DNA of 64,000 nt, taken from assembly GCA_029907205.1 (NCBI GenBank), contig JARYMI010000017.1, positions 1 to 64,000 on the forward strand. Direction: 5' to 3'. The stretch comes from Clostridiales bacterium (GTDB lineage Bacteria; Acidobacteriota; Aminicenantia; Aminicenantales; UBA8522). The translations under genes were made by a program, and so were the position numbers. Below the pieces are notes generated by a model. It did not search any database, had not been told where the DNA came from, and was given only the letters and a program-made list of their open reading frames with translations. Shown piece after piece: positions 1 through 64,000 of the stretch (position 1 is its first letter; every line of letters begins with the position of its first letter).

Positions 1-2
1 TG

Positions 3-683
3 GGAAGGATAAAGGATGGTCTTGAGGTCCTCAAGATGGCCTTTGATTACATGCCCGGAAACTACGATATTTTTTCTGGCATCATTGCCTTTCTCATGGA
101 GGATTCCCAGGACAACGCTGTCATCGAGGGGCTGAAGGCGTTTCATTTCCGGGAAATGGATTACGACCCGGTGATCTGGAATTACGCGGGTCTTGCCCAC
201 TGGCACAAAGGAGATGCCGAGGAAGCTCGGAAATGCTGGGAAAAGGCCATCAAAATTGACGCGAAATTTCCCACTCCTTACAACAACTTAGGGACGCTCT
301 ACCATTCCATTTTCAGAGAAACAAAAGATAGAAAAGTCTATGAACTGGCCCTCGCAAATTTCAAAAAAGCGATTGAGCTTGACCCTTACAACAGCAAATG
401 CTACAACGGCCTGGGGTTGCTTCATCTGGAAGCAGCCGCTTACCAGGAGGCCATCGCCGCCCTGGAAGAAGCATTAAGAATTGACCCGGATTTCCCCGAT
501 GCCCTTTATAATGTGGGCATCGCCCATATGAAAATCGGAGGCTATTCCACCGCCCTCAAGTTCTTTCAGGCGTTTAAGGCCAGCCACGCTTATCAGTCTC
601 TCAGTCCTTCCGAAAAAGAAGAGGTGGAAAAACTCATCCAGACATGCAGACAGAACTCAAGAGCTAAAAGGCCATCTCCATAA
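3..683 (+). CDS. TPR repeat protein, C-terminal part (cut by window edge)
   Basis: The frame is open from the first base with no stop, so the first ATG at 36 is probably internal and the true start lies to the left. The visible 226 or so residues hold at least three tetratricopeptide units, recognisable by the spaced A/G/Y and P residues of YNNLGTLY, YNGLGLLH and DALYNVGIAHMKIG. TPR arrays are protein-interaction scaffolds. No catalytic domain is visible; in related genomes such tails occur on sulfatases and glycosyltransferases, but nothing here shows which applies. The 3' end overlaps the convergent GWxTD lipoprotein gene by 20 bp. Confidence 0.75.
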   Translation, partial: GRIKDGLEVLKMAFDYMPGNYDIFSGIIAFLMEDSQDNAVIEGLKAFHFREMDYDPVIWNYAGLAHWHKGDAEEARKCWEKAIKIDAKFPTPYNNLGTLYHSIFRETKDRKVYELALANFKKAIELDPYNSKCYNGLGLLHLEAAAYQEAIAALEEALRIDPDFPDALYNVGIAHMKIGGYSTALKFFQAFKASHAYQSLSPSEKEEVEKLIQTCRQNSRAKRPSP

Positions 684-1638
684 CCTTCTGCTGCACGTCC
701 CCTCCTGTCAGGTTCTTCAGCCGGATAAAGAGCTTATTCTTGCCCTGGCGCAGTCTCTCCAGGTTGCCTTCCCAGAGGAATGGAATTTCTTGCTTGAAAG
801 AGGCGTTCATTTTCTTCTTGAGCTCGTCCTCGGCAAGGGCGACTTCGAAGGAAGACTTGAGCTCCCAGAACAGCTCGCCACCCGAGTCCTGGAGCTCCAG
901 ATGGTATTCGACCTGCGTCTTGAGCATCCCGGCCTCTTCCTTGAACCAGATGGCGGAGTAAGGAATCTCTAAGAGGACTTGGCCCTCGATTTTTTCCGCT
1001 TCGACCGTCCTTCTCACCTTCCAGTTGAAGTCGAAAAAGCCTTTTTCTCTTTTAAACGTTTTTTGGGCCCGGGCCTGGGCCATGCTGAGCTCGTGCATGT
1101 ACATCAGGTTGAAGTCGCGAAGAGAGGTCAAATCATAGGTGATGAGCTTATAGTCCCCCGTGCAGGTGCGATCCTGGAAAACCACCGGGAAATTGCCGTA
1201 GTACCAGACCTCCCGGCAGGAGCCGTATTCGTCCCCCATGGAATCAATAATCCTGTCCGTCGGCGGCCCGAAAAGGATGTAGATTCTTCCCCTGTCGGTT
1301 AGCCAGCCGGGCCTGCCTTCGGCCACAAAAAGCTCGGTGGCCTTTTCGATGCGGTCGAAATATTCCATCTTGAACTCGTTCTCCTCGGTGTCCGGGTCCG
1401 GGTCGCGCCGGGCCCAGAAGTCTTCGATGAACTTATCTTTCTCCGCATGAGGAAGCTCCAGGAAGATTTTCTCTTCCTGCCTAGTGATGATATATCTCAC
1501 TTTGGAAAGGAAATCAGCGTACTCGGGCGGGAGCTGCTGGGCCAGCTTATACAGGCGGCAAGAGGAAGAAAGAACAAAGAAAATTGAAAGCGCGCCGAAT
1601 GAAAGCCAAAAGGTCTTAGTTAGCTTTGCATTTCTCAT
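664..1638 (-). CDS. GWxTD domain-containing lipoprotein A
   Basis: This 324-residue protein begins with a lipoprotein signal whose lipobox LSSSC places the modified cysteine at residue 27, so it is probably anchored in a membrane facing the periplasm. The hallmark GWLTD is at 111-115, followed by DRGRIYILFGPP, the conserved core of the GWxTD family, whose function is not established. It is the last gene of a three-gene minus-strand operon, 10 bp after lipoprotein B, with an AGGAGA ribosome site in front of its ATG. It closely parallels gene B (shared RxLPPEYxxFLSKVRYIIT and FWxRRDPDPxTExNEFK blocks), so the two probably arose by tandem duplication. Confidence 0.85.
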   Translation of the reverse strand: MRNAKLTKTFWLSFGALSIFFVLSSSCRLYKLAQQLPPEYADFLSKVRYIITRQEEKIFLELPHAEKDKFIEDFWARRDPDPDTEENEFKMEYFDRIEKATELFVAEGRPGWLTDRGRIYILFGPPTDRIIDSMGDEYGSCREVWYYGNFPVVFQDRTCTGDYKLITYDLTSLRDFNLMYMHELSMAQARAQKTFKREKGFFDFNWKVRRTVEAEKIEGQVLLEIPYSAIWFKEEAGMLKTQVEYHLELQDSGGELFWELKSSFEVALAEDELKKKMNASFKQEIPFLWEGNLERLRQGKNKLFIRLKNLTGGDVQQKVMEMAF

Positions 1639-1648
1639 CGGCCTTCTC

Positions 1649-2599
1649 CTAATTCTCTAACCTGAACTCGGCCACTTTTCGCCGCTCTTCCTTTCCCGTC
1701 CTGTTTTTGACAAGGACGATAAGCCTGTTCTTTCCCTCCCGGAGTGACGCCATGTCTTTGTCCACCATGATCGGAATCTCAACCACGCATTTTTCATCCA
1801 TCCTTTGCTCGAGCTCAGAAGCGGTTAAAACGAGATCCTGACTGCTCTTGTGCTCCCAGTGGATGGCGTTCCGGCTGTCCCTGAGTTCAAGCGAAAGGTC
1901 AAGTGTCGTCTGGAATGTCTCTCCTTCTGAGGAAAGCCAGATGGACCGGTAGGGAATTTCGATCACAACAACGCCCTCAAGCCTGGACTCAACGCCAGGA
2001 TTTCTCTTGATGCTGAGGTCAAAATCAAAACGCGGACCTGTCTGTGCTCCGGTTTGTCGCGCAGCTTCTTGAGCCTTGTTGAGGTCATGAAGATGACTCA
2101 GGTTCAGGCTGACCAACGTGTAGTTTCCGTTGCAGTAGTAATCCAAGAAAACAACTGGAAAATCGCCGTAATACCAGACCTCCTGGCAGCGGCTGTAGGC
2201 ATCTCCCGACATAGGCGTAGTGACTCGGTCGGTGGGTGGACCGAAAAGGACGTAGATCTTACCCCTGTCCGTGAGCCAGCCGGGTTTCCCCTCCCCGGGG
2301 AAAAGTTTGCCGGCAGAATCCAAGCGCTGGAAATACTCTTCTTTGAATTCATTGATTTCTGTATAGGGGTCAGGGTCGCGCCGGTCCCAGAAATCCTTGA
2401 TGAACTGAGGTTTTTCGGAATCGGGAAGCTGGAGGAACGCCCGCCTTTCTTCCTCAGTGATAATGTACCGGACTTTGGATAAGAACTCCCCGTATTCCGG
2501 CAGCAATCGCCGCTCCAATCTGTAAAGCCGACAGGCGGGCGCCAGGAGAAAGAGTGCGGCGAAAAAAGCTCCCCAGACGAGGAGCACTTTGTTTTTCAT
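1649..2599 (-). CDS. GWxTD domain-containing lipoprotein B
   Basis: A 316-residue protein with a lipobox ending in cysteine 23 (LLAPAC) and the family motif GWLTD at 107-111 followed by DRGKIYVLFGPPTD. It is the middle gene of the GWxTD operon. Its ATG overlaps the stop of the upstream 686-residue GWxTD-TPR gene by 4 bp (ATGA), which implies translational coupling. It resembles lipoprotein A over almost the whole length. The role is unknown; the signal peptides and co-transcription suggest an envelope assembly of three related subunits. Confidence 0.85.
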   Translation of the reverse strand: MKNKVLLVWGAFFAALFLLAPACRLYRLERRLLPEYGEFLSKVRYIITEEERRAFLQLPDSEKPQFIKDFWDRRDPDPYTEINEFKEEYFQRLDSAGKLFPGEGKPGWLTDRGKIYVLFGPPTDRVTTPMSGDAYSRCQEVWYYGDFPVVFLDYYCNGNYTLVSLNLSHLHDLNKAQEAARQTGAQTGPRFDFDLSIKRNPGVESRLEGVVVIEIPYRSIWLSSEGETFQTTLDLSLELRDSRNAIHWEHKSSQDLVLTASELEQRMDEKCVVEIPIMVDKDMASLREGKNRLIVLVKNRTGKEERRKVAEFRLEN

Positions 2600-4656
2600 T
2601 TTTTTCCCTTCAGGTTCTCGACGTGCTGGCGAATTACAGGCTGATCGGCGTTAATCTCCAGGGACTTCTCCCAGACAGCGAGGGCTGCCTTGACGTCTCC
2701 CTTCTGGAAATAACATTCACCAATGGCGTTGAGCAAGTTTGTGTTGGTCCCGTAGTGGGACACAACCCGGTCATAGACCTCGATGGCTTTATCCAGCTCA
2801 CCCATGTGCTGGTAAGCCCTTCCCATGAGAAAGAGGAGCTCGTAGCGGGGCGTCTCTTCCTTGTCCAAGAAAGGCCCAAGAAGAGGCCCAACCTTCCCAA
2901 AATCTCTCTTAACCATATAGGCCTGAGCCAGGTTGAGGGCAAAATCCGTTGATTCGGGTTTTCGCCTCGACGCCCTCTCAAGATGGACAACGGCCTCATC
3001 GATCCGCCCAACGTTAAAAAGCTGACTGCCGACAAAGTATTCGTAAACCGGGTCGCTCGGGTCGGGAAGAATCCTGGAATGGACCCAGGGCCGGCTGACA
3101 GCCTCGAAATGGGTGACGTCGAAAGCCTCGCTCGCGGACAGAGATTCTTGCCCGTCAATGATTAGGGTTGCTTTGACAACATAATGAGCCGGGACGAAAT
3201 CTGTTAGGGCAATTTCCTCCAGCAGGACGGGAAAGTCCGGGTATTCGGAAAGCTTTCTGGAAAAGCTGCGGACCGATTCTTCATCCTTGAGAAAAGTGTA
3301 TCTGACCTCGGTTTTTTCCTTCAGCCCGGGTTCAAGACCAAGCACCTGGAAGATCAAGCCGAGAGTGTCCTTCTTGACGAAAACACGGTTGGGCGCAGAG
3401 TAGACCTGGCAGGGCCCGATGCGGAAGGGCTTAAGGCTTTTCTGCCATCCATCAACTCTTGTCACCTTATAACCCAGGATGAGCGGCGTCATCTGGAATT
3501 GAGCTTCGTCCCCCGGAATGAGAAGAGTCTGCTCCAACGATGTAAATTCCTTTGAAACCTCGTTCTTGACCAGGATTGACAGGTTGTATGTCCCGGGAAT
3601 GAGGGGGAACATATCGTGAATGTTGAGCGGCTGGCGGCTGATGCTGGCCATCTTAGCTTCGTCAAGATCCAGGGAGATCGTCCGGTCGAACTGAAAGACT
3701 ATCTTCCCCTCGGGTGTTGTCACGCTGCCGTTCAGTTTCAGGGTCGTGTAGTACTTCCTCTCATACTGTCCCACGGACAGTCTCTCCGGCTCGATCGAGA
3801 AATGGACGAAGGTGAGGCCGGACGGCTCTTTCACGATTTTTACAAGGGAGTCGCTGCCAATGTAGTTGGCCGTGTACTCCACCTCGACGATATCCTTGTA
3901 CTGGAGGAATTTCTGGGCGTATTTCTCTTCGATCAGGCGCTGGGGCGTCGTCTCGATCCTCTGAACGAGCAGGTCAGAGGCCAGAGAAGGGCGGCCGATC
4001 GACGCCGATGCTTCTCCGGGGATATAGGAGAGTGAAGCATCAGCCAGCTCCGGTTCAAATTCTTTGAGCTTCTCATAAGCGCTCATGTAATCAATCGGAT
4101 CGCCTTCATAAGAAGTCAGCAGTTTCTGGGGCCCGTCTCTCGTCGGGCTGTAGAGCTTGTATTCTCCGACGCCCCCTTCCTGGAAAAACACCAGGTTGAA
4201 TCCTGGCGGCAGGCCCTCTTCTGTCTTGCCCTGGTAAAACCAGATCTCAGCTGCATAGGTCTGGGTTTTCCCCTCCAGCCGCTGGATATCGTTCGGTTCT
4301 CCGAGAATGATGTAGATGCGGCCCTGGTCTGTCTTCCAGCCGGGTCTTGGCGATTTGCGGCCAAAAAAATGGTTGGCATAGTTGATACGCCTGTAGTGCT
4401 CTGTCCTGAATTCATTTTCGGGGGTCCCGGGGGTTGGATCTCTCTGCTTCCAGAAGCCCTCGATAAAAAGGTCTCTCTCTCTGTCTGTTGTAAGCTTTAA
4501 GAAAACTTCTCGCTCCAAGCGTCCGATGATGTAGACGACCTCCTCGTCCAGCCATTTCTTGAAGCGTTCGGGAAGCTCGGTTTTCGCAGAAAAGCTGACC
4601 GAAGGAACTAAGGTGAAGCTCGCGGCAAGCAAAAGAGACAGGATTTTTGTTTTCAC
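2596..4656 (-). CDS. GWxTD domain protein with C-terminal TPR repeats
   Basis: This 686-residue exported protein has a type I signal peptide (about residues 1-24, ending SFSA) and no lipobox. The N-terminal GWxTD domain carries GWKTD at 106-110 and DQGRIYIILGEP. A long beta-rich middle follows, then about 140 residues of TPR repeats (from about 540) with units such as ELLFLMGRAYQHMGELDKAI and NAIGECYFQKGDVKAAL. The start is GTG at 4654-4656, preceded by AGAGGAG. It is the first gene of the operon and is coupled to lipoprotein B by an ATGA overlap. I infer that it acts as the periplasmic partner of the two lipoproteins; no enzymatic motif is visible. Confidence 0.85.
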   Translation of the reverse strand: MKTKILSLLLAASFTLVPSVSFSAKTELPERFKKWLDEEVVYIIGRLEREVFLKLTTDRERDLFIEGFWKQRDPTPGTPENEFRTEHYRRINYANHFFGRKSPRPGWKTDQGRIYIILGEPNDIQRLEGKTQTYAAEIWFYQGKTEEGLPPGFNLVFFQEGGVGEYKLYSPTRDGPQKLLTSYEGDPIDYMSAYEKLKEFEPELADASLSYIPGEASASIGRPSLASDLLVQRIETTPQRLIEEKYAQKFLQYKDIVEVEYTANYIGSDSLVKIVKEPSGLTFVHFSIEPERLSVGQYERKYYTTLKLNGSVTTPEGKIVFQFDRTISLDLDEAKMASISRQPLNIHDMFPLIPGTYNLSILVKNEVSKEFTSLEQTLLIPGDEAQFQMTPLILGYKVTRVDGWQKSLKPFRIGPCQVYSAPNRVFVKKDTLGLIFQVLGLEPGLKEKTEVRYTFLKDEESVRSFSRKLSEYPDFPVLLEEIALTDFVPAHYVVKATLIIDGQESLSASEAFDVTHFEAVSRPWVHSRILPDPSDPVYEYFVGSQLFNVGRIDEAVVHLERASRRKPESTDFALNLAQAYMVKRDFGKVGPLLGPFLDKEETPRYELLFLMGRAYQHMGELDKAIEVYDRVVSHYGTNTNLLNAIGECYFQKGDVKAALAVWEKSLEINADQPVIRQHVENLKGKK

Positions 4657-4676
4657 GCCGGGACTCCTCTTTTTCT

Positions 4677-4705
4677 AAGATAAACCTATCAGCCGATAAA
4701 TTCAA
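4677..4705 (-). promoter_or_regulatory. Predicted sigma-70 promoter of the GWxTD operon
   Basis: On the minus strand TTGAAT (4700-4705) is followed after exactly 17 bp by TATCTT (4677-4682), about 21 bp upstream of the GTG start and its ribosome site. The match is good at both boxes. Confidence 0.55.
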
Positions 4706-4743
4706 GGACACGCGTTAATAAGATGCAAATTTTATGCCAAATT

Positions 4744-4935
4744 GGCTCGGGTTTGGGGTCGTCAGCACGCTCGTTTCCCCAGCGAGGAAACTCGCTCCGA
4801 CTCATCCTTCGCTCTTCTCTCCCTCCGGTCGAGAAACCGTGCCCGCTCAGTCTTCGACGGGCTTCCTCACCCCAAACCCTCGCCTCTTCCCCAGGGGCCG
4901 AGGGCGGCTTCCTGCGCCCATCAGAAACGCACAAA
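4744..4935. other. GC-rich structured intergenic element 1
   Basis: The 375-bp gap between the GWxTD operon and the next gene holds no convincing gene. It contains a long-range 11-bp perfect inverted repeat, GGGTTTGGGGT (4749-4759) with ACCCCAAACCC (4869-4879), and inner hairpins such as the GTTTCC/GGAAAC pair near 4769-4790. Its right end reads CCTGCGCCCATC, which also occurs in element 2 (22879-23000, opposite strand). Its left end GGCTCGGGTTTGGGG is nearly repeated at 36245. It is either a dispersed repeat or a structured RNA; short ORFs here translate into low-complexity Arg/Pro/Ser sequence. Confidence 0.5.
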
Positions 4936-4964
4936 CGGGGATTCTCATAGAGGAGTGTCAAGCC

Positions 4965-4993
4965 GTCACATCTGGCAGGGTCTGTGTTATAAT
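4965..4993 (+). promoter_or_regulatory. Predicted promoter of the cytochrome b/HdrD-like pair
   Basis: A perfect TATAAT at 4988-4993, preceded closely by TG, lies about 38 bp before the ATG at 5032. The -35 candidate GTCACA at 17 bp is poor, so recognition may rest on the -10 box. Confidence 0.45.
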
Positions 4994-5031
4994 AGCAAAT
5001 CTTTTAAGGGCTCGATCGAGTTGTTCAGCCG

Positions 5032-5670
5032 ATGCGACTGATGACAGTCTTGAAATTCGGAGTATTTATCTCTTTCGGGCTTTCCCTCATCCTCCTCACG
5101 ATTCAGGTTCTGCACGCTCTATCCTTCGGCCGGCACCGCCTCTTATCCCAGCCGGCAGGAAAGAGACGGAAGGGCGTCGTTTATGCCTTCGGCCAGGGCA
5201 TGCTCCCCTGGGAAAAGGAAAGCGGGGCTAAGCACCTGCCCACTTACATCGCCGGGATGTTCTACCATGCTGGCATCTTTTCGGCCATTCTGGCTGTTTT
5301 GGCGCTGGCCGCCCAGGTCAAATTACCGGAAGTGACCGTCCCCTTTCTCCAAATCATGATGGCCGCCGGGCTCCTTGCCGGGGTGGGCCTACTCCTCAAG
5401 CGGGCGATTAAACCCCGGATGAAATACATCAGTTGCCCGGATGACTTCGTTGCCAACATCCTCGTTGATGTTTTCCTCCTAACCGGTCTTGTCAGTTTTT
5501 GGCGCGCTACGGCCCTGCCCGCGTTCCTCATTGCTGCCATCACAACTTTCTTCTATGTGCCCATAGGTAAAATCCGCCACTGTCTTTTCTTCTTCTACAG
5601 CCGTCTTCTCTTCGGCTCCTATTTCGGAAGGCGTGGTGTCCTTCCCCGCAGAGGACCGGCCAGGATTTAA
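5032..5670 (+). CDS. NarI/DsrM-like cytochrome b membrane subunit
   Basis: A 212-residue integral membrane protein with about five hydrophobic segments. Candidate haem b ligands are the histidines in YHAGIF (second membrane segment) and GKIRHCLFFFYSR (last segment), an arrangement typical of the NarI/DsrM/HmeC family of quinone-interacting cytochromes. The gene sits 9 bp upstream of an HdrD/DsrK-like iron-sulfur protein, the usual partner, so the pair probably forms a membrane complex passing electrons between the quinone pool and a cytoplasmic thiol or disulfide. The physiological substrate cannot be read from the sequence. Confidence 0.75.
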   Translation: MRLMTVLKFGVFISFGLSLILLTIQVLHALSFGRHRLLSQPAGKRRKGVVYAFGQGMLPWEKESGAKHLPTYIAGMFYHAGIFSAILAVLALAAQVKLPEVTVPFLQIMMAAGLLAGVGLLLKRAIKPRMKYISCPDDFVANILVDVFLLTGLVSFWRATALPAFLIAAITTFFYVPIGKIRHCLFFFYSRLLFGSYFGRRGVLPRRGPARI

Positions 5671-5679
5671 GGTCTGAGC

Positions 5680-7026
5680 ATGAGCATATCCGTTATCCCT
5701 GCCGATGCCATCGAGGAGAAAATCCAGAAGCTCACCGAAAAAGATGTCAAAAGGATTTTGACCGTTTTCCGGGAAAAACTGGATGCGAACGCCGCCTGCT
5801 CCCTCTACTCCTGTGTCCATTGCGGCCTCTGCGCCGACTCCTGCCATTACTACCTCGCTGCGGGAGAGCCAGAAGCAATGCCGGCGGCAAAGTTAGACCT
5901 GGTGAACCGGGTCTTTAAAAAATATCACTCCCTCATAGGAAGGAAGCTGCCTCAGCTCGCTGGCGCTAATCCCTTGACGAGGGAGCTCGTCCGGAATTGG
6001 GTAGATTCACTTTTCGGGCGGTGCACCTTGTGCGGCCGGTGTTCCTTGAGCTGCACGATGGGCATCAATATCTTCTCTCTTATCCGCGCCGCCAGGTCTG
6101 CCCTGGCCGCTGTCGGGCTTGTCCCTCCCGGGCTCCAATCGACCGTCGACACGGCCATCCGATCCGGCAACAACATGGGAATTTCGAAGGAGAACTGGCT
6201 GGAGACAGTGGCCTGGCTGGAAGAAGAGCTCCAGAATGAGCTCCGTGACCCGCGGCTCCGCCTGCCTGTTGACCGCAAAGGTGCGAAAATCCTCTACGCG
6301 ATCAACCCAAGGGAGGCGATGTTTTTTCCTCTCTCGATCTCAGCGGTCGGCAAGATTTTTCATGCGGCGGCCGAAGACTGGACGTTCTCGAGCGCCAACT
6401 TCGATGTCACTAACTACGGCCTTTATAACGGAGACGACGAGGCCGCCGGTATCATGTCGGGCCGGCTGCTGCGGGCCGCTGAAGAGCTCGACTGCCGCGA
6501 GCTCGTCCTGGCCGAATGCGGCCACGGGTTTAACTCCAACCGCTGGGAAGCGCCGGAATGGCTGCGCCGGAAGCAGAGCCTCAGAGTGCGGAGCATCCTT
6601 GAGGTGGTGGCCGAGCACATCCAAAACGGCCGCATCAAGCTCGACGCTTCCCGCAACGCAAAGCTCCACACCCTCCACGACCCCTGCAACCTCGTCCGCC
6701 TCGGGGGAATCATCGAGGAGCAGCGGTATATTCTCAAGCACGCCGTCGGGGATTTCGTTGAAATGCATCCAAACCGCGAGAAAAATTACTGCTGCGGCGG
6801 AGGCGGCGGCCAGTTGGCCATGACCAACTTTGCTCGCCGGAGGATCGAGGCCGGGAAGATCAAGACCGACCAAATCCTGGCGACCGGCGCTGAGGTCGTC
6901 GCCACTCCCTGCCACAACTGCATCGACCAGCTCATGGACCTCAAGAAACATTACAAGCTGGCGATAGAAATAAGAACTGTCTGCGAGATAGCCGCCGACG
7001 CTCTGATTATCGAGGCTAAAAGCTAA
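5680..7026 (+). CDS. HdrD/DsrK-like iron-sulfur oxidoreductase subunit
   Basis: A 448-residue cytoplasmic protein. Residues 45-55 form a ferredoxin-type CxxCxxCxxxC cluster site, and a second lies in CTLCGRCSLSC near residue 115. The C-terminal half carries CCG-domain cysteines: LAECGHGFN, HDPCN, NYCCGGGGGQ and ATPCHNC. This is the architecture of heterodisulfide reductase subunit D, DsrK and HmeD, where the CCG motifs bind a catalytic noncubane [4Fe-4S] cluster. It follows its likely membrane cytochrome partner by 9 bp. There are no dsrAB, hdrABC or sulfur genes nearby, so the substrate is open. The stop overlaps the convergent PIN-domain gene by 4 bp. Confidence 0.85.
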   Translation: MSISVIPADAIEEKIQKLTEKDVKRILTVFREKLDANAACSLYSCVHCGLCADSCHYYLAAGEPEAMPAAKLDLVNRVFKKYHSLIGRKLPQLAGANPLTRELVRNWVDSLFGRCTLCGRCSLSCTMGINIFSLIRAARSALAAVGLVPPGLQSTVDTAIRSGNNMGISKENWLETVAWLEEELQNELRDPRLRLPVDRKGAKILYAINPREAMFFPLSISAVGKIFHAAAEDWTFSSANFDVTNYGLYNGDDEAAGIMSGRLLRAAEELDCRELVLAECGHGFNSNRWEAPEWLRRKQSLRVRSILEVVAEHIQNGRIKLDASRNAKLHTLHDPCNLVRLGGIIEEQRYILKHAVGDFVEMHPNREKNYCCGGGGGQLAMTNFARRRIEAGKIKTDQILATGAEVVATPCHNCIDQLMDLKKHYKLAIEIRTVCEIAADALIIEAKS

Positions 7027-7418
7027 ACGCATTCGTATCCATACTCCTGGAAATGACGGTCGAAGGCAAAGGCTTTCTGGACTCCGGTCCGTCGCATGAT
7101 TTCAAAACTCACGCAGTCGACAAGGCTAAGCGTGCGCCGATTCGCAACCAGATGAGCGCTCACGGCCGCTTCATGGATATCCCGGGTCGCCCAAATAAGG
7201 CGGAGGATAGGGACAATGTCCTGTTCAAAAACGTGCCCAGCCTCTATTCCTAAGCGCCGGAGGATGAGCGCCGACGTTTCAACCACAATACAAGTATGGC
7301 AGACAAGATCGTCTTTGTCGGTGAGCATTTTCTCCCAGTGCTTTTTGGCTGCTAAGTGGCTTGTATCTCCTCGACCAAGAACGGCAAGGAAAGCGCTCGG
7401 ATCGACAAAGACGTTCAT
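7023..7418 (-). CDS. PIN-domain ribonuclease, VapC-type toxin
   Basis: A 131-residue protein of normal PIN length. Acidic active-site residues are visible: the N-terminal Asp in FVDPSAF, Glu in CIVVETSAL, Asp in LSLVDCVSF and Asp in AFAFDRHF. VapC toxins are Mg-dependent RNases that cut specific RNAs and are neutralised by a co-transcribed antitoxin. The reading frame ending 6 bp upstream resembles the C-terminal half of an antitoxin, but its N-terminal part appears replaced, so the toxin may now be unregulated, inactive or controlled in trans. Confidence 0.85.
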   Translation of the reverse strand: MNVFVDPSAFLAVLGRGDTSHLAAKKHWEKMLTDKDDLVCHTCIVVETSALILRRLGIEAGHVFEQDIVPILRLIWATRDIHEAAVSAHLVANRRTLSLVDCVSFEIMRRTGVQKAFAFDRHFQEYGYECV

Positions 7419-7424
7419 GATTCT

Positions 7425-7604
7425 TCAGTCTTGCTTGTCCTCATGTTTCTCCGGCAGTATTCCCGCATAGGCATCTTCGAGGTATCGGTCATGCTCCCGG
7501 GAAAGATCAGTGAGACCCGACCTGAAACGCCCGGCCTCCGCGATGGCCCGAGACCGCTTCGGAGATCTCGTCAAGGCTGTCGTCGATGTCACGAGAGGGA
7601 TCAT
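7425..7604 (-). pseudogene. Truncated VapB-like antitoxin remnant
   Basis: A 59-codon frame ends 6 bp before vapC, the spacing expected of an antitoxin-toxin pair. Its C-terminal part (RFRSGLTDLSREHDRYL) looks like the toxin-wrapping tail of ribbon-helix-helix antitoxins, which often read GRSGxxDxSERHDxYL. The N-terminal 24 or so codons are antisense to the DUF5674-like remnant and show no ribbon-helix-helix fold. I therefore read this as an antitoxin that lost its DNA-binding half at a junction near 7540. It could still be translated from the ATG at 7602-7604. Confidence 0.45.
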
Positions 7605-7845
7605 GGCCGTTGACGGAGAACTCCATGCTGACGAAGAAGCCCTTCTTCTGAGCCGGGGATCTCGTCAGGCGGATCTATGGGGTGTAAATATCTATCCAGA
7701 GTTTGACGACAAAGACAGAATCGAATTCGATTCGATCATCAACATCCGGCCCTCCCAAGGCAATCGCTCTCGCGGAGTGGACGACTCGGACCTGTGGCGC
7801 AAATGCTTCTACGCCTTTGGATACGCGGCGCGGTCGTCTAAATAG
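7510..7845 (+). pseudogene. DUF5674-like protein remnant
   Basis: A 111-codon frame from GTG. Its middle reads like a conserved small family that I identify from memory as DUF5674: FGDLVKAVVDV, AVDGELHADEEALLL, LWGVNIYPEFDDKDRIEFDS and INIRPSQGNRSRGVDD. The N-terminus before the FGDLV block is abnormal; a more family-like beginning (VMLPGKISETRP) sits just upstream in another frame, suggesting a frameshift near 7515-7530. The tail after GVDDSDLW is also unlike the family. The function of the family is unknown. The first 90 bp overlap the antitoxin remnant on the other strand. There is no clear ribosome site. Confidence 0.45.
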
Positions 7846-7998
7846 CCGGATGCCCCATTAGTTAGTCCGGCGCAGAGCATCTTTTACGCGGCATCATCAT
7901 GCTTTCACTTGCTTGAACGCGGCGGGCGTGCAATTTTTCTCCGTTTAATGTATACTAATAATATAGGTTATATAAGAATAATAGGAATTGAGAAAAAA

Positions 7999-9069
7999 AT
8001 GCAAAGAAATTTTTCCTTAGACGGATTGGTCTTTGTTTTCATCCTCTTATCTCCGTTCTTCTTGTTCCTCCTCCAGGGCTGTGACTCCAGGCCGGCTCAG
8101 GGGCTCGAAAACCGCGGTAACCAGGCCGCTAATCTTTGCCAGGAGGCCACGACTGTGAAAAAAATCATCAAAACCGACGAGGAGTGGAAGAAGGTTCTGA
8201 CACCCGAGGAGTACCGGGTGCTCCGCCGGTCCGGGACAGAGAGAGCCTTCACCGGAAAATACAATGACCATTATGAACGGGGGATTTATGCTTGCGCCGC
8301 CTGCGGCACTCCCCTTTTTAGCTCAGAGTCAAAGTACGACCACGGCACTGGCTGGCCAAGTTTTTTGGCTCCCGTTGATGAAAATCATATCGAGTACCGC
8401 AGCGACTATTCCTTCCTCGCAAAACGGGTCGAAGTGAGATGCGCCGCTTGCGGCTCTCATCTCGGCCATGTTTTTGACGACGGGCCGCCCCCGACGGGCA
8501 AGCATTACTGCATCAACTCGGCCGCCCTGGAATTCATGCCGGCTGATGCCGCAGAAAAAAAAGAGGCACGGGAGAAGTCATCTCAAGAAAAACAGGCCTC
8601 CCAGGCAACGGACAGAGCCACTTTCGCTGCCGGTTGCTTCTGGGGAGTCGAGGACAAGTTCCTCCAAATCCCGGGGGTCCTTTCTACCCGGGTTGGCTAC
8701 ACGGGCGGCACCGTCAAGAACCCAACGTACAAGCTTGTCTGCTCGGACACAACCGGCCACGCCGAAGCCGTCGAGATTGTCTTTGACCCGGCCGTCGTCT
8801 CCTACCAGGCACTTTTGGAGCGTTTCTTTGACTTCCACGACCCGACTCAGGTCAACCGGCAGGGACCAGACGTTGGAACTCAGTACAGGTCGGCGATCTT
8901 TTATCACAATGACGAGCAGAAAAAGGCGGCTCTGGAAATGATCGAAAAACTAACCAGGGAGAAAAAATTTGACCGGCCTATCGCCACTCTCGTTATCCCC
9001 GCTGGGGAGTTCTACCAGGCCGAAGATTACCACCAGAAATACTACCAGAAACTAAGAAAAAGCCGGTGA
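7999..9069 (+). CDS. msrB-msrA: Fused peptide methionine sulfoxide reductase B-A, lipoprotein
   Basis: I start at the ATG at 7999, because it gives a clean lipoprotein signal with lipobox LLQGC (Cys28); the frame stays open to 7909. The MsrB domain comes first: zinc cysteines in CAACG and CAACGSHLGHVF, and the catalytic cysteine in GKHYCINSAAL. A charged linker (KKEAREKSSQEKQ) leads to the MsrA domain with the catalytic motif GCFWGVE and conserved GxGTQYRS. Together they reduce the R and S forms of methionine sulfoxide. The lipobox implies repair of envelope proteins. It is convergent with the symporter gene. AT-rich sequence with TATACT at 7951-7956 may be its promoter. Confidence 0.9.
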   Translation: MQRNFSLDGLVFVFILLSPFFLFLLQGCDSRPAQGLENRGNQAANLCQEATTVKKIIKTDEEWKKVLTPEEYRVLRRSGTERAFTGKYNDHYERGIYACAACGTPLFSSESKYDHGTGWPSFLAPVDENHIEYRSDYSFLAKRVEVRCAACGSHLGHVFDDGPPPTGKHYCINSAALEFMPADAAEKKEAREKSSQEKQASQATDRATFAAGCFWGVEDKFLQIPGVLSTRVGYTGGTVKNPTYKLVCSDTTGHAEAVEIVFDPAVVSYQALLERFFDFHDPTQVNRQGPDVGTQYRSAIFYHNDEQKKAALEMIEKLTREKKFDRPIATLVIPAGEFYQAEDYHQKYYQKLRKSR

Positions 9070-9119
9070 GCAGGCTGAATTAATCAAACGTCTGTGCTGT
9101 GATGCTTTTCTTTGAAGAT

Positions 9120-10553
9120 TTAATGCGGGGCTTTGTCCCCTGGCTGATGGAATTTGTTGATATGCTGACCGGAGTTTCCGGACGCATGGACTCGCTCCCG
9201 TCTCCTCGCCATGAATGCTCCCGCCGCAAAGGCCGCCAGCGCTCCCAGGATTGACGTCATGAACGGCGCTTCGAGTCCAAGGACATAGGAAAAAAGCGGG
9301 GTCAGCACAAGCCCTGCGGCCAGCGCGCTCATGGCTGCAGCGCCTCCGCCGACTCGGGTAAAGAGCCCCATGAGAGTGACCACGAGAATCCCGGCCGTCC
9401 CGAACGAGGAGGCTGTGAGGACGAGCTCGTATATTCCCTTGGCGTGAACGGCAATCACGTAGGCAAGAACTCCCGAGGCAAGCACAACCAGCCGGGCGCT
9501 CAAGACCCGTGTCTTTTCTCTTTTGAGGCCGAACAGGGGGACAAGCAGGTTATGCGAAACCAGCGCGGAGATTGCCAGCAGGATACTATCAACCGTGGAG
9601 ATGATAGCTGAAATCAGGGCGCTGGAAAAGACGACGAAGAGCAGCCGGGGCAAGTTTTGCCCTGCCAGCCTGATCAAGAACTGCTCCGGGGCAGCCACTC
9701 CCGGAAGGATGTTCGGGCCGACCAGCCCAAGAAGAACGGGGATCGAACCCAGGCTCAGGTAGATCCCACAGGCCAGGAAACTCGCTCTTCTGGCTACAGA
9801 CACGGACTTGGCTGCGAGAACCCTGGAGATCGCCTCCTGGGTGACGAGCGAACCCAGCACAGGGACCATCCACCTGTCCATCCTCTGAAGAAGAGTCTCT
9901 GTGGGCCCGATAAACCTCAGCCGTCCAGGATCCATGCTCCCCAGCATTTCCCTCCAGCCGTGAAAACTCTGAAAACAGACGAAAAAAAGAACAATGAGAC
10001 CGAGGAAGATGAAAAATCCCTGGATGATGTCCGTGTAGATGTCACCGAGCATCCCGCCCATCAAGGTGTAGACAAGGACGAAAAGCGCGGCTGCCGTGAT
10101 GGCCGGAGTCACAGGCAGAGGCGTGGTCGAGGCAATGACCTGACCGAAAGCCCTGATCTGCGCCGCTCCCCAGATCAGAGAGGAAGGGATCATAATCCAG
10201 ACAGCCATCTTCTCGACGCAAACGCCGAAGCGTTCCCGGTAGTAATCGGCCAGGGTGATATAGTTACCCCCCCGGAGACGGCCGGCCAGAATAAGCCCCA
10301 TCAGGAAGAGGCAAAGGCTGAACCCGAAAGGGTCGGCCCGGCTGCCCGACAATCCCTGGCGATAGACAGCGGCCGAGGAGCCCATGCATGTTTCGGCGCC
10401 AAACCAAGTGGCAAAAAGCGAAAACGCGACCATGATGAGCGGCAGGTTGCGGCCGCCGAGAAAAAAATCGCTCTCCGAACGGATCCGCCTCGAGATCCAG
10501 AGGCCGATCGCCAGCTGCACCACCATGAAGGCCAGGATGAACAGCCAGGTCAT
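9120..10553 (-). CDS. Sodium:solute symporter (SSS family)
   Basis: A 477-residue polytopic protein with about 12-13 hydrophobic segments. The N-terminus shows the SSS signature, SDFFLGGRNLP followed by FSLFATWFGAET, and the segment FSSALISAIISTVDSILL corresponds to the sodium-site helix with its Ser/Thr cluster. The family couples Na+ entry to uptake of sugars, amino acids, pantothenate, nucleosides or organic acids; the substrate cannot be assigned. The C-terminus ends in a polar tail. It is transcribed away from the ArsA-like gene and toward msrBA. Confidence 0.85.
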   Translation of the reverse strand: MTWLFILAFMVVQLAIGLWISRRIRSESDFFLGGRNLPLIMVAFSLFATWFGAETCMGSSAAVYRQGLSGSRADPFGFSLCLFLMGLILAGRLRGGNYITLADYYRERFGVCVEKMAVWIMIPSSLIWGAAQIRAFGQVIASTTPLPVTPAITAAALFVLVYTLMGGMLGDIYTDIIQGFFIFLGLIVLFFVCFQSFHGWREMLGSMDPGRLRFIGPTETLLQRMDRWMVPVLGSLVTQEAISRVLAAKSVSVARRASFLACGIYLSLGSIPVLLGLVGPNILPGVAAPEQFLIRLAGQNLPRLLFVVFSSALISAIISTVDSILLAISALVSHNLLVPLFGLKREKTRVLSARLVVLASGVLAYVIAVHAKGIYELVLTASSFGTAGILVVTLMGLFTRVGGGAAAMSALAAGLVLTPLFSYVLGLEAPFMTSILGALAAFAAGAFMARRRERVHASGNSGQHINKFHQPGDKAPH

Positions 10554-10743
10554 TAAAGGTACCCTCTGACGATAATGGAGAGGAGGTTGGACTCGGTTTG
10601 AGAAGAAAACACCTCGCGCACAGGCTCTCGCCCCACTAACCCGAGCTATTCACAATAATGCAAATAACCCAGGTCAAATAATTTTTTGGGAATTTATACA
10701 TAACGAAGATTCTGTTGTCAATAGGCCGAGAAAGCCAGCCGTC

Positions 10744-10772
10744 TTGTCCTCTGGCGAGCGCGGTGCTAAAAT
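10744..10772 (+). promoter_or_regulatory. Predicted extended -10 promoter of the ArsA-like operon
   Basis: TTGTCC (10744-10749), a 17-bp spacer, then TAAAAT (10767-10772) with an extended TG at 10764-10765. The ATG of the gene is only 13 bp after the -10 box, so the transcript would have at most a 7-nt leader and no Shine-Dalgarno site. Confidence 0.6.
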
Positions 10773-10785
10773 GTATAGTGCTTCC

Positions 10786-11946
10786 ATGCGGACAATTCTT
10801 TTCACCGGGAAAGGAGGAGTGGGTAAAACCACCCTTGCCGCGGCCACGGCTCTTCTCTGCGCTCGACGCGGGCATAAAACGCTGGTGATCTCGACAGACG
10901 CCGCCCACAGCCTCTCCGATTCCTTCGAGGTCCAACTGGGCAACTCGCCCCAGCCGATCGTTCCCAATCTTTTCGGCCAGGAAGTTAACGCCTTAGAGGA
11001 GATTGAGAAAAAATGGGGAGAAATCAAAACCTATCTCACAGCCCTGTTTGCCTCTCAGGGCGTTGACACGATCGAGGCCGAGGAGCTGAGCGTCTTCCCG
11101 GGCATGGAAGAACTTTTCAGCTTGATGGAAATCCGGCGATACAGCCTGACTTCCGAGTATGAGGTCGTTGTCGTCGATTGCGCGCCGACCGGCGACACTC
11201 TCCGCCTTCTCAGCGCGCCGGAGATCACGAGCTGGTATCTCAAGCACATCTTCCCCATCCAGAGAACCGCGGCCAAGGCGGTGCGTCCGGTGGCCAACCG
11301 CATCCTGCCGTTCCCTTTTCCCGAAGACAGCGTCTTCGAGGCCATGAAAAAGCTGACCACACAGCTCGCCGAAATGAAGGGCATCCTCGAGGATCACCGC
11401 CGGACTTCCATCCGCCTCGTCATCAACCCCGAGAAAATGGTCATCAAGGAAGCCCAGCGGGCTTTTACATTTTTCAGCCTGTTCGGCTACAGCGTGGACT
11501 TGATCATTGTCAACCGCATCATCCCTGGTGCTGTGCAGGATCCCCACTTTAAAACCTGGAAGACCATCCAGGAGGCATACCTTCGCCAGGTCGAGGAGAA
11601 CTTCGCGCCTCTCCCGATCTTTTCGGCCGAGCTCTACAGCCGGGAGATCGTCGGGCTCGACCTCCTGGCCGAGCTGGGCCGGAGTATCTACAGCGACGCC
11701 GATCCCGCCGGCCTCTTCTTCGCTCACAACCCGATCCAGATTAAGAAAGCCGACGGCAAGCTCATTCTCTCTGTCCATCTTCCCTTCGTCGAGAAGAGCG
11801 ACCTTGACCTCCTGCAAAAGGGGGAGGAACTCTTTATCAAAGTGGGGAGTCTCAAAAGGAACATCCTTCTTCCCCGGATCATGCTCAACCACGCTATTGA
11901 GGGAGCCAAGCTTGAGAAGGGCAGGCTGAAAATAACATTCGTGTAG
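10786..11946 (+). CDS. ArsA/GET3-like ATPase with C-terminal HSP20-like domain
   Basis: I take the ATG at 10786, which places MRTILFTGKGGVGKTT at the N-terminus, as in the family. The deviant Walker A is GKGGVGKTT, switch I is STDAAHSLSDSF and switch II is VDCAPTGDTLRLL. There is a single ATPase domain of about 300 residues. The last 65 residues, from DGKLILSVHLPF onward, resemble the small ArsA_HSP20 beta domain found on bacterial members. No arsenic genes are nearby and the metal-binding or dimerising CxxC is absent, so arsenite extrusion is unlikely; a chaperone-like role similar to GET3 is the inference. A 69-residue partner gene follows after 30 bp. Confidence 0.85.
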   Translation: MRTILFTGKGGVGKTTLAAATALLCARRGHKTLVISTDAAHSLSDSFEVQLGNSPQPIVPNLFGQEVNALEEIEKKWGEIKTYLTALFASQGVDTIEAEELSVFPGMEELFSLMEIRRYSLTSEYEVVVVDCAPTGDTLRLLSAPEITSWYLKHIFPIQRTAAKAVRPVANRILPFPFPEDSVFEAMKKLTTQLAEMKGILEDHRRTSIRLVINPEKMVIKEAQRAFTFFSLFGYSVDLIIVNRIIPGAVQDPHFKTWKTIQEAYLRQVEENFAPLPIFSAELYSREIVGLDLLAELGRSIYSDADPAGLFFAHNPIQIKKADGKLILSVHLPFVEKSDLDLLQKGEELFIKVGSLKRNILLPRIMLNHAIEGAKLEKGRLKITFV

Positions 11947-11976
11947 CCATAAATTTCTCCGAAAGGAGGTGAGAGC

Positions 11977-12186
11977 ATGGCCGCCGAGAAAATGCGCGAA
12001 ATCAGGATATCGATTCCCGAGGAACTCTTCTCTTTCATCATTCCTTCCCGCACGAATGAGCATCTCCTCCGAGCCAGGAAAGAAATCCTTTTGGCTCTTC
12101 GCTCCCTGATCGATGCCCGGATCGAATCCCTGGAAAAGCGGGCTGAGCCGAAGCCGGAGACAAAGAAAAAAATCAAGGTCGAGTAG
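11977..12186 (+). CDS. Small charged protein downstream of the ArsA-like ATPase
   Basis: A 69-residue protein with the strongest ribosome site of the region (AAAGGAGGTGA, 6-8 bp before ATG), so it is very likely translated. It begins with a beta strand-like REIRISIPEEL, has a predicted amphipathic helix (HLLRARKEILLALRSLIDARIESLEKR) and ends in a Lys/Glu tail. I do not recognise the family. The 30-bp spacing from the ATPase suggests a functional partner or adaptor. Confidence 0.7.
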   Translation: MAAEKMREIRISIPEELFSFIIPSRTNEHLLRARKEILLALRSLIDARIESLEKRAEPKPETKKKIKVE

Positions 12187-12190
12187 AAAG

Positions 12191-12219
12191 TTGACTTGAT
12201 AGCCTATTCGTATTAGATT
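12191..12219 (+). promoter_or_regulatory. Predicted promoter of the inositol lipid operon
   Basis: TTGACT (12191-12196), 17 bp, TAGATT (12214-12219). Transcription would begin about 17 nt before the ATG at 12243, and that short leader has no Shine-Dalgarno sequence. Confidence 0.5.
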
Positions 12220-12242
12220 AGTTTATCTTTGTCATAAGACCC

Positions 12243-12911
12243 ATGGTCCAAACCTGCCCTTCTGAGGCTTCCAGCGGAAAAATCAGGTTGCTTAATGCCG
12301 TGCCGCAGAAGCTGATTCGGGGTATCCACGCAAGCCTCGACAGACTTGCTGATTTCCTGACGGGATTCCACACGAGTCCTAATATCATCACGGTCCTCGG
12401 GCTTCTGGCCGGGTTGGCCAGCGGACTCCTTTTTGCCATCGACCGTCCGCTCGGCGCGGCCGGACTCATCATCATCTGCGGCCTCCTCGATATCCTGGAC
12501 GGCAAGGTCGCAACAAGAGGCAAAAGGCAAAGCCTTTATGGGGCCATTTTCGACTCGACGCTCGACAGATACTCGGAGTTTTTCATCTATCTCGGCCTGG
12601 CCGTCCATTTCCGCAACCGCTGGCCCCTCTGGGTTGTTTTTCTCACCTTCCTGGGTTCGACGATGGTAAGTTATACCCGCGCAAGGGCTGAGGGCTTGGG
12701 CATCGAATGCCGAGAGGGACTGATGCAGCGGGCGGAACGACTGATTCTTCTTGTGCTCGGCTCTCTCATCGGGTCGCTTTTGAAAGCATTCGACCCTGTG
12801 ATGACCGCCGTATTGATTTTCATCGCCCTCGTCTCTAACATAACGGCTTTCCAGAGGACGTTTCTTGTCAAAAAAGTCGAAAAAAACCTTAAAACCCACA
12901 AGGAGGTCTAA
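12243..12911 (+). CDS. CDP-alcohol phosphatidyltransferase, probably inositol-phosphate type
   Basis: A 222-residue membrane enzyme with the family signature DxxDGxxA...GxxxDxxxD, seen as [12 protein letters not shown] and [10 protein letters not shown]; the usual AR is AT here, followed directly by Arg. These Asp residues bind two metals and the CDP-diacylglycerol diphosphate. The next gene, 4 bp on, encodes inositol-3-phosphate synthase, so the alcohol acceptor is probably inositol 3-phosphate, giving phosphatidylinositol phosphate as in mycobacteria and archaea. About five to six membrane segments follow the motif. Assignment to this substrate rests on context. Confidence 0.8.
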
Positions 12912-12915
12912 AGGC

Positions 12916-14055
12916 ATGGACAAAATCAGGGTTGCCATCATCGGCGTCGGAAATTGCGCCTCGTCACTTGTCCAGGGTATTGAATACTATAAGAAAGCCA
13001 AAGAAGGCGATTTTATTCCCGGCGTTATGCATGTGAACCTAGGCGGCTACCACATCCGTGATATCGAATTCTCCGCAGCCTTTGACATCGACAAGAACAA
13101 GGTTGGAAAGGACTTAAGCGAAGCCATCTTCACATGGCCGAACAACACGACAAAATTTTCCGAGGTCCCCCGTCTTAACGTTCCCGTCCACAGGGGCATG
13201 ACCCATGACGGGCTCGGCAAGTACCTCTCCCAGATCATCCAGAAGGCACCGGGCGCAACAGCCGACATCGTCTCCATCCTCAGGGAGACAAAAACGGATG
13301 TCGTCATCAGCTATCTCCCGGTAGGAAGCGAGGAGGCCACGAAATGGTACGTCGAGCAGGTGCTCGACGCCGGCTGCGCTTTCATCAACTGCATTCCCGT
13401 TTTCATTGCCAGCGAAAAATACTGGCAGAGGAGGTTCGAGAAAAAGGGGCTGCCCGTCATCGGCGACGATATCAAGTCGCAGGTTGGGGCGACCATCCTC
13501 CATCGCACCCTGGTCAACCTTTATCTCGACCGTGGCATGCCGATTGAAAAGACCTACCAATTGAACACGGGGGGCAACACGGACTTCCTGAACATGCTGG
13601 AAAGGGAGAGGCTCCATTCCAAAAAAATTTCCAAGACCAACGCTGTCGTCTCCCAGATCAAGGCTCGCGGCCTGACGATCGCCCCCGAAAACGTCCATGT
13701 CGGCCCGAGCGACTATGTCCCCTGGCAAAAGGATAACAAACTCTGCTTCCTTCGCATCGAGAGCCGGCATTTTGGCGACGTTCCCACTACCTTGGAATGC
13801 AGGCTTTCTGTAGAAGATTCACCCAATTCAGCCGGAGTCGTTATCGACGCTATCCGCTGCGCCAAGCTGGCCCTGAATAACGGCCTTTCAGGGGCTCTTT
13901 TCGGACCGTCATCCTACTTCATGAAAACTCCCCCGAGGCAATACACCGACACCGAGGCCAGGGAACTCACCGAAAAATTCATCGCTTCGTACGGCAAAAA
14001 AGCCGCCGGTCCGAAGCCGAGAAAAAAAGCGCCAAAAAGAAAGAGCCGGAAATAA
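12916..14055 (+). CDS. ino1: myo-Inositol-3-phosphate synthase
   Basis: The start at ATG 12916 has an AGGAGGT ribosome site inside the end of the previous gene. The N-terminus [16 protein letters not shown] is the NAD-binding Rossmann loop, and [11 protein letters not shown] is the conserved catalytic-region motif of the synthase. The enzyme converts glucose 6-phosphate to 1D-myo-inositol 3-phosphate using bound NAD. At about 379 residues it is of the compact prokaryotic type. The C-terminus carries a lysine/arginine-rich tail from about residue 360 ([19 protein letters not shown]) that is not part of the catalytic fold. It is co-transcribed with the CDP-alcohol transferase. Confidence 0.9.
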
Positions 14056-14117
14056 GCCTCCCCGGACAAGGGAAACCGTTTGCGGCCAGCGAAAATTTCG
14101 ACAGGAGCAAACGCGTC

Positions 14118-16940
14118 ATGAGAAAAAAGACAGAAAAAAAAGTCTTTGCGGCAATGACGTTCGTTATCGCCGTCTCGAGCCTGCTTCAGGCCATTGAAAC
14201 CGGAGAAATCAGGGGCAGAATCTTCGATGATAAAGGCGCGAGCCTTCCGGGCGTTGAAGTCAGAGCCGCCAGCGCCGCTCTTCAGGGCACACGGACAGTT
14301 TTCAGTTCAAAAAACGGAGAGTTTACCTTTCCCCTCCTGCCGGTCGGAACATACACTCTGACCTTCCTGCAGGAAGGGTTTTCGACCCTAGTCGAGGAAA
14401 ACGTCGTCGTCCGGCTGGGCCAGGTGACAAGCCTCAGCATAACAATGAAATTCACGGAAATCATGGAAGAGATCACTGTCACCGCCGAGACGCTTCTCAT
14501 TGACAGGACAGCCAGCGACACGAGCTTCCACCTGACGACGGCTGACCTGGAAAGACTGCCCGTCCAGAACCGGACTATTGTTGATGCCATCAAGTTCACG
14601 CCCGGTGTGACCGGGGTTCGCGTCAACACCCGCCGGGGCACGGCCACGGAAGGCCAACCGAGCTTCCGGGGGGAAGGAGAAGAAGGGAATTCCTGGATCG
14701 TCGACGGCCTGGCCGTGAGCGGCGTCAGGCTTAAAAACTCCGGCCTCAAGATCAACTTCGACAGCATCGAGGAAATCCAGGTCATCTCCGACCCGTTCAG
14801 CCCGGAATTCGCCTCCGCTTACGGCGGAATTATCAACATGGTCACAAAAAGCGGCAGCAACGCCTTCAGCGGCGATATGGCCGTCCTCTTTACCAGCCGG
14901 AACCTCCAGGCCGCCCGCGAGAATCAACTTTCCACGGCGAGCGAACCAGAATTCTTCTTGGACACGACGACCTACTTCAACCTGGGTGGACCGGTGGTCA
15001 AAGACAGGCTGTGGTTTTTCATCTCCAACAACTATTATCGAAACACGCTCGAAACAGAGGAAGGCGCGTTGGATTATTTCCGTATTCCCGCAGGCGAGCT
15101 GACGACTCACAACAACAACTTTTTTGCTAAGCTGACCTGCTCTCCTGGAAGCGGTCAAACCATCTCCCTGACCACGATTTTCGATAAATCCCTTCCCCAG
15201 AAAGGGGGAATAGGAGTGCCGGAGCTCTACGACGAAAAATCGTTCGCTAGCCTGGCCTTCCGGCTCAACTACAAAGCCATTCTCAATTCTTCGACATTTC
15301 TCGAAGCCGGACTGGGTCGGGCGAAAAGAGATTCCTCCGAGAAGCCGAAAGACGGCGACCTTGGCCCGGCTCAGTATTTTATCCAGGACCTGGGCCTGAA
15401 CATCCGTAACTCTTACGGCAACGTGGTCGACAACCAGAAAAGGCTCGATTTCAGCCTGAAGCTCACCAAGCACCAGGAGACGGATACTTTTGGACGCCAT
15501 GAGATGAGCCTGGGTTTTGAGTATTATGATTTTTCCTCTGAGTTCAGCGTGGACTTCAGCGGAAAAGCAGAAGACCTTTTTCCCGGCAACGGGTTCGACA
15601 CCGGGACCAAGTATTATTTTGAAACCTGGCAGAGCGGCCGCAAGACACCTACGTTTTTTTACGAGTACGGACCGTTCAGTTTCATCAACTCGGCCGCCGG
15701 CGTCGGCCTGTTTTTCAAGGACAAAGTTACCTGGGGACGGGTGACCTTGATGGCCGGCCTGCGCAGCCAGACGCAGCGGTGCCTGGATGACCGCGGCCAG
15801 GTCCTATGGGCCTGGGGGTTGGACGACTTTATCTCGCCGCGTCTAACCCTGATATACGACATCACGGGCAACGGCGTCAATGTGCTCAAGTTAGGCTGGG
15901 GCCGCTTCTCCGACCTCATCACGACCATGCCGCTCGGGTTTTTCAATTCCGGCGCCGGGCTGACTTTTCGCACCTACCGCTGGCAAGGAGGGACAAACCC
16001 CGCGGAAAGCGAGGTCCATGACCCTTCATCCTGGAAGTTCGAGGCCGAGCAAAAAACTCAGCCTCTTGAAGTCAGCGAAGACATCAAGCCAAATTTTCTC
16101 ACCCGCTACCTCGTTGAATTCAGCCGAAGGCTCAGCTCAAACTGGGCTCTTAAAGCCCGCTTCATCCACACAAGAGCGGATAAGTTGTTGGAAATCCTGG
16201 CCATCTTCGACCCGGCAAGCCTTTACAAGTTCCTGTATGATAATTTCGAGCACAAGAGGCGGCGGTACACGGGCTTCGAGGTCGAGGTCATCGGCCGGAT
16301 CGGCCAGACGGTTTTCGTGAATGGTTCTTATGCCCATTGCTCGGCCATGGGGACAAACCCCGGCCAGGTGGAGACAGGCTCCTACGCCCAGGAAGAGGGG
16401 AGCACGAACTATCTCGGGCTCTTCGGAAACCATCTCTATGTCCCTGACATCCCGGAACTAAAGGACATCAAAGCCTGGGTCGACAAGGTCCTGGGAGGGC
16501 TCGGAGGAAGGGGAATCGGGGATGAGGGCTGGTACGGCAAACTCCCCTACTCTGTGGACCACAACATCAAGCTCAACGCGGCTTCTCTTCTTCCTTACGG
16601 GATCCTTTTTTCCTCGGCTTTCGAGTATGTATCAGGCTATTATTGGGAAAAGCTCGGCTATGTCCCTTTTTTCGGCGGCTACTACGCGTTCCCCGAAGGC
16701 CGGGGCGCGCGGAAATCCCCTGGCCATTATTATCTGGATGTAGCTATCGAGAAAAGCTTCCAGCTGGGAGGCTTTCCCAGCCGTAAACCCTTGACTCTGT
16801 CTCTCAGGGCCGAAGTTTTCAACATTTTCAACGGCCAGAAGCCGATTTCATTTGTGAAAGAGGACACTCCTCTTTTCGGCCAGGTCTGGGGAAGACAGCA
16901 GCCGCGTCAGGCAAGAGTGATGGCCAAGCTCAGCTGGTAA
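14118..16940 (+). CDS. TonB-dependent receptor with carboxypeptidase-regulatory-like N-domain
   Basis: A 940-residue outer membrane protein. After a signal peptide (about 1-26) comes a carboxypeptidase D regulatory-like beta sandwich (GEIRGRIFDDKGASLPGVEV to about residue 115), then the plug domain (DLERLPVQNRTIVDAIKFTPGV, SAYGGIINMVTKSGSN), then the barrel, ending in LSW with the terminal aromatic residue typical of outer membrane proteins. Such receptors import large ligands using TonB energy; the ligand cannot be inferred. TonB/ExbBD genes are not in the window. It lies 62 bp after ino1. Confidence 0.88.
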   Translation: MRKKTEKKVFAAMTFVIAVSSLLQAIETGEIRGRIFDDKGASLPGVEVRAASAALQGTRTVFSSKNGEFTFPLLPVGTYTLTFLQEGFSTLVEENVVVRLGQVTSLSITMKFTEIMEEITVTAETLLIDRTASDTSFHLTTADLERLPVQNRTIVDAIKFTPGVTGVRVNTRRGTATEGQPSFRGEGEEGNSWIVDGLAVSGVRLKNSGLKINFDSIEEIQVISDPFSPEFASAYGGIINMVTKSGSNAFSGDMAVLFTSRNLQAARENQLSTASEPEFFLDTTTYFNLGGPVVKDRLWFFISNNYYRNTLETEEGALDYFRIPAGELTTHNNNFFAKLTCSPGSGQTISLTTIFDKSLPQKGGIGVPELYDEKSFASLAFRLNYKAILNSSTFLEAGLGRAKRDSSEKPKDGDLGPAQYFIQDLGLNIRNSYGNVVDNQKRLDFSLKLTKHQETDTFGRHEMSLGFEYYDFSSEFSVDFSGKAEDLFPGNGFDTGTKYYFETWQSGRKTPTFFYEYGPFSFINSAAGVGLFFKDKVTWGRVTLMAGLRSQTQRCLDDRGQVLWAWGLDDFISPRLTLIYDITGNGVNVLKLGWGRFSDLITTMPLGFFNSGAGLTFRTYRWQGGTNPAESEVHDPSSWKFEAEQKTQPLEVSEDIKPNFLTRYLVEFSRRLSSNWALKARFIHTRADKLLEILAIFDPASLYKFLYDNFEHKRRRYTGFEVEVIGRIGQTVFVNGSYAHCSAMGTNPGQVETGSYAQEEGSTNYLGLFGNHLYVPDIPELKDIKAWVDKVLGGLGGRGIGDEGWYGKLPYSVDHNIKLNAASLLPYGILFSSAFEYVSGYYWEKLGYVPFFGGYYAFPEGRGARKSPGHYYLDVAIEKSFQLGGFPSRKPLTLSLRAEVFNIFNGQKPISFVKEDTPLFGQVWGRQQPRQARVMAKLSW

Positions 16941-17004
16941 AACACTGGGGACAGCTTACGTGTTTACCCAATTTTATCTTTCAGATTTTTCTTGAAACTC
17001 GAGA

Positions 17005-18027
17005 TCAGCCCTTCTTTTTGTAACCCGCGGGCACCTGAAAATCAGCGGCTCCGAGCGCGGGAGTCGAGATTCCGAGGACCTCGGTGCGATAGGCAAGAAC
17101 GGGTTCGTTGGCGCTTTCAGTCGCTACCGGTTTCTTCTTCAGCGTCTTCTTGAGCAACCCACCCAGGCGGCCCTTGACATCCGTCGCCGACGGCTCCTCT
17201 TCAGGTTCCGCCGCTGCGCCCGCCGGCTTCTCGCCGCTGATGAAATACTTGCCGTCGATGACGACCGGATAGCCTTTGATTTTCTCCATTTCAGACGCCG
17301 CCTTGGAATAGTCGCGGCTCGGACGGCCCTTCATTTGACCGAAGGAATCTAAGATGGCCATCCATCGGACGCCGAGCACATCTTCCTCCATCTTTCCGGC
17401 CTCGATGCCGAGTTTTTCCAGGTAGGCGACCGCAAACTTCATTTCCTCGTCCCTGGCTTTCTCGAGCGTGTCATTCAGCGGCGTCGTCCAGACGAGCGTT
17501 TCCAGGCGGCTTGCCCCCTTTTCGCCTGTCTCGACGTCTTCCCATTCAAGGAGCCAGAGGACGAGGTACTTGCGGACGGGGAAATTGTTGATCGTCGATT
17601 CTTCTCCCGTGTCCTCGACCTTGAATTCGTTTTTTGTGACTTTGACCTTGCCCTCCGCTTCCTCCTCTTCCTTGATTTCCTCCCCGGTCCCAGCCATCTC
17701 TTTCAGCTTCTCGATGGGACTAACCGTGTATTCTTTCTTTTTGTTGTCCAGCCGGTAGAGGGTCGCGGCCGGCAGGTCAATGATCTCGCCGGTGTCACCT
17801 GACCTGAGGATGGTCTTTGCCGCCAGGCCTCCGGCCAGCCCCTGGCCTTTGAAATCGCTCAGCATGTTTGACCATCTTTGTTCGGCCGTCAGCTTGTCGC
17901 TCTGGGCCAGGCTGAATTTGCCGAAACCCCGGAACGTGATATCCGATTTGGTCTTTTTGACCACTCCGGAAAAGCCCGGCGCGGCAAGAATCAGAAGGAC
18001 AGCGCAGATAGCAACCGTTTTTCTCAT
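17005..18027 (-). CDS. Secreted protein of unknown function
   Basis: A 340-residue protein with a clear signal peptide (about 1-20, LLILAAPGFSG). The mature part is beta-rich at first (KSDITFRGFGKFSL), contains a Glu/Lys-rich stretch near 120-135 and a charged low-complexity segment near 270-310, and ends VPAGYKKKG. The pattern (periplasmic, threshold-type beta repeats, a final YEVPAGYKK-like end) recalls DUF4412-like proteins, but I cannot place it firmly. No catalytic residues are recognisable. It is a single gene with its own promoter, convergent with the TonB receptor. Confidence 0.7.
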   Translation of the reverse strand: MRKTVAICAVLLILAAPGFSGVVKKTKSDITFRGFGKFSLAQSDKLTAEQRWSNMLSDFKGQGLAGGLAAKTILRSGDTGEIIDLPAATLYRLDNKKKEYTVSPIEKLKEMAGTGEEIKEEEEAEGKVKVTKNEFKVEDTGEESTINNFPVRKYLVLWLLEWEDVETGEKGASRLETLVWTTPLNDTLEKARDEEMKFAVAYLEKLGIEAGKMEEDVLGVRWMAILDSFGQMKGRPSRDYSKAASEMEKIKGYPVVIDGKYFISGEKPAGAAAEPEEEPSATDVKGRLGGLLKKTLKKKPVATESANEPVLAYRTEVLGISTPALGAADFQVPAGYKKKG

Positions 18028-18066
18028 TTGGCTTCCTCTCCTCGATACCCTATTTTTCCTATAAAA

Positions 18067-18094
18067 ATTATATATTAAGTAGAGATTAAGTCAA
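18067..18094 (-). promoter_or_regulatory. Predicted promoter of the secreted unknown protein
   Basis: On the minus strand TTGACT (18089-18094), 16 bp, then TATAAT (18067-18072), about 40 bp before the ATG at 18027. The remaining AT-rich bases to 18171 show no gene. Confidence 0.6.
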
Positions 18095-18171
18095 CTGCCT
18101 CAATTTCTTTCTCTCTTTCGTTGTCATCGCTCTCCGAAAAAATTCAATCGTCCGCCTGCCTGGATAAAGAG

Positions 18172-20001
18172 CTACTCCACCGTGACGCTTTTTGCCAGGT
18201 TCCGGGGCTGGTCAACATCGGCTCCCTTCCTGGCGGCAACATAATAAGCAAAAAGCTGGAGCGGAAGAATCGTCAGGAAGGGACTCAACAGGGAATTGAC
18301 CGAGGGAACGCGGATAACCTCGTCCACATGGCGAGCGATTTCTTGATCGTTGTCAAAAGCCACGGCCAGCACGTAGCCAAGCCGCGCCTTGACTTCGGAG
18401 ATGTTGCTCATCATTTTGTCATAGGCTCTGTCCCTGGGGATGACCGCCAGCGTGGGCATTTTTTCATCGATGAGGGCGATCGGGCCGTGTTTCATCTCCC
18501 CGCCCGCATAACCTTCGGCGTGGACATAGGATATCTCCTTGAGCTTGAGGGCTCCTTCCAGGGCGACAGGGAAACTAACCCAACGGCCGAGATAGAGGAA
18601 ATGCGAAAAGACGAGAAAACGTTGAGCCAGGTCCTCGAGCCTTCTGGAATCGGCCAGGAACCGCTCCATCTGATGAGGAACCCGGAGCAGGTCCTGGACA
18701 ATGGGCAGGCTGGATTCATCGTCCATCCTCCCTTTTATCTGGGCCAGGAAGAGGGCAAGGAGCGAAAGAGCGGCCAGTTGGGCGGAGAACGTCTTTGTGG
18801 CAGCCACCCCGATTTCTGGTCCGGCATGAGTATAGAGGACGGCGCCGGCTTCCCGCGGAATTGAGGAGTTCACGACGTTGGAAATGGCCAAGGTCAAAGC
18901 TCCCGACTTTTTCGTCGCCCGCAGCGCAGCCAGGCTGTCGGCCGTTTCACCGGATTGGGAGATAACAACAACAAGGATCTTTTTGTCCAGCATCAGATCC
19001 TGATAACGGAATTCCGAGGCATATTCGACGGCGACCGGAATCAATGCCAATGATTCGATAAAGTACTTGCCCACAAGGCCGGCGTGGTAAGACGTGCCGC
19101 AGGCGATGATGACCACCCGCTGGATTTCTTGGAGCGCCACCGCATCCAGCCCTGTTTCGTCAAGATAGACTTTCCCAGAGCCCTGAGAGATCCGGCCCTG
19201 GAGGGTGTCGCGGACAACCTGAGGTTGCTCGAAAATCTCCTTGAGCATGAAATGCTTGAACCCCTTTTTTTCTATCATCAAGGGAGTCCATGAAAGCTGG
19301 TCTTCTGTTTTACCGATCGGCCGGCCGTCAAAATCAACGTACCGAACGCCTCCCCTTTCCAAAATGGCAATTTCCCTGTCTTCGAGGAAGACGACTCTTG
19401 ACGTGTGGCTAAGGATAGGGTTAATGTCTGAGGAAATGAAAAACTCATCCTTGCCCAAGCCGACGACGGCCGGAGGGCCGGATTTGGCGACGACAACCTT
19501 ATCCGGGTCGCCAGCCGAGATAATGGCCACAGCATAAGCACCCTGGAGCTCCGGCAACGCCTTCCGTACTGCCTCCTCCAGGGATCCCTCGAAACGCCTT
19601 TCGACCAGGTGAGCAATGACTTCGGTGTCGGTCTCAGTCACAAACGTATGGCCTTCTGCTTGGAGCTTCTCCCTGAGAGGCAGGTAGTTCTCGATGATGC
19701 CGTTATGGACGACGACAAGAGTACCTGAGCAATCCCGGTGGGGATGGGCGTTTTCCTCGCTCGGCCGGCCGTGAGTGGCCCAGCGGGTGTGCCCGAGGCC
19801 GCAGCTTCCCTCAAGGACAGAATCTTTCAGGCAATCCTCAAGGTCGCGAATCTTCCCCTTTACCCGCTTGACCTGGATCTGGCCTTCCTTGATAACCGCG
19901 ATTCCCGCCGAATCATACCCCCTGTATTCAAGTTTCTTCAGCCCCTCGACGAGAACAGGGACAGCGTTCTGAGGACCTACATAGCCGATTATCCCGCACA
20001 C
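18172..20001 (-). CDS. glmS: Glutamine-fructose-6-phosphate aminotransferase (isomerizing)
   Basis: A 609-residue enzyme of normal length. Translation starts at GTG 19999-20001, giving MCGIIGYVG; the Cys after Met is the glutaminase nucleophile. HTRWATHGRPSEENAHPH and LGSDxxA-type features mark the glutamine amidotransferase domain, and two SIS domains follow (ACGTSYHAGL, VISQSGETADSLAAL). The C-terminus LAKSVTVE is the classic end. It makes glucosamine 6-phosphate, the first step to UDP-GlcNAc for peptidoglycan and lipid A. It overlaps the glmU-like gene by 13 bp. No glmS ribozyme can sit upstream because the gene is internal to the operon. Confidence 0.95.
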   Translation of the reverse strand: MCGIIGYVGPQNAVPVLVEGLKKLEYRGYDSAGIAVIKEGQIQVKRVKGKIRDLEDCLKDSVLEGSCGLGHTRWATHGRPSEENAHPHRDCSGTLVVVHNGIIENYLPLREKLQAEGHTFVTETDTEVIAHLVERRFEGSLEEAVRKALPELQGAYAVAIISAGDPDKVVVAKSGPPAVVGLGKDEFFISSDINPILSHTSRVVFLEDREIAILERGGVRYVDFDGRPIGKTEDQLSWTPLMIEKKGFKHFMLKEIFEQPQVVRDTLQGRISQGSGKVYLDETGLDAVALQEIQRVVIIACGTSYHAGLVGKYFIESLALIPVAVEYASEFRYQDLMLDKKILVVVISQSGETADSLAALRATKKSGALTLAISNVVNSSIPREAGAVLYTHAGPEIGVAATKTFSAQLAALSLLALFLAQIKGRMDDESSLPIVQDLLRVPHQMERFLADSRRLEDLAQRFLVFSHFLYLGRWVSFPVALEGALKLKEISYVHAEGYAGGEMKHGPIALIDEKMPTLAVIPRDRAYDKMMSNISEVKARLGYVLAVAFDNDQEIARHVDEVIRVPSVNSLLSPFLTILPLQLFAYYVAARKGADVDQPRNLAKSVTVE

Positions 20002-21317
20002 GGCTTCTTCATCCTTCTTATGGCCCAGCCGGGCTTCTCGACCTGCCGGCTTCGCGCAACAGCCAGCGCGCCGTCCGAGACGTTCTTCGTGATCGTCGAC
20101 CCAGCGCCCACATAGGCATTCCGTCCGACTTTGACCGGCGCCACAAGCTCGGTGCCCGAGCCTATAAATGCCCCGCTTTCTATCACAGTCTGATGCTTCC
20201 TTAAGCCATCATAGTTGCAGGTAATGGTGCCGGCGCCGATATTGACTTTGTCCCCGACAACGCAATCCCCAAGGTAAGAGAGATGGCCGGCCTTGGATCC
20301 CGGGCCAAACACGGTGTTTTTCAGCTCGACAAAATTGCCGACCTTGGCTTTGGCCCGCAAAACCGTGTTCGGCCGGAAGTGGGCAAAGGGCCCGACCTGG
20401 GCGTCCGCTTCCACCCTGCTCCCTTCGATCATCGTCGAGCTTAAGATCCTGACCCGGTCTCCAACCTTAGTGTTGATGAGATGGACAAAAGGATAGACAC
20501 GGCATTCCTTACCCAGCCGGGAGCGGCCCTCGATGACCACGGAGGGATAGAGAACAGTGTCGCGACCGACCCGAACGTCGAGGTCAACCCAGGTGGAAAG
20601 CGGGTCGAGCACGGCCACTCCTTTTGCCTCGAGCTCGCGGATTTTTCTCTGTCTGAGGACCCGCAAGGCTGCAGCCACAGCAGCCGGAGTCTCGAGAATC
20701 AAATCTTCGTCTGGCGGCAGGGGGTAAGCATTGACTTTTTTGTTGTTTGAACTCAGAGCTTGGATGAGCCTGCTCAGGCGAAGGTCATTTTTCTTGCCTC
20801 CCGTGAGAGTATCCCAGACCTCCAGAAGATCTTTGATCCTCACGACAGAAGCCGGAGCGAGAGTGCTCTTTCTGCCGGATATCGCCCGGCCTGGCCTCTG
20901 GGAAATGCGAAGGCCCCCGCTCAGCACAGTCAGGCCGCTTTTTTCCGCACGATGGTAGCCCAGCATGCCGCTCAGTGTCTTTGGCCTGAGGAGAGGAACC
21001 CGGCCATCCATGATCAACAGGTCCTTTTTCCTGTGCTTGTCCAGGATTCCCCTCATCGAGAGAAGAAAGCTCAGGTTTCCAGGCTGACCCTTCCAGAACA
21101 GGAAGCCAAGGCCCGTAAAGAAATCGACCCTTCCCAGCTCCTTTTTGTCGCGGCAGGTGACGAGATAAACCTCCTTCGGTTTCAGACACGCCACCGCTCC
21201 GAAGGCCAGTTCGAGAGAAGACTTTCCCAAGAGCGGCTGAAGATAGGGAGCCTTGGCCGGCCTGGATTCTGTGCCTGAGTCGGCCGCCACAACCAGCGCA
21301 AGGAGGTCGCCTTTCAT
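19989..21317 (-). CDS. glmU: GlmU-like protein with intact acetyltransferase but degenerate uridyltransferase domain
   Basis: I start at ATG 21315-21317, which overlaps the upstream TPR stop as ATGA; an in-frame GTG exists at 21356. The C-terminal left-handed beta helix is canonical, with NFVELKN, GHLSYLGD and NIGAGTITCNYDG (catalytic His and CoA-site residues). The N-terminal domain should carry LAAGxGTRM and YGDVPL; here they read VVAADSGTESRPAK and MDGRVPLLRP, so the nucleotide loop and the metal-binding Asp (now Arg) are lost, and the later VNNR motif is missing. It can plausibly acetylate glucosamine 1-phosphate but not make UDP-GlcNAc. Confidence 0.88.
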   Translation of the reverse strand: MKGDLLALVVAADSGTESRPAKAPYLQPLLGKSSLELAFGAVACLKPKEVYLVTCRDKKELGRVDFFTGLGFLFWKGQPGNLSFLLSMRGILDKHRKKDLLIMDGRVPLLRPKTLSGMLGYHRAEKSGLTVLSGGLRISQRPGRAISGRKSTLAPASVVRIKDLLEVWDTLTGGKKNDLRLSRLIQALSSNNKKVNAYPLPPDEDLILETPAAVAAALRVLRQRKIRELEAKGVAVLDPLSTWVDLDVRVGRDTVLYPSVVIEGRSRLGKECRVYPFVHLINTKVGDRVRILSSTMIEGSRVEADAQVGPFAHFRPNTVLRAKAKVGNFVELKNTVFGPGSKAGHLSYLGDCVVGDKVNIGAGTITCNYDGLRKHQTVIESGAFIGSGTELVAPVKVGRNAYVGAGSTITKNVSDGALAVARSRQVEKPGWAIRRMKKPCAG

Positions 21318-21820
21318 GTCATTCGGGTGAGAAGCTTGAATTTTTTGTCTTCCCACAGCGGTTCAAAATCCGACTCGTTCTGAGCCATGATTTTGAAAAA
21401 CTTATCCTTCTGAAACGCTTTTTTTAAATGCTCGAGAGCGTCTTCGCTTCTTCCTAAACGAATGCAGGCATTGGCCATCAGATAGTGTGTCCGCCCTTCC
21501 TCCTCCCCGAGGCTCAGCGCTTTTTCCAAGAGCTTCATCGCTCCTTCGCTATCGCCGCTGTTGATCTTGTAAACGCTGTAATAAAAATAATCATCAATGG
21601 TCTTCAGAGAGATGGATTCCTTTTTCCCCCTTTCCTGTATGATTCTGACATAAAGATTCGCTCTGTCGACAAGCTCTTTTTCGCCGTCATATTTCTCCAC
21701 AAAGGCCCGGAATAAATCCTGCGCCTTTTCTAACCTTCCTTTCTGGAATTCTTTCATGGCATCCGCATAGGCCGCCAAGGCTTTCTCATAATTGTCTTTC
21801 TTGCTTTTCTCTTCCTTCAC
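21314..21820 (-). CDS. TPR repeat protein upstream of glmU-like gene
   Basis: A 168-residue, signal-less, highly charged protein starting at GTG (21818-21820) after GGGAG. TPR-like helical pairs are visible: ALAAYADAMKEFQKGRLEKAQDLF, SGDSEGAMKLLEKALSLGEEE and THYLMANACIRLGRSEDAL. It is the first gene of the operon and is coupled to the glmU-like gene by an ATGA overlap. I infer a cytoplasmic scaffold possibly acting with the amino-sugar enzymes, but there is no direct evidence of function. Confidence 0.75.
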   Translation of the reverse strand: MKEEKSKKDNYEKALAAYADAMKEFQKGRLEKAQDLFRAFVEKYDGEKELVDRANLYVRIIQERGKKESISLKTIDDYFYYSVYKINSGDSEGAMKLLEKALSLGEEEGRTHYLMANACIRLGRSEDALEHLKKAFQKDKFFKIMAQNESDFEPLWEDKKFKLLTRMT

Positions 21821-21856
21821 TTAATATCTCCCGTTTTCGAGGATTATGATTTTCCC

Positions 21857-21886
21857 ATTTTACTCCAGAACGACGGCTCTTGACAA
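21857..21886 (-). promoter_or_regulatory. Predicted promoter of the TPR-glmU-glmS operon
   Basis: On the minus strand TTGTCA (21881-21886), 18 bp, TAAAAT (21857-21862). It lies in the 78-bp gap after lpxC and about 37 bp before the GTG start. Confidence 0.6.
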
Positions 21887-21898
21887 GAAGCGTTCCCT

Positions 21899-22765
21899 TC
21901 AGGCATCGAGGAAAGAAGGAGCTTCGGACTCCTCGAACGCCCAAAAATCAGGGTTGCGAAGAAGGAAGTGAATGGTCTTCAGATGAAGGCTGTGTCCGGC
22001 TCGATAAGCCTTGAAATGACCCAGAAAGGGATGCCCCCAGAGGGCAAGATCGCCGATCAAATCAAGAATTTTATGCCGGACAAACTCATCGGGAAAACGA
22101 AGCGGGCCGTTGATCACCTTTTCGTCATCCAAAATCACGGCGTTCTCGAGAGTCCCTCCCTTAGCCAGTCCCCTTTTCCAGAGCTCCAGGACATCTTTGA
22201 GAAAGCCGAAGGTTCGGGCTGGAGCGATCTCAGCCAGGAACCCCTGCCTGGTTGCGGCGAAGGAGAACTCCTGGCTGCCGATCGCCGGATGGGGAAACTC
22301 GATTGAATAAGTTAACCTGAAGTCCTGATCAGGGCTAAACGAGAGGCTGGCTTGCCCCTCCCTAAGAGTATGTTCCCTGAGTATTTTGACCACTTTTTTC
22401 TGACTAGGCAGCCGGCTTAGGCCAGGCTCGAGGATCGCGTGCGCCAGAGGAAGGGCGCTTCCGTCCATAACCGGGATCTCGCCGCCGTCAAGGTCAATCT
22501 CGATGCTATCAATACCCAGAATGTGAAGGACAGCCAGGAGGTGCTCCACGGTTTGAACGGCGCAATCTTCCGAAATCAGGGAGGAAGAGTTCTTCGATTC
22601 GACCTTTAAGGGGTCAACTTCGATTTCACGGCCGCCCAGGTCCAGGCGCCGAAAGACTATCCGGCCGCAAGCAGAAGGTCTCAAAGTCAAGGAGACTCGC
22701 TGGCCCGAATGGATGCCGACCCCCGAAAGAAAAACCTCCCTCTGAATCGTCCTCTTCTCGACCAT
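21899..22765 (-). CDS. lpxC: UDP-3-O-acyl-N-acetylglucosamine deacetylase
   Basis: A 288-residue zinc enzyme committing UDP-GlcNAc derivatives to lipid A. Zinc ligands are visible in VEHLLAVL (first His) and FVRHKILDLIGD (second His and Asp), and the catalytic-side His in GHFKAYRAGH. The N-terminus RTIQREVFLSGVGIHSG is typical of the family. Its presence is the strongest evidence in the window for an LPS-bearing outer membrane. It lies upstream of, and on the same strand as, the TPR-glmU-glmS operon, and read-through would link lipid A to amino-sugar supply. Confidence 0.95.
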   Translation of the reverse strand: MVEKRTIQREVFLSGVGIHSGQRVSLTLRPSACGRIVFRRLDLGGREIEVDPLKVESKNSSSLISEDCAVQTVEHLLAVLHILGIDSIEIDLDGGEIPVMDGSALPLAHAILEPGLSRLPSQKKVVKILREHTLREGQASLSFSPDQDFRLTYSIEFPHPAIGSQEFSFAATRQGFLAEIAPARTFGFLKDVLELWKRGLAKGGTLENAVILDDEKVINGPLRFPDEFVRHKILDLIGDLALWGHPFLGHFKAYRAGHSLHLKTIHFLLRNPDFWAFEESEAPSFLDA

Positions 22766-22791
22766 CCTCGGAAAGCACCTTTAGTTTCTTA

Positions 22792-22820
22792 AGTATACTT
22801 TAAATTGCCATCAGGTTAAA
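22792..22820 (-). promoter_or_regulatory. Possible promoter of lpxC
   Basis: TATACT (22792-22797, minus strand) with a weak -35 TTTAAC (22815-22820) at 17 bp, about 27 bp before the lpxC start. Confidence 0.4.
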
Positions 22821-22878
22821 GCACCCGCCGTTTGGGGAAACATCTTGCAAGCTTTTCCAAACGTGTGATCTTCGCGAT

Positions 22879-23000
22879 GGGCGCAGGGGGCTGCTCTGAA
22901 GCCCCCGTAGCGGAGGGGGGACCTGTCGGGTTTCCCGACGGGGGGAACCGAGGGGACTGGTTCCTCGGGGTGCGGGGGCCAAGGGCAGCCTACTGCGCCC
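22879..23000. other. GC-rich structured intergenic element 2
   Basis: Between lpxC and larB, 122 bp form a closed multi-hairpin design on paper. The outer stem is GGGCGCAG (22879-22886) with CTGCGCCC (22993-23000). Inner stems are GGGGGCT/AGCCCCC, CCTGTCGGG/CCCGACGGG with a three-base loop, and GGAACC/GGTTCC. On the minus strand its end reads CCTGCGCCCATC, identical to the right end of element 1. No coding potential is convincing. It may be a dispersed repeat, a structured RNA or a leader; it lies upstream of the larB promoter, so it is not in the larB transcript. Confidence 0.5.
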
Positions 23001-23017
23001 TGCAGAATCATGCCGGC

Positions 23018-23047
23018 CTGGCAAGAATCGGTCTCTTGTGCTAAAAT
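23018..23047 (+). promoter_or_regulatory. Predicted promoter giving a leaderless larB transcript
   Basis: TAAAAT (23042-23047) preceded by TGTGC, with CTGGCA (23018-23023) as -35 at 18 bp. The GTG start at 23055 is 8 bp after the -10 box, which is where transcription itself should begin. Confidence 0.5.
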
Positions 23048-23054
23048 AATTATT

Positions 23055-23798
23055 GTGAAAACCGGCGTGGAGGAGATCCTCGCGAGAGTCTATAAGAAAG
23101 AAATTTCGCCTGAAGAGGCTTTCCAAAGGCTTAAAGAGTTATCCTACCAGGACTTAGGCTTCGCCAAGGTCGACCACCACAGGGCGGTGAGGAAAGGCTT
23201 CCCCGAGATGATCTATGGCCCGGGGAAAAGCGAAGACCAGATTATCAGGATCGCCCAGGAAATCAAGAAAAGAGGGAACAACCTGCTGATCACGCGGCTG
23301 GAGGCTCCGGTCTACGCCAAGCTGAAGAAAAAAATCCCGGGATGCCTCTACAGCCGAGATGGAAAAATCGCCTATCTCAAACAGAAAAAAACCATTCCTG
23401 GAAAAGGAAAAATTGGGATCATCACGGCCGGGACATCCGACATTCCTGTGGCCGAGGAAGCAGCCATCACCTGCGAGATTCTGGGCAACGATGTGGAAAG
23501 AATCTACGACGTTGGCGTGGCCGGAATCCACCGCCTTTTCGGAGAAATGGAAAAGATCAAGACGGCCAGGCTGATCATTGTCGTGGCCGGAATGGAGGGA
23601 GCTTTGCCGAGCGTCGTCGCTGGACTGGTCAGAGTGCCGGTCATCGCGGTCCCGACAAGCGTTGGCTACGGAGCCAATTTCCAGGGACTTTCTGCTCTTC
23701 TGGCCATGCTCAACTCCTGCCCCGGCGGAGTGGCTGTGGTCAACATCGACAACGGGTTCGGCGCCGCCTGCATGGCCAGTCTGATCAACCATTTGTAA
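23055..23798 (+). CDS. larB: Pyridinium-3,5-biscarboxylic acid mononucleotide synthase
   Basis: A 247-residue protein starting at GTG 23055. The N-terminal third (ARVYKKEISPEEAFQRLK, DHHRAVRKGFPEMIYGPGKS) is specific to LarB, and the C-terminal part is PurE-like (IGIITAGTSDIPVAEEAA, DVGVAGIHRL, GMEGALPSVVAGL, PTSVGYGANFQGL). LarB carboxylates and hydrolyses nicotinic acid adenine dinucleotide as the first step to the nickel-pincer cofactor of lactate racemase-type enzymes. LarC, LarE and LarA are not in the window, so its pathway partners must be elsewhere. Confidence 0.9.
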   Translation: MKTGVEEILARVYKKEISPEEAFQRLKELSYQDLGFAKVDHHRAVRKGFPEMIYGPGKSEDQIIRIAQEIKKRGNNLLITRLEAPVYAKLKKKIPGCLYSRDGKIAYLKQKKTIPGKGKIGIITAGTSDIPVAEEAAITCEILGNDVERIYDVGVAGIHRLFGEMEKIKTARLIIVVAGMEGALPSVVAGLVRVPVIAVPTSVGYGANFQGLSALLAMLNSCPGGVAVVNIDNGFGAACMASLINHL

Positions 23799-23830
23799 GA
23801 AAAATGAGGGAGAAAAAGAGGACCGTTGAC

Positions 23831-23859
23831 TTGACAACAACAGGATCGCTCCCTATATT
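23831..23859 (+). promoter_or_regulatory. Predicted promoter of the dnaG-rpoD operon
   Basis: Perfect TTGACA (23831-23836), 17 bp, TATATT (23854-23859). The 12 bases 23852-23863 (cctatatttacg) are identical to the mraZ promoter at 47213-47224. Confidence 0.75.
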
Positions 23860-23894
23860 TACGTAGACTTTTTCGGCCCTGGTTTGCGCTGCGA

Positions 23895-25637
23895 ATGGAG
23901 ACCATCGATCAAATTCGGCAGGTTGCCAATATCGTAGAGATTGCTTCCCTCTACACAACCCTGAGAAAACGCGGGAAAAAGCACATCGGACTCTGTCCGT
24001 TCCATTCGGAAAAAGACCCCTCTTTCACCGTTGACGGCGAAAAGCAGCTTTTTCACTGCTTCGGCTGCGGAGCTGGCGGAGATGTCTTCACGCTGGTTAT
24101 GGAGAAGGAAAACCTGAGCTTCCCTGAAGCTGTAAAGTATCTGGCTGAGAAGTTCCACATCCCCCTCCCCCGCCAGACAAGGCTCTCTCCTGAAGCCCTC
24201 AAGCTTGAGGAAAGAATCTTCAAGATCAACGAAGCCGCTCTCGGCTTTTTCCGGAAAAGCCTTTATCAGAGCAAGGAGGGAGAGGCTGCTTTAGATTATT
24301 TAAAAAAAAGAGGCTTCACTCTGCAAACCTTGGAAACGCTTAAAGTCGGCTATGCCCCGAACTCATGGAACGCGCTCCGCTCCCATTTTGAAGGAAAGGA
24401 AGCCGACGCTTTACTCCTCCAGAAGGCTGGCCTCATCCTGCCCGGGCAAAAAAAGGATGAGTTTTACGATCGTTTCAGAGGCCGGATCATCTTCCCCATT
24501 TTCAGCCTCACTGGAAAGGTGATAGGGTTTGGCGGCAGGTCTCTCTTCAACGCCGAACCAAAGTACCTCAATTCTCCAGAAACCCCCGTTTATTCTAAGG
24601 GCAAGGTCCTCTACGGGTTGAACTGGACAAAGGAATTTATCCGCCAAACAGGCGAGCTCATCCTTGTCGAGGGCTACACGGACTTTGCCTCCCTTTTCCA
24701 GGCCGGTATCCACAACCTCGCTGCTTCGCTCGGAACGAGCCTAACCGAGCATCAGGTGGCCCTGGCAGGACGTTTTGCTCCTCGACTGATTATCAATTAT
24801 GACGGGGATTCGGCCGGATTGAACGCCGCCTTCCGCGCCCTGCCGACCTGCTTTGAGAAGGGCTTGCAGGTTAACGTTCTTGTCCTGCCCCAGAACTTGG
24901 ACCCGGATGGGTTTATCCGTCAAAACGGCCGGGAGACTTATCTCGACCTTTCAAAAAGAGCTGTCTCTGGTCTCAAGTTCCTGGTCGACACCGTTGTTCA
25001 GTCAGGGCGGATGGATGTCCCCGAGGAAAAAGTCAGGATCGTCAGAGATGTCGTGGGCGTCTTAGAAAAGATTCCCGACTCCCTTGTCCGGAGTGAATAC
25101 CTCAGGCTGGCGAGCGGACTTCTCTCCGTCGAAGAGTCATTGCTCCGCCAGATCATCGAGAAAAGGGCTGGCGAGCCGGACAACGAAGAAAACGAGTTTT
25201 TTCTGCCGGCCGAAAAAAGACTGCTCCAGATTCTGCTCGAGGACAGCAAGCTCGCGGCTCTCTTGGGGACGAAAATGAAGCCCGAAGACTATAAAGGCTT
25301 GAAGAGTGAACCCGCCTTTGCCTTTATCCTCCAGAGCTCCAGAATAGGGAAAGCGGTTGTCTTTCCCGAGCTCTCCCAGGCCGTCGGTCCCCAGCTGATC
25401 AAACGCCTGTCCCAGATCAGCCTTGAACAGATAGGACGGGCCACAGAAGAAGAAGCACTCGACTGCCTTTGCAGCCTGCGTAAAACTGCGCTCGAGAATC
25501 AGCTCCGGGCCCTCCAGAAGGAAATCGTCCGCTGCGAACGGAACGGCGAAAAGGAGCGGCTTTCCCGCCTGCTCAGCCAGAAGCAGAGCCTGACCAAACA
25601 GATCCTTGCCCTTGAGGAAGGAACACAATGGCCTTAA
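23895..25637 (+). CDS. dnaG: DNA primase
   Basis: A 580-residue primase. The CHC2 zinc ribbon is complete (C34, H37, C55, C58 in LCPFH and HCFGCGAGG). The catalytic core follows with FGGRSL and the TOPRIM acidic motif in LVEGYTD and NYDGDSAG. The C-terminal third, which binds the helicase, is divergent and ends in a coiled coil (LSRLLSQKQSLTKQILALEE). It makes RNA primers for replication. The close linkage to rpoD reproduces the dnaG-rpoD part of the macromolecular synthesis operon; rpsU is absent. Confidence 0.95.
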   Translation: METIDQIRQVANIVEIASLYTTLRKRGKKHIGLCPFHSEKDPSFTVDGEKQLFHCFGCGAGGDVFTLVMEKENLSFPEAVKYLAEKFHIPLPRQTRLSPEALKLEERIFKINEAALGFFRKSLYQSKEGEAALDYLKKRGFTLQTLETLKVGYAPNSWNALRSHFEGKEADALLLQKAGLILPGQKKDEFYDRFRGRIIFPIFSLTGKVIGFGGRSLFNAEPKYLNSPETPVYSKGKVLYGLNWTKEFIRQTGELILVEGYTDFASLFQAGIHNLAASLGTSLTEHQVALAGRFAPRLIINYDGDSAGLNAAFRALPTCFEKGLQVNVLVLPQNLDPDGFIRQNGRETYLDLSKRAVSGLKFLVDTVVQSGRMDVPEEKVRIVRDVVGVLEKIPDSLVRSEYLRLASGLLSVEESLLRQIIEKRAGEPDNEENEFFLPAEKRLLQILLEDSKLAALLGTKMKPEDYKGLKSEPAFAFILQSSRIGKAVVFPELSQAVGPQLIKRLSQISLEQIGRATEEEALDCLCSLRKTALENQLRALQKEIVRCERNGEKERLSRLLSQKQSLTKQILALEEGTQWP

Positions 25638-25687
25638 GCCGAGTTTTCTCTAAAGAAAAAAAATAGCTTCAAGAAGAGGTGCTGGCC

Positions 25688-27310
<1,623 letters not shown>

Positions 27311-27355
27311 CCGCCCGGAGCGCTGACGGCCCCAAACCAGAGCCTTCTGCTTCAA

Positions 27356-27384
27356 TTGACTTGGTATTCGATATTTGCTATAAA
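27356..27384 (+). promoter_or_regulatory. Predicted tRNA promoter
   Basis: TTGACT (27356-27361), 17 bp, TATAAA (27379-27384). The expected start is within a base or two of the tRNA 5' end at 27392, so little or no 5' leader would need removal. Confidence 0.7.
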
Positions 27385-27391
27385 AAACCAA

Positions 27392-27463
27392 GGGCCTATA
27401 GCTCAGCGGTAGAGCCACCGGCTCATAACCGGCAGGTCCCAGGTTCGAATCCTGGTAGGCCCA
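27392..27463 (+). tRNA. tRNA with CAU anticodon (elongator Met, or Ile after lysidine modification)
   Basis: A full cloverleaf can be drawn: 7-bp acceptor GGGCCTA/TAGGCCC, D stem GCTC/GAGC, anticodon loop CTCATAA, variable AGGTC, T arm CCAGG-TTCGAAT-CCTGG and discriminator A. CCA is not encoded. The anticodon stem has four pairs (CCGG/CCGG) with an A.C mismatch at 27-43. It is not the initiator, because position 1-72 is a normal G-C pair. CAU cannot by itself separate Met from the AUA-reading Ile2; the GGCTCATAACC arm resembles Bacillus tRNA-Ile2. Confidence 0.93.
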
Positions 27464-27484
27464 TACCGAGACCGAGGACACGAT

Positions 27485-28207
27485 GTGGAAATCGAGTTCG
27501 AGAAGCTAATCTTTCTCCAACAGATTGACTCAGAAATCCGGCAGGTCAACCTTTTTCTCGAAAACACCCCCCCTTTGATCGAGCAAATCGACAAAAAAAT
27601 AGAAAAAAGCTCCCAGCTGGCGGCCGCGGCCAAGGAGAAACTCGTCGAAAACCAGAAAAAAAGACGGGAGCTCGAGGCTGAAGTCAAAGTTGTCAAAGCT
27701 CAGGTGGCCAAATACAAGAGGCAGCTGAACGACGTCAAAACGAACAAGGAGTACGCGGCCATGCTCAAAGAAATCAAGGAGTCCGAGAAAAAGATCGACG
27801 GGCTGGAAGAAGTCATCATCGCCGAGATGCTCAGGGCTGACGAGATCGAGGCCGAAATCAAGGAGTCCAACCGGAGGTTTGCTGAAGCAAAGGAAAAGCT
27901 CTTTCAGGAAAAAGAGACGATTTTCCAGAAAAAGAATGAGCTCGAGGAGAAAGCCAAGCAGTTAGGTCAAGACAGGCAGAAGCTCCTGCCACAGATCCCG
28001 GCCGAGCAGGTCACCCTTTATCTCAGGATATCGAGCAAAAAGAGCGGCATCGCTCTTTCTCCTGTGAAGGATGACTTCTGCGCCATGTGTCATATGCGCA
28101 TCCGTCCTCAAGTCCTCAACGAGCTCAGGGACACGCGCAAGCTTATTCTCTGCGAAAACTGCGGCCGGATTCTTTACTGGCCGGACAAGCAGCCCAAATC
28201 CAATTAA
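27485..28207 (+). CDS. Coiled-coil protein with C4 zinc ribbon (CdsZ-like)
   Basis: A 240-residue protein starting at GTG 27485 (GAGG about 8 bp upstream). Residues about 5-180 are an almost unbroken coiled coil rich in Lys/Glu. The C-terminus holds a zinc ribbon with two CxxC pairs, FCAMCHMRI and LILCENCGRILYW. This is the zf-RING_7/CT398 (CdsZ) architecture; the chlamydial member interacts with sigma-54 and secretion components, but the role outside Chlamydia is unsettled. It lies 21 bp after the tRNA gene. Its TAA and the stop of the convergent ligase gene share the bases TTAA. Confidence 0.85.
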   Translation: MEIEFEKLIFLQQIDSEIRQVNLFLENTPPLIEQIDKKIEKSSQLAAAAKEKLVENQKKRRELEAEVKVVKAQVAKYKRQLNDVKTNKEYAAMLKEIKESEKKIDGLEEVIIAEMLRADEIEAEIKESNRRFAEAKEKLFQEKETIFQKKNELEEKAKQLGQDRQKLLPQIPAEQVTLYLRISSKKSGIALSPVKDDFCAMCHMRIRPQVLNELRDTRKLILCENCGRILYWPDKQPKSN

Positions 28208-30003
28208 ACCCCGATGTTATTCCTGTCTTCCTCGTAGAGGGAGTTGATTAAACCCTCGTATTTTTTCTCGATGATATTCCTTCTAACCTTGAGCGTCGGC
28301 GTGATTTCTTCTTTTTCTATCTCAAAATCGCGGTCAAGGAGGGCAATCTTCTTGATCTTTTCGAACGAGGCCAGGTCGGGTGTGGCCCGGTCGATTTCCG
28401 CCTGGATGAAGTTCCTGATTTTTTCATTCCTGACGAGCGCCGCACGATCCGCAAAGGGGATGCCGTTAAACCGGGCATACCCTTCGAGTTTCTCAAAATT
28501 CGGCACGACAAGAGCCGAGACAAACCGCCGTCTGTCCCCGATGACGACTACGTTGGAGATATAAGGGTTCGTCTTCAAGACATTCTCGATGGGTTGAGGC
28601 GCGATGTTCTTGCCACCCGCCGTGACGATGATGTCCTTCTTGCGGTCGGTGATAAAGAGGAAGCCTTCCTCGTCGAAACGACCGATATCGCCCGTGTGGA
28701 ACCAGCCTCCTTCAAATGCCTCTCTGGTTTCAGCTTCCTTTTTATAATACCCCTTCATGATATTCGGCCCTCTGGCCAAGATCTCACCGTCCGGGGCAAT
28801 CTTGACCTCCACGTCAGGGATGGGCTTGCCGACAGAGCCAAACTTCAGGTCTTCGAAGGTGTTGACGGAGATGACAGGAGATGTTTCTGTCAGCCCGTAG
28901 CCTTCGAGGATCATCAAGCCCAGAGCGTAAAAGAATTCCGCAATATCCCTAGACAGGGGAGCTCCTCCGGAGACAAAGAAACGGACATTGCCACCCGTCT
29001 TCTCGATGATCTTGGAGAAGACAAGTTTGTGGGCCAGGTTCCTTTTTCTCTGGAGCCCCCGTGGAATCGTCTCTTTGTTGAGCTTCCTGCGGCCGTAATC
29101 CTTTCCCACCTTTAAAGCCCAGAAAAAGATTCTTTTCTTCAGGGCGGAGCTGGAAAGGACATTGTCCATGACCCGTGCGTAGATCTTTTCGAAAACACGG
29201 GGGACACTGACCATGATGTTGGGCCGGATTTCGAGCAGGTTCTCAGCCACTGTCTCCAGGCTTTCCGCATAGCCGATCCTGCAGCCTTTGTACATGTACG
29301 TGAAAGTGACCATCCGCTCCAAGACATGGGACAGGGGGAGGAAAGAAAGGACAGTGTCCTTGTCGGAAAATTCGATAATCTTAGAAACCGCCTGGACGTT
29401 GCTGAGGAAATTGCTGTGGGTGAGAATGACTCCCTTGGGCACGCCCGTCGTCCCTGAGGTGTAGATGAGCGAGGCCTCGTCGTCGGGTCTGACTTGAAGA
29501 GCGAGCTTCTCGAACAGACCGGGACTCTGGGAGTTGACTTTCTGGCCCAGCTCCTGAATGTGATTGAAGGTCAGGACTCCATCAGGCCCTTCTTCCATAA
29601 AAGTGATGTAATGCCGGACCTTGCCGAGCGCCGGCCGGATGGATTCGATTTTCTTCCATTGCTCCTGGTTGCTGACGATGACCGCCTTGGCATCGGAATC
29701 ATCAATGATGTATTTGATTTGTTCGGGAACAAGTGATGTGTAGATGGGAACCGTGATCGCTCCCAGGCACAGGTTGGTGAGGTCTGCCATCACCCATTCG
29801 GGCCTGTTCTCCGAGAGAATGATGACCTTGTCTCCCTTCGTCAACCCCAGTTCTCGCAGCCCCAGACAAAAATATCGGACCCGCCGGCCGAATTCTTCCG
29901 TCGAGATGGGGACATAGCGGCCCTCTTTCTTGTAGAGCATAAAATCCGGCTTGGGGTAATTCTTGACGGTGTCGAGCAAAACCTGGGCGAGTGTCTCAGA
30001 CAT
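28204..30003 (-). CDS. Long-chain fatty acid-CoA ligase (AMP-binding)
   Basis: A 599-residue adenylate-forming enzyme. The P-loop is LIYTSGTTGVPKGVILTHSN (A3), the A5 motif is GYGLTETSP, A7 is GWFHTGDIG and A8 is ITDRKKDIIVTAGGKNIAP with the hinge and catalytic region. The length and the YxGLTETSP/long C-domain place it with FadD15-type long-chain acyl-CoA synthetases, which activate fatty acids for lipid synthesis or degradation. The start has a strong AGAGGAGGG ribosome site. It is a monocistronic gene upstream of its own promoter region and downstream of gyrA on the same strand. Confidence 0.9.
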   Translation of the reverse strand: MSETLAQVLLDTVKNYPKPDFMLYKKEGRYVPISTEEFGRRVRYFCLGLRELGLTKGDKVIILSENRPEWVMADLTNLCLGAITVPIYTSLVPEQIKYIIDDSDAKAVIVSNQEQWKKIESIRPALGKVRHYITFMEEGPDGVLTFNHIQELGQKVNSQSPGLFEKLALQVRPDDEASLIYTSGTTGVPKGVILTHSNFLSNVQAVSKIIEFSDKDTVLSFLPLSHVLERMVTFTYMYKGCRIGYAESLETVAENLLEIRPNIMVSVPRVFEKIYARVMDNVLSSSALKKRIFFWALKVGKDYGRRKLNKETIPRGLQRKRNLAHKLVFSKIIEKTGGNVRFFVSGGAPLSRDIAEFFYALGLMILEGYGLTETSPVISVNTFEDLKFGSVGKPIPDVEVKIAPDGEILARGPNIMKGYYKKEAETREAFEGGWFHTGDIGRFDEEGFLFITDRKKDIIVTAGGKNIAPQPIENVLKTNPYISNVVVIGDRRRFVSALVVPNFEKLEGYARFNGIPFADRAALVRNEKIRNFIQAEIDRATPDLASFEKIKKIALLDRDFEIEKEEITPTLKVRRNIIEKKYEGLINSLYEEDRNNIGV

Positions 30004-30031
30004 TTTTCCCTCCTCTTTTCAAAGTGCGTAC

Positions 30032-30060
30032 ATTTTAGAATCGAGGAGATGCGCTGTCAA
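30032..30060 (-). promoter_or_regulatory. Predicted promoter of the acyl-CoA ligase
   Basis: On the minus strand perfect TTGACA (30055-30060), 17 bp, TAAAAT (30032-30037), 28 bp before the ATG. Confidence 0.7.
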
Positions 30061-30086
30061 GCAGAAATTCTGGCCGATCCTTCTGG

Positions 30087-32564
<2,478 letters not shown>

Positions 32565-32595
32565 ATCGCATCATTCCTTGTTTGGGGAGGACCCG

Positions 32596-35010
<2,415 letters not shown>

Positions 35011-35061
35011 TTATGTGGGGAAGCCAAGCACATAACCTGAACGGCATAAAACTGAGTTATA

Positions 35062-35091
35062 ATTATACCTGAAATATTGTAGTGGAGTAAA
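35062..35091 (-). promoter_or_regulatory. Predicted gyrB promoter
   Basis: On the minus strand TTTACT (35086-35091), 18 bp, TATAAT (35062-35067), leaving a leader of about 70 nt before gyrB. Confidence 0.55.
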
Positions 35092-35177
35092 GCAAAAAAC
35101 ACATGATTTTGCGCTTTTGTTCATTTTTCGTCACTTCCAAAAAAACCACCAAAACCAGGTGTTTTAAGCCCTCGGGG

Positions 35178-35198
35178 ACGGTCCTCGGAGAGGACCGT
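35178..35198. repeat. Perfect 9-bp hairpin between gyrB and the TGS GTPase gene
   Basis: ACGGTCCTC (35178-35186) and GAGGACCGT (35190-35198) with a GGA loop, just upstream of the plus-strand -35 box. There is no T-tract, so it is not a simple terminator. A GGGGAC motif precedes it, as in other non-coding patches of the window. Confidence 0.5.
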
Positions 35199-35206
35199 TA
35201 CTCTCT

Positions 35207-35235
35207 TTGAATAGACGCTCGAGTTCGATTATAAT
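35207..35235 (+). promoter_or_regulatory. Predicted promoter of the TGS GTPase
   Basis: TTGAAT (35207-35212), 17 bp, TATAAT (35230-35235). The expected start is about 35242, only 14 nt before the ATG at 35256. Confidence 0.7.
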
Positions 35236-35255
35236 TCGCAGTAGTGAAGCTTGAA

Positions 35256-36245
35256 ATGCCAGCTAATTTGACTCCCCAGTACATCGAAGCCGAGAGGAAA
35301 TTCCGGGCAGCCAAGACTGCGCAGGAAAAAATTAAATGCCTCGAGGAAATGATAGCCACGATCCCCAAGCACAAGGGGACAGAAAAGATGCAAGCCATGC
35401 TCAAAACCAAGATGGCCAAGCTCAGGGCAGCGCTCGAGTCCCGGCCGGGAGCCACCCGCCACGGCCCGGGCTTCCACGTGGAGAAGTCCGGCGCCGGCCA
35501 GGTCATCGTCATCGGACCGCCGAACAGCGGCAAATCCTGCCTCATCGCAGCTCTCACGGGCGCCCAGCCCGAAGTCGCGGACTATCCGTACACAACCCGA
35601 TTTCCCGCTCCTTACATGATGAAGCACGAAAACGTCAGGGTTCAGCTCGTGGACACGCCTCCGCTTTCGCCCGATGACATCAACGCCGAGCTTGTTGAGT
35701 TAGCCAAAACAGCCGATTGCATCATGTTAGTCCTCGACCTGGCCAACAGGGACGCTGCTTCTGCCCTGGAGGCGCTTCTCTCTGGGCTCCAAGGAAAGCG
35801 GCTGGAGCTGGCGCCAGAAAACGCTTCCCCTTTTCAGGAGCCCGGCAGGTTCGTTAAAAAGACGCTCGTTGTGGGAAACAAAAGCGATCTCCCGGCAGCT
35901 GAGGAAAACGCCGCTTTCCTCCGGGAATATTTTGCAGATAAAATTTCGTTCGTTGTTGCATCGGCCGTCCGGGGTGACGGCGTGGACGCGCTGCGCACAA
36001 GAGTTTTTCTTCTTCTTGACGTCATCCGCGTGTACAGCAAGATCCCGGGAAAGAAGGCGGATTTAAGCGACCCTTTCGTTTTGAAGAAAGCCAGCACCGT
36101 GATGGAAATGGCGCGGACCGTGCACAAGGATTTCGTCGAAAAATTCAGGTATGCCCGGGTCTGGCGGAAGGGCGCGCTCCAGGGTCAGATGGTTAACCGC
36201 GACTTTGTCCTCGAGGACGAGGACATCGTCGAGCTCCACATATAG
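35256..36245 (+). CDS. TGS domain GTPase (Obg/DRG-like)
   Basis: I choose the ATG at 35256, giving MPANLTPQYIEAE; a GTG at 35244 is in frame. The 329-residue protein has an N-terminal helical hairpin, a GTPase domain with G1 VIGPPNSGKSCL, G2/G3 YPYTTRFPAPYMM and LVDTPPL, and G4 VVGNKSDLP, then a C-terminal TGS domain (from about residue 265) that usually contacts RNA or ribosome-associated factors. It resembles the DRG/Obg branch but is shorter. The role is probably in ribosome function. The short leader has no good Shine-Dalgarno site. Confidence 0.85.
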   Translation: MPANLTPQYIEAERKFRAAKTAQEKIKCLEEMIATIPKHKGTEKMQAMLKTKMAKLRAALESRPGATRHGPGFHVEKSGAGQVIVIGPPNSGKSCLIAALTGAQPEVADYPYTTRFPAPYMMKHENVRVQLVDTPPLSPDDINAELVELAKTADCIMLVLDLANRDAASALEALLSGLQGKRLELAPENASPFQEPGRFVKKTLVVGNKSDLPAAEENAAFLREYFADKISFVVASAVRGDGVDALRTRVFLLLDVIRVYSKIPGKKADLSDPFVLKKASTVMEMARTVHKDFVEKFRYARVWRKGALQGQMVNRDFVLEDEDIVELHI

Positions 36246-36431
36246 GCTCGGGTTTAGGGCCGTCAGTCCGACATCGTGAGAATGGGTCCTGTCACGGCGC
36301 GTCCCCGTCCGTCCTTGCCGGAGACGCTCACATATTTCTGGGCCCTCCTTGATTGCTCAAGGAGGGTAGGGTGGATTAATAATTTTAAAATCAATTTCTT
36401 TTTAAGCGTCTCCGTCCTCGCTCATACGGAC
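36245..36431. other. Structured intergenic element 3 between convergent genes
   Basis: The 240-bp gap after the GTPase has no gene. It starts GGCTCGGGTTTAGGGCCGTCAG, 20 of 22 bases identical to the start of element 1. Nested perfect inverted repeats follow: GTCCGT/ACGGAC (36307-36312, 36426-36431), CGGAGACGCT/AGCGTCTCCG (36319-36328, 36405-36414) and an inner hairpin CCCTCCTTGA-TTGC-TCAAGGAGGG (36343-36366). The 10-bp inner hairpin could stop transcription from either convergent gene but lacks a T-tract. The first base overlaps the GTPase stop codon. Confidence 0.5.
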
Positions 36432-36485
36432 TTCTCGCCAATCACCCCTCGCCCCCATTTAGGAGGCTGGATTGAAGGTTTGCAG

Positions 36486-37625
36486 TTACAAATTGGTTTT
36501 GTGGGCCCGTTTCAGGATAGCAAGATAATCGTCAGCTGAGACGGGGCGGGGGTTTGATGCGTTGGAGTTATTTTCAAAGGACTTTTGGGCGATCGCGACG
36601 AAATCGCCCTCCGGGATTCTTAGGTCCCGAAAGGAGGAGATGGAAAGCGAGTGAGACAGGGCCTTTATTTTCCGGATGAGAGCGCCGGCGCCTTCGTCTT
36701 GATTGGCCGCCCCGAAGCCGACGGCGGCGGCGATGACCGCGTACTTTTCTCTTGCCGCGGGATAGTTGAACTCCATGACATACGGAAGGAAAACGGCGTT
36801 GGCCACCCCGTGCGGCGTGTCATAAAGCGAGCCGATCGCTTCTGCCAGGCAATGGACGGCGCCGACATCGCTGTTGCCAAAGGCCATCCCGGCGAGGAGG
36901 CTTCCCAACATCAGGCCTTCTCTTGCCTCCGCGTCATTCCTGATGTCTTTATAAGCCGCCGGCAAATAGCGGAATATCAAACGCGAGGCTTCAAGGGCCA
37001 GCGCATCAGTAATCGGGCTCGCGGGTTTTGACGTGTAGGCTTCCACGGCATGGGTCAGAGCATCCAATCCTGTCGAAGCAACCAGATGAGACGGTAACGT
37101 CACGAGCAAATCCGGGTCGACGAGGGCCACGGCCGGAAACATAAGGGGGCCCTTGACGCTCATCTTGAACCTCCGGCCGGTGTGAGTGATGACCGAAACC
37201 CAGGTGACTTCGCTTCCCGTGCCGCAGGTCGTCGGAATGGCGAGCACTGGCAACGGAGCTGTTTCATATTTTTCGCGGCCTTCATAATCTTCGATCAGAC
37301 CAGGATTTGTCGCCAGCAAGGCCATCGCTTTGGCTGCATCAAGGACGCTTCCGCCTCCGAGCCCGATGACGAGGTCGGGCTGGAGTGCCCGGACGAGCTC
37401 GCCTCCCCGATCAACCGTCGCATGCCTGGGGTTTGGCTCTATCTCATCAAAAACCGGAACCCCGGCCAGCGGCTCTTTGACTCTGTTCAAGATCCCGGCC
37501 GCTGCGATTCCCTTATCGGTAACCAAGAACGGCCGGCTGGCCTTTAGTTTTTCTTTGATGATGCCGGTGAGCCTGGCGATAGTTCCCGAGCCGAAGACAA
37601 TCTGGGTCGGCATGTGGTAGTTCAT
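36486..37625 (-). CDS. Iron-containing alcohol dehydrogenase
   Basis: A 379-residue group III dehydrogenase. NAD(P) binding is shown by GLGGGSVLDAAKAMA and PTTCGTGSEVTWVSVI; the metal site by DALTHAVEAYTS and HCLAEAIGSLYDTPHGVANA, which carry the Asp and three His ligands. Members reduce aldehydes to alcohols or oxidise alcohols and polyols; the substrate is not determined. It lies 30 bp downstream of the M28 peptidase on the same strand, so the two may be co-transcribed, though no functional link is obvious. Confidence 0.88.
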   Translation of the reverse strand: MNYHMPTQIVFGSGTIARLTGIIKEKLKASRPFLVTDKGIAAAGILNRVKEPLAGVPVFDEIEPNPRHATVDRGGELVRALQPDLVIGLGGGSVLDAAKAMALLATNPGLIEDYEGREKYETAPLPVLAIPTTCGTGSEVTWVSVITHTGRRFKMSVKGPLMFPAVALVDPDLLVTLPSHLVASTGLDALTHAVEAYTSKPASPITDALALEASRLIFRYLPAAYKDIRNDAEAREGLMLGSLLAGMAFGNSDVGAVHCLAEAIGSLYDTPHGVANAVFLPYVMEFNYPAAREKYAVIAAAVGFGAANQDEGAGALIRKIKALSHSLSISSFRDLRIPEGDFVAIAQKSFENNSNASNPRPVSADDYLAILKRAHKTNL

Positions 37626-37655
37626 CTCAATTCTCCCTCTTCAAGCAACACTCAA

Positions 37656-39176
37656 TCACTTCCGAAAGTCTAGGACTGGCTCGTCGCTCATGTCGAGAAC
37701 GGCCACAAACAATAGCTGGGCGAGGTCTTCCAGGATCTCAGGCGTGATGGTCTCAATCGTGTCCTTGGTGTTGTGATAAAAAGACGGAGCGCCCGAGACG
37801 CTGAAAGAAAGACTGGGGACATTTTTCCAGAGGAAGCGAGCAGCGTCGAGTCGCGGCCGGGCGATATTGGCAAAAAATGAAGGGTCAACTACACGGTGAA
37901 CGTATTGGGCGTTTGCCTTCTCGATAAACGCCCAGAGCTCAGGAAAGTTATTTCCGGCTAGGACGTTGATTTTGTCGCCGCATCCGACTCCGTCGAGGTT
38001 GAGAAGCGCTGTTGTTTTCTCCAGTGGAAAAGCTGGGTTGTTGAGATAAAACTCGGAGCCGGCCACTGCTTGTTCTTCAGCACCGAAAAAGAGAAAAACG
38101 ACCGAGCGTGGAGGTTTGACCGGGCATTGGGCCAGGGCTTCGGCCACTCCGAGCAGCACGGCCACAGCGGAGGCGTTGTCGTTCGCGCCAGGCATGAGCT
38201 CGTAGCAACGCCCGAGGTGGTCGAGGTGGCCTCCGAGGATGATGACTTCTTCCTTGAGTCTAGGGTCCGAACCTTCAAGATAGCCGATGACGTTGTAACC
38301 GATTCCCTCAGGATAGTGCTCGGTCTCATTTTTCAGAGTGAATGTCTTTCCCGTAATAAACGATTGCGGCTTAAGTTTTTTCCTAATCTTCTCCAGTGTT
38401 TCTTTGTGTGTCCGGCCTGTTCCAGCAAAGATATCAGAGACGACAACATCGCCCACGTGGCTGTAAATAAACCCCTGCCGGTATGAATTATTGGGGTTGC
38501 ATATAGGCCCGTAGTTGTAAAGCATCCCAGCAGCACCGTGGCCGACGGCGTTTTCAAGCTTGTATTGATGAAACGAATACGGCCGCCACTTTTTGAAAAG
38601 CTCGGGGTTGTCATCCGGAGAAACCGGGACTTCCCGTTCCATCAGGACGATTTTTCCCTTGACATCAAGCCCTGCATAATCATCATAGCCGAGCTCGGGA
38701 GCCGTGATCCCGTAGCCGACATAGACGACGCCGGCTGTGACCTCGCCCGAGCCTGATGTAGCGCCGGGAATGAATTCCTCATCAAAGCGGTAATGCTTTT
38801 TCACGACGGCGCCGTTCACAGGCAGGTGGAGATAGGCCTCGCAACCTGGAAAAACAAGGGTATAGGGGTTTGGAAAAGCTTGAAGATAGCTGCCTTGGTC
38901 CCCAGCCGGCCGAAGCCCCCATTTCTGAAGGAGCTCAGCCACCCATCGGGCGCTGGCGTTGTACCCTTCTGTCCCGGTCAGCCTGCCGCCGTACTTCTCA
39001 GAAACAAGCTCCCTGACATAATCCAGGAGTTTGTGGCTTGAAATGGAATGAAGGCTGGCGAGAATCTTCTCATCGCTCGCCTTCTCAAGCTCCTGGGGCT
39101 GGGCGAGGCGGGATAAAACGCCAAGCCAGAGGAAAAGGAAAAGCATGGGAAGTGCCACGATCCGCCCTTTTTTCAT
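37656..39176 (-). CDS. Secreted M28 family aminopeptidase with PA domain
   Basis: A 506-residue exported zinc peptidase with a signal peptide (about 1-27). A PA-type insert covers about residues 125-230 (VYVGYGITAPELGYDDYAGLDVKGKIVLM). The two-zinc site is visible in ILGGHLDHLGR (His), PGANDNASAVAVLLG (bridging Asp) and FFGAEEQAVAGS (general base Glu and Glu ligand), with another Asp in LLNLDGVG. It probably removes N-terminal residues from peptides in the periplasm or outside. The ribosome site AAGGAGGAGACG is strong. The 273 bp upstream hold only the small structured patch listed separately. Confidence 0.9.
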   Translation of the reverse strand: MKKGRIVALPMLFLFLWLGVLSRLAQPQELEKASDEKILASLHSISSHKLLDYVRELVSEKYGGRLTGTEGYNASARWVAELLQKWGLRPAGDQGSYLQAFPNPYTLVFPGCEAYLHLPVNGAVVKKHYRFDEEFIPGATSGSGEVTAGVVYVGYGITAPELGYDDYAGLDVKGKIVLMEREVPVSPDDNPELFKKWRPYSFHQYKLENAVGHGAAGMLYNYGPICNPNNSYRQGFIYSHVGDVVVSDIFAGTGRTHKETLEKIRKKLKPQSFITGKTFTLKNETEHYPEGIGYNVIGYLEGSDPRLKEEVIILGGHLDHLGRCYELMPGANDNASAVAVLLGVAEALAQCPVKPPRSVVFLFFGAEEQAVAGSEFYLNNPAFPLEKTTALLNLDGVGCGDKINVLAGNNFPELWAFIEKANAQYVHRVVDPSFFANIARPRLDAARFLWKNVPSLSFSVSGAPSFYHNTKDTIETITPEILEDLAQLLFVAVLDMSDEPVLDFRK

Positions 39177-39310
39177 CGTCTCCTCCTTCCGTTTGGCAAC
39201 TCTCGACTCATCAGTTTATTCAGAAAACGCGGAAAAAAACAAGGCGAAATTCCTGCATCTCTTCTCAATTCTCTGATAAAGAGCGAAAGCCGCCAAGTGC
39301 CTCCCTTACG

Positions 39311-39380
39311 GTCCGCCGGGGCAAACCGCAACAGGGCCCGTCGGGGAATTCTGTCAATTCGGGCTAATCTGAGGGCGGAC
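39311..39380. other. Small structured intergenic patch
   Basis: Seventy bases upstream of the M28 gene pair as an outer stem GTCCGCC (39311-39317) with GGCGGAC (39374-39380) and an inner hairpin GCCCG (39336-39340) and AATT closed by AATTCGGGC (39356-39364). No gene or T-tract is seen. It resembles the other GC-rich elements in design but not in sequence. Confidence 0.35.
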
Positions 39381-39449
39381 GACTTCCTTCTTGTTCATGC
39401 CCTCGCTGTTCATAGCCGACCTGGGCAGGAAGTGCTGTTCTTGAAATAA

Positions 39450-40292
39450 TTACAGGCGGACCGAGACGCCGCCCCGGAGCAAGAATCCGTTCCATATTCC
39501 TGCGTCGAGCAGGAGATGAATGTTCTGGGAAAACTTGGCTTTCAGGCCCAGGCTCAATTGGATAAAGGGTATAAACCCGGGCAGGAAAAAGTCTTCACCC
39601 TCTTCCTCAAGTTCCACTTTCAACTCTTTTAGAGTTTTACCTATGGAATCCTTGTAATGTTCTGGCAATCGACCGGGAAGGATGAGGTCGCCGGAGTAAG
39701 AATAGGTCACCCGAGCCTCTTCGAGCGCTGTCCCGGTCGCCGCTCCCAGCCCAAAAGTGATATACGGATGGACAATCGACGAAGGAATGATATCCCAACG
39801 GAGGCTCACGTGGAACGACAGGGGTTTGATCAGGAATTCCCCGGCCGAAGACGCGGCAAAATGCCCCTTCTCTCCAGAGATGGCATCGCGGAGGCTCAGC
39901 GAAGCGCTTATCTCGGGCACAGCGACTTTCATGCTCGTCTTCTCGACCGACAGCCCCAGGCTGAAGGAGCCGTTAGACCCCCCGGGATACCACCTGATTT
40001 CAAACCCGAAGTTATCCCCGCTCGAGTCAAAGGCAACCTTCTGGTCATAAGCCACCTCTTCAAGGTTGGGGTAGTCCGCCTGGATATCCTCAAGGATGCT
40101 TCCCTTTAAGTCTGTCTTTAAGGCATTGCTGATGCCTTCCTCGATGAACGACCGCAAGAGGTTGATGCTCCATCTCGAGTAGTGGAACCCGAACTCAAAA
40201 TGCCCTTGAGCACCTGCGGGGGGAGCCTGCGCTGCCAAAACAAAACAGAAGATGATGACAAACAATACGGGAGATTTTCTTTTCATCTTCAT
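39450..40292 (-). CDS. Exported protein, probable outer membrane beta-barrel
   Basis: A 280-residue protein with a signal peptide (about 1-28, ending AQAPPAGAQ). The mature part has alternating hydrophobic/polar strands ending in aromatic residues (HFEFGFHYSRWSINLL, FGFEIRWYPGG, SFSLGLSVEK, PYITFGLGAATG, LRGGVSVRL), typical of small outer membrane barrels; the final strand reaches the C-terminus. I do not recognise a family. It is a single gene, divergent from the cyclophilin gene. Confidence 0.7.
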   Translation of the reverse strand: MKMKRKSPVLFVIIFCFVLAAQAPPAGAQGHFEFGFHYSRWSINLLRSFIEEGISNALKTDLKGSILEDIQADYPNLEEVAYDQKVAFDSSGDNFGFEIRWYPGGSNGSFSLGLSVEKTSMKVAVPEISASLSLRDAISGEKGHFAASSAGEFLIKPLSFHVSLRWDIIPSSIVHPYITFGLGAATGTALEEARVTYSYSGDLILPGRLPEHYKDSIGKTLKELKVELEEEGEDFFLPGFIPFIQLSLGLKAKFSQNIHLLLDAGIWNGFLLRGGVSVRL

Positions 40293-40387
40293 ACCCCAGA
40301 CAAAATTCTTCGGGATAATCTATCAGAGATCGCTGTGGAATCCAATACTATTAGTCGGGGCAAGCTAATGATTTTGTGATGATTTTG

Positions 40388-40416
40388 TTGAATCGAGCCC
40401 CGATTTCTGATATTTT
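40388..40416 (+). promoter_or_regulatory. Predicted promoter of the cyclophilin gene
   Basis: TTGAAT (40388-40393), 17 bp, TATTTT (40411-40416), 30 bp before the ATG. A 7-bp inverted repeat TCGGGGC/GCCCCGA (40355-40361, 40397-40403) reaches into the spacer and might be an operator. Confidence 0.55.
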
Positions 40417-40446
40417 TTGTTTTTTTAAACTCACGCGGAGGTCAAA

Positions 40447-41028
40447 ATGGCAAGAATTTTCTTTATTCTACTGCTAACAGGGCTGTTCTTGGTGTTTGCC
40501 GGCACGCAAACAGCTTCGGCGGCCAACCCGAAAGTCCTGATGAAAACCAGCAAGGGCGACATTACCATCGAGCTCAACGAGGACAAAGCTCCCGTCACTG
40601 TCCGGAATTTCCTTTCCTATGTGGATGAAAAATTCTATGATGGAACCATCTTCCACCGTGTCATCAAAGGGTTTATGATCCAGGGCGGCGGCCTTACGGC
40701 CGACTTTAAGGAAAAGCCTTCCAAGCCGCCGATCCAGAACGAGGCAGCCAACGGCCTTAAGAACGAAAGAGGGACAATCGCCATGGCGAGAACCCCCGAG
40801 ATCAACAGCGCCACGTGCCAGTTTTTCATCAACCATGTCGATAACGCTTTCCTCAACCACCGGGATAACACAGCTCAAGGGTTCGGGTATGCGGTTTTCG
40901 GCAGGGTTACCTCCGGGATGGAAGTCGTTGACACAATCGCCAATGTGCGCACGGGGACGATCAAAGGGTACGCCGACGCTCCCCAGGAGACGATCACGAT
41001 TATTTCGGTCCAGCGAATAAAAAATTGA
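40447..41028 (+). CDS. Exported cyclophilin-type peptidyl-prolyl isomerase
   Basis: A 193-residue protein with a signal peptide (about 1-25, ending TASA) and a GGAGGT ribosome site. The catalytic domain shows YDGTIFHRVIKGFMIQGGG (active-site His, Arg and Gln), MARTPEINSATCQFFINHVDN and NHRDNTAQGFGYAVFGRVTSGMEVV. The signal peptide points to periplasmic folding of proline-containing proteins such as outer membrane proteins. It has its own promoter, and a hairpin follows the gene. Confidence 0.92.
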   Translation: MARIFFILLLTGLFLVFAGTQTASAANPKVLMKTSKGDITIELNEDKAPVTVRNFLSYVDEKFYDGTIFHRVIKGFMIQGGGLTADFKEKPSKPPIQNEAANGLKNERGTIAMARTPEINSATCQFFINHVDNAFLNHRDNTAQGFGYAVFGRVTSGMEVVDTIANVRTGTIKGYADAPQETITIISVQRIKN

Positions 41029-41051
41029 AAAATTGAATGAGTAATCTCAAC

Positions 41052-41075
41052 AGGATGGAAGAGTCATTCCATCCT
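41052..41075 (+). terminator. Hairpin after the cyclophilin gene, possible weak terminator
   Basis: A 9-bp perfect stem AGGATGGAA/TTCCATCCT with a 6-base loop starts 24 bp after the stop. It has no following T-run, so it fits RNA protection or a weak terminator better than a classical intrinsic one. Confidence 0.4.
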
Positions 41076-41134
41076 CTGGCCGCTGTCCTGGAAATCAGCC
41101 CCGGAAAGGGGTTTAAAAGCGCTGCTATGAGACA

Positions 41135-42421
41135 ATGAAGGCGGCTAACGTTCAGATCAAAATTCGTAGAAAAAAGAAAAAAAGGCTTTTTCTTCTGGCC
41201 TTCTGCCTGCTGGCCCTGGCTGTATTGATATTTTTCCCGGTCGAGCTTGTCCTAAAGAAAAAAGGAGAGCCCGAGGGAGTCGAGGTAGCTCCAGCCATCA
41301 AGGCTGACGTGCCCCATCTTGTTGAGTACAAAGAACATCTCCGCGCCGGAAACACGATCAGCGAGGTGATTTCCAACTACGGATTCACACCAGGGGAGAT
41401 TCACACCCTGTATGAACAGACAAAGCCTGTCTACGACCTGCGTTTCATCAGGGCCGGCAGGGAATTCCGGCTCTTTGCGTCGCCAGAGGGCAAAATTGTC
41501 CGGCTTGAGTATGATATCGACGACACGCGCTATCTTTCTATTCAAAGGAGCGGGGAAAAATTCTCGGCGGCGGTGGCAACTCATCCTGTCCAGACAGAAG
41601 TGAACTATCTCTGCGGCGTCATCGAGGACAATCCCATCTTGACGTTCAACGAACTGGGCGAGGCCGACGCTCTGGGTTTGGCGTTTTCCGACCTTTTTGC
41701 CTGGGATATCGATTTCTACGTGGACCTTCGCCAGGGCGACACCTTCAAAGTCATCTTGGAGAAGATATATCTCAAGGGGAAATTCGTGGGCTACGGAAAT
41801 ATTGTAGCTGCTGAGCTCGTCAATCGGGGAAAGGTATTCCAGGCATACCGTTTTGTTCGGCCGGACACGCAGAAACCTGGCTATTACGACGCGGAAGGCA
41901 AGTCGCTCAAGAAAGAATTCATCAAATCTCCGATCAAATGGGCCCGCATCACCTCACGATTTAGCCAGCGCCGTCTCCATCCCATCCATCAGGTTTACCG
42001 AGCTCACTTCGGAGTGGATTATGCCGCGCCGGTGGGAACGCCGGTCCAGGCGACGGCCGACGGGACGGTCATCCATGTCGGTTTTAACGGAGCCTCGGGG
42101 CGGATGGTCAGAATCCGCCACAAGAACGCTTACGAAACTATGTATCTTCATCTAAGGGGCTATGGGCCGGGGATCAAGGTCGGCGCCAGGGTCAAAAGCG
42201 GAGACATCGTGGGATATGTCGGCTCATCGGGAGAAGCTACCGGGCCCCACCTGGATTACCGGATAAAGCTAAAGGGAAGATACATCAACCCGCTGAGTTG
42301 GAAATTTGAACCGGTCGAGCCCCTCAAGGAAGAACTTGTGGATGATTTCAAAAGGCATATCGAACCTTGCCGCGTCCTCTTAGAGAATCCCCTTCTCCTT
42401 ATTAGCCCGGGCGTGCTCTAA
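41135..42421 (+). CDS. M23 family metallopeptidase with N-terminal membrane anchor
   Basis: A 428-residue protein. A basic N-terminus precedes one membrane segment (about 17-35), so it faces the periplasm. Residues about 60-110 form an OapA/LysM-like module (LRAGNTISEVISNYGFTPGEI). The C-terminal peptidase domain has the zinc residues in HFGVDYAAPVGTPV (HxxxD) and HLDYRIKLKG (HxDYR-type). M23 enzymes cut peptidoglycan cross-bridges or activate amidases during growth and division. The next gene is convergent and 16 bp away. Confidence 0.9.
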   Translation: MKAANVQIKIRRKKKKRLFLLAFCLLALAVLIFFPVELVLKKKGEPEGVEVAPAIKADVPHLVEYKEHLRAGNTISEVISNYGFTPGEIHTLYEQTKPVYDLRFIRAGREFRLFASPEGKIVRLEYDIDDTRYLSIQRSGEKFSAAVATHPVQTEVNYLCGVIEDNPILTFNELGEADALGLAFSDLFAWDIDFYVDLRQGDTFKVILEKIYLKGKFVGYGNIVAAELVNRGKVFQAYRFVRPDTQKPGYYDAEGKSLKKEFIKSPIKWARITSRFSQRRLHPIHQVYRAHFGVDYAAPVGTPVQATADGTVIHVGFNGASGRMVRIRHKNAYETMYLHLRGYGPGIKVGARVKSGDIVGYVGSSGEATGPHLDYRIKLKGRYINPLSWKFEPVEPLKEELVDDFKRHIEPCRVLLENPLLLISPGVL

Positions 42422-42437
42422 AAAAGGGCTTCCGGTC

Positions 42438-44399
42438 TTAATTTTTTTCCTTGTGTCCGCCTTCGCGGGAGCCGCCAGAGTGAGTAGGACCGGATGATGC
42501 AGCCGAGGCTGTGCTGCCTCCGCTCGAGGATGTCCCGCTTGATTCTCCGCTTCCGCCTTGGCCGCCCCAGGATCCTCTGCCCACGCTGTCTCCGGAAAGC
42601 CTGACCCTCGGCCCCATCGTGTTCGATGAGAGACCGAGCTCTGGACAGGTTACGGCATTTGCGCGACTGGAATAGGAGACTTTCACTCCCAGAGTCTGTG
42701 CTGTGCGGACATCGGGATTCCAATCCCTGAAGCGCACCGAATCTGATCCTGGAAATGACGCTCCCGCCGTTTCCGGGCGAGCCGTGGTCTTCGGGTCTCG
42801 ATAGAAACCTTCAAAAGAGGGTTTTGATTTCCTGCTCTCAGAATGATCAGGTAAGGACAAGACTCGTGCCCGGAGCTCGGATGCAGCCCGGCCTGACTGG
42901 AGAGCCCTCAAAGCCTCCGAGAACACAGAGTGGGGGTTGCGCCGGATACTATCTTTTGGAGAAGAGGGTTCGGCCTCAGGTCCGCGAAAAAACTTTTCAA
43001 CGCCGACAACCTTCTCTTGCATCCGAGGCGAGGCCAGGTCACCTTTCTTGATCATCGCAGCTTGGCGCGGAATCTCCCTCAGCGAAGCCAAAACATTCTC
43101 ATTCCCTCTCTCCAAGGCAGCAATCGTCGCCTGATAAGACTTCTTGAGATCCTTCGGCAGAGGAAGTGTCGTTGTTTCTTTTTTCTTCAACTGGCTTTTA
43201 CGGATGGAACGGACAACTTGTCCGGAGAAAGTTTCACTCGGAACAGCATAGGAAGTCAACCAGGAGTAGGGAGGGCTTCCATAGCCGGCCAAATGCATAG
43301 ACGGCACCCAATACCAATCAAACAGAGACCATGGCCGCCATAAGTAATAGCCGGAATAGAAATCCCAGACGGCCCAGGCAGGGGCAAAGAGCGAGCCGGG
43401 AAGCCAGAGCCAGCCCTTCTTGGCATCCCACATCCAGATGCCGAGGTGATACGGAACCCAGCCCCAAGGCTCTTCGGGAATCCAGAAAAGCTGACCTCGG
43501 TAAACACTCCAGCGGCCATAGAACAGCGGTTGCCAGGTTCCCCAAGGATAGTAATCATTGTAATAGGGCCTCCAGACATAGCCGTAAAGGGAATGCCAGA
43601 TCCATTCGCCGTAACGATTGCCGAATTTTTGAGCGAAATAGAAGACAGCCGGGGGTAGCTTTTGAAGCGGCTCGGGGAGAAAGCTTCCTTCGTGAAGGGC
43701 CAGGAAATTTTTATTGATGGAAACATTCCATGAAATAAAATCAGAGCTCTCGACAAAGGCGGCGCCTTCTGCCTGATCATCCGCTGAAACGATGTATCTT
43801 TCTCTCCTGTTGATTTTTACCTGAGAGATGAGGGATTGATCCGGACCAAAAAGAAGACGCGCCGTGCCCGTCTCGACCTGGACATCAGTCTCACCCTCTG
43901 ACGTCAGCTTGATAACAGCAACGGAATTGTGGTCGAGCTTGACGGCGGCATGAGGAGTCATGACCTGGAAAATCTCCTTCGAATCATATCTTTTGTGCAT
44001 GATATAGACTTGACCCTTAGCCAAAAGGAGGTTTGAAATTTTTTTGCCCGAGCTCAAGCTTTGAGCCAGGATGGTTTCGATCTTCAACTCGGTGGCGAAA
44101 TCCAGCCTGACAATTGTGCCGTTATCAAACTGAATCTCACACCTCCTCGTGTCTGAGGTCTGGATGATGTCTCCGGGCCCGAGAGGAAGGTTGAGGATCG
44201 CGACTTCAGGAAGGGTTTGTCCCTCTCTGTAAACAACAGGATCATTGCCGTCGTTCTTGATTTCCACGTAGCTGATGTGACCAAAATAAAAGTCCTTCGT
44301 CCCGTTTGCCATCTTGTATTTGGCCAGGGCCGGCTGAACGCAAAGAACCCCGATCGCAAGGGCAATCGAGATCATGACCTGTGTGCCTTTTTGCTTCAT
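42438..44399 (-). CDS. FecR-domain protein with aromatic-rich middle and Gly/Ser tail
   Basis: A 653-residue exported protein (signal peptide about 1-26). Residues about 80-180 form a FecR-like domain (RRCEIQFDNGTIVRLDFATEL, VMTPHAAVKLDHNSVAVI). Next is a remarkable Trp/Tyr-rich run of about 120 residues with repeated short W-x-P and YxYW patterns (YGYVWRPYYNDYYPWGTW, PYHLGIWMWDAKKGWLWLP), as in DUF6600-type proteins. The C-terminal 200 residues are polar and low in order, ending in a Gly/Ser-rich tail. FecR domains can be envelope sensors, but no sigma or anti-sigma partner is nearby, so this is more likely a surface structural protein. Confidence 0.8.
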   Translation of the reverse strand: MKQKGTQVMISIALAIGVLCVQPALAKYKMANGTKDFYFGHISYVEIKNDGNDPVVYREGQTLPEVAILNLPLGPGDIIQTSDTRRCEIQFDNGTIVRLDFATELKIETILAQSLSSGKKISNLLLAKGQVYIMHKRYDSKEIFQVMTPHAAVKLDHNSVAVIKLTSEGETDVQVETGTARLLFGPDQSLISQVKINRRERYIVSADDQAEGAAFVESSDFISWNVSINKNFLALHEGSFLPEPLQKLPPAVFYFAQKFGNRYGEWIWHSLYGYVWRPYYNDYYPWGTWQPLFYGRWSVYRGQLFWIPEEPWGWVPYHLGIWMWDAKKGWLWLPGSLFAPAWAVWDFYSGYYLWRPWSLFDWYWVPSMHLAGYGSPPYSWLTSYAVPSETFSGQVVRSIRKSQLKKKETTTLPLPKDLKKSYQATIAALERGNENVLASLREIPRQAAMIKKGDLASPRMQEKVVGVEKFFRGPEAEPSSPKDSIRRNPHSVFSEALRALQSGRAASELRARVLSLPDHSESRKSKPSFEGFYRDPKTTARPETAGASFPGSDSVRFRDWNPDVRTAQTLGVKVSYSSRANAVTCPELGLSSNTMGPRVRLSGDSVGRGSWGGQGGSGESSGTSSSGGSTASAASSGPTHSGGSREGGHKEKN

Positions 44400-44872
44400 G
44401 GCTTGCCTCCTTTTTCCAGGTCTATTACATTTCTAATAATTGCAACTTCCGTGCCAATCGAAGACTGGCCGCCGAGCCATAGGCCGCTTCGGTTTTCGTC
44501 CTTATTCGGGGACACCTGCGGCCTTTGCAGGGGACAGTCCTTGGTGAGGGCCGCCCCCATCTTGAAAGCCTCTCCAAATCCGTGAACATTGCCGTCGGGA
44601 TTTGAGCATGGAGGAGCGACTTCGAAGGTTTAGCCTTTCGGGGGCGTTTTTCGAGGGAAACCGGCCTGGCGGTCGCGAGGACTGTCTGAGCTCGCTCGGA
44701 ATAAAGGGAAATGCCCCGGACGGTCAAGAGCAGTGTCAGATGGGATCGATTGACGTGCGAGTTCCGCAGTGCCGAGAAAAGCGGCTCTGAAACGGCGTGA
44801 AAAACCTGAGTGGAGCGACGAGATGCTCAGGTCCCGACAGATTCATTTAATGATCACAAAAAAGGAGATGCT
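44400..44872. other. Long non-coding stretch with REP-like palindromes
   Basis: No credible gene in this 470-bp stretch on either strand. It contains tandem GGGGAC motifs around a CCTGC/GCAGG stem (about 44508-44543, GGGGACACCTGC then GCAGGGGACAGTCC) and several GC-rich purine blocks. The left end includes the leader and AAGGAGG ribosome site of the FecR-domain gene. It may be decayed or repetitive sequence. Confidence 0.4.
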
Positions 44873-44891
44873 AACCTTCTTCTTGTTAAGG

Positions 44892-44921
44892 TTGACAAGG
44901 GAAGCGCTGAATCACTAAAAT
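44892..44921 (+). promoter_or_regulatory. Predicted promoter of the FBP aldolase/phosphatase operon
   Basis: Perfect TTGACA (44892-44897), 18 bp, TAAAAT (44916-44921), 39 bp before ATG. A 6-bp inverted repeat AACCTT/AAGGTT (44873-44878, 44888-44893) overlaps the -35 and could be an operator. Confidence 0.7.
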
Positions 44922-44959
44922 GAATTCGCTCGCCTAACAAAAATCATTAAGGAGGAAAG

Positions 44960-46060
44960 ATGAAAATCACTCTCAGTGTTCTCAAGGCCGATATCGGCAG
45001 CATCGGCGGTCACATCAAACCGAGCCAGGCTCTTGTTGATGAAGTCAGAAATTTCGTCAGCCAGAACGGCAAGAATCTCATCATTGATTATTACATTAGC
45101 TCCACAGGGGACGATATCGCCATCCTCTGCACTCATGAGCGTGGCGTCCTGGATGAAAAAATCCACAAGTTGGCCTGGGACGCTTTCTTGGCCGGGACCG
45201 CGGTGGCGAAAAAGCAGGGACTTTACGGCGCCGGCCAGGATCTGCTGAAGGATTCATTCAGCGGCAACATCAAAGGAATGGGGCCGGCCGTGGCTGAAAT
45301 GGAGTTTGAGGAAAGACCGAACGAACCGTTTATTTTCTTCGCCGCCGATAAAACCGACCCGGGCGCTTACAACCTGCCTTTCTACCTTGCCTTCGCCGAC
45401 CCGATGTACTGCGCTGGCCTTCTTCTCAGCCCCAAGATGAGCGAGGGTTTCACTTTCCGGATCATCGACGTCAGTTACACCGAAAAAGATAAAGTCATCG
45501 AACTCCGTGCACCCGAAGAAACCTACGACATCGCCACTCTCCTCAGGGACAACGAGAAGTATGTCATCGAGAGCATTTTCTCCCGCAACACGGGAAACCA
45601 GGCCGCAGCCATCTCCACGACCCGCCTGCACAACATCGCTGGAAAGTACACCGGCAAGGATGACCCAGTTGCCCTCGTCCGCGTCCAGGGAGAGTTCCCG
45701 GCGACCGGAGAGGTCCTGGCTCCTTTCGAGATCGGGCATTACGTGGCGGGGTTTATGCGGGGCAGCCACATCGGACCGCTGATGCCCTGCAAGCTCAACG
45801 CCACGATCTCTTATTTCGACGGACCGCCTGTCCTGACCGGCGCAGCCTTCAGCGTCAAGGAAGGAAAGTTGACCGAGCCGGCGGATGTGTTCGACCACCC
45901 CTTCTGGGATACCGTCAGGTCAGAGGTTGCCGCCAAGGCAATGGCCATCCGGCGCCAGGGATTCTCCGGAGCGGCCATGCTTCCTTTCAGCGAGCTCGAA
46001 TACGGCGGTGTCGTCGAAAAACTGGCCAAGCTGGAGAAAAAGTTCAAGCTGCGCGATTAG
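44960..46060 (+). CDS. fbp: Fructose-1,6-bisphosphate aldolase/phosphatase (class V, archaeal type)
   Basis: A 366-residue enzyme with an AAGGAGG ribosome site. The N-terminus [18 protein letters not shown] supplies metal-binding Asp and His, and [30 protein letters not shown] and the C-terminal YGG motif (SELEYGG) mark the family. The bifunctional enzyme condenses triose phosphates and dephosphorylates the product in a single active site, driving gluconeogenesis one way. It is known from archaea and from some deep-branching bacteria. It starts a run with Nudix, ferritin-like and DUF2007 genes. Confidence 0.93.
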
Positions 46061-46071
46061 GGTCTCGAACC

Positions 46072-46488
46072 ATGGGCAAACGCCGCATCCCGTTTCCGAC
46101 AGTGGACATCATCATCGAAGTGACCCGGGCTGACGGAAAACCGGGCATCATCCTGATAAAGAGGAAAAACCCTCCCCTCGGCTGGGCTCTTCCGGGAGGG
46201 TTTGTCGATTACGGCGAATCGTGCGAGGAGGCTGCTCGTCGTGAGGCCAGAGAGGAGACGTCACTCGAAATTGAAAGCCTCAGCCAGTTTCATACGTATT
46301 CTGACCCCGGCCGAGACCCGCGTTCTCATACGATTTCGACCGTCTTCACAGCCAAGGCCTGCGGCATCCCCAAGGCTCGGGATGATGCTCAAGAGGTCGG
46401 CATTTTCACCCGGGATGACCTGCCTCAGCCCCTTGCTTTTGACCATGAGAAAATTCTCGCCGATTATTTCAAGGACAAAAAAACCTGA
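46072..46488 (+). CDS. Nudix hydrolase, probable ADP-ribose or nucleotide pyrophosphatase
   Basis: A 138-residue protein with a complete Nudix box ([22 protein letters not shown]), whose glutamates bind the catalytic metal. The surrounding sequence ([42 protein letters not shown]) fits small ADP-ribose or nucleotide-sugar pyrophosphatases, but the substrate is not fixed by sequence. It follows the FBP aldolase/phosphatase by 11 bp. Confidence 0.85.
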
Positions 46489-46511
46489 AATATTTTGACA
46501 AGGAGGAAAAA

Positions 46512-46817
46512 ATGGGTGGCGGTCCGTATCACGAACCTTTCGAAAAGCTGTCTAAAGAAACGAGAGAGTTGCACCGCGCCATCAATTCTCTGATTGAAGA
46601 GCTGGAGGCCATCAATTGGTACCAGCAACGAGTTGACAGCAGCGAGGACGATGAGCTCAGAGACATCCTGGCGCACAATCGGGATGAGGAGAAGGAACAC
46701 GCGGCCATGATCTTGGAATGGATCAGGAGAAACGACGAAGCCATGGCCGAAGAGCTCAAAACGTACCTCTTTGCCTCCGGCAAGATCACAGACGTCGAAG
46801 AAAAGAAGACAGGATAG
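46512..46817 (+). CDS. Encapsulated-ferritin-like protein (EncFtn family) without cargo tail
   Basis: A 101-residue two-helix protein with a strong AAGGAGG site. The sequence EELEAINWYQQRVD and ILAHNRDEEKEHAAMILEWIRR matches the encapsulated ferritin family; by alignment from memory E30, E60 and H63 are the ferroxidase residues. EncFtn forms annular decamers that oxidise iron inside encapsulin shells. Known members continue past ITxxE into a linker and an encapsulin-targeting peptide; this one stops there (ITDVEEKKTG). No encapsulin gene is in the window. Confidence 0.85.
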   Translation: MGGGPYHEPFEKLSKETRELHRAINSLIEELEAINWYQQRVDSSEDDELRDILAHNRDEEKEHAAMILEWIRRNDEAMAEELKTYLFASGKITDVEEKKTG

Positions 46818-46828
46818 GGCCTGCGGAA

Positions 46829-47101
46829 ATGGAGGAAGAAAAAGACAAGAGACCAGATAAAGATATGAAGCTTAAAGAGCTTGGCAAAGTCTGGGGTCCG
46901 GCTGAAGCCGAGGTCATCAAGAGCTTCCTGGAAAGCCACGGGATTTCTTGCATCTTTCGGGGGCTGGTTGTCCAGTCCATCCACCCGTTTTCCACCAACG
47001 GGCTGGGAGAGATCAAAATTTTTGTCTCGGGAAACAACTATGCCGAAGCGAAAAAGCTCTTAGAAGAAATATCTCCAGTCGAAGAGGCCGATGAGGATTA
47101 G
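46829..47101 (+). CDS. DUF2007 domain protein
   Basis: A 90-residue acidic protein starting at ATG 46829, 11 bp after the ferritin-like gene. The core KVWGPAEAEVIKSFLESHGISCIFRG and GEIKIFVSGNNYAEAKKLLEEI is the DUF2007 (putative signal-transducing) fold, which resembles the ACT/GlnB-like small domains. The function is unknown. It is the last gene of the FBP operon. Confidence 0.75.
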   Translation: MEEEKDKRPDKDMKLKELGKVWGPAEAEVIKSFLESHGISCIFRGLVVQSIHPFSTNGLGEIKIFVSGNNYAEAKKLLEEISPVEEADED

Positions 47102-47191
47102 CTTCAGGGCCCATTTTATAGAGTCCCTTTATTCATTCCCTCACTATATTTAGTTAATCAATAATTATTAGTATTTTTTTCATTTTTTTGC

Positions 47192-47220
47192 TTGACATTT
47201 AAAAATTTCTCTCCTATATT
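47192..47220 (+). promoter_or_regulatory. Predicted promoter of the dcw cluster
   Basis: Perfect TTGACA (47192-47197), 17 bp, TATATT (47215-47220), the strongest promoter in the region, upstream of mraZ. The preceding 90 bp are AT-rich, possibly an UP element. Confidence 0.8.
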
Positions 47221-47226
47221 TACGGC

Positions 47227-47254
47227 AAATGGGACGAAATGGGATAAAATGGGA
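47227..47254 (+). promoter_or_regulatory. MraZ operator: three AAATGGGA repeats at 10-bp period
   Basis: The octamer AAATGGGA occurs exactly at 47227-47234, 47237-47244 and 47247-47254. MraZ proteins are known to bind TGGGN direct repeats spaced by 5 bp near the mraZ promoter, so this fits autoregulation. The array starts at the predicted transcription start and its last copy contains the mraZ start codon. Confidence 0.8.
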
Positions 47255-47716
47255 AACTTATTGATAGGTAGTTACACAGCGAAAATTGACAAGGCCGGCC
47301 GGGTCAAGATTCCGGAAAAATTCAGGGCCGCTATTGAAGACGACTACGGCAAGGACGTCTTCATCACCTCCCTCACCGACGAAGCCGTCCAGATCTACCC
47401 GCTTCCTGTGTGGGAAGAGCTCACCGGTGTTGCCAAGCAGGGAGCTCTCCATCTTCGGCCCGATGTGAGAAATTTCCTCCTCCGCGTCAACCGCCGAGGC
47501 ACCAGGCACGAAATTGACTCTAAAGGCCGCGTCCTGATCAACACGCAGTTGCGCGGAACGGCCTTGCTCGCTGATGAGGTCGAAGTTATCGGCCTCAACA
47601 ATCACCTGGAAGTCTGGAACAAAGAGAGGCTGGATGAAAAGCTCGAGAAGAGACCGTTGACCGATGAAGATTTTGAAACGATCGCCGGTCTCATTCCCCG
47701 CGGAAAATCGGAATGA
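47249..47716 (+). CDS. mraZ: Division and cell wall cluster repressor MraZ
   Basis: A 155-residue protein starting at ATG 47249; the frame is open upstream but only from here does the family start MGNLLIGSYTAKIDKAGRVKIP appear. Two SpoVT/AbrB-like halves carry the DKAGR and DSKGR DNA-binding motifs. MraZ forms rings that bind TGGG repeats and repress the dcw operon; three such repeats overlap its own start. No Shine-Dalgarno site is present in the short leader. It overlaps rsmH by 4 bp. Confidence 0.93.
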   Translation: MGNLLIGSYTAKIDKAGRVKIPEKFRAAIEDDYGKDVFITSLTDEAVQIYPLPVWEELTGVAKQGALHLRPDVRNFLLRVNRRGTRHEIDSKGRVLINTQLRGTALLADEVEVIGLNNHLEVWNKERLDEKLEKRPLTDEDFETIAGLIPRGKSE

Positions 47717-48609
47717 GCAACAGAGGACATCGACCCGTCCTTCTCAAGGAGGTCCTGGACATTGTCGACGTCACGCGAGAAGGAATTTACATCGACGGCA
47801 CGATTGGCCTGGGTGGCCATGCCCTGGGAATCTTGCGGCAAAACCCGAGGGCTGCTCTTATCGGACTCGACATCGATGAACAATCCTTGGACGAGGCCAA
47901 GAAGAACCTCACACCGTATGCCGACAGAGTCCAGCTTTTCCATGCCGACTTCAGGTATATTCCCGGGCTCGACATCGATTTTTCGGCTGTCCGGGGAATG
48001 ATCCTGGACCTGGGACTGTCTTCATTCCAGCTCGATTCTCCGGAGAGAGGCTTCAGTTTCAACCAGGAAGGGCCGCTGGATATGAGGATGGACTTAAGGA
48101 ATAAGACGACGGCCTTTAAGATTATCGACACGTATTCCGAACCCAGGCTGGCCAGGCTCTTCTGGGAATACGGGGAGCTCAAGCAGGCCAGACGCCTGGC
48201 AAAGGAGATTATCGCCAGGAGGAAAGTGAAGAAAATCGAAACGACAACCGAACTCCGCTCCCTGGTCGAAGGCGTCTGCGGCTGGATTCCCCAGAAAGGA
48301 AAGATCCATCCCGCGGCCAAGGTCTTCCAGGCGCTCCGGATTGAAGTCAACGGAGAGCTCGAAGGGGTGGCCGAGTTTCTTGAAACAATGGCGCGAAAGG
48401 TTCCAACGGGCGCTCGTTTGGCCGTGATCTCGTTCCATTCTCTCGAGGACAGGATTGTCAAGCGTACCTTTGCCCGTCTCGCCTCAGATGAAGGAGGGAC
48501 TGCCCTCCTCCGCCTCCTCACCCGAAAGCCTATCACTCCATCGGAGGAAGAAAAGATATCTAACCCCAGGTCCCGGTCAGCCAAGCTCAGAGCAGCGGAG
48601 AAACTCTGA
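47713..48609 (+). CDS. rsmH: 16S rRNA (cytosine(1402)-N4)-methyltransferase
   Basis: A 298-residue SAM-dependent enzyme. HRPVLLKEVLDIV and DGTIGLGGHALGIL form the SAM site, and ISFHSLEDRIVKRTF is the catalytic-region signature. It methylates C1402 in the decoding centre of 16S rRNA. The ATG overlaps the mraZ stop (ATGA), and its stop overlaps the ftsL start (TGATG). Confidence 0.95.
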   Translation: MSNRGHRPVLLKEVLDIVDVTREGIYIDGTIGLGGHALGILRQNPRAALIGLDIDEQSLDEAKKNLTPYADRVQLFHADFRYIPGLDIDFSAVRGMILDLGLSSFQLDSPERGFSFNQEGPLDMRMDLRNKTTAFKIIDTYSEPRLARLFWEYGELKQARRLAKEIIARRKVKKIETTTELRSLVEGVCGWIPQKGKIHPAAKVFQALRIEVNGELEGVAEFLETMARKVPTGARLAVISFHSLEDRIVKRTFARLASDEGGTALLRLLTRKPITPSEEEKISNPRSRSAKLRAAEKL

Positions 48610-48917
48610 TGGTCAGAAGGCGATACGAAAAAAAAGAAATCGCTCTGGCCGCTGCCTGCATCCTTTTGGCTGTCGCTTTCCTCACTTTCTACATCTGGCA
48701 TCAGGCGGCTCTCATCAGCCTGGGCTACCAGACAAGCCGGCTGGAAGAAAAAATAGGCCAGCTCGAGGAGGAGATCAAGGGGCTGGAGATCAGGAAGACA
48801 TCGCTTTTATCTTTGGAGAAGGTGGAGAGGGTCGCGCGGGAAAAACTCGGCCTCGTGGAGCCACGGCCCGAGCAGATCATCTATGAGGATTTCAGGTTGA
48901 CGAACGAAGATGAATGA
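48609..48917 (+). CDS. ftsL: Cell division protein FtsL
   Basis: A 102-residue bitopic protein: short basic N-terminus, one membrane helix (about 11-31, AAACILLAVAFLTFYIW), then a coiled coil (LEEKIGQLEEEIKGLEIRKTSL) and a conserved tail (VERVAREKLGL). It forms a complex with FtsB and FtsQ that controls FtsWI. Identity rests on the position between rsmH and ftsI plus topology, as FtsL sequences are poorly conserved. It overlaps ftsI by 8 bp. Confidence 0.88.
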   Translation: MVRRRYEKKEIALAAACILLAVAFLTFYIWHQAALISLGYQTSRLEEKIGQLEEEIKGLEIRKTSLLSLEKVERVAREKLGLVEPRPEQIIYEDFRLTNEDE

Positions 48918-50676
48918 GTCAAGCTCTTTCTTCCAGAAGCGCATCCGCAAAAGAACAATCATTTTGAGTTTCTTTTTTTTCCTCTGGTTTTCCGCGTTGA
49001 CCCTGCGTCTCGTCGAACTCCAGGTGATTGAACACGGCCGGCTCAGGGCTGCTGCTTTCAGGCAGAACCAGCTCAAGTCGAAGATAATTCCAGAAAGGGG
49101 AACAATCTACGACCGCCGGGGCATAATTCTGGCCCGGAGCTTCCCCGCGCCTTCCGTCTCTTATATCCCCTCGGAGGAAGAACCCCTCCCCCAAAAGCTT
49201 GCCAAGATCGAAGAGCTCTCAAGAGTCCTCGAGCTTTCTAACGCGGACCTCACAAGAATCAAGGCGAGAATCGAAAAAGGAGAGACTTTTGTCTGGATCA
49301 AAAGAAAAATCAGCCCTGAAAAGGCGGAACAGGTCAAAAGACTCGGGATGAGCGAAATTACTATCCAGGAGGAAAATAAGCGCTATTACCCTCTCGGCCG
49401 GCTGGCCGCCCATGTCCTCGGCGGGGTGAACATCGATGATGAAGGGGCCGGCGGAGTAGAGCTCGAATGCGATGTCAGGCTGAAAGGCGTGGCTGGGGAG
49501 GGTCTCTTCCTGAGAGATGCAAAAAAAAGGCATTATCACCGCGAGGTCCTAAAGCCGCCCACACCTGGCGAGGACTTGATCCTGACCGTCGACGAAACCA
49601 TCCAGTACATCGCCCAGCGGGAGCTGGAGAGGGCCGTGGAGTCTCATCAGGCAAACTGGGGAACCGTCATCATTTCCCACCCTCCCTCGGGAGAAATCCT
49701 CGCCATGGCCAGCTCTCCGGGTTATGACCCGAATGATTTTTCACGGGCTCATCCTGAAGAGAGACGAAACCGGGCCATCCAGTACAACTTTGAGCCCGGC
49801 TCGACATTCAAGATCGTTACCGCAGCGGCTGCCAGAGAATTTGGCCTGGTTGATTTCATGGACACTTTCGATTGCAGCAACGGCAGCATCAGAGTCGCCG
49901 GATGGACGATCAGCGACCATAAAAAAATGGGGGTCCTCAGCCTCTCTGAAGTCCTCATTCACTCCTCGAATGTCGGGACGGCCATGGTTGGCCAGCGCAT
50001 CGGCCCAGAGATTCTCTACAGGACGATCAAAGCTTTTCGTTTCGGGGAAAAAACCGGGGTCGAACTCCCCGGGGAGGAAGCCGGCATTTTCCATCCCCTC
50101 CCGAAATGGAGCGGCTCTTCGCTCGCTTCCCAGTCCATCGGTTACGGGATTTCCGTGACCGCCATCCAAGTGCTTCAAGCCATGAATGTTTTTGCTAACA
50201 ACGGTCTCTTAATTCCGCTTCGCGTGACGAGGGAAACTTTTGATTTTTCGCCCTCGCTCCAGGCTGCTCGTCCTGCTGGCGAGAGAATCATCTCAGAGAA
50301 AACAGCTTCTGACCTCGTCGAGAAAGTGTTCGAAAAAGTCGTCCTCGACGGCACAGGCCAGGCCGCTCGCCTGAAAGGCTTCACGGTGGCCGGCAAAACA
50401 GGGACAGCACAAAAAATAGACCCGGTGACAGGGGCTTATTCAGCACGCAAACATCTGGCTTCGTTTGTCGGGTTTGCCCCCGCCCGGAAGCCCTTCCTTT
50501 CGATGATCGTGGTCATCGATGAGCCGAAGGCGGGGCTCCATTACGGCGGCCAGGTGGCAGCTCCTGTTTTCCAGGAAATCGCCCGGCGAGTTCTCCTTTA
50601 CCTGGGCCAGACGCCTCAATTTGACCCGGCCAAGAAAGTGATCACTGCCCAGCTTCGGGAGGCGAGTTACCGATGA
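48910..50676 (+). CDS. ftsI: Septal peptidoglycan transpeptidase FtsI (PBP3)
   Basis: A 588-residue class B penicillin-binding protein. One N-terminal membrane helix (about 15-35), a dimerisation domain (PERGTIYDRRGIILA), then the transpeptidase with the active Ser in PGSTFKI, SxN in HSSNVG and the KTG box in AGKTGTAQK. It cross-links septal peptidoglycan with FtsW. No PASTA domains follow. It overlaps ftsL by 8 bp and murE by 4 bp. Confidence 0.95.
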   Translation: MNESSSFFQKRIRKRTIILSFFFFLWFSALTLRLVELQVIEHGRLRAAAFRQNQLKSKIIPERGTIYDRRGIILARSFPAPSVSYIPSEEEPLPQKLAKIEELSRVLELSNADLTRIKARIEKGETFVWIKRKISPEKAEQVKRLGMSEITIQEENKRYYPLGRLAAHVLGGVNIDDEGAGGVELECDVRLKGVAGEGLFLRDAKKRHYHREVLKPPTPGEDLILTVDETIQYIAQRELERAVESHQANWGTVIISHPPSGEILAMASSPGYDPNDFSRAHPEERRNRAIQYNFEPGSTFKIVTAAAAREFGLVDFMDTFDCSNGSIRVAGWTISDHKKMGVLSLSEVLIHSSNVGTAMVGQRIGPEILYRTIKAFRFGEKTGVELPGEEAGIFHPLPKWSGSSLASQSIGYGISVTAIQVLQAMNVFANNGLLIPLRVTRETFDFSPSLQAARPAGERIISEKTASDLVEKVFEKVVLDGTGQAARLKGFTVAGKTGTAQKIDPVTGAYSARKHLASFVGFAPARKPFLSMIVVIDEPKAGLHYGGQVAAPVFQEIARRVLLYLGQTPQFDPAKKVITAQLREASYR

Positions 50677-52142
50677 CCCTAAAGGATTTATTGAAAGACA
50701 TTCCCGACCTTCGGACAGGAAGCGACATCGACGTTGAAATTTCAGGCCTGGCCTATTCCTCGAAAATGGTCCAGCCTGGATTCCTGTTTGCGGCTATCAG
50801 GGGAGAAAAGAGGGACGGCTATGAGTTCATCGGAGAAGCGATCAGCCTGGGAGCTCGGGCCATCCTTTCCGAAAGGCCCGAGCCGCCGAACATGAAAGTT
50901 GCCTGGGTTGAAGTCAGGGATTCCAGAGAAGCGCTGGCCCTGGCCGCGGCCAATTTCTACGGACATCCTTCACTCGGGATGAAGGTTATCGGCATCACCG
51001 GGACCAAAGGGAAGACAACCCTGACATATCTTTTGGAGTCAATCCTCCGCCAGGCCGGTTTCAAGCCGGCCGTCATCGGAACAATAAACTACCGCTGGCC
51101 GGGAGAGGTCATTCCTGCTCAGAGGACGACACCCGAAGCCCCAGACCTCCAGAGAATGATGAGCAAAATGAAGTCGCTGGGGATGACCCATTGCCTCATC
51201 GAAGTTTCTTCTCACGCGCTCGACCTCAAACGCGTCTGGGGAATCCATTTTGACGTCGCCGTCTTCACCAACCTGAGCGCCGAGCATCTCGATTACCACG
51301 CCTCCATGGAAGATTATTTTGAAACCAAGAAAAAGCTTTTCTTTCTCAACGCCAAGAAAAGAACGGCAGTTGTCAACCTTGACGACGCCTGGGGCAAAAG
51401 GTTGATCTCCGAGCTTCCTCTGACCACCGTCTCTTATGGTCTCGAACCCGCCGCCATCGTTCGCGGTCAAAACTTCCGCTTCACAGAAAACGGAATCAAA
51501 GCGGAGGTGGACTATCCCGGCGGCACAATGAAAATCTGCTCCCGGCTCCTGGGGAAGCACAATTTCTACAACATCCTGGCAGCGGTCGCCATCGGGCTTG
51601 CGCTTGACGTGCCCGCAGCCCGGATCAAAGAAGGAATCGCCGAACTCAAGGGAGTGCCGGGCAGGCTTGAAAAAATAGACAACAACCTCGACCTTTGGGT
51701 CTTTGTTGATTACGCCCATACCGATATCGCCTTGAGAAGTCTGCTCGACGCCGTCCGGGAGCTAAAACCCCGCCGGATTCTTCTCGTCTTTGGGGCTGGA
51801 GGCGACAGGGACAAGGGGAAGAGAGCTCGGATGGGAGAAGTAGCGGCTGCGCTCGCCGACTGGACCTTTCTGACGTCCGACAACCCTCGGTCCGAAGACC
51901 CGCTGGCCATTCTTGCTGAGATAGAACAGGGTTTTGCCCGTTCAAGTTGCCGAGCTTACTCCATCATCCCGGACCGCCGCGAAGCCATTGAAGCCGCCCT
52001 GGCCGCAGCCAAAAAAGGGGACGCGGTCCTCATCGCCGGCAAAGGTCACGAGAATACTCAGATATTCAAGGACAGGACGATTCCTTTTGACGACGCTGAC
52101 GTCGCTCGCTCAACCCTCAAAGCCTTGGAGTCAAGAACGTGA
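50673..52142 (+). CDS. murE: UDP-MurNAc-tripeptide synthetase (meso-DAP adding)
   Basis: A 489-residue Mur ligase with ATP loop GITGTKGKTTLTYLL and the carboxylated-lysine and C-terminal domains. The motif SDNPRSEDP near residue 410 contains DNPR, which selects meso-diaminopimelate over lysine, so the cell wall is probably DAP-type. It adds the third amino acid to UDP-MurNAc-L-Ala-D-Glu. The ATGA overlap with ftsI implies coupling. Confidence 0.95.
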   Translation: MTLKDLLKDIPDLRTGSDIDVEISGLAYSSKMVQPGFLFAAIRGEKRDGYEFIGEAISLGARAILSERPEPPNMKVAWVEVRDSREALALAAANFYGHPSLGMKVIGITGTKGKTTLTYLLESILRQAGFKPAVIGTINYRWPGEVIPAQRTTPEAPDLQRMMSKMKSLGMTHCLIEVSSHALDLKRVWGIHFDVAVFTNLSAEHLDYHASMEDYFETKKKLFFLNAKKRTAVVNLDDAWGKRLISELPLTTVSYGLEPAAIVRGQNFRFTENGIKAEVDYPGGTMKICSRLLGKHNFYNILAAVAIGLALDVPAARIKEGIAELKGVPGRLEKIDNNLDLWVFVDYAHTDIALRSLLDAVRELKPRRILLVFGAGGDRDKGKRARMGEVAAALADWTFLTSDNPRSEDPLAILAEIEQGFARSSCRAYSIIPDRREAIEAALAAAKKGDAVLIAGKGHENTQIFKDRTIPFDDADVARSTLKALESRT

Positions 52143-53530
52143 TGGCCGAGCTGCGTTTGAAAGAGATTGCCGCAAGAGTCAACGGGCGGATCATCCAGGG
52201 CGATCCCGCGCTTGTTTTTGCCCAGTTCAACATCGATTCCCGTTTGAGCCAGCCGGGAGAGTTATTTTTTGCCCTGAGGGCCAGGCGGGATGGCCACGAT
52301 TTCATCCCCGACGCCGCAGCCAGGGGAGCCCGCGGCGCCGTCATTTCCCGTGAGGTTCAGTCTCCCGGGCAGAACTTTGCCCTTGTTCGCGTGGAGGACA
52401 CAGCCGTCGCTCTGCAAAGACTGGCCGGCTCTGTCCTTGCCGACCATCCTGTTAAGGTTGTCGGCATCACGGGAAGTGTCGGCAAGACCACGACCAAGGA
52501 GTTCGCCGCCAGCCTCCTTGCCCGGAGGTTCAACGTCCTCAAGTCCGAGGGCAATTACAACAATCACATCGGGTTGGCGCTCTCACTGCTCAGGCTCAAT
52601 CCAAGCTACGACGTGGCTGTCCTTGAGATGGCAATGAGTGGTCGCGGTGAAATCAGGACGCTCACCCGCATCGCTCCGCCCGACGTCTCGGTCGTTATTA
52701 ACGTCAACCCCGTTCATCTCGAATTTCTCCACAGCTTGGAGGAAATTGCCCTGGCCAAGAAGGAAATCCTCGAGGGCACAAAACCCGGCGGCACGGCCGT
52801 CGTCAACGCTGATGACCCCTGGGTCCGCACCATCAGCCAGGACTGGAAGGGCCAGAAAATAACCTTTGGCCTTTCGCCCCGATGCGATGTCCGGGCCACG
52901 CGCATCAGGAAAAAGGGCACCGACGGAATGGTTATCAAGCTTCACTTAGGGAGAGAAAAAGAGGAAGTCCTCTTTCCTTTTGTTTACGATGACTACCTCT
53001 ATAATCTCCTGGCAGCTGTCAGCGCAAACCATGCTCTTTTTCTTCCCTTTGACGACATCATCCAGATGATTCCCCAACTCAAGCCTTTCAGCCGGAGGGG
53101 CGAGATCTTCCGGCTGGCTTCATCAATCGAGCTCGTCGACGATTCCTATAACTCCAACCCAAAAGCGCTCGCCTCGGTTCTCAGGAGCCTGGCTTCTCTC
53201 CCGGCTCGAAGAAGGGTCGCCGTGCTCGGCGACATGCTCGAGCTCGGAGAAAAGGAAATCGAATTCCACATCGAGGCTGGCGAAGAGGTTGTCGCTTGCG
53301 GCTGGGATGTCCTTATCACTGTCGGCCGTCTCAGCCTTCACCTGGCCGAAAGCGCCCAGGCAGCGGGCCTCGACCCCTGTCGAATCTTTTCATTCGCCTC
53401 TTCTGAAGAAGCCGCTGCCAGAATGACCTCAATCATACAAACAGGAGATCTTATCCTGGTCAAGGGATCACGGGGCATGAAGATGGACTTTATCGCCGAC
53501 AGAATCAAGTCCTATTTCAGGGAGGACTGA
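52142..53530 (+). CDS. murF: UDP-MurNAc-tripeptide-D-alanyl-D-alanine ligase
   Basis: A 462-residue Mur ligase. ATP loop GITGSVGKTTTKEFAASLL; the central domain has VLEMAMSGRGEI, and VDDSYNSNPKAL is the MurF-specific substrate segment. It adds D-Ala-D-Ala to the UDP-MurNAc tripeptide. I choose ATG 52142, which shares one base with the murE stop; a GTG at 52139 is also possible. Confidence 0.95.
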   Translation: MAELRLKEIAARVNGRIIQGDPALVFAQFNIDSRLSQPGELFFALRARRDGHDFIPDAAARGARGAVISREVQSPGQNFALVRVEDTAVALQRLAGSVLADHPVKVVGITGSVGKTTTKEFAASLLARRFNVLKSEGNYNNHIGLALSLLRLNPSYDVAVLEMAMSGRGEIRTLTRIAPPDVSVVINVNPVHLEFLHSLEEIALAKKEILEGTKPGGTAVVNADDPWVRTISQDWKGQKITFGLSPRCDVRATRIRKKGTDGMVIKLHLGREKEEVLFPFVYDDYLYNLLAAVSANHALFLPFDDIIQMIPQLKPFSRRGEIFRLASSIELVDDSYNSNPKALASVLRSLASLPARRRVAVLGDMLELGEKEIEFHIEAGEEVVACGWDVLITVGRLSLHLAESAQAAGLDPCRIFSFASSEEAAARMTSIIQTGDLILVKGSRGMKMDFIADRIKSYFRED

Positions 53531-53531
53531 A

Positions 53532-54620
53532 GTGCTGTACTGGCTGTTCGTTCCGTTAAAAGAATATTTTTTCTTTTTCAACGTCTTCCGTTACATCACT
53601 GTCAGGACAGCCTTGGCTGGGGTAACAGCCCTGTTGGTGAGTTTCCTCCTCGGTCCCCGGCTGATCAGGATGATGAAAAAATACCAGGTCGGGCAGGAGA
53701 TCCGGCCCGAAGGCCCACAGTCTCACCACACAAAAAAGGGGACGCCCTCCATGGGAGGAATCCTGATCATCGCTTCCACCGTCATCCCGACGCTTCTCTG
53801 GGGAAACCTGGGCAACGTTTACGTCTGGCTAGCCATGTTGACCATGATCAGTTTCGGGGCCATCGGATTTTGGGATGATATCCTGAAAGTCAGGAGACAC
53901 CGGTCTTTGGGGCTCAAGGCAAGAAACAAACTCCTCTTGCAATTCTTTCTGGCAGCAGCCATCGGCCTGGTTCTTGTCTATATCAGCACCGCCGGTCGTT
54001 TCAGCCTCCAGTTGAGTTTTCCCTTCTTCAAAAAATGGGTTCCCTACCTGGGCTGGTTTTATCTCCCCTTGATCATGTTTATCCTTGTCGCGTCCTCCAA
54101 CGCCGTCAACCTGGCCGACGGACTGGATGGGCTGGCCATCGGCCTGACTTTTATCAGCGCCATGGCGCTGACCGCGCTGACTTACATCGCGGGCCACGCC
54201 CTCTACTCGACTTACCTGAATATCCCTCGCGTTCCGCTGGCTGCGGAGCTGACCGTGTTTGCCGGAGCTTTCTCCGGAGCTTGCCTTGCTTTCCTCTGGT
54301 TCAACTGCCACCCGGCTGAAATCTTCATGGGAGACGTGGGAGCCCTTTCTCTTGGCGCTACGCTGGCCTGCATCGCCATCCTGATCAAACAGGAGTTCCT
54401 CCTGTTCACCGTGGCCGGCGTGTTCATTCTTGAGGCGCTCTCGGTCCTCCTTCAGGTGGGATATTTCAAGGTCTCGGGAGGCAAGAGAGTTTTCAAGATG
54501 GCGCCGCTCCACCACCACTTCGAGCTCATCGGCTGGCCCGAAGAAAAGGTCGTCATCAGGTTCTGGATTCTGGCCATTATCTTCGCTTTGTTCAGCCTGA
54601 CAACATTAAAACTGAGATAA
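53532..54620 (+). CDS. mraY: Phospho-MurNAc-pentapeptide transferase
   Basis: A 362-residue polytopic enzyme with about ten membrane helices, starting at GTG with GGAGG 7 bp upstream. Catalytic signatures are GFWDDILKV (paired Asp), NAVNLADGLDGLA, FMGDVGALSLG and PLHHHFELIG. It transfers phospho-MurNAc-pentapeptide to undecaprenyl phosphate, giving lipid I on the inner membrane. Confidence 0.95.
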   Translation: MLYWLFVPLKEYFFFFNVFRYITVRTALAGVTALLVSFLLGPRLIRMMKKYQVGQEIRPEGPQSHHTKKGTPSMGGILIIASTVIPTLLWGNLGNVYVWLAMLTMISFGAIGFWDDILKVRRHRSLGLKARNKLLLQFFLAAAIGLVLVYISTAGRFSLQLSFPFFKKWVPYLGWFYLPLIMFILVASSNAVNLADGLDGLAIGLTFISAMALTALTYIAGHALYSTYLNIPRVPLAAELTVFAGAFSGACLAFLWFNCHPAEIFMGDVGALSLGATLACIAILIKQEFLLFTVAGVFILEALSVLLQVGYFKVSGGKRVFKMAPLHHHFELIGWPEEKVVIRFWILAIIFALFSLTTLKLR

Positions 54621-54622
54621 AC

Positions 54623-55990
54623 ATGGAAATTGCCGGAAAAAAAGTGCTGGTCGTCGGATTAGGAAAAACCGGCCGCGCTTTGGTCCACTTCCTTCTCCGA
54701 CAGGGCGCCAGCGTGACGGTCAGCGAGAAAAAGACAGAAGCTGAGTTGGGCAGAAAAGCGAAAAACTGGAAGCGAAAAGGAGTTCGCCTGGAAACCGACG
54801 GCCACCGTCTGCCGACTTTTCTTGAGGCTGATATCATCGTGCCCAGCCCCGGAGCCGCGTCGATCCCGGAGCTCAACGCGGCGAAAAAAGCCGGGGCCAG
54901 AATCATGTCCGAGATCGAGCTGGCTTATCATTTTCTGAGAGGACGGGTTGTCGGCATCACCGGGACAAACGGAAAATCAACGACCGCGACTCTGGCATAT
55001 AAGATCCTCAAAGAGGCGGGCAGGAAAGCCTATCTGGCGGGAAACATCGGAACGCCTCTCATCGCCTACGCCGAAAAGAGCCGGGACGACCATATCTTCG
55101 TGACTGAAATCTCCAGCTTTCAGCTCGAGCACATCGACCGCTTCCGGGCGTTCATGTCCGTTTTCCTCAACATCTCTCAGAATCATTTGGACTGGCACGG
55201 CTCCTTTGAAAATTACTTCAACGCCAAGAAAAGACTCGTCTTAGCTCAAGATGAGGGCGGAATCGCCATCTTAAACCGCGACGACCCCCTGGTCTGGCCT
55301 CTGGCCAAGGAGGCTCGCGCGACAGTCTTTTCCTTTAGCACGAGAAGGAAGGTTGAGCGCGGCTGTGCCGTCAGCGGAGACTGGATCCTCTTGGCCGGCC
55401 AAAAACAAACGAAACTCATGAAGACCGCCGAAATTCCCCTCCGCGGCCTCCACAACCAGGAGAATGTCATGGCCGCAGCTCTCATCGGACACTGCCTCGG
55501 AGTGCCGGCCGGGTTGATGCGGCGGTCGATCCGGACATTTTCCGGGTTGGAGCATCGTCTAGAGAAAGTGCTCTCCTATGGTCGCGTGGACTATATTAAC
55601 GACTCCAAGGCCACAACAGTGGACGCGACCATCAAGGCCATCGAGAGCTTCGACAAAAAGATCATCCTTATCCTTGGTGGCCGGGACAAAGGAGCTGATT
55701 TCACCCTTCTCCGGAAGCCGGTCCGTGGGAAAGTGAAAAAGGTCATCCTCGTCGGAGAAGCCCGGGAAAAAATAAGAAATGCCTTGCGCGGTGTCGCCCC
55801 GATGGAAGATGCCTCAACTCTCCGCCAGGCGGTTTCCCTTGCGTCCGCTTCTGCCCGTCCGGGAGAAGTGGTTCTTCTTGCTCCAGCCTGCACGAGCTTC
55901 GACATGTTCAAGAATTTCGAAGCGCGGGGCCGGGTCTTTAAAAAGGAAGTCAGGAGGTTAGCTCAAGCCTTCCAAGGAAAGAAAGCGTAA
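54623..55990 (+). CDS. murD: UDP-MurNAc-L-alanine:D-glutamate ligase
   Basis: A 455-residue Mur ligase. The N-terminal Rossmann motif VVGLGKTGRALVHFL binds UDP-MurNAc-Ala, GITGTNGKSTTATLAY is the ATP loop, EISSFQLEHI and NDSKATTVDATI are MurD-type signatures. It adds D-Glu. It lies 2 bp after mraY with no good ribosome site of its own, so translation may be coupled. Confidence 0.95.
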   Translation: MEIAGKKVLVVGLGKTGRALVHFLLRQGASVTVSEKKTEAELGRKAKNWKRKGVRLETDGHRLPTFLEADIIVPSPGAASIPELNAAKKAGARIMSEIELAYHFLRGRVVGITGTNGKSTTATLAYKILKEAGRKAYLAGNIGTPLIAYAEKSRDDHIFVTEISSFQLEHIDRFRAFMSVFLNISQNHLDWHGSFENYFNAKKRLVLAQDEGGIAILNRDDPLVWPLAKEARATVFSFSTRRKVERGCAVSGDWILLAGQKQTKLMKTAEIPLRGLHNQENVMAAALIGHCLGVPAGLMRRSIRTFSGLEHRLEKVLSYGRVDYINDSKATTVDATIKAIESFDKKIILILGGRDKGADFTLLRKPVRGKVKKVILVGEAREKIRNALRGVAPMEDASTLRQAVSLASASARPGEVVLLAPACTSFDMFKNFEARGRVFKKEVRRLAQAFQGKKA

Positions 55991-55993
55991 GCC

Positions 55994-57106
55994 ATGGAAA
56001 TCTTCAAGCCCTTCGGGTTCGACAAAACGCTCGCTCTCATCACGTTTGTCCTGCTCGGCCTGGGCTTTGTCATGGTCTTTAGCTCCTCCGCCGTGCTGGC
56101 CGAGGAAAAATACCACCAGTCCCTGTATTTTCTCATCCAGCAGCTCATCGGCGCTGGAGTCGGTCTGGCAGTTCTCCTTTTCATCCTTTCAGCGAGAAAG
56201 CCTTTCTTCCAGAATCCTCTGCTCATCTATGGCCTCCTTCTCCTGACTCTTTTTCTCCTGGCCATGTGTTTTGTTATGCCCACAGTGGCAAGGACCAACC
56301 GCTGGATCCAGTTTTTCGGGTTGCGCTTCCAGCCTTCGGAACTGGCCAAGATCAGCCTCGTCCTTTTCCTGGCCTTTTATCTGGATAAAAAAAAGGACCG
56401 CATCGATGAGTGGCGGATCCTGATTTTTCCGCTTTTTATCATCAGTCTTTTCACCTTGCTTATTCTGAAGGAGCCCGACTACGGAACAGCCCTGCTCGTT
56501 TTTGCCATCTGCGCTGCAATGCTTTACCTTGGCGGAGTCAAACTCCGCTACCTGGCGGTTCTTGGCCTGGGGGCAGCAGGACTTTTCGCTTTTTTCCTAT
56601 TCCAGGCGAGCTACCGGCTGGAGAGGATCGCCGGTTTCATGGATCCGGACAAGGACCCTCTGGGCAACAGCTTTCAGGTCATTCAGTCAAAGCTCGCCGT
56701 CGGGTCGGGCGGCCTCTTAGGCTTGAGCCTGGGTCAGAGCACGCAAAAACTCTTCTTTCTGCCGTGCGCTCACACCGATTTCATCTACGCCATCTTGGGC
56801 GAAGAATTCGGCCTCCTCGGCACGCTGGCCGTTCTTCTCCTCTTTCTCGTTTTCCTGTGGCGAGGTTTGGCCATCTCGGCTAGAGCACCCACTCCAGCCG
56901 GTCAGTTGGCCGCTGCGGGCTTGACCCTTGGGATCTTCGTTCAGGCTTTGCTCAACATCTCCATCGTTTTGGGGTTGGGTCCCCCAAAGGGCGTTCCCCT
57001 GCCGCTTTTAAGCTTTGGCCGCTCATCGCTCATCATGAACCTGGCGGCCATTGGAATCATCCTAAACATCTCCCAGAGAAAACGGAGCGAGAGAGGCAAA
57101 CGATGA
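55994..57106 (+). CDS. ftsW: Septal peptidoglycan glycosyltransferase FtsW
   Basis: A 370-residue SEDS protein with about ten membrane helices. Signatures include ARTNRWIQFFGLRFQPSELAK, FMDPDKDPLGNSFQVIQS (containing the catalytic-region Asp), IYAILGEEFGLLG and KGVPLPLLSFGRSSL. It polymerises lipid II at the septum together with FtsI. It overlaps murG by 4 bp (ATGA). Confidence 0.95.
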   Translation: MEIFKPFGFDKTLALITFVLLGLGFVMVFSSSAVLAEEKYHQSLYFLIQQLIGAGVGLAVLLFILSARKPFFQNPLLIYGLLLLTLFLLAMCFVMPTVARTNRWIQFFGLRFQPSELAKISLVLFLAFYLDKKKDRIDEWRILIFPLFIISLFTLLILKEPDYGTALLVFAICAAMLYLGGVKLRYLAVLGLGAAGLFAFFLFQASYRLERIAGFMDPDKDPLGNSFQVIQSKLAVGSGGLLGLSLGQSTQKLFFLPCAHTDFIYAILGEEFGLLGTLAVLLLFLVFLWRGLAISARAPTPAGQLAAAGLTLGIFVQALLNISIVLGLGPPKGVPLPLLSFGRSSLIMNLAAIGIILNISQRKRSERGKR

Positions 57107-58227
57107 GAGCAAAGCGGGTCGTCATCAGCGGGGGGGGAACAGGCGGTCACGTCTATCCTGCCCTTGCCGTAGGCAAGAAGCTGCGGGAAAAGGACCCTGG
57201 GCTTCGCCTCACTTTTATCGGAAGCCATCGCAGCGTTGAGAAAAAGATCATGGACCGGACCGGCGCCCATTTTATCCAGCTCAAAATCGAAGGCCTCAAG
57301 GGCCGTGGGCTACGAAGCCTCGTGACTCTGGCTCTCCTGCCCTTTGCCTTTCTCAAATCCCTGGCCATCCTAGTCCGCCTCAGGCCTGACCTGGTTATCG
57401 GCGTCGGCGGTTACAGCTCCGGGCCGGTCGTCCTGGCGGCGGCACTGATGAGAATCCCAACGTTGATCCTCGAACAAAACCTCCACCCCGGGTACACGAA
57501 CCGGCTTCTTGTCCGCTGGGCGCAGAAAGCGGTGGTGGCCTTCAAGGATTCTTTGCCCTTTTTCAAAGGAAAAGGCGTCTTCCTCGGGAATCCCGTCCGC
57601 GATGAATTCTACGCGCTTCGGCCCAAGCCGAGAACAAGCGAGCTCACCCTCCTCGTTTTTGGAGGCAGCCAGGGGTCTCATGTTCTCAACCAGGCGATGA
57701 CGGCCGCCCTGCCTCTTCTTAAAGCAGAAAAGGGCAGCCTGCGGATTTTCCACCAGACGGGAAAGGCTGACTATGAATGGGTCAGGGCAAGCTACATTCA
57801 TCATGGGTTTGATGAAGCTGTGATTTCTCCCTACTTCTTCGACATGTGGCGCTTTTTCGAGAAGGCCGATCTCGTCATCAGCCGCGCCGGCGCGACCACG
57901 ATCGCGGAGCTCATCGCTTCCCAGAAAGCTTCGATCCTCATTCCCTTTGCCCAGGCATCAGAGAATCATCAGGCGAAGAACGCCGGGGAGCTGGAGAGTA
58001 TAAATGGGGCGGAGGTCATCCTGGAAAAAGGCCTCAACCCCGCCCGCCTCGCGGAAAAAATCGTCTTTTACATCAAACATAAAGAAAGAATCACCGATAT
58101 GGAAAAGAACCTGGCAGCTCTCAGAACAGACCGGCCGGCCGAAAGGATCGCCGATCTCTGCTTTGAGCTGATGGATGCCCGAGCCGTAGGAGGCAGCCCT
58201 TGGTCAAGAAAACTTACCGGAAGCTGA
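57103..58227 (+). CDS. murG: UDP-GlcNAc:lipid I N-acetylglucosaminyltransferase
   Basis: A 374-residue GT-B enzyme. The N-terminal GGGTGGHVYPALAVG binds lipid I, VVLAAALMRIPTLILEQNLHPG follows, and the C-domain has FGGSQGSHVLN and SRAGATTIAELIA for UDP-GlcNAc. It produces lipid II on the cytoplasmic face. The last 28 bp are shared with murC. Confidence 0.95.
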   Translation: MRAKRVVISGGGTGGHVYPALAVGKKLREKDPGLRLTFIGSHRSVEKKIMDRTGAHFIQLKIEGLKGRGLRSLVTLALLPFAFLKSLAILVRLRPDLVIGVGGYSSGPVVLAAALMRIPTLILEQNLHPGYTNRLLVRWAQKAVVAFKDSLPFFKGKGVFLGNPVRDEFYALRPKPRTSELTLLVFGGSQGSHVLNQAMTAALPLLKAEKGSLRIFHQTGKADYEWVRASYIHHGFDEAVISPYFFDMWRFFEKADLVISRAGATTIAELIASQKASILIPFAQASENHQAKNAGELESINGAEVILEKGLNPARLAEKIVFYIKHKERITDMEKNLAALRTDRPAERIADLCFELMDARAVGGSPWSRKLTGS

Positions 58228-59588
58228 AACACATCCATATGGTCGGCATCGGCGGAACGGGCATGAGCGGGATTGCCGAAGTCCTCCTTAACATTGGCTA
58301 TAGGGTCACGGGGTCGGACTTGCAGACGAACGACGCAACCCTGCGTCTGGCCCGCCTCGGGGCGAAGGTCTACAAAGGTCATAAGGCCAACCGCGTCCAG
58401 GGGGCGGATGTCGTCGTCATCTCTTCAGCCGTCAGCGAGGACAATATTGAAGTCCGCGAGGCCAGAGATCTCCAGATTCCGGTTATCCCCCGGGCCGAGA
58501 TGCTGGCTGAGCTGATGCGGATGAAATACGGCGTGGCCGTGGCCGGCGCCCACGGAAAGACATCCACCACCTCGATGATTGCCCAGGTCCTCAACCAGGG
58601 CGGGTATGACCCGACCATCATCGTCGGCGGCCGCTTGAACACGATCGGTTCTCACGGCAAGCTCGGCGAGGGAGAGTTTATCGTGGCCGAGGCCGATGAA
58701 AGCGACCGGTCCTTCCTGATGCTCTCGCCTTTCATCGCTGTCCTCACCAACATCGACGAGGAGCACCTCGATCAATACGTCACCGTGGACGAGCTCAAGA
58801 AAACATTCGTCAATTTTGCCAATAAAGTCCCCTTTTACTGTCCCGTCATCCTTTGTCTTGACGACGCCAACCTGCAAAGCCTGATCCCGCTCATCGAACG
58901 CAGGATTGTCACCTACGGGTTCTCCTCCCAAGCCGACATTTTTGCCCGGGGGTTGAGCTTCGACCGGTTCGAAAGCAGGTCAACCCTCTTCTCCAAAGGG
59001 AAGAAAATTGGCGACCTGAGGCTTCGGGTCCCCGGCAAGCACAACATTCTCAACGCCATGGCGGCCGTGGCTGTGGGGCTCGACCTGGACATCCCCGCAA
59101 AAACGATCCTTAAGGCTCTCCAGGACTATTCCGGGACAGGGCGCCGGTTTGAGCTTAAAAAAGAAATCAACGGCCTCATGATCATCGAGGACTACGGCCA
59201 TCATCCGACCGAGATCAAAGCAACTCTGGACGCGGCCAAGCGGGGTTGGACACGCCGCGTCGTGGCCGTCTTTCAACCCCACCGGTACACCCGGCTGTCC
59301 CTTCTGATGAAGAGCTTTGCCACAGCTTTCAATCAGGCCGACGTGCTGGTCATGACCGAAGTCTATCCTGCCGGCGAGCAGCCGATCCCCGGCATCACGG
59401 GAGAGGCGCTTTTCGAAGAGATCAAGCTCCTCGGACACAAGAACGTCTATTTTGAACCTAACATGAAAAAGATTCCTTCCCTGTTAGCGAAAATTGTCCA
59501 GCCTCAGGACATGATCCTGGTCCTGGGCGCAGGGAATATTTATAAGATCATCCCCGAAATCATCGCGCGTCTGGAGGTCAAGTCGTAG
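58200..59588 (+). CDS. murC: UDP-MurNAc:L-alanine ligase
   Basis: A 462-residue Mur ligase. The start is taken as TTG 58200, because AGGAGG (58188-58193) lies 6 bp before it within murG; the next ATG (58239) would trim the basic KKTYRKLKHIH leader but still retain MVGIGGTGMSGIAEVL. The ATP loop is VAGAHGKTSTTSMIAQVL and VAEADESDRSFL is MurC-specific. It adds L-Ala to UDP-MurNAc. Overlap with murG is 28 bp. Confidence 0.93.
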   Translation: MVKKTYRKLKHIHMVGIGGTGMSGIAEVLLNIGYRVTGSDLQTNDATLRLARLGAKVYKGHKANRVQGADVVVISSAVSEDNIEVREARDLQIPVIPRAEMLAELMRMKYGVAVAGAHGKTSTTSMIAQVLNQGGYDPTIIVGGRLNTIGSHGKLGEGEFIVAEADESDRSFLMLSPFIAVLTNIDEEHLDQYVTVDELKKTFVNFANKVPFYCPVILCLDDANLQSLIPLIERRIVTYGFSSQADIFARGLSFDRFESRSTLFSKGKKIGDLRLRVPGKHNILNAMAAVAVGLDLDIPAKTILKALQDYSGTGRRFELKKEINGLMIIEDYGHHPTEIKATLDAAKRGWTRRVVAVFQPHRYTRLSLLMKSFATAFNQADVLVMTEVYPAGEQPIPGITGEALFEEIKLLGHKNVYFEPNMKKIPSLLAKIVQPQDMILVLGAGNIYKIIPEIIARLEVKS

Positions 59589-59590
59589 CC

Positions 59591-60463
59591 ATGGCCACTC
59601 TCAACCCGCCGCTGAAATACCGGCCGCCAGCGGCCTTGAGCGCGCCGAGGCGCTTCCAGCGAGGGCTGGAAAAGGTCCCGGTCAAGAAAATTCAGCGGAA
59701 GCTGACTCTCAAACTCAAGCACATCATCCTCTTTTTCCTCCTCTTTGTCGGCCTCTTCTACCTGCTGACGAAAGCCTGCATTTTCTTGATCACCTGGGAT
59801 GAGCTGGCCGTCAAGAGAACGGAAGTCCTCTCGCGACTCGATTTCGTCGCCCGGGATCTCGCTCCTATCGTCGAAGCGTCCCGACTGGGAAATCTGCTCC
59901 TCCTTGATATCGCCAGCCTTCAGGACCGCATCGAAGCCCACCGCTGGGTCAAAAAGGCGCACCTGCGCAAGGTTTTTCCCTCAACGTTGAGAATCGAGAT
60001 TGAAGAACGGTTGCCTGCCGCGGTCCTGAGGGTCGGCGAGGCCAACCTGCTCATCGACGAAGAAGGCGTCATGCTGGAGCGGCTCAACGCCCGGGAAGAA
60101 AGTCACCTGCCCTTGTTAGTGGATACATCACAGTTCAAGGGTTACTACCGCGAAAAACTCAACTTAGCCTGGGCCTGTTTGAACTCGTTGACTCCCGAGA
60201 TCCGGGGGGAAGTGGAGGCCCTGGACTTTTCCCAGGTCGACAGCGTGAGCCTGACCTTCAGGGATCGACCGACACGCCTTATTCTCGGCACTGACCGCTT
60301 TTTGGAGAAGATCCAGTTTTTCCTGAGTTCGTTGCCCAGGTTGGAAAGCAGCCATGGGCCTCTTGAATACGTTGACCTGCGCTTCGACGACAGGATCTAC
60401 TTCAAGCCGCTGGCGCTTTTAGGCCAGGCTGCCCGTTTGAACTCCGGTGAGGAGGTAGAGTAA
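59591..60463 (+). CDS. ftsQ: Cell division protein FtsQ
   Basis: A 290-residue bitopic protein: cytoplasmic basic N-terminus, membrane helix at about 46-68 (IILFFLLFVGLFYLLTKACI), then a POTRA-like domain (LDIASLQDRIEAHRWVKKAHLRKVFPSTLRIEIEERLP) and a beta domain. It scaffolds the divisome with FtsB and FtsL. It lies between murC and ftsA, where murB and ddl would often be. Confidence 0.92.
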   Translation: MATLNPPLKYRPPAALSAPRRFQRGLEKVPVKKIQRKLTLKLKHIILFFLLFVGLFYLLTKACIFLITWDELAVKRTEVLSRLDFVARDLAPIVEASRLGNLLLLDIASLQDRIEAHRWVKKAHLRKVFPSTLRIEIEERLPAAVLRVGEANLLIDEEGVMLERLNAREESHLPLLVDTSQFKGYYREKLNLAWACLNSLTPEIRGEVEALDFSQVDSVSLTFRDRPTRLILGTDRFLEKIQFFLSSLPRLESSHGPLEYVDLRFDDRIYFKPLALLGQAARLNSGEEVE

Positions 60464-61683
60464 TGCCAAGAAATAGCTACATCGTCGGGCTCGACATCGG
60501 AACAAAAAAAGTCGCGGCCATCATCGGCGAAATCACCCCAGAAAGAAAGGTCGAGATCATCGGCATCGGCGCGGCCGACTCCAAGGGACTGCGAAAAGGC
60601 GTCGTCGTCAACCTGGAGGCCACGACCGCGGCCATCAAGAAGGCCCAGGAAGAGGCCGAGCTGATGGCGGGCGTGGAGATCGACTCCGCGTTCGTCGGCA
60701 TTTCCGGGGCCCATATCAAGAGCTTCAACAGCCGGGGCGTCATCGCCGTCTCCGGAAAAAACCGGGAGATCATCCGCGAAGATATCCGCCGGGTTATCGA
60801 CCAGTCGAAGGCTGTCTCCATCCCTCCCGACCGGGAGATCATCCATGTGATCCCGCAGGAGTTCATCGTCGATGAGCAGGATGGAATCAAGGCCCCGCTT
60901 GGGATGAGCGGCATCAAATTAGAGGTGAACGTCCATATCGTCACTTCGGCCATCACTTCGATCCAAAACTTGAGAACCTGCGTCGAACGGGCCGAGATCG
61001 AGATCGAACAGGTCGTCCTCAACCAGATCGCCACCTCAGCTTCGGTCCTGACCCACGACGAAAAAGAGCTGGGCGTGGGCCTCATCGACATCGGCGGCGG
61101 CACAACCGAGGTCGCTATCTTCGAAAGGGGAAGCCTCTGGTACACCTCGGTTGTCCCCATCGGCGGGGACAACTTCACCAACGACATTGCCGTCGGGTTG
61201 CGCACGCCCATTCCAGAGGCAGAAAAAATCAAGAAAAAGTTCGGTTGTATCGCCAGCCCGACTCTGGATGAGCAGGAGACGATCGAGGTCGCTTCGGTCG
61301 GCCGCGGGAGAAAACCGCGCGTCCTGTCGCGCCAGATTCTGGCCGACATCATCCAGCCTCGGGCCGAAGAGATTTTCCGCCTCGTCGACGGGGACATCAA
61401 AAGAATGGGCTACGAAAAATCGTTGAACTCGGGCATCGTCCTCACAGGCGGGACGGCTTTGCTTGAAGGTCTCGAGGAAGTAGCGGAAGAAATATTCGAC
61501 CTTCCTGTCCGCCGGGGCGAGCCGACCGGGGTCGGCGGCCTGGTGGACAGAGTCAGCACTCCCGACTATGCCACTGCCGTCGGCCTAATCCTCTACGGGT
61601 TTGGCCAATGGCAGGAACGCGGCATGGCACAGGATAAAAAGAAAGGACTTTGGGCCAAGTTGCGCGACTGGCTCAAAGAATAA
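60463..61683 (+). CDS. ftsA: Cell division protein FtsA
   Basis: A 406-residue actin-like ATPase: [29 protein letters not shown] and [16 protein letters not shown] are the phosphate and adenosine motifs, and SHS2/1C domain sequence ([16 protein letters not shown]) follows the first. The C-terminus [12 protein letters not shown] is an amphipathic membrane-targeting helix. It tethers FtsZ to the membrane. TAATG overlap with ftsQ and a GGAGG site give coupled translation. Confidence 0.95.
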
Positions 61684-61694
61684 GAGGAGGCATC

Positions 61695-62906
61695 ATGAGC
61701 GACGAAGTCATCGGCAAACTGAAATTTCATCTCGTTGAAGAATGCATCGGCGCCAAGATCAAAGTCATCGGCCTCGGAGGCGGAGGAGGAAACGCCGTCA
61801 ACCGGATGATCGAGACCGGCATCGATGGCGTCGAGTTTATCGCCGTCAACACGGATGTTCAGGCCTTGAACAACAACCGTGCCGGCACCAAGCTTCAGAT
61901 CGGCAGTCAGGTCACCAAAGGGTTGGGCTCGGGCGGCAGGCCTGAGACCGGCAAGCAGGCGGCCGTGGAAGATACGGAAAAGCTTATTGAGCTCATCCAG
62001 GGCGCTGATATGGTCTTCCTGACCACAGGCCTGGGCGGAGGCACGGGGACGGGCGCAACGCCGATCCTGGCCAACCTCGCCTCGGAGATGGACATCCTGG
62101 CCATCGCCATCGTCACTCTCCCCTTTGAGTTCGAGGGCCGGGTCAGGGCCAAGCAGGCAGAAGAAGGTCTCAAGGAACTGAAAGGGGCCGTGGACACAGT
62201 GATCTCCATCCCCAACGAGCGCCTTCTCCAGACCGTCAACCTGGACACGTCCATCCAAGACGCTTTCAAGATGGCTGACGACATCCTGCGGCAGGCCGTC
62301 CAGGGCATCTCCGACTTGATCACCAAGCCTGGACTTATCAACCTCGATTTCGCTGACGTCAAATCGATCATGAAGGGGATGGGCATGGCTTTCATGGGGA
62401 CGGGCATCGCTTCGGGCGAAAACCGGGCCGTGGACGCCGCCCAGAAAGCCATCTCAAGCCCCTTGCTTGTCGATACGTCCATTGAGGGAGCACGGGGCGT
62501 GCTCATCAACATCACCGGCGGCAAAGACCTGACCCTTCACGAAGTTTCCAAAGCCTCACAGCTCATTCACAGGCTGGCTCACCCTGACGCCAACATCATT
62601 TTTGGCACGGTCATCGACGGCGCCATGAAAGAGATGGTCAAAGTCACTGTGATCGCCACAGGGTTCGAATCCAAGCTGGAAAAAGAGGTTGAAGCAACCG
62701 AAGAATACATCAGGCCGCGAAGGCCAACTCCTCCGCCCTTCCAAGTTCAGACAGACACGCCGACATTCCTTTTCGAGCCAAAACAAAACCCCTCTTTGTG
62801 GGAGCCGCCGGCCTGGGAAAAACAGTACGAGCCCTATGAAACTCCGACCTTTATCCGCAGGAGCCGCCAGTCCTCGCTGAGAAAACATCCCCATGACCTC
62901 GGCTGA
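61695..62906 (+). CDS. ftsZ: Cell division protein FtsZ
   Basis: A 403-residue tubulin homologue; I use the ATG at 61695, which has GAGGAGG 4-6 bp upstream. GTP binding is shown by [26 protein letters not shown] and the T7 segment [14 protein letters not shown] linker of about 55 residues leads to the FtsA-binding tail [10 protein letters not shown], then a further basic stretch. It builds the Z ring. Its last 14 bp overlap hutI. Confidence 0.95.
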
Positions 62907-64000
62907 CCTCGTTGTCGCGAACTGCCGCCAGCTCCTGACTCTGGCCGGCCCGATTCCCAAAAGAAAACAAAGCCTCACGGATGTGGGGCTTTTAGAGAAG
63001 GCCTGGCTTGCTTCCTGCCGAGGCCGGATCGTCTTCACCGGTCAAGAGAAGGATTTTAAGGCCAGAGTCAGGGCTGAAAAGAATGCAGTTCATATCGACG
63101 CCCGCGGCCTGGTCGGGCTGCCCGGGTTCGTCGATTCTCACACTCACCTCCCTTTTGCCGGAAGCCGGGTTAATGAATTCCGGCTGAGGCTCAAAGGATA
63201 CACCTACGAGGAACTGGCCAAGAAAGGAATGGGCATTCAGACGACTGTCAAGGCCACGCGCCGGGCCACAAAAAGCGAACTCGTCCGCCTTTGCCTCTCC
63301 CGTCTCGACACGATGCTCCAGAACGGCGCGACAACAATCGAGGCCAAGAGCGGCTACGGACTAAACCTCAAGGACGAAATCAAGCAGCTCGAAGCTTTGC
63401 GCGAAGCGAGCCGGAAGCATCCTGTGGACATCGTGCCCACGTTCATGGGCGCGCACGAAATCCCAAAGGAATACAGAAGCCGGAAAAGCGCCTACGTGAA
63501 TTTTCTTTTAAGGCGCGTTCTTCCCGAGGTCAAGAGAAAAAAACTGGCTGAATTCTTCGACGTCTTCTGCGAGGAGGGAATCTTCTCGCTGGAGGACACA
63601 CGGCGGCTGGCTGATGGCGCGAAGTGGGCAGGGCTAAAGGTCCGCATCCATGCCGATGAATTTACTCCTCTGGGCGGCGCCGAGTTGGCTTCGGAAATCG
63701 GAGCTCTCTCAGCCGATCATCTGATCAACATCACTCCCGAGGGAATCCGCAAGCTAGCCCGGAGCGACACCGTTGCCACGCTTCTTCCCGGCGTTTCCTT
63801 TTTCCTCATGCTTGACAAAAAAGCGCCTGCCAGGCAACTCATCGAGGAGGGCGCGATCGTCTCTTTGGCCTCCGACTTCAACCCCGGAAGCTCGATGGTG
63901 AGCTCGATGCTTTTTGTCCTTCAACTCGGCGTTTTCCTGCTGCGCCTGACGATCGAAGAGGCCATCAATGCCGTCACAGCCAACGCCGCCTTCGCCCTGG
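62893..64000 (+). CDS. hutI: Imidazolonepropionase (cut by window edge)
   Basis: An open frame from ATG 62893 runs off the right edge after 369 codons with no stop. It is an amidohydrolase: metal ligands in [21 protein letters not shown] and SADHL, and the Asp near [10 protein letters not shown]. Family-specific blocks are [20 protein letters not shown] and [10 protein letters not shown]. It opens the ring of imidazolonepropionate in histidine breakdown. The start overlaps ftsZ by 14 bp. It is likely nearly complete. Confidence 0.92.

Follow-up and report, generated by a model that had tools for sequence, protein, structure and literature searches.

Correia, beside ERIC and RUP, is an example of a MITE, and the stem-loops of the REP/REPIN class are 20-40 bp long with GTAG at one end. 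Rickettsia palindromic elements (RPE) are dispersed palindromes of about 150 bp, many of which lie in frame in unrelated genes (PMC10969869, PMC3733652), and the R. conorii RPE sequences carry CGTC at one end (PMC3733652). PARCEL (palindromic amphipathic repeat coding element) is described as palindromic coding DNA that is patchy in distant bacteria and consists of tandem repeats of 25 amphipathic residues (PMC2996958).

Here we analysed two intergenic elements in a stretch of DNA of 64,000 nucleotides (the window), which a preliminary description had read as members of one dispersed family of structured repeats or non-coding RNAs. We found that these palindromes are dispersed and nested, that their arms change in step, that their core occurs under three phylum titles, and that in an Elusimicrobia genome (G063) they have target site duplications (TSDs) and in-frame copies. 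In our view these are likely to be non-autonomous mobile palindromes working like RPE or MITEs, with element 2 as one copy and element 1 as a composite derived from them.

Two elements of different make-up

The features of the two elements are as follows.

22849..23039, + strand: element 2 with its outer arms, a copy of family E2 (at least 41 own-genome BLAST matches)
22876..23000, + strand: the E2 hairpin proper, GATGGGCGCAGG...CTGCGCCC, with a 17-pair outer stem and inner helices (z -6.1; covariation)
22900..22981, + strand: the conserved E2 core, comprising AGCCCCCGTAGCGGAGGGGGGA, the variable hairpin P2, the hairpin P3 (GGGGAACC/loop/GGTTCC) and CGGGGGCC (alignments A1 and A2)
4745..4890, no strand given: the E1 module, a second palindromic family and the bulk of element 1 (own-genome and order matches)
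4891..4922, no strand given: an E2-arm remnant (AGGGGCCGAGGGCGGCTTCCTGCGCCCATC) joined to E1 and containing the 12-mer (81.8% match)
4923..4949, no strand given: what is left of an outer arm module (ATCACAnnnnnnGAGATGCTT), corresponding to the CAC-containing segment (by eye against the arm consensus)

Element 2 is flanked by divergent genes at 21899-22765 (-) and 23055-23798 (+), with gene ends taken from a home-made gene finder. Its limits, previously placed at 22879-23000, widen to about 22849-23039 when the weaker outer arms are counted: the arm query matches 22849-22906 in the left part of the element, and the right-hand outer arm is degenerate. The predicted fold of element 2 (22870-23010) is far more stable than those of its shuffles, with a z score of -6.1 and none of 200 shuffles as stable. 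The same does not hold for element 1, with a z score of -1.6 and 14 of 200 shuffles as stable, although the outer stem GGGTTTGGGGT/ACCCCAAACCC is present in its predicted fold.

The 12-base terminus said to be shared by the two elements, CCTGCGCCCATC, is indeed exact in both, at 4911-4922 (+) and 22876-22887 (-), the only two exact sites in the window. In element 1, however, it is not the end of the element's own stem but belongs to the E2-arm fragment at 4891-4922; the stretch 4894-4926 matches element 2 at 81.8%. Allowing up to two mismatches, the 12-mer occurs 10 times in the window versus 7.4 expected by chance, a count reached by 20 of 100 shuffles, and we therefore rejected it as stand-alone evidence of kinship. 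The homology of the elements rests instead on the genome-wide repeats described below. The CAC-containing segment noted in both elements is present as well, and reads as what is left of an outer arm that the elements share (consensus TGTGATC...). Element 1 accordingly consists of E1 (4745-4890), to which a broken arm of E2 (4891-4922) and part of an outer arm are attached. The two elements are thus not one family as first thought, element 1 being mainly E1 with only arm sequence in common with element 2.

Further pieces of this kind occur on the same contig. A third palindromic intergenic element at 44571-44872 of the window has the same outer arm module at its right end (GATCACAAAAAAGGAGATGCT), and its contents resemble, by eye, the sequence beside E1 in loci L037, L204 and L205. 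Positions 36242-36318 and 27322-27344 give short matches to the beginning of E1 and to part of E3 (a nested family described below), and are probably remnants of further elements. Past the window, at 64257-64330 of its contig, lies another E2 copy truncated by the contig end; several copies of the window's own genome (G000) and of G063 are likewise located at contig ends, and the repeats therefore probably break assemblies.

Copies within and beyond the window genome

A BLAST search of the own genome, in which 40 of the 50 first-look candidates were scored, gave at least 41 matches to element 2 at E <= 1, with element 2 itself among them. The preliminary description had proposed a covariance-model search of the genome; with a model of E2 this gave 44 matches at E <= 0.01 among the best 150 of 749 candidates. 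For element 1 there are 39 own-genome matches. Eight of them, element 1 itself being one, are 130 bp or longer and represent E1 as a separate family, and 21 cover only query positions 151-196, namely the E2 arm. Within the order, E2 was found in 26 of 59 genomes (best 14 candidates at most scored per genome) and E1 in 27 of 59, the own genome included in both counts; several of the genomes with E1, such as G001, G003 and G007, lack E2.

An exact-pattern scan of named genomes found E2 under the titles Aminicenantes, Acidobacteria, Saccharicenans, Elusimicrobia, Yanofskybacteria and Taylorbacteria among the matches listed (at least 94 stretches), the taxa being those of the MAG record titles, taken at face value as to contamination. 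With the best 150 candidates at most scored per genome, the E2 model detects 91 (G063) and 16 copies in Elusimicrobia genomes, 25 (in a 0.7-Mb genome) and 5 in Yanofskybacteria, 1 in Taylorbacteria, 4 in UBA10528 and 8 in Saccharicenans. Genomes sampled from the class to which the Yanofskybacteria genome belongs (Patescibacteria) seldom carry E2: 3 of 112 are positive at E <= 1e-8, including the already known G059 and G060. In the Elusimicrobia order sample E2 is present in 3 of 4 genomes, including the already known G062 and G063. Viral contigs gave no exact match to the E2 core pattern. Locus L070 comes from another member of the order of the window genome or from that genome itself, and is identical in sequence to L101 from an Aminicenantes isolate, which suggests that the window belongs among the Aminicenantes. 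In two loci of the Saccharicenans type (L083 and L086), three E2 cores stand in tandem at a spacing of about 144-151 bp.

A conserved core between covarying arms

The consensus of the aligned copies of the window genome is GGAAGCATCTCC-n-TGTGATCTTTATGATGGGYGCAGGAGGCTGCCCTGAAGCCCCCGTAGCGGAGGGGGGACCC-hairpin-GGGGAACCGACGGGACTGGTTCCCCGGGG...GGGGGCC-AAGGGCAGCTTCCTGCRCCC...ATCACA-n-GGAGATGCTTCC. E2 units measure about 125-190 bp, have inverted-repeat ends in the elements tested, and carry RTAG internally, at the edge of the core.

Covariation was assessed on two alignments: A1 contains 31 of 33 copies of the window genome (L055 and L066 were omitted for a deletion and an insertion, and two more copies were skipped at contig ends), and A2 contains 70 rows hand-picked from 95 diverse copies of the 119 found by a low-tolerance pattern. 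On the 31 copies, 96.1% of the cells of the E2 structure pair. Double-sided changes affect 14 of 42 pairs, 13 of these 14 in the outer stem, and helix 1 has 13 of its 17 pairs changed on both sides. Compensatory changes, which the preliminary description had suggested looking for, amount to 56 double-change cells versus 11.8 in shuffles, with none of 500 shuffles as high, and versus 6-18 in slid controls, a comparison that favours the E2 structure because the latter was derived from the tested alignment. The core is nearly constant within the window genome and so contributes little covariation there. Among the 70 diverse copies of A2, 5 of the 7 pairs of the inner hairpin P2 show double changes with pairing kept; invariant columns of A2 are partly built in, since its rows were found by a pattern allowing few changes. 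The outer arms of the A2 copies do not align usefully, but individual copies have arms that differ in sequence from those of others and still pair with each other.

Collectively, the description of the elements as a dispersed structured-repeat family is borne out, in a more general form than first put forward, by about 44 genome copies, by compensatory changes in the stem and by copies under the titles of other phyla. A lack of further copies and of covariation would have refuted it, and both are present.

Nesting of palindromes

Between the outer module, AAGCATCTC-N6-TGTGAT, and its complementary counterpart stands E2, E1, an E3 hairpin (L026) or almost nothing (L221). E1 is located within E2 halves in L032 and L042, and by eye within E3 in L034. 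E3 is a further nested hairpin family (GTGGCACGGCGTCAGYCCC...GGGGMCGCGCCGTGACAC) in the same outer arms, seen in L026 (1735-1920), L034 and L039. In G063 the core between the same arms is enlarged in L302, and L308 has a different core there. An extra hairpin domain beside TAGCGGAG gives units of 181 bp in L302, L303, L304 and L305, 48 bp more than the common form, and the extra domain of L310 is larger still. Insertion into the tips of pre-existing hairpins would explain such nesting.

Target duplications and in-frame copies

Evidence for movement comes from G063. For this genome we considered 44 arm-defined elements with both flanks present in the regions fetched; as a few of them have other or enlarged cores, the 44 need not all be among the 91 model matches. 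The common form is 133 bp long (32 of 44) and the element ends are GTAAG...CTTAC. Exact direct repeats of at least 7 bp flank 25 of the 44 elements, versus 0.17 expected from re-paired flanks, and 14 of these 25 are exactly 8 bp at one offset. In the window genome only 2 of 20 arm-bounded elements, a set without element 2, have an exact 8-bp repeat (L008 and L221), at differing offsets. Clear TSDs are thus confined to G063 among the genomes examined, and in the window genome the duplications are mostly worn away.

In 39 of the 44 elements of G063, the length plus 8 is divisible by 3, and 11 of 44 are in coding frame on both sides according to a home-made coding score; the strand of the element that is read differs among the intragenic copies. 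In G059, 3 of 21 copies are in coding frame under a looser rule, and no intragenic copy was found in the window genome. The inserts in proteins are single and Gly/Ser/Pro-rich. In an alignment of a Yanofskybacteria RecG with 1gm5, residues 1-491 correspond to 111-591, and residues 541-709 correspond to 596-765; the roughly 45 additional residues between the two blocks lie at the element. Between the two structure matches of an RNA methyltransferase-like protein there are 79 versus 22 residues, at the element, and in UvrC the UvrC matches flank the insert on both sides without a single spanning alignment. Stop-free frames do not exceed what composition predicts: in one representative element 2 frames are open, versus a shuffled mean of 2.9 (P 0.83). 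Across 47 elements, two frames are open in 16, one in 24 and none in 7. With no excess of open frames, the in-frame copies may just be survivors.

Alternative explanations

The elements could instead be a family of structured RNAs, non-coding or cis-regulatory, encoded at many loci in each genome. Compensatory changes combined with conserved unpaired nucleotides are what a functional RNA would also show. Copies in the window genome sit between genes in all four orientations, and 25 of 35 there share the direction of the right-hand gene, a lean in line with such a family. Against this, the figure is 35 of 80 in the named loci (100 copies, less 16 that lack a pair of flanking genes and 4 that lie within an ORF), and tandem contexts divide 10 to 6 in the window genome but 17 to 23 in the named loci. 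A fixed orientation upstream of genes was accordingly rejected, as the named loci show no lean though the window genome does. Rfam gave no match to either element at the gathering score and none up to E 5 in five loci. Together with the 8-bp duplications around the related G063 elements and the in-frame copies on either element strand, these results make an RNA family improbable, and this part of the preliminary description is not supported. A different possibility is that the host has retained an old repeat for its role in DNA architecture, such as a gyrase or protein-binding site or an mRNA stabiliser, and that the arm covariation stems from template-switch correction rather than from selection. 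The mostly intergenic placement, the near-invariant core and the scarcity of clear TSDs in the window genome are compatible with it, but a distribution as patchy as that of E2 (26 of the 59 order genomes; 3 of the 112 Patescibacteria class genomes sampled) and intragenic copies in other phyla ill suit a housekeeping element, and the conserved unpaired core is beyond the reach of template switching; we regard this explanation, too, as unlikely.

The palindromes could also be REP/REPIN-like sequences moved by IS200/IS605-type tyrosine transposases (RAYT or TIRYT). RTAG does stand at the core edge, 44 of the order's 59 genomes, the own one among them, have Y1 transposases, and REPs inside genes are known (PMC3733652). 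The window genome has one PF01797 match, in a 147-aa ORF of IS200 length, but the E2-rich genomes G014 (96% complete) and G040 (91%) have none, and phmmer with three transposase queries, a search of limited sensitivity, found no Y1 relative in the named loci. A RAYT/IS200 partner was rejected on this presence and absence, since E2-rich genomes lack one. Transposases of the IS200/IS605 class are not known to make a target duplication, so that the 8-bp TSDs of G063 argue against them as well, and movement by such enzymes is in our view very unlikely. Neither the tyrosine-transposase searches nor those for exact ends yielded a mobilising enzyme. In G063 no end pair was seen at transposon-like spacing (60 exact 11-mer end sites; 12 regions outside the main E2 matches), and no autonomous element with the same ends was found by exact arm pattern in G000-G003 and G007, both being searches that would miss divergent ends.

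Discussion

In the mobile palindromes favoured here, each unit is one long hairpin, in which complementary arms surround a G-rich core with conserved single-stranded segments and two inner hairpins. The mover would most likely be a DDE-type transposase acting in trans with an 8-bp staggered target cut, and the copies in the window genome have probably spread by transposition too. A need for a hairpin or for paired termini, perhaps aided by template-switch correction of imperfect palindromes, would keep the arms complementary, and the core would be kept because something in trans recognises it. Template-switch correction acts on quasi-palindromes, and it could produce part of the arm covariation alongside selection.

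Several observations run counter to this reading. No parental element was seen with exact end patterns, clear TSDs are confined to G063 among the genomes examined, and stop-free frames are not in excess. The termini vary between lineages while the centre is conserved, which is the reverse of an ordinary MITE, and the copies of the window genome lean towards the direction of the right-hand gene. The conserved centre with changing ends appears to be the unusual feature of the family, as seen in a cross-phylum set that was collected with the core as bait. It is possible, though we put this forward only tentatively, that the element is an 'inside-out' mobile palindrome: a folded core would be recognised in trans in at least three phyla (Aminicenantes/Acidobacteriota, Elusimicrobia and Patescibacteria), the arms would be free to change as long as they remain complementary, insertion would occur at the tips of other hairpins, and units that are 3n long together with their 8-bp duplication (133 + 8 = 141) would give proteins in-frame linkers.

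If true, in-frame palindromic insertion, best known from Rickettsia, would also take place in other and very small genomes (25 copies in 0.7 Mb) and would lengthen repair and RNA-modification proteins by peptide segments. A core shared across phyla with lineage-specific arms would offer a handle on what moves palindromes and what an enzyme recognises in them. For annotation, such inserts can pass for novel domains or conserved RNAs. In the literature that we searched, the core string TAGCGGAGGGGG was not found, none of the titles, RPE and REP papers among them, concerned such repeats in these phyla, and a MITE review contains no mention of Elusimicrob-, Aminicenant- or Patescibacteria.

The E2 palindromes share features with several known systems. 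Like REP, BIME and REPIN sequences they are palindromic and mainly intergenic with some intragenic copies, but the units are much longer, have no GTAG or CGTC end tag, have no consistent RAYT and, in G063, have TSDs. With MITEs they have in common short length, inverted-repeat ends, many copies and, in G063, target duplication; they differ in that no parental insertion sequence was found with exact end patterns, that their ends are lineage-specific around a conserved centre, and that units nest in each other's hairpins. PARCEL is likewise palindromic coding DNA that is patchy among distant bacteria, whereas the inserts here are single and Gly/Ser/Pro-rich rather than tandem amphipathic repeats. 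The likeness to RPE, which we compared by description, lies in dispersed palindromes whose relatives in G063 and Yanofskybacteria are in frame in genes, although the window copies were not seen so. The E2 family differs from RPE in occurring in other phyla, in having the ends GTAAG...CTTAC in G063 where R. conorii RPE have CGTC at one end, and in combining a centre conserved across genomes of three phyla with an 8-bp TSD.
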